Source: Hoplostethus atlanticus (taxonomy: Eukaryota > Chordata > Actinopteri > Trachichthyiformes > Trachichthyidae). Taken from it: a DNA stretch of 64,000 nt. A program made the position numbers and the translations under genes. The stretch lies in contig JAXDDX010000001.1 of the NCBI GenBank assembly GCA_034670405.1, positions 4,754,501-4,818,500 on the forward strand, given 5' to 3'. The notes beneath the pieces were generated by a model, which did no database searches, was not told the DNA's origin, and saw only the letters and a program-made list of their open reading frames with translations. The stretch's first letter is position 1. The number at the start of each line of letters is the position of its first letter. Below are positions 1-64,000 of this stretch, one piece after another.

Positions 1-3000
1 TACCGGGTCTTAATGCAACAAAAGGATGTGCTTCCTGATAGAAAACAGACCTGCAGAAATATTTTGGAAAAACTCATCAAGGTAGGACATCATCAACATC
101 AAGGCTGTTTAAATAAAGAAGAGGTCCTTCATAATGTGAATCATAGAATAATTGTTGGTCTCACAGAAATACATTATATTAATAATAATATTGTGTTTTT
201 GTTCCTAGGACCAGGATAAATATCAGTTTGGCAAAAACAAGATTTTCTTCAGGGCTGGCCAGGTGGCTTACCTGGAGAAGTTGCGCTCTGACAAGCTGCG
301 TATGGCTTGTATCTGCATCCAGAAGACTATCCGCTGCTGCCTGGCCCGCAAGAAGTACCTGAGGATGAGGGAATCGGCCATCACCATACAGAGACATGTG
401 CGGGGTTACCAGGCCCGCTGGTGAGTGGAAAAATTAGACGACGAAATAACAGAGTTAATAAGGACTTGATATATTTATTTAAAACATGTATCTCTTTCTT
501 GTCAGCCACGTTAAGTTTCTGCGGTGGACCAAGGCAGCTGTGGTCATCCAGCGGAACGTCCGTATGTGGGCGGCCAGGAGACACTATCAGCAGCAGCGGT
601 CTGCAGCTGTCACCATCCAGTGCTGCTTCCGGGCCTACGTGGCTAGACAGCACTACTATATGGTAAGGTCATGCTCGATGAAATTCAAGAATACCACAGT
701 GATGCCACAGTACTCATAAGGTCTTCTATACTGAAAGGTCTTGCAATCAAATTAGATTTTAGCAATGTGTATTTCAGTGCTGTTGGGTGAAAACAACAAA
801 ATGTCAATTTTTCAGGAACTAAGAAAAACAGCGTTGTTTTTAGCTTGACCAGCATGTATTTTTGAGCTTATCCAAAGGGGCCTGAAATGGATTCAAACGC
901 CCAGGAGTTGTAGAATTGTCTCAACCCACAGAGAAACATGTCAACTGAAGTTAAAACATGAACATAACCAAAACTCGAGTTACAAGGTTTTCACAGGACA
1001 ACAGTGATTTGTAAAAATCCAAAGCAGACTATGTATTTATTTGATTTGGAATTTTCAGCTCGGTATCAAGTCCAGAAATTATTTAGATTGACTTTTTTCC
1101 CCCCTCAACCTTTGATTGCTGTGAAAAGGAATCTTTCTCAGTCAGTCATAGTGGCCCTGTTTCTGATTGAGGGCATTCATAGTGAACTTGCTGAGCTTGT
1201 GTTTGAATTAAAGGTCGTTTGTGATTTATATATCAGCACATTTTGTAAATGAGGCCCTTGGGTTATTGTTTCTTTTCAACACACATGGATATCTTGTCAT
1301 CTCCATATCGGTTGTTATTGAATTCCCATTATATCTTTGTCATCTTTGTGCTTGCAGTTGGTGTATGACCACAAGGCTATGGTGATTCAGAGGTGGGTGA
1401 GAGGCTGGCTGGCTAGACAGCGTTATAGACACTCCCTGGCAGCCATCATCCTGTTGCAGAGCTGTGTACGCCGCATGAGGGCCAAGAAGGAATTAAAGAA
1501 GCTGAAAGTGGAGGCGCGCTCGGCAGACCACTTCAAGAAGCTCAACGTTGGAATGGAGAATAAGATCATGCAGTTGCAGCACAAGATCAATGAGCAGGTG
1601 AGGACTGTGTGAATCAGTATGGATATCTAGTTTTGTTGACGTTAGGTAGCTGTTCACTTATATACTGTAACAAAAAAAGCTGTTTTCTTGAGACATTGGG
1701 TCATTGGGAGTTGTCGAATCACATGCACAGCATGTGTGTGTATCTCCCCCTGCAGCATAAAGAAAACAGAGAGCTCAGTGAGAGGCTAAGTATTGTAGAG
1801 AAGACCCAGACTGCAGAGAGAGAGGGGCTGGGAAAAGTGATGGAAAACCTGCGTGGAGCAGAGCAGGAGGCCAGAACCAAGGCAGAGAGGGTCCCCTCAC
1901 TGCTGGAGCAGCTCTCGTTCCTTCGCCAGGAGCTGGAGGCCACCCGCAGAGAGAAAGATGACCTCAAGGAGGAGACAAGCGCCTACCGGGAGCAGACACA
2001 ACAAGTAGGCCTACTCCACATTCATCTAAATTTACCCAACACTGCCTGTGTACTTAATTGTAACTTTGCATCTTAGGGTATTTTGGTCCTTTTCATGGGC
2101 AGTTTTATCAAACTATGATATAATATATATGTATTACCTATTGGCAAATAAACACTCAATTTGTAGCATGTGTTTTATTTGAAATCCTACTATACCACAT
2201 CTCTCACACTTTTTTCCCACTGCTGCATTTTCCCTATTCTCTGTCCACAACCAGACCATCTTCCACCCCTCGATTTTTTTATTTTAAATATATTGGTTGT
2301 TTTATTTTGTGTTGACACATTAGTTTGTGCAGGGTCGGCATTTTCTTCTAATGCTGGCTGTGCGGTGCCAACATTTTTCTACTGCTTCAGGCTGCATGCT
2401 CAAAACAACATTTTTCTCACCCAGAACACACTGGAAAGAATCGCCTGGTCATAGGCTGGTCACCGACAATGGTTCACCTACAATGGTTCACGGGGGGCAG
2501 TGGTCACATTTACGTGTGACTATTTTGACAATGAAAAAATTGTGAACAGGTTGAAACATAAAAAAGCCTTCTCCTAATCATTAATTTCGGACTCTGATGA
2601 GTACAACTACGATGCATAAGCACACATGACTTTGCCTCCTCTCACTACCAGGTGGTAGCAGAGCTAAATGCGAAGAATGACTTGTTGAACAGTGAGAAGG
2701 AAGATCTGAACAAGCTGATCCAGAAACAAGCCCAACAGTTAACAGGTACTGAACACTTCAGCTCAAACCTCAGCAGTCCTCCAGTAATGGCTGCACCGAA
2801 TGTAATTAAGTGATGTGTGACTGTTGTTTTCAGAGACTAATACCGATGCAGAGAACACTAAACAGCTGGAGAAGGACTTGACTGAGGAACGCTCCCGCTA
2901 TCAAACTCTGCTTAGTGAATACCTGCATCTGGAGGAGCGTCATGGAGATCTGAAGGAGGAGATGAATCACAGTTTGGTAAGAAACACTTTACTTCAACAT

Positions 3001-6000
3001 TTAATTGTATTCCTCCTGAGCAAAGGTATTGTAACAATATGGTCAGTTCACAGCACTGTCATAAATTAGAATTACTTTAATTGACAAGTACAAAAATTGT
3101 ATAGGATTTTTTTTACACGTTTTATTTTGTGACATGGGTACAGAGCAATGGCTTCCAGAGTACTTACTGAAACGAACAGAAGGTACAATGACAGCAGGAC
3201 CTCATAGACAGTGCAAAGGAAGAGTGCAATACATACTATAGCTGATTATACATATAAACATTTAGCATTATTGGACATGACATCAGAAAATGGAGTGAAG
3301 TTTCTCATGATAGAACAAGGTTAGTCTTTGCTACTTGTTCGTTCTGTGGGTTTCAAATGGTTGAAATGGTAATTTTTGAATTTGCTTTTAAATGTATGAC
3401 AAATTGTTTAATGCCTTACCAGAACTCAAGCAAAGCTGGTCTCACGAGGACAGACTCCAACTACAGCAGTACCGCGTCTGAGTGTACTCACAGCTCAGGC
3501 TATGCCGAGGGAGAGGACAGCTCTGTACAATTCCCTGTACAAACAGAGGTAATGTGCAAAACTACATTATATCATAGTGCTTAATCAGAATTGCCTTAAT
3601 TCATGAAGTATAATAGGTGTGCAAAGAATTTGACCTGCCTAATTGCTTCTGACACATTACAATACATGATTGACACACTATGTGCAGGACAAAATGTAAC
3701 ACCGCCACACATAGTGCAGACAAGGTGCACTGTGTGACATTACACTAAACAAAGCACTAGATAGATAGATGATAGATTTGAAAAATACATGTAGGTTAGT
3801 TATCTTATATTAGCCTTGATGTGCAGATTAGCCGTCACTGATGCACCAGAACCATTTTCCAGAAGGTAGTTGGGACTGCCCTAGTGGTCGGGGTTGGCAG
3901 CAATCTTCTTTGCCTTTTTCCTTGTGCTGGTGTTGTGCAGGTGTTTTATGATGGTCCTGAGGGTGTAGTCATTGGTGTAGATGAGAGGGGAGAACACACA
4001 GCCCTGTGGGGCATTACTCCCATACTGTGTACTGCCCGTCAGAGAATCCATGATTGAGAGAGAGATGGGGGTTCGGGGGGTTACATTGAGCTGGGCAAGC
4101 TTTCCTTGGAACAGCTCTGGGATGATTGTGCTTGGCTTGTCTGTGGTATAATCCTATTAGTGCAGCATTCTAGTTAGATTGTTAAGAGATGGATCAGCCA
4201 ATATTTGGTGTGTTTTGTTAGGACGTGACCCAGTCCACAGTAGACATGCCGGTCCTTTTGAAGCTTCAGAGGAGAGTGAAGGACCTGGAGCAGGGGAAAC
4301 AGTCTCTACAGCGCCAGCTGGACCAGAGAGAAGAAGCCCAGCAAGAAAAGGCCAAGGTCCGCTCTGAAACAGCACTCTTATTTCTTATGATGAATAAATA
4401 CATTGAGAGAGGAGTTTTGCATTGATACTCTGTTGCTTCTCTCTATACTATGATTATACTAACAGTATGTGTTGCCGTTCTCTCAAAAGGAGGTGGAGCA
4501 GCAGAGAAGTGTCAGCAGAGCAGAACTGGACCTGGAAGCACTGAAGGTATCACTTAGATACATATATCAGGATCCACAAATCATTTCTACTTATATCAAG
4601 ACCAAAGTTTGACCTGCACTGACTTTCACTCCAAAAGGAGATATCCACGATTTGTAGAGTCCATCCTATCAGTCACAAAATCATCATTGTTTTAGAAATA
4701 TTGACAGATTAATTTCAGGTAGCATTTTCCCCCTCAAATGGCTGTATAGCATTTTGTAACAAAATCCTTCAGGGTTTGTCACAGGTTGACACAAAAGGTT
4801 GTTTGTGTCAACCTTTTTGTTTTTTAAAATGTATTCAGCGCCAGGAACTTGAGTCTGACAACAAGAGGCTGAGGCAGAACCTGAGTGAGCTGCGGAAGTC
4901 TCTGACCAATGAGAGTGGTGATTTGGCACCTTCCAGCCCAGGCTCTCTGCCCTACAACATACTGCTGGAACAGCTCAACTCCTCCAACGAGGAGTTGGAG
5001 ATGCGCAAAGAAGAGGTGCTGCTCCTCCGATCCCATATGGTCCGCCAAGAGGCGCTTAAACATAGGGTGAGAGAATAGTTTACATTTATGATCATCATTA
5101 TTTCATATTAGGATTATTATAATTGTTCAGTATTGTGCTTTGGATCCAATTGACACCTTGCCTAGAAATAATTTCTCCTGTCTGGGTTTCATATCCCTAG
5201 GACTCTGTACTGGGAGAAGGTCTGAAATTAGATCTTAGTGAAATCCCATCATTTCAAGATATTGACAGGTAAGCCTTCATGGTACCCACTCTTGCTTGCT
5301 TCTTTCAGCAATTACTTGCCTTTTACATTCATTGCTGCAATTCCTCAGATCCACTGACATCCATACGTTGAATGAGGATGGGGAACTGTGGCTGGCTTAC
5401 GAAGGGTTGAAAGAGACCAATAGGTAATGAAATTGCAATTGTGTAGGCAGCCATTGTTTTCAAGGCAATTTAATTAAGCCATACAGGTTTGAACTGTATC
5501 CGTCCTTCCTGCCCCAGGCTTATGGAGTGCCAGCTGCAGGAGCAGGGGCGTATTCATCGTGAGGAGTGTGAGGGGTTGCGTGAGGAGGTGCGCAGGGCAA
5601 TGGAGCAAAACAGGCAGCAGCAGCAGCTCTTGGCCCAGAGCCTCCTCCTACCCCAAGATGCCCGCATTGATGCGAGCCTGCAGCATGTGATCACACGGCT
5701 CACCAATGAGAACCTGGTGGGTCTTCCCATGGACCTTTCTCACCCTCTGAAACCAATGCTCTTATATTGATTACTATGAGTATATGACCATTTCCAGAAT
5801 TCAAAGTTCCTCCGAAAGAAGATCAACAGTTAGACAAATGTTTCAGTCCAGGACTAAACTGAATCTATACTTGTGAAAGGGCCCTCTTTTGGTTTACTAT
5901 TTAAAAGAGGTGAACTTGATCCCCGAAGAGAAATTGGGTCATTGCAGCATCAAAGAATAGGATAAAAAGACAATAAAATAATAATACAAGATTGTTTATG

Positions 6001-9000
6001 ATGAAGTGTTTCTACTGGCCAAAAATACTTTTCACTATGTTGGCTGTTGATAGATGTTTACAGTTTACAGATGTACAAATTTACATTTCTGTGCCATGCA
6101 TGAAAGTTGTGCTTTTTTGCCTCACTTTAATCTGGTATGTTTGAATCTTTTTAGGACCTCATGGAGCAACAGGGGAATCAGGACAAAACCATACGCAAGT
6201 TGAAAAAACAACTTAAAGTTTATGTGAAAAAGGTTGAAGAATTTGAAGGTAATCACATGGTAATGAAAAGCGTTCACATATTCCCTGGATGGCTTTAGCA
6301 CAGTATTTACCTTGTTATGCTTTACCTTGTGGCCTTCGCTGTGTTTAGCGTCCGCTCAGCAACAGAGTACGACTTCCTGGCCCGTCAGTTGGGCGAATAT
6401 CACCCGCAAGGAGAGAGTGTTTCAAGGCATGCTCGAGTACAAACAAGGTGACGAAAGCCTCCTGCTTAAGAATCTGGTCGTAGGTATGCCAACGCTTTTT
6501 TTCTACTATTTTATTATAGTATTTATTTACTATATTTATTTATAGTATTTAAAAGCTTTTCATTGGTGAAGAAAATGTAATTGCAGCATGTTGTTCAAAA
6601 GGCCTTTTATATGTTGTGATCTTCCAAGATCTGAAGCCCCACGAAGTGGCAGTCAGCTTCATTCTTGGGCTGCCGGCCTACATCATCTTCATGTGCCTAC
6701 GTTATGCTGACTATGTTGATGATGAGCGGCGAGTCAGCACACTACTCAATTCCACCATCAGCAGCATCAAAGGGGTCATCAAGGTGCAGTATACGACTTT
6801 ACTTTGTGCAAATGAGATGACTGGTGTGTTTAAAAACTAATCTTTGCACTATTTCTATAGAGAAGAGGAGGTGACTTTGAAACAGTGTCTTTCTGGCTGG
6901 CGAACACATGCCGGTTGCTGCACTGTCTGAAGCAATACAGTGGAGAGGAGGTAAGCACATATATAAGATATCGATGCCAGCATTATGCTTCCTTGTGTAC
7001 ATTCTTTCCAAACCATGGATGTCTCTTCTCTTCAGGTCTTCACGAGGCACAACACTCCTAAGCAGAACGAGCACTGCCTCTCCAACTTTGAACTGTCAGA
7101 ATACCAGCAGGTCTTTGGTGACCTGGCCATCCAGATCTACCGCCAGCTCCTCAAGTGCATAGAGGACATCCTACAGCCCCTGATTGGTGAGGGGAAATAA
7201 TCCCCATTATCCTCAAATAATCTCACTATACATGATTTCTTTTATCTAAACTCTACTTGTGCCTTGGCCAAAAGTCCCCTTCCTGTTTGCAGTAAACTTT
7301 TAACCAATTCAAAGAAACAGGAATTACAGGAAATACCCTTCCCTTCACTGGCTACCAGTGTACTATTAACTTTTAAGGCTCTACATGGTCATGCCCCTAG
7401 CTACTTGACTGGCCTTTTAACCCCCTGTGAGCTGGAGCATAACCTAGTCTTTGAGGGGGTGGGGCGTTTTTGTCTTTAGTCCCGACTAAAGACTAAAGGT
7501 GACCTGCCATCAGGATCCCTAGTCTTTGCCCGAAAAATGATTCCTTTAAATCCCTCCTCAAACTATTTTTATGAAAAGGCCTTTTATTAATATCTGTTTA
7601 TTTCTCCTGTTTTTTTGTTCTTGTTTTATTCAACTTTTACTTCCATGTTTTGTTTTGTTTTTTTAAAGCTAATTTTATTTGGCATTTGTTGGTTTTGGCG
7701 TTTGTTTTGCCTATGTGGTATACGCCTTACACCACTGAGCCACCACACTTTATTATGTAATTATTCTATTTTTATTTCTCTACTGTTTAGACTTTATTTT
7801 TATTATTATTTTTGTTAAGCACTTTGTAACTGTGTTCAGAAAAGTGCTCTACAAATAAAGTTACTTATATACACTATGTTGCTCAGAAGTCTGACCATAA
7901 CAACTTGAAAATACACTGTTGTTTTTTTTCATCCGTCTAGTGGCGAGCATGCTGGAGCGTGAGACAATCCAGGGCGTTTTGGGGTCCAAACCAACGGGCC
8001 TCAGGAAGAGAAGCTCCAGCTTCTCAGACGAGGATGCCATTACAGTGGAAACCCTCCTCCAGCACCTCAGCCTTTTCCATGCCACCATGTACCAGCATGG
8101 TCTGGACCAAGAACTCATCAAGCTGGTGGTCAAGCAGCAGTTTTACATCATCTGTGCCGTCACCCTCAACCACCTGCTGCTGCGGAAGGACATGTGCTCC
8201 TGGAGTAAAGGCCTGCAGATCAGGTACAGGAGGGAACACTCACTAGCCTGTCTGTATTTATAGTTGAGAACCAGAATCTGTTTCAGTTTAATTGCCGAGT
8301 ATATCTATGTGTGGAATTTACACTGGTGCACAGACATATTTATAACTTTCAGGGTTTCACAAAATACATATTGACACACATTGTAAAAGGACAACCTGAC
8401 CTTTGACAGTGCATGACATACTATATATTACATTACAGTCATTTAGCAGACACTTTTATCCAAAGCGACTTACAATAAGCACATTCAACGTAGGTAGGCA
8501 CGAGAACTACTAGTCACCAGAAATCGTAAGTGCATTTCATTCCTAACCAAGCATCTAAGAGCAGAACTAGTGCTACGGTAAGAGTATCTACCTACTTTTT
8601 ATTTAGACAAAGTAAAATAAAAGTATTTATAAAGTATTTATAAGTAAATAAACAAGAGCTAAGACAAATAAGTGAAGCAAATAAGCAAGTGATATATATA
8701 TATATATTTCATCACTTTGATTAAAACAAGTGCGCTAGCACTTTCTAGGTGCTCAGGGGTATAATGTAATTGGAGTGGCATAGAGCAACAGTAAATACCA
8801 TTTACTGTCTCATTGGGGCTAATTCTGTACGTACATCCTCACACACACACACCCACAGACTCCACCAACACTGAAACACACAGAGCCCAGCTCTTACAGA
8901 GGTGATCTGTCCCGAGAACCTAATAAAAAAAACTCTCTCTAATTTGAACAGTCAACAATATTTTAATTTAACATCAGCGATACTGTGGTTATACAAAACA

Positions 9001-9684
9001 GATGGGAGGCTGGGCCTGGCTTGATGGAACATTGTGTTTGTGTTGCTCCAATGCCTCTGGTTGCAGGTACAATGTGTGGCAACTGGAGGAGTGGCTGGCA
9101 GAGAAGGATCTGACAGACTGTGGTGCCAAGGAGACTCTGGAGCCTCTCGTACAGGCTGCACAGCTCCTGCAGATCAAGAAGAAGACTGAGGCAGATGCCC
9201 AAGCTATCTGTACCATGTGCAGCGGCCTTACCACTGCACAGGTTTGTCCTCAGTAAAAGTTCTGAATTCGTTATCAATAGAGATTATATTCTACTGCCAT
9301 TTTGATGATTGTTTTCTGTCACCAGATTGTAAAAGTGCTGAGCTTGTATACCCCAGTGATTGAATTTGAAGAGCGGGTGTCAACCACTTTTATCAGAACC
9401 ATTCAAGTGAGTAGCCGGAGAGTTTTGTATCCAATGTGTGCACGTTAACTATTATTTAGTACTGGCCTTTGTTTTTAATGTTGTCATTGATCAGCTTTTT
9501 GAGCATTTCTGCTTTTTTGTGCCATCATTAGATTCTTTTGGAAGACCGGGTTGAGTCGCCCATGTTGCTGATGGATGTCAAGAAGATCTTCTCCATCACC
9601 CTCCCCTTCAGTCCCTCCACTGTGGCCCTGGAGACCATCCAGATCCCTGCCAGCCTTAATCTGGGCTTCCTGACCCGTATCTAG
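1..9684 (+). CDS. myo5a: Class V unconventional myosin, myo5a type (3' part: end of motor, IQ neck, coiled coil, cargo-binding tail)
   Basis: Actin-based organelle transport motor; only its C-terminal part is here. Exons read: 1-81, 209-420, 506-662, 1358-1597, 1756-2004, 2652-2745, 2834-2976, 3423-3548, 4222-4356, 4490-4546, 4839-5066, 5201-5268, 5349-5423, 5518-5715, 6155-6248, 6349-6483, 6629-6783, 6861-6950, 7036-7186, 7941-8223, 9067-9241, 9326-9406, 9532-9684 (TAG). The first two encode the motor end ([16 protein letters not shown]). IQ motifs follow ([16 protein letters not shown]), then a coiled coil from about 1480 to 6250 with [14 protein letters not shown]. The DILUTE globular tail runs from GMLEYK to [10 protein letters not shown]. 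The paralogue is inferred: myo5a is favoured because myo5c follows head to tail, as in other vertebrates; tail residues also differ from myo5b. The start lies outside the window. No frame disruption was seen. Confidence 0.93.
7255..7872 (+). mobile_element. Degenerate L2/CR1-type LINE 3' end in a myo5a intron
   Basis: The stretch near 7345-7440 still reads like the C-terminus of an L2-clade reverse transcriptase ORF ([23 protein letters not shown]). It ends in a typical LINE tail at about 7817-7866, where a 'cactttgtaactgtg' segment is followed by 'gtgctctacaaataaag'. The ORF is broken, so this is a 5'-truncated dead copy. The better preserved copy at 37373 shares the phrase TFKALHG.AP.Y. Family assignment is from recognition only. 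Confidence 0.65.
8425..8600. repeat. Teleost interspersed repeat fragment in a myo5a intron
   Basis: Contains the 'catttagcagacacttttatccaaagcgacttacaa' type of motif, which recurs throughout teleost genomes. No coding potential or clear ends were seen. A short AT dinucleotide run follows at about 8693-8706. The family name was not determined. Confidence 0.6.
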
Positions 9685-10515
9685 ACCAGTGGGCTCTCAA
9701 GCTCACACCATGGATTCCTTCCTTGTTTTCTGAAACTCTATATATCTGACCAGAAACCATTAACAATGTCTTTAACCAAAGTTAGTACCTTTTTGTAAGC
9801 TTTCATGATAACCTTTTTTATATGCATCCTCATATCCCATCCACAAATATCTATGTATACATAAATAAGCAGAATACTCAGAATATTACATGGAAGACTA
9901 AAAAAAACAGGATAAGGTGTTTACATGCCCTGCAAAGCCCAAGAGTCTTCAGCTAATAACTGATAACTAGCTAATAACTAGTAACTGAATGAACAGTGAA
10001 TCTGTAACAAAAAAATAAATAAATACTTCAAACATCTTTTGCCACACAAAATATATTGCTAGTAACAGTGGATAGTGTTTTGTTAAGTAGCATTCATGGG
10101 TATTGTTATAAAATTTAAACCCACGTCATGAAGTTTGACCTTTTTAAAACACACAATGAGATACTGTTGGTAGTATTCAGTATCAAGCTATCCTATTCAA
10201 GTTTCTAATTATTGGGATATATGCTTATCCTGGTTATTATGAATGGGATATGCTGTTTACATGCACAAATTCAAAAATGTAATACTTGATTATCCTGAAA
10301 AACATAATGTGCATGCAAACACTGGCTTAAATGTTGTAAATGTGGGAGAGGTGGGATGAAATTCAGTGGCACTGTCTTTCTATATTTATTGAATGACTAA
10401 TATCAAGTTATGGTGCAATATTTATGCCAGAACGAGGTGAATGTTTGACCAGTCTTAAACAATTTGTTTGTCATATGGACATCTGGGCTTTCCATGCTTA
10501 CGAGGTCTTGCTTGA

Positions 10516-10521
10516 AATAAA
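10516..10521 (+). terminator. Poly(A) signal AATAAA of the myo5a transcript
   Basis: First canonical hexamer in a plausible AT-rich 3' UTR context, about 830 bases after the myo5a stop codon. An AATAAA at about 10013-10018 within an A-rich run is an alternative upstream site. Confidence 0.5.
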
Positions 10522-10729
10522 ACTAAATTTAAATAAAAATATTGCACAAAGTTTTACACTACCTAGTGGAGTGTTCTGGTTCTTGTAGCTGATACATACT
10601 GTATCAAAGGAATGTATACCTAGTGGTCTGCTATAGCTCTGTCTTCCAGTATTTGCTATGGAATGACCTCTGGCCCCCCCCCCTCATACTATACACACCA
10701 CGGTGGATGCAGCCATATCATCATCATCA

Positions 10730-11110
10730 TAGTTTACTCTTAAGTCATATCAAATCACATTTTATGTGTATAGCCCTTAATCACCGTTACAGTCTCAAAG
10801 GGCTTCACAGTTCCCACAGTGTGAAAACAATAAATGGTTAGTACACGACGCCCCCCAGCCTTGGACCCTCACAGAGGACAAGGAAAAACTCCCACAAAAC
10901 CTTTTAGGAAAAATTGGAAGAAACCTCGGGAGGGGCTACTCAGAGAGTGTTACCCCTACCAGGACAGTCGGGCATGCAATAGATGCCGAGTTTGGGCAAG
11001 CAGCGTATACAGAGTGCATAAAAGTTTATTTGGGTGGGACATCCAGATCTGATGTGGGGCATCACAGCAAACAACAGCTCAGTCAGCGTAGGACTAGGGG
11101 ACCACGCAGA
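10730..11110. repeat. Teleost interspersed repeat ('acaaggaaaaactccca' type)
   Basis: Contains 'gtatagcccttaatcacc', 'cacagaggacaaggaaaa' and 'gaagaaacctcgggagg' phrases that recur in this order in many teleost genomes. There is no intact ORF and no terminal repeats were seen. The element class was not determined; fragments of this kind often accompany non-LTR elements. Confidence 0.55.
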
Positions 11111-11937
11111 TTATAGGCAAGTGCTTGCAAATGTTTGATGTGTGAAAAATTAATGCTTGCCTAAACTTTTCTCAACTATGCACAATTGGAATGTTTTAAT
11201 GTTTTTTTTCCTCATGAATTTTCTGCAAACAAAGATGTTAGAGATGTAACTTTTCCAATATTTACAGTGTTTTCTCCAGTGCACGTTTTGTGGGTCCAGT
11301 TGACTGTGAGTGTTTTTTCATTAGCATTTTGTAAACACTACCTAAATGGTGTAAACATCACAAATAGTGTTCCAGCTGTGCTCGTTTTCTTACCAGTGGT
11401 AAACTGGTTTATATCCTGTTTCTTTTGTTGTCTGAATCCTTGATCAAACGAGCACACCCACTTTGTCAAGTTGCTGTCACAGGACAGAAGGGCGGAGCAA
11501 GGAAGTCAAAGTCCAAGGCAGGTGAGCGATGCGCGGACAAGTTTGTCTTTCTGCGTCCAACATACAGGTTTAGTGATTTTACCTTCAAAATAAAAGCGTG
11601 AAAATTAGATTGAGTAGTTAAGGTGGGCATGGCAGCCAAAATCGTATTCAATAGTCAGTTGCATATGGTTATATATGGAATAAAGTAACAGTTGGGTTGA
11701 TAATAATAACATTAGATTGTATTATGAAGCTTGTCATGTCAATGACTTTTGTTTTGTCAATTATCTATTTTGAAAATTCCTACCGGAAGTCTTGTTTTAT
11801 TCTGGCTGGCTTGACGCTGCTGTTAAACGTTGTGAGCGCAGGAAGGAGAAAAGGAAATTCGTTGGTAACCTGGAAAGTACAGTGATACAACTGGTGGTGA
11901 ACTATTTACAAGAAAGGAAGAAAAACGATGCTTTACC

Positions 11938-22080
<10,143 letters not shown>

Positions 22081-22152
22081 AGGAGTCAGCCTTTAACCAT
22101 ATAGCTGTTAGCATATAGCTATATTTTTTTATGTAGATATGTAAACATTTTC

Positions 22153-22158
22153 AATAAA
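22153..22158 (+). terminator. Poly(A) signal AATAAA of myo5c
   Basis: Canonical hexamer 73 bases after the myo5c stop codon. A perfect inverted repeat begins 10 bases downstream, where cleavage would be expected. Confidence 0.7.
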
Positions 22159-22167
22159 CAATATAAC

Positions 22168-22200
22168 AAACACATATGTAAACATCTTACATATGTGTTT
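22168..22200. repeat. Perfect hairpin just past the myo5c poly(A) signal
   Basis: A 14-base arm at 22168-22181 (aaacacatatgtaa) is exactly complementary to 22187-22200, with a 5-base loop acatc. The right flank gives AATAAA on the minus strand as well (complement of about 22198-22203). Confidence 0.8.
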
Positions 22201-22625
22201 ATTGAATGATACTTATTGAAGAATCTTTGCTCTATGACTATGCATTTTCATAAATCAGCAGTATTTCAATCACTCAGTGATTTCATTCATAACAGCACAA
22301 ATACAAGCTAAAATTTATGCTTTACTATATTTCTTAAAATATCTATTTAATGTTCAAATATTTTTGTTTTAATGACGGATTTTAAATAAATTGCTTTACA
22401 TGCCAAAATGCTCCATTTCTACTCCTTTTCTACTCCATTTTTGCATCACAGATAGACAAACAGTAGTGTATTTTCCATGTTGCCAACATGAAAATACTTA
22501 ATTTTATTCTTAATTGAAGTAAAATGTAACGTGTGCTGCTGAGGACGCAGCCTGTGGAAAGCAGCATCCCCGGGACCCAGGATCCCGGATCCTCCCCTGG
22601 AAACTGGAGGAGCATCTTCTCCCTC

Positions 22626-22633
22626 TGACGTCA
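22626..22633. promoter_or_regulatory. Consensus palindromic CRE (TGACGTCA) upstream of gnb5
   Basis: Exact 8-base cAMP response element, 98 bases upstream of the gnb5 start codon, inside a GC-rich segment. CREB/ATF binding is inferred from the motif alone. Confidence 0.55.
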
Positions 22634-22730
22634 TGACAGCAGCATCAGCTGTGAGCTCTGGTTTAAGCCTTTTCGCTGTCCGTCGTTGCTTGGAGAACGG
22701 TGATTTATGAAATTCCCTTTGATCCCTGAA

Positions 22731-25738
<3,008 letters not shown>

Positions 25739-26544
25739 AGATGAAGATTCAGAAGACTCAGTGTTAGATAGACCCAGTTGAAGAGATGCCGATGTTTCAG
25801 TTTGCTTGAGTACAATCATAGAGATAGAGGCTCAGATTCAGTTGTACATATTGCATAACAGTGGCATTGTATATACTCCAGTCTCACAGTCAGGGTAGAT
25901 TTTCATGATTTGGGCTGTAATTACACCAAATGGCACACTTTTATTAAAATATAATTGAAAAAAATTGCACACAAGAACTTGATGATGACAGTTTGATATG
26001 TAAAATGCATATTGCAGACAATTACATTGATAGTGAATAGCATCAATCTAGGATAGAGGTAATGAAATAACAAAGTGATGTATGTGCCCCCAGAAAGGAC
26101 ATTCATGTACCTATTTTTAATTCTACACCCACTTCCCCCAGGGAAAATAGGCCTTTGCCATTCTTGAAAGCAACTCACCTGGCAATATCATTCTACAGTG
26201 TAAGAAACAAATTTAAAGGTAAACATAAAATATATGATGTTGCATTTCCATCCCTATAATCTTAAAATTATGTTTATCTCTCATCTCTTGTTTCCAGATA
26301 TAGAATCCACTTATTGCTTGATGTGCACATTCTGTCACTTCAGATACCCTGACTCAATGGTACCCCACTAGATAAATACTAAATACTAAATAATATGTGA
26401 AAACATGTTTTGAATTCTTGGAATGTACTCCTTCTCATGCGGTTGTCTGATAGCTGTAATTTCATATTTATTGTAATTATTTTATTGTAGTTTAGTGTAC
26501 ATACCAGTTATATAAAGGACTGTTTAACAAAATATCACAAACAT

Positions 26545-26550
26545 AATAAA
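26545..26550 (+). terminator. Poly(A) signal AATAAA of gnb5
   Basis: Canonical hexamer about 800 bases after the gnb5 stop, followed by a T/GT-rich stretch (ttttgtgttttcttgctgctgttg) typical of a downstream element. Confidence 0.6.
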
Positions 26551-26735
26551 CTGAGTTTTGAATATCACTTTTGTGTTTTCTTGCTGCTGTTGCTATTCTG
26601 CGCCTTAATGTTTTTTTGTTAATCGTTACTAATTATTTCAACCACGTTTTGAAAAAGAAGGCTTAACATACACAACGCACTGAAACTAGCGGCTGTTTTC
26701 AGTGAAAGCTTCAAATAAAGTTTTGCAAATATACA

Positions 26736-26745
26736 CGGAAGTGAC
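26736..26745 (+). promoter_or_regulatory. ETS-type site (CGGAAGTGAC) upstream of ap4e1
   Basis: Matches the ETS/GABPA consensus often found at TATA-less housekeeping promoters, about 180 bases before the ap4e1 ATG and overlapping a CRE-like tgacatca. Function inferred from motif and position. Confidence 0.4.
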
Positions 26746-26922
26746 ATCATCAAAGAGCCTGTCTGAGGAACCAAAACAATGGCCGACTGGCAAGCTCATA
26801 TTTTACCAGTTGTGATGTTTTTGAGTGTTTAACAGTAAATGCTCGCTAGTCTTAAGAAAGATTTAGTGCTATGGACAAATGATTCAATAAGCTAGCTGTC
26901 AAGCCTGCTTTTCGGTGCCACA

Positions 26923-29900
26923 ATGAGCGATGTGGTTGAGAAGACCCTGACAGCTCTCCCGAGTCTGCTGTCTTTAGACTCCCTGCATGGATCTGGGAAA
27001 CTATCCTCCACTTCTAAATTAGGAAACCTTATCAGAGGCATCACTGAATTAACGTCCAAACATGTGAGTCTATACATTTGAGCTGTAGGATAAGTAAGTT
27101 GAACCTTATTCAGTTGCTGATATGGACTAGCTAGCTAGCCTGACTAAGCTAACCTGGGGTGGCACAGCAGCCGGGCGAGTTAGTAGCGACGTAAGAAGGC
27201 ATTTTCTCACATATACCACTTGGCGACAAGGTTTGATTATTGATCTTATTATCTTTATTTGTGTTCCTCCTGTCTAGGAGGAAGAGAAACTCATTCAACG
27301 TGAACTGGCTTCTATCAAAGAACAGGTCTCCTCCCCCAACACCTCTATGGTAAGGTTCTTCTCATTTTCCCATTTAGTCTTGTAGAAGAGATTGTCAGGT
27401 CCAGTGAAGCCTGAAATGTCTGGTCTGATATCTGGACTCACATACTGTAAGCAGAGCACTTATTTTTGTATTGCTTGTGCCATGGTCTTATTTTAATTCA
27501 GAGGCAGATGAAGGAGCTCATGTTGAGAGCTATCTACTGTGAAATGCTGGGTTACGAGGCTTCTTTCAGCTATATTCATGCCATCAAACTGGCTCAACAA
27601 GGCACTGTTCTGGAGAAGAGAGTTGGTATGTTCTTTTCTAATCAATTGTCACCACCAACTCTATCGCTTTCCATGCAGAAATATTAAACAATTTCACCGT
27701 ATTGTACACACAGAAAATGAATTTGTTTAGTATAGTTTCATCAGTGATTGTGTGTATGATTTCCAGGTTACCTGGCTGTGTCCTTGTTTCTGAATGAAAG
27801 TCATGAGCTGCTGCTTCTCCTGGTGAACACTGTATTGAAGGTGAGTGTTCATTTTGGATGTTTTTGCTATCTTGAGTTTGAGCAAGGATAACAAATATTG
27901 TTGTATTTTGTGTTGACAGGATCTTCAGAGCACAAACCTTATTGAAGTGTGCATGGCTCTAACTGTTGTCAGTCAAATGTTCCCCAAAGATATGATACCT
28001 GCAATCCTTCCTCTGGTTGAGGACAAACTCACTCACCCAAAGTAAGGGTTGTAAAATATTTCATTTTATTTTATTTTATTTTATTTTGTTAATTAGTCTG
28101 TTGATTTAAGTTGTTTATGTATTTACTTTAAATGATATGTGCCTTTCCAGTTCGATTAGTTGTCCATATGTGTACACCCATATTTTTTCATATGGTAAAC
28201 TGGAACATGAAAACTTTAAGGGTGTAAATATTATCATTTAATGGTGTTTCTTGTACCTTATTTATAGGGAAATAATTCGACGAAAGGCAGTCCTTGCGCT
28301 GTACAAATTCTACCTAATAGCACCTAATCAGGTTCAGCACATCCACAACAAGTTCCGCAAAGCTCTGTGCGACAAGGATCCTGGTGTGATGACAGCTTCA
28401 CTACACATTTACTTACAGTTGATCAAGGTGCTTCACTTTACTGTCTTCCATTATTATTCTCTAAGTCAAGGCTTCGCTACAATGGTGACAGTATTCTTTG
28501 TGAAAAGTTACTGTAATGCATCAGCTGTGATTTGTTGGTTTGACCAGTGTAACCCAGTCATGTCACACATGTTCCTTATCTTACAGGAGAACCCAGAAGG
28601 TTATAAGGACCTGACAGCAAGTTTTGTAACCATATTGAAGCAGGTGGTGGGTGGGAAACTGCCCATGGATTTTAACTACCATAGTGTTCCTGCTCCCTGG
28701 CTTCAAATCCAGCTTCTCAGAATACTGTCTTCCCTAGGGAAAAACGACCAGAGGTAATTATTAGCTATTCTATCGATTGATAAGCTGAATGCCTATGGTA
28801 CCGTACAGTTACTAGCACTCTATATTTTCCTCCCTGCAAGTTGATTTTCTGTGTCTTTTCCCTGTTCACAGTACAAGTGAGATGATGTATGAAGTCCTTG
28901 ATGAGTCTTTACGTAGAGCAGAGATGAACCATAACATTACTTATGGTATGTCAAATCTATAATACAGTTTTTAGTAAATGAAATTATTTTTAATTTCTAT
29001 ATTTGAATTGTTTTCCATATTTGAATCTCTTTTTTTCCCCCCAGCAATATTATATGAGTGTGTGAAAGCCATTTACACAATTCATCCCAAATCTGAGCTT
29101 TTGGAAAAAGCTGCCAAGTGCATTGGCAACTTTGTTCTGTCACCAAAAATTAACCTCAAATATCTAGGTAAGATCCAAAAACTGTTTCACTGTTTCACCA
29201 TGGACAATCAATAGTTCAGATATTACTGCAGTAATACTATTAATTTGGTGATATTGTAGGTTTGAAGGCGCTCACCTATGTGGTCCAGCAAGATGCTAAC
29301 CTTGCCCTACAGCATCAGATGACCATTATTGAGTGTCTAGATCACTCCGACCTCATCATCAAACGTGAGGTGAGATGGGAGCAGGTGTAGTTTGGGTTTT
29401 GTTGTCATTACAAGATTTACTACACTATGGGGCTTCCTGTATTTCCTTGTAGACGCTGGAGTTGCTCTTCCGGATCACTAATGCCCAGAATGTCACAGTC
29501 ATTGTTGAAAAGATGCTGGAGTTTCTCCACCTCAGTAAAGACGACTACACTACCATCGACCTGGTGGGGAAGGTGGCAGAGCTGGCAGAAAAATATCCTT
29601 GTGTGACTTCTGTGAATCACTGTGAAAAAGATGCAGCACTCAATGTTTCCTTTACATTCACTTAGCTGTGGTGGAAAATTGCCCCTACATCGAGAAGACT
29701 TTAAATAGATTGAAAGATGCTACAGTCTTACTTTGTCTTTTGTTCCTATAAACCAAAATACATATGCTCCAGACAACGGATGGTTCATTGAGACCATGAA
29801 CACCGTGTTTTCACTGGGTGGAGACATGATGCAGCCTGACATCCCAAACAGTTTCCTTAGACTACTGTCTGAGGGTAAGCTATGCTCTACTTCTTCTGTA

Positions 29901-32900
29901 GTGCTCCTGGGTTCTGATGTTAGTTTAGTTGAGTTCAGTTCTTTCATACTGATATTGAATTGAATTTTTTCATTCTTTATTTCTTTTCTTTGTTGGCCCA
30001 GGATTTGACAGCGTGGAGGAGGACAGGCAGCTGAGGCTGTTCGCTGTGGATTCATATGTGTCCCTACTGCAAGGAGAACCCGCCAAACTGCCCCAGCGCT
30101 TCCTCCAAGTCATCAGCTGGGTGAGTACTGCTAGCTGTATTTAAATGTAGTTAGTATATTTCTTATATAATGATAAGAATACTGCACTTATTTTAAAGAA
30201 GAGTTTACAAAGTAGAAAAGTATAGAAGGCAAAACAAGAATAGTAAAATATTTAATTAGGAGATAAAAATAGAAAACGCATTCAAGCAAAAATTGATTAG
30301 AAAAAAGAAATACATAAAATAAGACAAAAAAACCCTCATAAGAAACAGGAGTAAAGGTGGGCAGAAATCAAAAGCAGTTACATAAAAGCAAGTCTATAAA
30401 ATGTGTTTTCAGAAGTGATTTTAAAGCTGATACTGAACCAGCTGGCCTAAGTTCCTCAGGCAGGTCACTACACACTACACTACAGTTTTGCCCCTTCTCT
30501 GCCATGTGCAGGTCCTAGGTGAATACTCTCATCTGAGGGAAGGACTTGAAGCCGCCACAGTCCTGAGACTCCTGGCCAAGCTGTTGGACATGAAGCACAC
30601 CAGCAGTGACACCAAGAGCTGGGTCCTAATGGCCATAACCAAGCTCTGTGAGGGCCCTACCTGTGTGTCTGTGGCTCAGGAGGTGTCTGAGAGGTACAGT
30701 GGGTCCCTGGACACAATACTGAGACAGAGGGTTCAGGAGTTGCAGCACCTCAGCAAAGACTCAGAGCTCCAGGCTAGGATACTACCTCGAGACACTGGAC
30801 TGGAGCCCCTGGAGGTAAGGTACAGCTAGGGTAGCACAACTGACTATGTATTATAGTTTAGATTACAATTAATAATCACAGAAAATTGGCATATTGACAA
30901 CAGTGAAACATTTAATTTCATTTGGAATATCTGCTACAGTGGAAAAAAGATGTCGGTACAAAATGTCAAAAGTGCAGTAAAACTTTTTGGTTTTTCTCAT
31001 CATATAGACTAATAATTGGGATTAATAATCAGGATCATAATAGCTAGCAAAATCAATGGGATTATAATTTCATCCATAATCATGCAGCCTTAGGTACAGC
31101 GAAATAGTCATCTACAGCTGATCTGAGTCAACTAGTATTTCCAAATAACTTGTAGCTTGGAGTAACTTGGAGCTTGGAGTAGTGTCAGAAAGTTGACAAC
31201 CACAGACTAATATACTAAACTAACAAATACTTCCTGTGATGGTCTACAATTTCTTGCACTCATTTTATTGCCCTATGTGGAAAACAAACCCATCTTGCAT
31301 CCAAGAAAAATAACACAAGGGTTTTGAAAGCACTCTTTAACCCAGGTCTGACCTGTAGTTCATCATAGTATTTCCTTGTTCCCTAGATCTAAGTCCTAGA
31401 TTTCCTGATGTTCAGTTCTTTTCATTCTTATCAAAGGAGAAGTTGAAACTTGTAGTAGTAATTACCTTTTAAAAGGCAAGGTGTAAGGTCACATGGCGTT
31501 GTGTTATTTGCCAGGTGGATTCCTCTCTGTCATTTTTGGATGGATTCGTGTCTGAGGCGTTGGCTGCTGGTGCTGCTCCATACAAGCCTCCCCATCAGCG
31601 ACAAGAGGAACTAGCCCAATCAAAAGGTAAAAGTCATATTCATTCTGTGCCAGATTTAGCAAACTAGTAATTATCTTGTTTTGATTTGCTCTGACTGTTT
31701 TTTCATCTTTTCTTTCAGCTTTGAGCCTGGAGCCTTATGGCTTGTCCCTGCCTATCAGTGTGTCCTCCTGCAGTATAGCAGACAGACAGTCTCCTACTCT
31801 GTTATCCATGAGCTCGGGTTTATCAGGCAATAGCACTGATCTCTCACACAAAGGAGGGTACGTGGACACCACATGAACACTCCTAGTCTGACAAGGATGG
31901 CACAATTACGCTAGCTTTCACAATACTGCACGTTTGGTTGCTGACCTATTGATTGATATCCCCTTTTGAAGTCATTTGGTGATACACTGTTGTTGTTTTA
32001 GCTCTACGACTCTGAAACTGGATGGGGTGAAGAGGGTGTGGGGGAGGGACGGCTATCTGGCCCAGAGGGAACCTGTGGAGGAAAGCGCCCAAGTTGAGGT
32101 TCCCAGTCCCCTCTGGTCACCGAGCCAGCAGGCGGGGGCTGACTGCACACACAGCCAGACTCCCACTCCAACACCCACTCCTGAGCCTGAACAAGAGAAA
32201 CAGCAGCTGGCCTCATCACTGTTTGTTGGCCTGGGCTCCCAAGGCTCTGTGTGTCTGGTGAGATTCCAAAATCTTCTCCATGTCTTGTATCTAAAATGAA
32301 TGTTACAACAAGTATGTTGTGTTACAACTTAAAGTTTGCCTTCTAACAGATGGGAAAATCAGAGCCGACGCCACAGCGATTCCGAAGAAAAGCCAAAGGT
32401 CAGGGCTCGCCCTCGGGTTCCAGCGAGCAATCATCTAACTCCTCCCACTCTACTCATAGCACTGTGGATAACTTGCTGTGTAACAACCTACTAGACCCAA
32501 CCATCACCTCAGAATCGCCTGTTTCCACACCCAAACAGACCTCCCCACTCTCTCAGGCCCTCACCACTACTAATGGCACCTGTGATGTAGAAAGGGATTC
32601 AGTTGAAGGGACAGTTACTCAAAGCAGCCCCTCTCTCATCAGGGGTAAAGGTATGGTGACTGTTGATCCTACTGCACACGAAGACCCAGATAGACCCAAG
32701 GACTTGTGTCTCAGCTCCCATCTGCCTGAAGAGCTGTGTGGGCTATCGCACTCAGAAATTACCCCTCTCTGCTCCAACCAAAGCCTGGCTCTCTCAGCCT
32801 GTCATGTCCAGAAAGAGGATGCCTTACTGCTAGTCATTTTCATTGCCAATTCCTCTGACTCTGCCGTTCAACAGATGCTACTACAGATAGACTCCGAAGA

Positions 32901-34230
32901 ACTTGAGGTAATTTATCGGGCAGAAAATGATTAGTGAACTTTGATATTCTCATCAGTCATATTAAAGGAAGTTTTTTGTTGTTTTTCTTTCAGGTATGTT
33001 GTATGTCTGACAGTCCAGTGGAGGAGGTGAGAAGCCACAGTGTAGCAGTGTGCCAGTATTCCCTGATCATGAAGAGGCCCTCGACTCACGTGGAAGTGGC
33101 TGGGATGGTGTCCTACCAGTTGCCTGTTGAAGAACCTCAGGCAGTGCCGTTCTCATACAGACTCTCTCTAACCAATTTCATCAGGTACACTATTTTCTGC
33201 CTTCTTTATATTGTTAAGTACCACCTTGCAGACTCAAAGTGTATTAGTTGCTTGCTTACTTTTGAGTATCACATCTTCCTGTTCCTGTGTTGGAGCAGGC
33301 CTTTGACTGTGTCCACAGAGGAGTATGGGACAATGTGGCTGGCCTTCTCTAATGATACAAAGCAGAACCTGACGCTCTTAGATGACGGCCAAGATCGTCT
33401 CACAGCCACCCTGAATGTCCTGAGGAAGAAACTTCAGCTTCATATTGTTGACATCATAGGTGAACAGACTTTTATCTTCCCTCTCTGTCTGAGTTGTCTT
33501 GTTGACCTCAATCAGATGTTAGGATTATTACAGCCAAGATGATTTGTTGTATGATTTAATATTTGATAGCATGATGTATGCACATGTTTAAAATTGCACA
33601 TGTATGTTCAAGGACCGAAGGTTTATGACAAATGTAAGTAAGGAAGTAAACTTTATTTATATTGCACTTCTCTAAACTGTGGTTACAAAATGTTTCCCAA
33701 TGGGATACTAGAAAAAGAAGACCACATAAAACAGTAGTGCTTTTCAGTTGGAAAAAGCATGATTGAACTAGCTTTTTTCTATGTTGCTCGAAAGTCAAAC
33801 GTGTAAAAAGTAGCACCTAAATTCTTAAAGGTAGACTTAACATTGGACCCCATTGGACCAAGACAATTACATGAAATATTTTCAGTATAACAAAAACTTA
33901 AGTTTTGTCAGAGTTCAGTTGGAGGTAATTGAGACATCTAATCCTTAATAGGCACAAGGCAGCTATATTAGCTATGTTAAATACATAGCTAATATGTGTT
34001 AATTGTTAGCTATGTATCTATGAGTGTATTATACACTCATAGTAATTTACCTTTTCTTTTTCCCTATAGGGCTGGAGGGTATTGTAGCTTGCCGGCTCCT
34101 CCAGGGTGAGCCATGTCTGATGCACTGCCGTATCCATGCAGATGCCTTGGCTGTCTGGCTACGCTCCCCAGTCCCTGACCTGCCTGACTGCCTGCTATAC
34201 CACTGTCAGAGGGCTTTACAGGAGCACTGA
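26923..34230 (+). CDS. ap4e1: AP-4 complex subunit epsilon-1
   Basis: Large subunit of the trans-Golgi adaptor AP-4, which sorts cargo such as ATG9A. Exons: 26923-27063, 27278-27349, 27502-27625, 27767-27840, 27920-28041, 28268-28427, 28587-28753, 28872-28945, 29045-29167, 29260-29369, 29453-29592, 29762-29874, 30002-30120, 30512-30814, 31515-31626, 31719-31857, 32002-32257, 32350-32907, 32994-33184, 33299-33459, 34070-34230 (TGA). Total 1139 residues; human AP4E1 has about 1137. The N-terminus MSDVVEKTLTALP and the adaptin trunk (YCEMLGYEASFSYIHA, RRKAVLALYKF, HSVPAPWLQIQLLRIL) match closely. A Ser/Thr/Pro-rich hinge fills 31719-32800, with LASSLFVGLGS. The C-terminal ear ends in DCLLYHCQRAL. 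The intron between 29592 and 29762 has AT-AC ends (see findings). All phases close. Confidence 0.95.
28055..28086. repeat. (TTTTA)n simple repeat
   Basis: About five TTTTA units in an ap4e1 intron, just past the donor of the exon ending at 28041. Confidence 0.85.
29593..29761 (+). other. U12-type AT-AC intron in ap4e1
   Basis: The donor reads ATATCCTTG, the U12 5' splice consensus, and the acceptor ends in AC at 29760-29761. A branch-like ttcctataaac lies about 10 bases before it. Splicing here joins AEK to YAPDN in frame (exon ends 'aa', next begins 'a tat gct'). No GT-AG pair can make this junction. Confidence 0.8.
33625..33720 (-). repeat. Probable L2-type LINE 3' tail in the last ap4e1 intron
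   Basis: Read on the minus strand, the end is 'gtgcaatataaataaag' followed by 'tttacttccttactta', closely resembling the tail of the L2 copy at 37930-37958. No ORF remains. Confidence 0.45.
33965..34042. repeat. Two hairpins before the last ap4e1 acceptor
   Basis: First hairpin: 12-base arms at 33965-33976 and 33984-33995 (atattagctatg / catagctaatat), 7-base loop. Second: 12-base arms at 34018-34029 and 34031-34042 (ctatgagtgtat / atacactcatag) around a single base. Both lie 30-100 bases upstream of the acceptor at 34068-34069. Confidence 0.75.
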
Positions 34231-35445
34231 ACCCTCGCTACAACACCTCCGCTGACTGACAACTAGGCGCTCAACTTCTAAAGAGGAAGTTGCACATCAT
34301 TTGATTGCAGTGACTGAAAAGAATACATCAAATGTTGTGCATCCTCATCTTCATAGTACACTGTTTACCTTTTGGTTATCTCTTCAACTATGTGTTATTT
34401 AGGAGGTTCTGGTTTTATGTCCATGAATGATATTTATCGCTTTTTAACAGGCAAATGGGTAGTTTACATCACATAATTACAATTTCTTGAGTCGTTGCTG
34501 GTATTAACCTCAGGGGGAAGTGGAATTTATGTTAAATTCTTTAGTGGATGTCTGGTGTTTCAAAACAACACTAACAAACACAAATATGTCTTAAAATGAC
34601 TTGAAAACTGGGTGAAGTACATATGAAATATTTTTTTATCTCAAAGTGGAATATGGTGAATTTCCCGACGCCCCATGACAGTGCAGACTGTGTTAGTGAA
34701 CATTCACATCTGTATTCCATAGCAAGTGAGATTTCTTCCTGCTCTCTAATTCACTTTGTTAGAGAATGAATTGGACAAGATGGCTGTATAGTAATCAAGA
34801 TGATTTTCTAGGTATGTGGCTGCATTTGCTGGTTTAACAATAGATCTTTTCCTGCTTAGCTTTTTTTGTGGAACTCACAGGAAAGATCTTGGCATCAGCT
34901 CAAAGTGGAGGTTTATTACAACACAATGTCATCGCTTCTAGTATGCATTTGGTTGAAATAGCATCAGGAACTCTTAAAACACTGTACCTGGCAGTGATGC
35001 AGACTAACATGTACAGACTTGAGTCCACTGCCTTTCAAAGGACTACCTGTTAGTCCTCACTGCTAACTAACATAATGCTAACAACACACAAGGATTATGT
35101 TATGTTCATATTAACCTTGAAGTACAGCAGTTTAACACTTATGACTCTTATGTCTTTGATGAGATTGACTATTAAGCTTGCTACCAGCTCACATTTCTGT
35201 CTCTTAATAAGAGTGGACAAGATATAATCGAGTCCTTTTGCAGTGTCCATGTTGTGTGTTTTTCTGAGGAGCAGCGGTAAGTTTAGTTTTTCAGATGCTG
35301 CCTTCCATGTAATATGATTATCTATGCACTCATGTATTTGGTTTCACTAACTTCACAGGAGGTGGATTCTAGTCATCTTTGATTATTATATTTTTGTATC
35401 AATGCAGTATTTCAAACATATTTATTGGATTTATATTCTTACAAA

Positions 35446-35451
35446 AATAAA
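35446..35451 (+). terminator. Candidate poly(A) signal of ap4e1
   Basis: AATAAA in an AT-rich 3' UTR about 1.2 kb after the stop codon. A second AATAAA at 35758-35763 could serve a longer transcript. Confidence 0.45.
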
Positions 35452-36333
35452 TATTTTATATTCGTTTCAACTGAAGAAAAAAAAAACCATTCATTGTGCT
35501 TCATGTACTGTTTGGTTGCCCTGTGCCAGTCTTTAGACTTGTCTCAGCCTGTATTATTTCCTCCAACTTGAAACTTTCTTTTTTTGCTTGTGTGCTGGAT
35601 TTGAAGCACAGTTTGAAACTAAAGACCCATGTAAAACACAAATTCAATCCAACGCCTTATGTTCTAATGCCAACGTGGCGTGTTTGATTTGTGCCTGTGG
35701 TACAGATGAAGATCCTTGTTTTTTAGAGTGTCTGTCATTACATTCTGCTAACTTATGAATAAATTTGACACATGTAAAATAACTTGTTTTGACTGATCAT
35801 TGATTCAATAGAGGCTACGAGGCTTTATGGAACAGACATGTTGGATGTAAGGAAAAGGGTGAGGACATGACAATATAGAGAATACATTTTATTATTTGTT
35901 ATATGTAATGGAACAAAAGATTTCTATTGTGTATTGAATGAATTCAATAATTGCTGCTTACTATATACATACTAACATTACTAAAACCATGTATTTTACG
36001 TCTAACTCACTCACTGTAATGGTACTTTTGCCGATATTTCATACAGATAACTGCCAAGGTTTCTGCCATTTTTGCTTTTGATAGTTCACAGTGGAGAGAG
36101 ACAGGAAAGATTGGGAGGGAGAGGGGGCGTGACATGAGAAGGGTCCCAGGCTGCAGGAATTACATGGTATGTGCCTTAGCCAACTGAGCATATTCTCATG
36201 TTTCATGCCAACAAAATACCAAAACAAATGATGGTGTTCCATGTGGAGAAACATAATCACATCTAAGACCCAGACATAGAATCTATACTAAGGCATTAGA
36301 GGCTCAGCAGGCCCAACTCTCTATTGAGACTCC

Positions 36334-36339
36334 TTTATT
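36334..36339 (-). terminator. Candidate poly(A) signal of cyp19a1
   Basis: AATAAA on the minus strand, about 100 bases beyond the cyp19a1 stop codon. Confidence 0.5.
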
Positions 36340-36439
36340 TTGGCAGTTACCTGTATATACCTGTATATACCTGTAGCTTCAACATATACAATAACCACAC
36401 ATCGTTCTTTAACAGAAAATCTAACATTGGCTTTGTCTC

Positions 36440-37331
36440 TCAGTGCCGATTGCACTGAGTGTGTTGAAGCTGTGTCGCTCTGGGGATGAAGCGCATGGCC
36501 AGGCTGTGTTCGTCCTCCACAGGCTGCTGCGACAGGTTGTTGGTCTGCCGGATGCTGCTGAGGGTGCAGCCAAGGTGAGGGCACACCGTGTAGCGAGACA
36601 ACAGCGTGACCAAGATGGCCTTCATCATCACCATGGCGATGTGCTTGCCCACGCAGGAACGAGGCCCGCAACCAAAAGGCTGGAAGAAACGACTGGGCAC
36701 CTGCCAGAGAGAGGAGGTAAAGAATGACCTGTTTTTTTTGCAGACCCACACGTTCTTCCATTTCTTTCACCAGACTTACTATTTTGTCAAAGTTCTCCAG
36801 GCTGAATTCATTGGGTTTTAGGAAGAACTCAGTCTTATGCATTAGACCAATGTTGAGGATGATGTTGGTTCCTTTCGTAACTTTAGTGCCCTCAATGTTG
36901 TCATCTTCCAGAGCTTTTCGCATTGTGAAATCAACCACAGGATGGAACCTCAGAGACTCGTTGATGAAGCTCTCCAGCACTTTGAGGTTTTGATAATCAA
37001 TGTGCTCTGCATCTTTATTACCTGATAAGGAGAATACAAGGAGGGTTTGTTAGAATTCTTTTATTTTTCACATGCCATAGAGTGAAATTTTAGTTAACAT
37101 GAAATTGTTAATCTGGCACTAGTCACCCAAGAGAGTGTTCATCTCCTCCACTATCCTCAGCTCTACTTCAGGGTTTTGTTTCAGCAGCATGAGCATGAAG
37201 AACAGGCTTATGGACAGGGTGTCAGGCGCCGCAATGACCATCTCCAACACACACTGTCTGACATTGTCTCCTGAGAGCTCTCCATGATTCTGTTCAACAG
37301 AAGAATGGACACACACACGCACGCACGCGCG

Positions 37332-37374
<43 letters not shown>

Positions 37375-39807
37375 CAGACCATTATTATCTGCCTCTGACT
37401 TAGAACGTATTATCCACGGCTTCATTTTTTCCCGTCTCGATTACTGCAATACCCTCTTCACTTGCCTTAGTCAAGCTGCCCTGGCACGTCTTCAGCTTGT
37501 ACAAAATGCAGCAGCTTGGCTATTAACTAGGACTGGCCGTAGATCTCACATCACCCCTATTTTAGCCTCACTACATTGGCTGCCAGTAAAGTTCAGGATC
37601 GATTTTAAGATTCTTTTAATTACTTTTAAGGCACTACATGGGTTAGCTCCTGCCTACATTTCAGAGCTACTAAGCCCTTACACCACCGAGCGGTCACTTA
37701 GGTCATCCAACCAAAACCTGTTGGCTATAAAACCTACTGTTTTAGGATGGCCTTTTTATAATGTCACGGGTGTGCTCTGCAACTGGTTGCTGTTCGTATG
37801 TGTGTTGTGTTTGTATGTACTTTTGAATGTATTTTCTTTGTATGTGCTTTGTGTCTGTGTTTTCCTTTTTCTGTATCTCTGCTGATGTAAAGCTCTTTGT
37901 AACCTCTGTTAAAAAAGGTGCTATATAAATAAAGTTTTACTTACTTACTTACTTACACATTCAAAACAACCTCAGGATGGTTACTCTTTGAAACAGATAG
38001 TATAGATTCATCAAAGGAGACAGACCTGGGCAAAGATTAGTTCTGATGCAAAGTCAAGATCATCATCCAGGTTCTCAGATTCAGCAATAGTCTTTCTTTT
38101 AATTTCAATGAGGCTTTCCATTGCATCCTGTAGTTCTTGGCTGTTAACACAAAAACAATCGATTAGGTATTAGAAGTCATAAGCCAAATGTTCAATTCAT
38201 GTAGTGTGTGAAGGTCTTACGCTGCTTTCTTATGCTTATTGTACAGCCATCCAATTTTGAAAAATATATCAGGCTTGATCAGAACTGTTTGCCAGGTCTC
38301 AAAGTAGTTTTGGATCTTCTTTAGCAGGTCCTTTTCTGAGTTGTGAACAACAAAAAGACAACAGGTACAGAAAGCTGCATGATTCAAAACAAGAACTGGT
38401 CATTTATTTACCAGCAGAAAAAGCCCCATAGTGGGACTATACAGTGTGTATGGAGAGTGAACACATGGCTGACCATTGAGAGGAACCCGGAGGAACAGCC
38501 TATTAGAGATGTCCACCACTATGGACCTCAGCAGGTTGAGAGCATCCACATGGTCAGACAGGTCAGTCATCTCCTGCAGGCGGTCTAGGTGCTTGTTTGT
38601 GGAGCTCTCACAGATTCCCACTGTTCTCTGAAGACCAGGTCCTGTGAGAGCTTCCGTACCAAACAAAACAACCAAGTGTTTCAAATACCATAGTCAGAAC
38701 AGTGCAAGGCAGAGGCAGCATTTCAGTCACTGTCAGACTTAAATCTACACAAGGCTTTTTTACATGAAAATATTTTACTTTATTATTTTTGATAGTTGCA
38801 ATGTGGAGAAATTGTATCTATCTAGCTATCTAGCTATCTAGCTAAGATGCTTGCTCACCTTTTGCAAAATATGTTCTCACTTTTTTCCAGAGTGGGACAT
38901 CACTGTTGAAAATGATACCTTTCCCTTTCATCCCAATACACTCCAGCCCTTTTTTGCTCCCAAATCTGGATATGTAATGGGTGCTCCGCAGAACATGATA
39001 GACTGCAGCGGACCTACAAAAGAAGCCTGGCTTTTATATCTCTCATTACTGATTGGTTGCATGAACTGCAACTGCTGTAAATAAGTGGAGTGTAGAGAGT
39101 GATCTGAACAGGACTTGCTTGCTGAGAATGAGTGTTTCCTCGCCGTTAATCCAGACACGGACAATGCTGCCATATTTGTTGTTGTAGTAGTTGCTTGCTG
39201 TTCCTATCCCGGTCCAGATGAACCTGATATAGGTAAGAATAGGGCCAAATCCTGCACAGAAAGCAGGACCTGGCAGAGACCAGAGAGAGAAACATAATAA
39301 TTTGGTCCAGTAGGGTGATGTAGTAAGTAGAGAGGCTACCCTTCAACTGCAGGATCCCAGTTCAAACGGACGGCAAGCATCCACCCTGCTGGAGTGTCCT
39401 TGAGCAAGACACTGAATCCCTACCATTTTAAGAGGAATTGTTCTGTAGCTTTACTCTAACCTCCATGTGGTGGGGGGCAAGCAAAAATGGATTTCCTCTA
39501 TGGGACTAAATTATTATTACATTCATAAAGTGCTGCACTTCTGAATGTTAAAAACTGCAACTACCATTACCATGCAAGGTCAAAAATGTGAAAGAGAAAA
39601 CCCTATTTCTGACACTCCCAAACACCCCATTCACAGAATGACTTCATTACGTAAAACCTGAAGTTTGTTACCTGGTGTCTGTGACCGGTTTGTTCTGCTC
39701 CAGACAGTGAAGAGCAGGAGGCAGAGCAGCAGAAGCAGAAGAGCGGTGACACCAGACACTGTATGAGCCACGATGGGGCTCATGAAGAGAGTCTCCAGAG
39801 GCATCAT
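36440..39807 (-). CDS. cyp19a1: Aromatase, cytochrome P450 19A1
   Basis: ER-membrane P450 that converts androgens to estrogens. Coding exons in transcript order: 39807-39672, 39269-39119, 39013-38859, 38650-38474, 38335-38221, 38140-38026, 37289-37127, 37021-36780, 36700-36440 (TGA). They total 504 residues, normal for the family, and all phases close. Visible: N-terminal membrane helix ([16 protein letters not shown]), proline hinge [19 protein letters not shown]-helix with [15 protein letters not shown]-helix ESLR, and heme loop [18 protein letters not shown] with the cysteine ligand. The first ATG pair is at 39807-39802; GTG codons upstream are not starts. The exon ending at 39119 uses a GC donor. 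Fish often have ovarian (a) and brain (b) copies. Synteny with gldn and ap4e1 suggests the a copy, but a noncoding first exon is more b-like, so the paralogue is left open. Confidence 0.94.
37307..37372. repeat. (CA)n microsatellite in cyp19a1 intron 6
   Basis: Near-perfect CA/CG dinucleotide run in the intron (37290-38025), abutting the LINE fragment that begins at about 37373. Confidence 0.95.
37373..37957 (+). mobile_element. L2-clade LINE fragment (ORF2 C-terminus, 3' tail) in cyp19a1 intron 6, antisense to the gene
   Basis: A readable frame from about 37409 encodes [63 protein letters not shown], the conserved end of L2/CR1 reverse transcriptase proteins. The frame is lost soon after 37745. 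The 3' end reads 'taaagctctttgtaacctc', then 'gtgctatataaataaagtt', and finishes in (ACTT)n at about 37939-37957, as in fish L2. The copy is 5'-truncated, so it cannot move by itself. Confidence 0.85.
38815..38845. repeat. (TAGC)/(TATC) simple repeat
   Basis: Run of 'tatctagc' units in the cyp19a1 intron next to the donor of the exon ending at 38859. Confidence 0.8.
39300..39530 (+). mobile_element. tRNA-derived SINE-like element in cyp19a1 intron 1
   Basis: Begins with a tRNA-like segment whose B-box-like part is 'ggatcccagttcaaacgg', followed by 'gagtgtccttgagcaagac', a phrase shared by several teleost SINE families. Target duplications were not resolved, so the edges are approximate. Confidence 0.5.
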
Positions 39808-40383
39808 TCTCTTTATAACTCTAGCCTGGAACACACCGGAGTGAAAACACTATGTCATCTGCCCACAGAAAGAGTTGGACCTGCGCTCCTAAAGCTAGTA
39901 CCTCCTTAAGCCCATAGACAAATCATTTCCATCCATTAGTCAAAACAAAAAAAAGAAAGGAACCTTAAAACGCTGGACAGCATTTGCTTTTTCATCTCTT
40001 TTAGTGCTCTTGTCCTTCGGTATTGGGATGCAAGGTAGTGTTCTCACACAATGAAACCAAAACACACCCACATAAGCCTTTTCAAAATGACCTATGTGTT
40101 GTTCTTTGACAGCTGTGTGATAAAGGTATAGTAATTAGATTACACATCTAAGATCACTATCGTCAGCTGAGGACGGCAGACAGATTCTTCCTTGATCCTT
40201 TAATGTTATTAAAAATTACACTCATACTCAAAAGATTACTGTATTCTCTCAGTCTGTCAGTTTTGACATAGCAATTAATTGTACATCTTTATAATCTAAG
40301 GTAATATCTTTACTAATAATATATTTACTATTCTAAGAAATTTTTAATTCCTCATTAACAAATTATCAAAGAATGATACTTAC

Positions 40384-40440
40384 TTTTCTTGTCCTTTACT
40401 TCTCCTGACCAGCTAAAGTGCAGTTTGTGTGGGAACCTGA
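40384..40440 (-). promoter_or_regulatory. Probable noncoding first exon and promoter of cyp19a1
   Basis: On the minus strand a strong donor (gaaaa|GTAAGTATC) follows 40384, and an acceptor (tgttccag) ends just before the leader of the ATG exon at about 39827. About 25 bases upstream of a plausible start (near 40440) is a TATA-like TTTAAAA (complement of 40463-40469). The exon 5' edge is a guess. Confidence 0.45.
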
Positions 40441-41043
40441 AATGTACTGCTTCCTCCTCTGGTTTTAAAGATGATCAGCATTCTTTTGACAAATAAATCA
40501 CAGTGATTCAAGTGTTTATAAATCCTTGGTTAAGCTTTCATCACTCCAGTTGTACTGGTTGCCTAGACACACTAATTTGGGGTTACAAGTACCATTTGAA
40601 GGCAGAACATTGTACAGCAGACTCAAAGGCAGGGCAATAGGGCACATTGGAACCAGAAAACAGACCCAAAATGGACAAAAACACTTTATTTATGAGAATG
40701 CAAAAGCCTCTGGTCAGCCAACTTTCATCAGTTGTTCTCATCATTCCTTTTTTTGAGACAGGCTTACTTCACCTTTATCTTTGTTCAAAAGAAAGAAAAA
40801 CCTTTTCAGGAGGAAATTAATTAGCTAGGTCAGGCTGACCCATGTCAAAGAGAGTAGGGTTTTAACCAGCAATACAATTAGAGAGGAAACTAGGGCATGG
40901 AAAACGTGACGTTTAGTCTATGGCATTTCATCTAATGATGCTGTTAATATGATTATCAACATTATACAACATGAAAGTAAAGCATTCAAGTAAAAATGGA
41001 GGGGAAAGCAGTGCTCACACAGAGGTTGTCTGCCTACAATGAA

Positions 41044-41059
41044 AGGTCATTCAAGTTCA
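41044..41059 (+). promoter_or_regulatory. DR4-like nuclear receptor half-site pair
   Basis: AGGTCA and AGTTCA spaced by four bases (ttca). Lies between the divergent cyp19a1 and gldn promoters. Motif-only call; chance matches are common. Confidence 0.25.
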
Positions 41060-41308
41060 CTACCTATGAATAGCTGGTATGTTGTTAATCAAGATATTGG
41101 CCTCTTATATCCCAAGGTCCTTCCTAGTTGTCATGGAGACTAAACCCCAAGGATGAGGTCTTTTTAGAATTGAAGACACATCAATATTCTTATTGGTGCC
41201 CCAGTGCTCATGGAAAAACCTATACATATACACTGATCATAATTCTGTGTTTGGATACTGAAATAAGTAAAAAACATGAAATTCTATTTATAAAAGGGAG
41301 TTTTTGGG

Positions 41309-41311
<3 letters not shown>

Positions 41312-41357
<46 letters not shown>
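41312..41357. repeat. (CA)n microsatellite upstream of gldn
   Basis: About 22 uninterrupted CA units, roughly 460 bases before the gldn start codon. Confidence 0.97.
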
Positions 41358-41358
<1 letters not shown>

Positions 41359-41815
41359 TCTCTTATTGAAAGTGCTCTGAAAGCTCTCTTGTGGACCCAA
41401 AGAATGTTTCCCTTGTTCAGAAATTTCTTTTATTCCACTTCCATGTAATTTGGTGTTAGATGGACAGGCTACAAAATTGGCACCAGAAAACACCAGAATG
41501 ACGAGAATGCACTATGCATGATACCGTCTGTAGAATATGTCACTCCTGAAATATATACATTTGCTGCTTATAAATCAAGGAGGCCTACAGATTTTAACTG
41601 TTTCCCAGATGCTTATAGTTGCGCAATCCATCATGTGTTTCCCCCTGTAGTTACAGACTGATTCCAACATGTTTTTTTCTGCAACAGCTTGAGCGTGGTT
41701 TCCTTCTGACGTCTGTCTTATGAGTTGGCATGTGTTCAGTTATGTGCTGTATGCACTTGTGAATGTCAGAGCCCAGCTCACTCTGTATTGGAGGACCAGG
41801 AGAAGGGGAAGCAGT

Positions 41816-44800
41816 ATGAAGGACAGGAGTAGCGTCGTTCTTCCATGGACTCTGCAAGTGCTGCTGGTGGCGATGTGTGCACTGCTGGTCCTGAGTGCAG
41901 CAGGCTTGGTGTTCCTGCTGGTTCAGCACAGGGACCTGACAGACCACCTTGTTAGGTTGGATGCCCAAATGCAGGTGCTATCACAGAGTTGTAGGCTACA
42001 GGCAGGAATCCTCCGGAACACCGAGCCTGAAGAGGCAGGGCAGCTGAAGCAGCTCCTCCGCAGTAGAAGGAGCCGGGGAGGCGAACTGACACACAGCCAT
42101 GGCAAAGAGCAGAAGGACATGCTGATGATGATGACATACTCTATGGTCCCCGTAAGATACTGATCCGCTTGAAAATAGACTGTGAAGTGGTGAATATTAT
42201 AGGCTGTTTCTCTGAATTTCAGGAATGATTTATTATTATTATTTAACCCTGTAAACATGGAAAAATAAATAAATTAGTGAATTTATGATTGCTGTCGTTA
42301 TGAGAGAGAACAATGGAGGACTCAACATGAAGTATTTTCACTCTCATTTCCTCTTTTTCCCCTTGTGGGATAAGAAAAGTGTCCATTTGACGCAAAGAAT
42401 AATACTCTGAAATCCAAGAATCTGCTACAGTGATTAAGAGGCGGTCTGTTTTTCCAGTGAGTGTTTCCTGGGGAAATACCTTGAGCAGAGGAGCATGACT
42501 GTTGCTTGGTCTTCCCTCTGCCATGCTCACATCATCTGGGAATTGGCATTGCTTCAGAGGAGGTCAACACATTTATCAATGCTACACAACTATTAATAGA
42601 AATAAACCAATAGAAACAATAGAATAAATAAACCAATAGAAAACCATGGAATAAATAAACCAATAGAAATACCAGGTTCATTATCAGGTTGACTGATATG
42701 GTTTTCACTCAGTAAATTCATGTAGGGAATAATACTATTACTACTAGTACTACTACTAATTGGATTATTATTACCACTTATCAAAACAGAGTTACAAACT
42801 GCTTTACAAGAGAGGCTCATGATGGGCTCATGAAGCAAATCGGCATCACAGTCACACTCTCACTCTCTCTTGGTTAATCGGTAAGTGATTAATTCCAAAT
42901 AACATTTAATTCACTTGACTATGCCTCTCTGTTTTGCTTTATTTCAGCTCAAAATCTTTGTAGATCTATGTAACAGCTCCAGAGGGATTTGTTTAACAGG
43001 TACACTTCATGAATACGCTCTGTTCAAAACCTAATGTGTTGATGATGGCAACTGTCCTCGGTTCTTCACTGATGTGCTTTATGTAAAATGTTGTTCATTC
43101 ATATTTATTTTATTACAGGCCCACCTGGACCTCCAGGTAAAAACAGACATTCTGACTGACTGTATCATCTACCTCAAGTTATCATGGTATTTGTTACTTC
43201 ACCCATAACACTTTTGCTCAGGTTTGCCTGGGCAGGACGGTTTACCAGGACCACCGGGTGAGCCTGGGTTGGAGGGGAGACGAGGAAGAAGGGGTAAGAG
43301 CTGTGATCCTGTGACGCTGTGTAGTGGAGCTTTGATAGCACAGCCCTGTAGACGAACCCCTATAGGAAGACCAAATATGTAAGAGACAAATCCACCCAGA
43401 AATAGAACATATTTCACATATAACATATATTTCACATAATAATTCCAACAATCTTGGCTTGTTCAACCACTGTTTCTTAAAATGAACAGCCCTTCCAACA
43501 GTACAGTTCACAGAGCCAAGACTGTAACCAGTTTGATACCAAAAGACACTTTCTGTGGTGGCTCCATTGGGATAGTATGGGAGATTGATTTTTGGAGCTC
43601 ATAATGTTGAAAATGTGGCCATATCCCTACAAAATCACCCAGCGCACTCATTCATTCGCTGGGTCATCCCAGTGTCTCTTGATGACATCACAGGTTGGCT
43701 CTATTGTATTTAGCACTAAGAAAGTTGTTCATGTTTACAAATCTGAGCTCAACTGTTGAAAATCATAGGAATAACATGTGGGAATCCTGCTTTAGGTTGG
43801 ATTTTCATTTTAATACCTAAACACACTCTTTAAATGATTGACAACTCATGTCAATGCCCACATTGTCCAGGACCCCCTGGTGAAAGGGGAGAGCCAGGAC
43901 CTAAAGGAGACACTGGGCCACCAGGACAGAAAGGCGAGACCTCCAATGATGTTATCAGTGAGTGTAAGAGAAGACAATGTACCCTCCCTGACATGAATGA
44001 CATGTGATTGACACGAAGGGGACATCACTGCCTCACAGCGCTATCAAACTCAGTCAGATCAATATTCACTCCATTATGAAACAACACTTATCAAAACCAT
44101 TTATCATTCTCTCAAAAGCCATCACCTTTACATAGTAAGTATACATCGATGCCAACATTTAATTTAGTTTTTCTATTAATTTCAGTTCAATTTTGATCTA
44201 ATCTAATTGAATTCAGGTTTTAATTGGGCAAATTGGTTCAGATAGAAAATTTCACTTTAATGTCACAAATCGATGTCATCATAAATCACTCAGATTAATC
44301 CTATCTTCTGATAATTTCTTAATTTTGAAGACCCTGTGTGATTGATCAGCAGTGTTGTTCAGCAGCTCAGTCTACCATGTTGTATCTGTATTTGAAGGTC
44401 CTCCTGGCCCAAGGGGACCACCTGGTCCTGCAGGTCCACCTGGTCCACTCGGTCCACCTGGCCAGTATGAGTCTCCAGAGGAAACAGCAAATACGACCAT
44501 CACAGCACACATCCATGAAACCAACACACCTATGGGTAGGAACCGCCATGTTTCATCTTCACTACCAAATGACACCATGACACAAGCAAAATTTCAAATC
44601 TTTGAAAACCAGTAAAGAATAATTTCTTTTAGCATAAAGCCTTGGGTATCAACACATTGATATTGAATGGTGTTCATTATTACTTCTATCCCAGTCCTTC
44701 CATAAAATAAATATTTTGTTGATTGTATATTGGTTAAGTTATTGATTTTTCATGTGCATATTGGCTTAATTATTATTATTATCATTATTATGATATTGTA

Positions 44801-47800
44801 ACTAAATCAAAAGGTTATGTTATATTTCTATTTCTTCTCTACAACTTTAGCTTCATCTCATCCTTTCCTGACTAGTGACGACTTGAATGAAACCAACACA
44901 GAAAATATTACCGACTCACCAAATAACATGACTGGTAGGAAATAATTTAGTTTAAATAAAACATGTAACAATATAGAAATATAGAATATAGACTGCATGT
45001 GATTTAGGGAATCAAATAACTCTTCAAATGTATTTCTCAATTTGTGTAATCTCTGTACAATCCCACCTACTTGAATCTCATCTTTCATTCCACAGAATTA
45101 CCATCACCATTTCCAACCGATGATGCCTGGAATGTGATTTACTCTGAGAAAGTTCTCGACACAAATACAGAAGCAGGTAGGCGTCCATTTTGAAAGGCCG
45201 GAAGATTTCATGTACGATTGTTTTTATTCAAAGTAATTTCAATACCCTCTTTAATTCCATAACTGTGTTTAGTATGATCTAGAAATGTAACAATATGACG
45301 AGTATCAACTCATGACCTGGTTCAATACACAATATTAGGTTTATGATATAAAAAATAATGTTAAAAATAAAGCAAAGGTGCCTGCAAAGGATCGGGTTTA
45401 GGCTTGGTTATTTGTTATGGACAATGCCTTGTTATGTTGGCATTAAATTGTGATATTTGTGAATATTCTAGTTCAGTTGTAGTTAGTCATATTGGATTAT
45501 GGCTATAACTAATATCATCATCCATGTTCCTGTTCTTGTATCTTACATATAAGGGCCACACATGGTCATCAAACAACTTGAGCACAATATTTATTCAGTA
45601 CATTCTCAGCTTGACAAAGCATATAGGGACTATTTCATATTACAATTGCACAACATTGAATTGTCACGTCTACTATTGAAATGTACTGATAACATTCACC
45701 GCTGCACAGGATGTGATGCAACTCTTGTGCCATAATCCAGGTTGAGCGTCCACACCAAGCCCAAAGCAGATGTCAAAAGAATGAACCACTGACCCACAAG
45801 CAGTGGTTCTCAACCATGTGCCCGGAGCCTGCAGGTTTTCCAACCAATCACTACATCAAGTGATTTCACTAATTAATTCCCCTCTCTGGTTGAAGGTGTT
45901 CAAATCAGTGAAATCAGCTGCTGTAGTTTTTGGTTGTAATGACCAACTCAGGCACACCTGAACCAATTAGAGGCCTCATGTTTCATGATACTTTAATTGG
46001 TTCAGGTGTGCCTGAGTCCTGCAGGACAGGGGGTCCTTGAGGACTGGATTGAGAACCACTGCCTAGAGGACACCAGGCTGCACTGTACCTCCCATCATAT
46101 ATCACATTATTGATCCTATGCATAGAATGTAAACTGTATAATGACATGAAAAAAATTAAGCCCAGTTCTATTTTATTTCCTACAGAATTAGTATCATTTC
46201 ATCCAGACTACAGCAATGACACCTTGAATGACACCAACACAGACGATGTTACAGAGGCACCTATTAACTTGTTAACTGGTAGGTAATACTGATTTATAGC
46301 ATGAAATTATTCAGAATTATGTTAAATACCAATTACCCTTTACATCTTACTCAAAAGTGCAGCAACATAATATCTATGAAATCTATGAAAATGATCATCA
46401 TACATCATACCCCATTCATCATACCCCATTCAGCTGCTTCTTTCTTTCTACAGCCTCGCCTTCTGCACACCCAATTCAAAACAGTGACAGGTTCAACAGC
46501 ACTGACAATGAAAACCTTGTAGACAGACCCATGAAAAGTGGTAAGAATATATAATCTGTATTTTGTCATTTTGGATTTTATGTGTCAGTATTGAGTATTA
46601 GTAATGGAAGTAAATGATTAGTAATGAAATACATTATAAACGCTATGATATAGATACACATTGCACAATAATAATATAATGTACTGCTTACAGTATTACA
46701 TTGGCTACAGTCAGGATTAAAACAACCAAACATAAAAAGTTTTGATTAGTCCAAGTGATAGAGCTAGATCAATAAATGATATAACTATAATTGTAAACTG
46801 AAAACAGTTGAAAAGAACATTAAAGAACATTAAGGTTTGTTTACATGAAGGTGTTTGAGTTGAATACTTATATCTCATAACACTCTTTACCTTGTCTTGC
46901 CTCTTCCACCTGATTAGAACTCTTTAAAAGTGAAAGCAAAGATTAATGCTTTCACTTTTTTCACATTTTCTCGTTACTGCTTTAGCCTTGTTTTATCCTC
47001 TCCAGAACAATGACATGTTGAATGTAACTGGCACAGAGAGCTGGACAAAAACTGGTAGGAAAATTCAGAAGTTTAAAATTATTTTGAGTGATCACCTTGT
47101 CTACGTAGTATTAGATCTATCTATCTATGCACTGAATTGTTCATTCAAATACTGAAATAGTTTTCTCTATTCATATAGAAAGCATTATCAAAACTATAAC
47201 ATGTAATGAGAAAGTCATCAAAATGCAAAGTACGTTTGGAGCCTGGATGCCTGATGCAGCCCAGCTGAATGAAGACCAGTACTGGCTGGTAGAGCATTTT
47301 TCAGGTGCCCTACAGAACAATTTCTCATCACATCCATTTTTCACAGAACTTTGTGACTTTGTGTAGATTTATTTTAGAAACCTTTCCGTCCCAGGTCGAT
47401 TCATGGTGGAATACAAGGACATTTCAGCATTTCAGAATACCAGCAAGATCATAGACATCAAGAAGTTCTACCAGGGATGTGGTCATATGATTTACAATGG
47501 GTCCTTTTACTTTCACAATGCAGGAACAAACAAACTCATAAAGTAAGTGCTTGTGTTACACATATAACATAAGACTCTGTACACAGTTTATAAACTTACC
47601 CCTTATCAATGTTTTGCTTTTACAGATTTGACCTAGAGACGAGGAGAACAAACACTCTGATAATTGAAAACACCAGATACCATAACCTGACTTATCTTTT
47701 CCACAACTCAAAGACATATTTTAAGTTTGCTGTGGATGAAAATGGACTGTGGGTCATCTTTGCATCAAAGTTTGATGATACTGTAATGGTTGCTAAGCTA

Positions 47801-48088
47801 AACCACAGGGCATTCTCTGTGGTATCTGTCGTTAACACTGCCTACCCTATAAGGAAAGCTGGAAATGGCTTCATTGCATGTGGGGTACTATATATCACTG
47901 ATGACAAAGACAAAAGAGTTACATATGCCTTTGATTTAAAGAAAGAGATCGCTCTGGATGCAAATTTTGATTTAAGGCCAGCTAATAGCATCCTGGCTAT
48001 GCTGTCATACTATCCGAACAAACAGCTTTTGTATATGTGGGACAACAGCAGTGTGAAAATCTGCAAAGTTATATTTTCACTGGATTAA
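41816..48088 (+). CDS. gldn: Gliomedin (collagen-like and olfactomedin domains)
   Basis: Type II transmembrane and shed protein of myelinating Schwann cells that clusters sodium channels at nodes of Ranvier by binding neurofascin and NrCAM. Exons: 41816-42151, 42948-42999, 43119-43136, 43222-43293, 43871-43957, 44398-44535, 44851-44934, 45096-45176, 46186-46278, 46454-46540, 46986-47054, 47179-47304, 47395-47542, 47626-48088; 617 residues (human about 551). The membrane segment is near residues 13-38 (LLVAMCALLVLSAAGLVFLL). KDMLMMMTYSMVP then DLCNSSRGICLTG precede Gly-X-Y collagen repeats (43119-44465). Five short exons follow with N-glycosylation sites (see findings). The olfactomedin domain starts at 47179 and includes YFKFAVDENGLWVIFA, AGNGFIACGVLYITD and FDLRPANSILAMLSYYP. 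ATG 41816 was chosen over an in-frame one at 41720, since the latter adds an atypical stretch. Confidence 0.94.
44851..47054 (+). repeat. Array of five related, frame-preserving exons in gldn
   Basis: Exons 44851-44934, 45096-45176, 46186-46278, 46454-46540 and 46986-47054 are 84, 81, 93, 87 and 69 bases. Each is a multiple of three, begins and ends in phase 1, and ends in a Gly codon split by a 'g|gtaag' or 'g|gtagg' donor. Four of the five carry a D-x-LN/FN-x-T-style core (DDLNETNTENIT; DTLNDTNTDDVT; DRFNSTDNENLV; DMLNVTGTES). The fifth (45096) is more diverged. Confidence 0.75.
45801..46061. mobile_element. hAT-like MITE (261 bp) in a gldn intron
   Basis: Terminal inverted repeats cagtggttctcaa and ttgagaaccactg, with no ORF between. 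Flanking 8-mers cccacaag and cctagagg match at 5 of 8 positions, a possible decayed hAT target duplication. A perfect 23-base inverted repeat lies inside at 45947-45969 and 45994-46016. Confidence 0.7.
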
Positions 48089-48209
48089 ATATCTGCAAAC
48101 CTTGTTAAGTGATTACTGAAGGGATTTCCAAAGTCTCATTTGGTATGCTTGAATTTCATAAAACAATTCCATTCCAGGAAAGGAGGAAAATATTGAGGAT
48201 GATTCAACA

Positions 48210-48230
48210 AATAAATAAATGAAAAATAAA
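48210..48230 (+). terminator. Poly(A) signals (two AATAAA) of gldn
   Basis: Canonical hexamers at 48210-48215 and 48225-48230, 120-140 bases after the gldn stop codon. Confidence 0.6.
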
Positions 48231-49592
48231 TGTTAACTGATTAACAAACTGAGAGCTTGGCAGATGTTTGTAGCTATAGGAAATATTCTGCCCAGCAGTG
48301 TTTTGATACAGTGTAAATAGATGACACAACATTCAACAGTACAATAATTCAACAAAACAATAATATCCCAAGGGAAGATAACCAGCTGGTGATGTTAATA
48401 GGTCATATGACTCAATATTGACTTAGATCATTTTGAGTAAATTGAACTTAATTTGTCCCAATAGTTATCTTCAGCTCAGACATGTCATGTTTAGCGTCCA
48501 AATAATTATGTAGGAAAATAGAAACGTCCTAAAAGTGTTTTGTAAGATATTGGTGTGCTACACAGAGAAACACACAAATGACGGGGCAAAAGCTCAGGTG
48601 AGGGCTGGATAGCAGAAGGGAAACTTCATGGAGGGGTTTCACACCGACCCACTGTTTGTGGGAGGACACAGCAGAGAAAGAGACGCACCCACTGCAATGC
48701 AACATAACAGAGCCTAGCTGCTGGGCCTCTCACCAGGGCAGTGCAGATGTGAAAACGCACACTCAAGCTCACCATGCTTCCTCAGAGGGGAGTCTTTGAT
48801 TCCACTTCAGTGCACTGCCTGCATATTAATTATAAACACAGGGCAAATTGAGGGGGAAAAAACATGTAAGGCCACATAACAAAGGGACAAGAAGCACCTG
48901 AATACGATACTTCTTCATTGCGGTAAACTCGTTAATTATCCAGATTACGAGGGCCACGGAACGCACCAGAAGAGCCCCTCCTTCAAGCTCTAGGACTAGT
49001 AGATCTCAAAGATCTGGATAGGTATCAACTAAATGAGGATAAGGGAAGCGTCCATGATACTTAAACCACTCTACGGTGATTAATTCGTAGAGATTGAACG
49101 ATGTAATCTCTTATGCATACAAATGTCACGGATGTAGAAAAGTGTCTTATTTGGAAAGAGGGGAGGGCTTTTTGTGTTCATACTGTCCCTAATATAAGTA
49201 ACAGGGCAAAGAGCGAAAGCTAGCTAGCTAGCTAGCCAGGATAGCCGACCTACTTCATAACAGCAAACGTTTCATCACATTGGTCTAGTTCCACCTGTGT
49301 AATAGCGCCCTAGAGGAGCTAACGTTAGCTAATTCAGTGACATTGGTATGACACACTGATCTGTTAAACTAAGCTGAAGCGAGTGGGAGATACAGTGACT
49401 TTGTTGTTTTGAAGGAGCTGTCAAGACGTGGTTTCATCGTGCCCTGTAAGTAACTAGCTAAATGTTTCCTCGCCGTTTCCTGCGTAAAATTGGGCCTTTA
49501 GCTAGCTAAGTTAGCTTACGTACACAACTGCTAGTTATTGTATACCCGCTACTGACTAAAGCCAGTAAGACTATGACTAAGATAACGACTAA

Positions 49593-49757
49593 GATAATTT
49601 TCAACAGTAGCTCGATCTGACGACAGAATGCACCAATTTATGATTTGCTTTAGCTAATGTTAACTGACGTTAGAGTTATGAAATGTATATTCGGCCTCAG
49701 TTACACCTCGGCCTCTCATTGGTTATGTTTGGCAGAGCTAACCGTTAGCTAAGTTAG
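49593..49757 (+). repeat. Duplicated module, copy 1 (parts A and B contiguous)
   Basis: Part A is 49593-49650 and part B is 49651-49757. Part A matches 49979-50036 at about 54 of 58 bases. Part B matches 50504-50616 closely, including the shared segment tcggcctctcattggttatg. Part B contains an inverted CCAAT box (attgg). Confidence 0.8.
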
Positions 49758-49978
49758 TTTACGTGCTGATTAAAGTGAGTAAGCTTAACGTATATGCAAC
49801 ATAAGCGCAGCATATACAACCGGGGCCGTTGGTCTTTTCCCCCGGCATAAGTTGGCTCTGGCCTGTGTCTAACTGCGTTATTTATTTACGTTGCCTACTT
49901 TGTTTTCTAACGTTAACTAGCAGGAGAAATTTAAAAGTGACAGCCCAAACAGGCTTTTTATTTTATGTGGTTATTTAA

Positions 49979-50616
49979 GATAGTTTTCAACTGTAGCTAA
50001 ATCTGACGACAGAATGCACCAATTTATGATTTGCTTCATGTCGTAAATGTGTTCCAGTGTATCTGCTGGGAAAACATGGGCGCCCGCAGCAAACTCCTGT
50101 TTGTTTGGCAAGTCTCTGATTTCAGAAGCATCTAAAGATGACCTACATCAACTACTACAGGGCCATTAGTGAAGAGAAACGGCGCATATCACTAGTAATG
50201 TTAATGTTAGTAGGCTAGTACCACACGCTAGTAAAGACTTCTATCTCGTAACGTTGAGCACAAATTAACCGAATTACGTTACAAATGTAAACTACAAAGT
50301 CGTTTCAACATGTTTTCATAACAAAAACCACGTGAAGTAAAAATTGATGCAAAGGGAATGGTTTACTGTTCACGGTGTGCGCCGCTATATTGCTGTGACG
50401 TAAAGTGTGTTTATATAGGTGAACTCGACTGGGACTTCCGACCGAATGACCGTTCTATTGCACTTTTCCGTGTCGGAGGCCCAAGTACAATGCATTGCAC
50501 CATTAGCTAACGTTAACTGACTTAAGACTTATGAAATGTATATTCGGCCTTAGTCACACCTCGGCCTCTCATTGGTTATGTTTGGCAGAGCTAACGTTAG
50601 CCGCTAACTAAGTTAG
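49979..50616 (+). repeat. Duplicated module, copy 2 (A and B split by about 467 bases)
   Basis: Part A copy at 49979-50036 and part B copy at 50504-50616. The intervening 50037-50503 has no counterpart in copy 1, where A and B abut. Either copy 2 received an insertion or copy 1 suffered a deletion. Confidence 0.75.
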
Positions 50617-50691
50617 CCACTCTCTTCACAGTCTATTATATTTACATGTTTCTCCTTTTTATTTTCAGGATATTGATCCAAAAGTAGAGTT

Positions 50692-57222
<6,531 letters not shown>

Positions 57223-59388
57223 AGCCCCTTTCGTTCATTTCAAGAAGCTCTGAAGACAGTGCAATCTAAAATCATTAATTACCTTGAACCTTTGATGGAT
57301 ACCAACTTTGAGTTCATCTTATTGCTGCCCCCGACATCCTAACAACCATGATGTGGAGGATGTAGTAAAGGTAATGCAAGCTGCTGGTGCTCACTCAGGC
57401 GTGTTTTCATGATGAACATGGTTATGATGTGTAACAACCTTTGGTCCTGTGCATCAGATGTTAATTCTATAGAGGTCCACTCACAAGGTGGACCTCATAT
57501 AATATTTTCAATCTTTGGGGATTGTTAACATTTTATCTATCTAAAGATAATACAATTTTATTCTTCAAAGGATTTGTAGGTAGGTAATTTGTTTTCTCTC
57601 TGTGGTGATAGGTTGAAATGACAAGGGAAACAAATGGACATTATGGGATCATACTGTACACTTTGCCGTTGGCAATGCGCAAATGTAGTGTTTTCATGTT
57701 ACATACCACAAGTAATGCCTTGTCATAAGGGCATGATATTCCATGAGCACATCAATATTTTGATGTTTTGTTAACCACCATTTTAATAATGGTGTTCATT
57801 ATGAAATTGGGCTGTAAATGTTGAGCAACACCGCTTGGGTCACATTTGTAAGCAGTTTGTATGACATGCGCTCCAATTAGGAGAACATATCGTAACGTGT
57901 AATACATCGGCACCAGCACACTAAGCAAAGCAGGTGTAATGTTGACCTTTTAAACAGCCAGAATGGTTATTTTTCAGTGTTTTTACTTCTCTAGCCCACT
58001 CTTTAGGAGATGTATGTTCAGCCACAGACCTCTGTATCACAGGATTAGATCAGCAAAGGTAAATTTATTTGTGCTTTGCTCAGCTTTTGAATCTCACCTT
58101 TAGTGATGTTATGTCATGTTACTCAATATGTCTCTAATCAAGCCTATACTTAAATGTAATCATTAGACTGAACCATGCTACTGTCCTCTTGACTGCTGTG
58201 TTACAAAACGAGATTAAACTAAGTTTGTTCTCCCTTCCCTTTAAATTCCCTTTGCTTTCAGTAGAGTTTCAAAACTGCTTTTCTCTCAGTTTTAAGAGGT
58301 CCGTTGCCGAAGCTGTGAGACCCCAAAGTTGTGAATCTTAAATTGATTGTGATTGTTTAAATATATAAATAAAATGTATTTCTCTGTACAGAATCTTGGT
58401 TTCACTGTTCTTCACCCTTGGACCCGTCTGCTCTATGTGTACCTCACACTCAGACATAACATTAGGCAGTTCAAATTAATTTAATTACCACAAAGTGAGA
58501 ATGGTGTAATGTTTCAGTACAGATTAACATTGCTCAGACATTCACTACAGATAACAAATCACAACGCAATATTAACACAACAGACATCACCAGGTTGTAC
58601 CGCTATTACTGTCTCCTGTTACATAAGCAGCTAATCTCTGGAAGGCATTGTGCTCTTCCTTGTTTCCCAACACCTCAGCATTTCCCTAATCCCATTCAAC
58701 TGCTTACTGCTACTAGCTGTTACTAGCTAGGAACACATGCTGTATCCAAAATACAGATGGACATGAATTCATACACATGAACACAGATGGTATGGCTGCA
58801 GTCAATTAATACAGTCAATACAGTATTCACAATTTATGGTATCACAGCCTTGGTTGCAGATGTACTATCTGTAAAAAAGCAATAATAGTACTAATGTCTT
58901 ATTTAAAAAAATAATACTGATATTCAGTTTGATGATATTGAAATACTCTTCTGCAGTCTATCTGGGCTGTAGTGAAGCAGGCAGGCTTGTAACAGGTTTT
59001 CTAAGATGTTATTGATAAACAGGATGTCAGATGATATCATGGGCTTAGCCATGAAGAGAATTATCCTGTGTGATCGAGTCGGCATTAGTCATTCACTCAC
59101 GCCATTACTTCATCAGCCTGTGGACCCGTGGGGTGATATTTTACAGAGGTGAGTGCTGATAAAATGCAATGAAGGTTTGATCCATAACTGAAAATGATCA
59201 CATTCAGAGTTGCTTTCCATTTGTACATATTCTTGATTTCCTTTCATATGTATGAATATTGCATTCACTTTTAGCTGCTGTCTCTATCACAAGTATCACC
59301 TGGACTCTGTAGCCAGTTACTCAGGAACTCTGCATGTTTCTTCTGATGCAGGCTATTTGTTGGTATACTTGGGTGCATTTTGGTGACA
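57223..59388. other. clpx 3' UTR and ubap1l upstream region
   Basis: The clpx 3' UTR probably extends to AATAAA at 58368-58373. Upstream of ubap1l a plausible noncoding exon ends at 59148 (acagag|GTGAGTGC) and may splice to the acceptor 'tctgatgcag' at about 59350. No other gene was recognised. Confidence 0.5.
58368..58373 (+). terminator. Candidate poly(A) signal of clpx
   Basis: AATAAA about 1.15 kb after the stop codon, followed by a T-rich region (cttggtttcactgttcttc). Confidence 0.5.
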
Positions 59389-61417
<2,029 letters not shown>

Positions 61418-62216
61418 ACAGAACATCTTAGTCTAGATCTCTAGATGCAGAGAAAATTGTTTCTTATCGGTGTACAAAAGATATCTGATCAAACTCAAAT
61501 GCTAAATAAGGTTTACTACCTTCTGACTTTGACTCACTGTGTAAATAATTATGAACCCACATAACCCAATCGACTGTAGAGGCTGCAATTAAAATACTTC
61601 AGAGAAAGTTGTTGTCAAAATTGTGTTTACTCAGTAAAGATGAACTTTGATTATTAAAAACATTTATTCAGTATGACAAAAAACGTTTAGAAAATGCCAA
61701 CTTCCTGATGAGCAAAACGGCTGTAATTACCAGCCTAACGAAAGAAAATCACTGTCCATTCAAAGGGGAAAATCAAAGATATGGTTCATAATAGTTCACC
61801 TAAAAAGTCTATACTTTTCTACTCTACTGCAAGGTAGATAAGCAAAATATTAAATAAAATAAAAAATAAATCAACCATTGCCACAGCACCAATGCTTATA
61901 ATTAGCTTGCCACCAAAAGATATATAGCAGAGAATATTGCTTTGGCATAGACCATGAACAAAATCAGTCTTTTGAAAACTATAGGCCCAGCCCTCAAATG
62001 TGTCATTCAACAGGATTGCTTGAGTTTTAAAATGTTCACGCAGCTTAAAATATGTACATTTTGTTCTGACTAAAGACACTAAAGGTACTTTAAGATGGCA
62101 TAGACCCAATTCCTGTCCACTTCACGTACACAAAAAGAGACAACGACCAAAATTTCGTCAAACCACTGCGGAGCTGGAAGACTCCCGGTGCTGGTGCAGC
62201 TCAATTGATGACTCAA
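61418..62216. other. Convergent 3' UTRs of ubap1l (+) and prc1 (-)
   Basis: ubap1l has ATTAAA at 61588-61593. On the minus strand AATAAA lies at 61663-61668, fitting the prc1 3' end. The rest is AT-rich 3' UTR of prc1 with no other exon seen. Confidence 0.55.
61663..61668 (-). terminator. Candidate poly(A) signal of prc1
   Basis: AATAAA on the minus strand about 550 bases past the prc1 stop, only 70 bases from the ATTAAA of the convergent ubap1l. Confidence 0.4.
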
Positions 62217-64000
62217 TCAATGATGACTGATGGTGGAGTTCAGCTGTCCTGACATGAAATTGGATTTTGATTTTGTGAGGTCTCGCTGTAAAGGAGAGAC
62301 AAAATGATCTTTAAAATCAACAGATTAAATATACAAGACACTGCACTCCTGAATGTGAAGAGGTTTGTTCCATAATTTGATATATATCCATTTTGGAAAA
62401 AATATTAGCCAATGTTCATAATGACCTGATGCCCATTGTTGTTTGCTCTAGTTGATGAATACATCCTAAAATGTTACTGTTTTACCATCATGCTAACAGT
62501 TATTTTGTCAGAGTAGGTGTTTTTTCCAGATGGTTGATTTTTCACTTTGGAATGAAACTCTTTAGATAAAAAACACGTTAATATTGTTTGTAGAGAAAAA
62601 AACATGCTGTGTCTGTTAGTAGCAGACAAACATTTTCAAAGTGAAAAAACTTTGGTGGGATTAAAAAAAAATCCCAGGATTACATAGCCAAAAGGCAAAA
62701 AGGTGCTCGATAACAACTGTTTATCAAACTTTGGTTTCAGTGTGACAAAGGCGATGCATTTCTCAGTCTCAAACGGTTGCTATATTAAATGTAGGGCTGC
62801 ACGATTATCACAAAGATGATTGCCGATTAATTCCCTTGATATTGTAATTGCGATTAGAATTTTGATTAATAGAATTGCACACATGTATAAACAGGTATCT
62901 GCTTTTCAGCATAAAAATCAATATAATGAACTGCTCAGATATGGTTCCATAGTTATACTCAACCACAAATTAGTTGTGGTCGCCTAGTGTGCGACTTGTT
63001 TCAGTTCCATCTCAATTTCTCAGCCGACATTTGGAATAAACACATTATAGGGGATGCGTCAGAGTGAACCAGTAATGGTTCGTCGTGGGCGTTACAGGGC
63101 CCAGTTACAATGCTCATTAGCTGTTTAGAGCAGTTTGAAACCAAGTTAGAGAAACTTTAACACAACAGGAGTATTATGTAATGTAATCGATTCACTATTA
63201 CCATGTCGTCTGACTGTAATCTTTATTAATATACGATTAATTGTGCAGCCCTAATTAAATGTATAATCCTACAGACTGACATGCCAATAGAAGGTTTCTC
63301 TTTCATGAGTTATGAACTCTCATGATCAAGCAAGTGTAATTTAGTGACATCATTGAATTGGGGATTCAATGGGATTCTTGAACAAACATTTTATACACAC
63401 CTACAATTGTAATGTGAACATTAAATTTGATGTTCTCAGACAAAGCAGTTACATAATTAACCTTTTCTATGATAGAGAATGTATGACTAAAAACATAAAA
63501 GATTTGAAGTAAATTTCCTCTTTAAGCAGTAGTGAGAAACAGCAACCAACAGCATTTTTTCCTTGATTAGATTTTGTTTTAGTGGGCTTTTAGCAGCAAA
63601 GGACTAGATAAATGTAGAAATTACCGCAAAGTCTGAATAGGTGCCAGCAACAGAGAAGGTGCGATCCGGACTATCTTGAGACCTTAACGTGCCACTCAGA
63701 GCATTTCTATTGAGGTGGGAGATGTTTTCCTTGTTTCGGTTTAGTGCACGGGGAGTCTTTCCTTGCCCGGGGTTTCGCAGGCCTAGACCCTGTGATGGAA
63801 CCAACTACAATCAGAAGAGGTTCTCTTTTCTTTAAACTCAATGTGAATCTTGTCAGAAAAGGAGCGGTGGAGAGGACTAGAGTAAGCTTACCTTGCTAGC
63901 AGACAGAGGCATTCTGTGGACTGAGGAGTGAATGAGGGTTCCACCAAAGCCAGAAGTAAGGGTGCTGTTAGGAGTGGAGATGGTCGAGGTTCCATTGAGC
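62217..64000 (-). CDS. prc1: Protein regulator of cytokinesis 1 type, C-terminal exons (partial)
   Basis: PRC1/MAP65 proteins bundle antiparallel microtubules at the spindle midzone. Only the C-terminal tail is present. Exons in transcript order: from beyond the window to 63892, 63804-63625, 62285-62217 (TGA). The alternative acceptor inside the middle exon (cag ending at 63790) would start it at 63789; both are in frame. The tail reads FGGTLIHSSVHRMP, then GKTPRALNRNKENISHLN, then SVAGTYSDFA, then RDLTKSKSN..LNSTISHH, aligning with remembered human PRC1 (FGGTVYHSPVSRLP; NKENLELN; SVASTYSEFA; RELSKASKS; LNSTNIQS). KTPR and nearby Ser/Thr suit a CDK-regulated basic tail. Fish can have a and b copies, and which this is cannot be told. 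The gene runs antisense to ubap1l and continues off the window. Confidence 0.82.
62792..63253. mobile_element. hAT-type nonautonomous element (462 bp) in the last prc1 intron
   Basis: Ends tagggctgcacgatta and the near-complement taattgtgcagccct(a). An exact 8-base target duplication attaaatg flanks it at 62784-62791 and 63254-63261, the length diagnostic of hAT transposons. No transposase ORF remains. The intact duplication suggests a fairly recent insertion. Confidence 0.85.

Follow-up and report, generated by a model that had tools for sequence, protein, structure and literature searches.

A tandem array of duplicated linker exons in one of two gliomedin genes of Hoplostethus atlanticus

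Gliomedin in mammals and in the window

Gliomedin binds NF186 and NrCAM, clusters sodium channels and helps to form the nodes of Ranvier. In mammals, furin and BMP-1 generate the secreted form that is found at the nodes, and oligomerisation, incorporation into the matrix and binding to NF186 are promoted when the olfactomedin domain is released, according to the available text of PMC3810605. The human gene, GLDN, has 10 exons according to PMC9221880. Adjacent homologous exons within one gene are known from other vertebrate genes, e.g. exon 5 of SNAP25 (excerpts of PMC2581893 and PMC9741552), and the gene described here has such exons likewise. A literature search combining gliomedin with exon duplication retrieved no report of a linker array, within a partial view of the literature outside which most subscription journals lie.

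The stretch of DNA analysed here, the window, comprises 64,000 nt of the Hoplostethus atlanticus assembly GCA_034670405.1 (JAXDDX010000001.1:4,754,501-4,818,500, forward strand). On its plus strand, between positions 41816 and 48088, lies one intact gliomedin gene with 14 coding exons, a product of 617 amino acids and a sole, terminal stop codon; its introns are GT-AG, and frame and splice sites are kept in all exons. Exon 1 (41816..42151) holds the start codon, a transmembrane segment by hydropathy (residues 15-33, mean 2.78) and a putative furin-like site, RSRR, at residues 82-85, N-terminal of the collagen stretch. Exon 2 (42948..42999, 52 nt) precedes three collagen exons, exon 3 (43119..43136, 18 nt), exon 4 (43222..43293) and exon 5 (43871..43957), the last two of which are also supported by Pfam. 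The collagen ends and the linker starts in exon 6 (44398..44535). Five further linker exons follow, namely exon 7 (44851..44934, 84 nt), exon 8 (45096..45176, 81 nt), exon 9 (46186..46278, 93 nt), exon 10 (46454..46540, 87 nt) and exon 11 (46986..47054, 69 nt). The olfactomedin domain (OLF) begins in exon 12 (47179..47304), continues in exon 13 (47395..47542) and occupies exon 14 (47626..48088) together with the stop codon; Pfam and PDB matches support all three of these exons.

Both Pfam matches of the product were above cut-off (collagen at 130-183, 50.4 bits; OLF at 378-612, 208.5 bits), and the order, with the collagen stretch first and the olfactomedin domain at the C terminus, is that of gliomedin, the vertebrate colmedin. 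The transmembrane segment, furin-like site, collagen and olfactomedin domain are shared with mammalian GLDN. A PDB search with the window OLF returned three gliomedin chains at the top (4xav, 5yby, which we take to be the human chain, and 4d77; 240-244 bits) and noelin next, at 116 bits; its sequence thus places the domain with gliomedin rather than with other OLF families. We take 4xav as the mouse chain because its length of 271 residues is that of the construct 279-549 given in the available text of PMC4488277, and 4d77 as the rat chain because it carries the Gln that the same text gives for rat. Residue 20 of 4xav aligns with window residue 373, which would therefore match mouse residue 298, with 297 residues before it if the construct is as that text describes. 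On the same footing, the window gliomedin would have about 75 more residues ahead of its OLF than the mouse protein. The earlier note gave the human protein a shorter, different linker; as regards length and by counts only, this agrees with the 14 exons of the window gene versus the 10 reported for human GLDN and with the apparent 297 mouse residues before the match to window residue 373.

Relatedness and age of the linker exons

From the sequence of the window, the earlier note had described five symmetric phase-1 exons of 69-93 nt between the collagen and olfactomedin domains and had read them as tandem duplicates that diverged. The exons are present at 44851-47054 within the intact 617-residue frame, all bounded by AG and GT and all in phase 1-1. 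However, this phase is common to exons 3-12, and the symmetry is therefore a property of the gene rather than a marker of the array or evidence of duplication.

Two lines of evidence support common descent. First, when exons 7, 9, 10 and 11 were compared in all six pairings, at most one of 2000 codon shuffles (0-1/2000) reached the local protein score of a pair. Secondly, in leave-one-out profile comparisons each of these four exons scored above all of its 3000 shuffles. Exons 7, 9, 10 and 11 are thus clearly homologous beyond composition, and their similarity exceeds background. At the DNA level, no shuffle reached the scores of pairs 7/9, 7/11 and 9/11, the similarity of exons 10 and 11 was moderate (p = 0.004), and that of pairs 7/10 (p = 0.39) and 9/10 (p = 0.14) was not significant by shuffles. 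Exon 9 is nearest to exon 7, with which it forms a 100-nt repeat of 70% DNA identity that covers most of both exons and includes about 20 nt of upstream intron.

Exon 8 belongs to the array by position and phase but its similarity is weaker. Its profile score was reached by 58 of 3000 shuffles, and its p values against exons 7, 9, 10 and 11, in that order, were 0.001, 0.10, 0.0005 and 0.01 for global and 0.0065, 0.067, 0.036 and 0.11 for local protein alignment (codon shuffles). It is a probable further duplicate, and the reading of all five exons as diverged duplicates is accordingly clear for four and probable for one. The moderate score of exon 8 against its own shuffles is what would be expected if the array exons merely shared the composition of Asn/Thr/Asp-rich disordered sequence. 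Such an account is scarcely credible for the array as a whole, in that shuffles that keep composition do not reproduce the pair or profile scores of the other four exons, and composition does not account for the long DNA repeat of exons 7 and 9; for exons 7, 9, 10 and 11 the shuffles rule out pure composition.

When intron flanks were aligned as well, as the earlier note proposed, those of the array exons showed no similarity to one another beyond the splice sites, and only 1 of 42 comparisons fell below 0.05 (exon 6 with exon 8). No further hidden or dead copies of array exons were found in the 64-kb window (best extra profile match, E = 1.8), and a genome search for DNA copies of exons 7 and 9 returned two matches, the exons themselves. 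Neither the tail of exon 6 (455/3000) nor exon 12 (239/3000) matched the array profile significantly. Single-pair p values for the exon 6 tail, which come from 21 pairs and three tests, were 0.004 (DNA, exon 7), 0.0245 (DNA, exon 9) and 0.018 (global protein, exon 8), and a remote relation to the array is therefore possible. The intron between exons 8 and 9 contains inverted repeats at 45838-46017 (27-nt arms, 96%; 37-nt arms, 81%), possibly a transposable-element remnant.

Between copies, synonymous difference (pS) was 0.28 for exons 7 and 9 and ranged from 0.53 to 0.87 in the other nine of the ten pairs; because it is high in those nine pairs, we regard the array as old. Nonsynonymous difference (pN) was 0.27-0.51, with 0.27 for exons 7 and 9, about equal to their pS. 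In all ten pairs, which are not independent and come from short exons, pS exceeded pN, but the margin was no more than 0.07 for 7/9, 8/9 and 8/10. Much of the array thus seems, from these substitution patterns, to have been under some constraint as it diverged, of which the youngest pair, 7/9, shows no sign.

The second gliomedin gene and the neighbourhoods

A genome-wide search for OLF domains (633 Mb, 1161 contigs) returned 41 pieces, one group of which, on contig C9, is a second gliomedin that the earlier note had missed and that is without the array. This sister gene (L011, 1314-4571, minus strand) is intact, with 10 exons, as in the available account of human GLDN, 573 residues and no internal stop; it has one GC donor, after its exon 5. 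It matches the window gene exon for exon, with all intron phases identical. Exons 2 and 3 (52/52 and 18/18 nt) and one further pair (126/126 nt) agree exactly in length, exon 6 is homologous to its sister counterpart, and the other exons differ in length. The only difference in plan is that the sister has a single linker exon, of 105 nt, where the window copy has five. The two OLF domains are 57% identical (139/245). Among the best candidates of 27 matches there are two gliomedin-grade OLF loci in the assembly, the window (96-99%) and C9 (57-59%), with the next at 36%; contig C212 (L013, L014), considered as a candidate relative, is not gliomedin (26-29% identity).

Both gliomedin genes adjoin cyp19a1-like exons in opposite orientation. 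In the window these are minus-strand exons near 36.5-37.0 kb that match Pfam P450 and are presumably cyp19a1. Among the best candidates scored, the assembly has two close cyp19-like loci (98-99% and 73-74%), with the next at 49%. An AP4E-type adaptin gene lies beside the P450 gene in the window. Contig C9 carries TNFAIP8 and a Rav1p_C match that falls below the curated cut-off (24.5 vs 27 bits) and that we take, at this sub-threshold level, as DMXL2; a third C9 frame matched no Pfam family. Pig GLDN adjoins CYP19 in opposite orientation according to PMC8067493, and the window gene does the same. In the available passages of PMC9141715, gldn, dmxl2 and tnfaip8l3 are neighbours of cyp19a1a and ap4e1 is a neighbour of cyp19a1b; the cyp19a1a/cyp19a1b pair is ascribed there to the teleost genome duplication. 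The neighbours found here fit those passages, and the array therefore belongs to the cyp19a1b-side gliomedin copy. Judged by their neighbours, the two copies sit in the paired neighbourhoods expected of teleost genome-duplication twins. In its passage on the neighbours of cyp19a1b the same paper does not list gldn, and many teleosts may therefore have lost the cyp19a1b-side gene.

The sister linker exon has the same position and phase as the array but scores no better against the array profile than many shuffles do (507 of 3000 were as high). Its best pairing, with exon 11, gave an uncorrected p of 0.03-0.04 among many tests. Descent of the array from a single exon of this kind therefore rests on position and phase. 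The lack of recognisable kinship between the sister exon and the array copies, together with the age of the array, would also be expected if the array were ancestral and had disappeared from both the sister gene and the mammalian gene. We consider this improbable, since the sister gene and human GLDN, as described in the available text, share a count of 10 exons and an ancestral array would need at least two independent losses. By that human count and by the sister gene, the array is also not common to all vertebrates. Most likely it was gained in the window copy, long ago, although the order of events is a reconstruction.

Other open frames occur in the window. One, at 37262-37882 in the aromatase gene region, looks like the final part of a LINE-type reverse transcriptase polyprotein. 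Two more, at 7901-8260 and 21022-21381, are alike by eye, and the second has a DIL-domain match; perhaps they belong to class V myosin genes in tandem. According to the available text of PMC10449831, gldn levels in the female gonads of Pacific bluefin tuna increase while the sexes differentiate; given the aromatase neighbour, shared regulation is conceivable.

The tether and its possible function

The linker of the window copy is, as had been claimed, a long one: 162 residues, rich in Thr, Asn, Ser, Asp, Glu and Pro, with a net charge of -23 and eight sequons, whereas the cyp19a1a-side sister has a linker of 50 residues with one sequon and a net charge of +2. Disorder is predicted for both linkers and a folded state for both OLF domains. 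One sequon of the window linker lies in exon 6 (N220) and seven in the array: N247, N253 and N260 in exon 7, N300 and N304 in exon 9, N335 in exon 10 and N362 in exon 11. In four of the five copies a sequon occupies the same aligned column (N247, N304, N335 and N362), in line with the remark that most of the exons share N-x-S/T; exon 8 has an Asn there, outside any sequon. Against residue shuffles the excess was weak, at eight sequons versus 4.4 expected in the linker (p = 0.044) and seven versus 3.8 in the array alone (p = 0.055), and sequon density was rejected as proof of selection. As a prediction, the linker is probably glycosylated.

The observation made in the earlier note is therefore sound, and its interpretation is supported in part. 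We think it reasonably probable that the cyp19a1b-side gliomedin gained a tandem linker array after the teleost duplication and with it a longer, bulkier tether for the OLF. The genome duplication would have left two gliomedin copies, each beside a cyp19a1 gene, and the single linker exon of one would then have been copied in tandem to give five exons, four of them clear copies and one probable. The array can be read in frame, and splicing would be expected to include it. The flexible region that separates the collagen trimer from the olfactomedin heads would thereby have grown from about 50 residues, as in the sister, to its present length, and would have gained the acidic charge and eight possible N-glycan sites. 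The most likely effect would be more reach, or wider spacing, of the heads from the trimer, and binding might change with it; a longer tether could also alter BMP-1-type release of the heads. Against the mammalian background of furin and BMP-1 processing, the simplest reading of the sequence is a longer, acidic, probably glycosylated tether in one duplication twin.

The main rival to this explanation is neutral growth, in which a redundant copy came under weaker constraint, its disordered linker tolerated extra exons, and the added length has no function. The window OLF carries more unique changes than that of the sister (42 vs 16, p = 0.0009, with mouse as outgroup; 40 vs 18, p = 0.005, with human) and has the longer branch (0.49 vs 0.21), so that relaxed constraint is possible; the near equality of pN and pS for exons 7 and 9 and the predicted disorder of the linker point the same way. 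However, with noelin as outgroup the difference in the OLF was not significant (22 vs 16), and the domain is intact and gliomedin-like. Frame and splice sites have been kept throughout, and the same-column sequon persists in four of the five copies despite the large synonymous difference in nine of the ten pairs. We therefore hold neutral growth to be unlikely, though a serious contender.

A further alternative is that the linker exons are cassettes, from which splicing picks subsets by tissue or stage to give a stalk of variable length. All 32 subsets of exons 7-11 are in frame, giving proteins of 479-617 residues, but the common 1-1 phase of exons 3-12 would give such neutrality in any case. 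Donors were scored with a weight matrix. Those of exons 7 and 11 (2.45) score below those of exons 8-10 (3.97-4.54); all five nevertheless exceed the 95th percentile (1.49) of a set of 135 regional GTs that contains the true donors, as well as the donors of exon 6 (0.50) and exon 12 (-0.43), and therefore nothing marks the array donors as weak. We rate regulated skipping as rather doubtful, and we are equally hesitant about its stronger form, in which zero to five cassette exons would serve as a molecular ruler set by splicing, with graded stalk length and glycan load; if true, neither the sister copy nor mammals would have that role. Length and phase of the array exons do not force mutual exclusion. 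In contrast to the SNAP25 type, whose exons are mutually exclusive in the excerpts cited above, all five copies here can be included in frame, within a linker predicted to be disordered.

On the preferred explanation, that of a tether lengthened in one twin, a long-linker gliomedin beside a conventional one in the same genome would offer a natural experiment on whether a change in the length and glycosylation of the linker adjusts adhesion or shedding. The pair would also show how exon duplication can reshape one of two genome-duplication twins.

The two fish proteins also differ from the mammalian ones within the OLF. Human and mouse gliomedin are without an OLF disulfide, the site being Arg476 in mouse, as stated in the available text of PMC4488277. 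In the alignment, window Cys549 falls opposite mouse Arg476 and opposite a cysteine of noelin, and the sister copy has a cysteine there too. Both fish gliomedins have another cysteine near the start of the OLF, Cys381 in the window copy, and this is a possible disulfide partner of Cys549.
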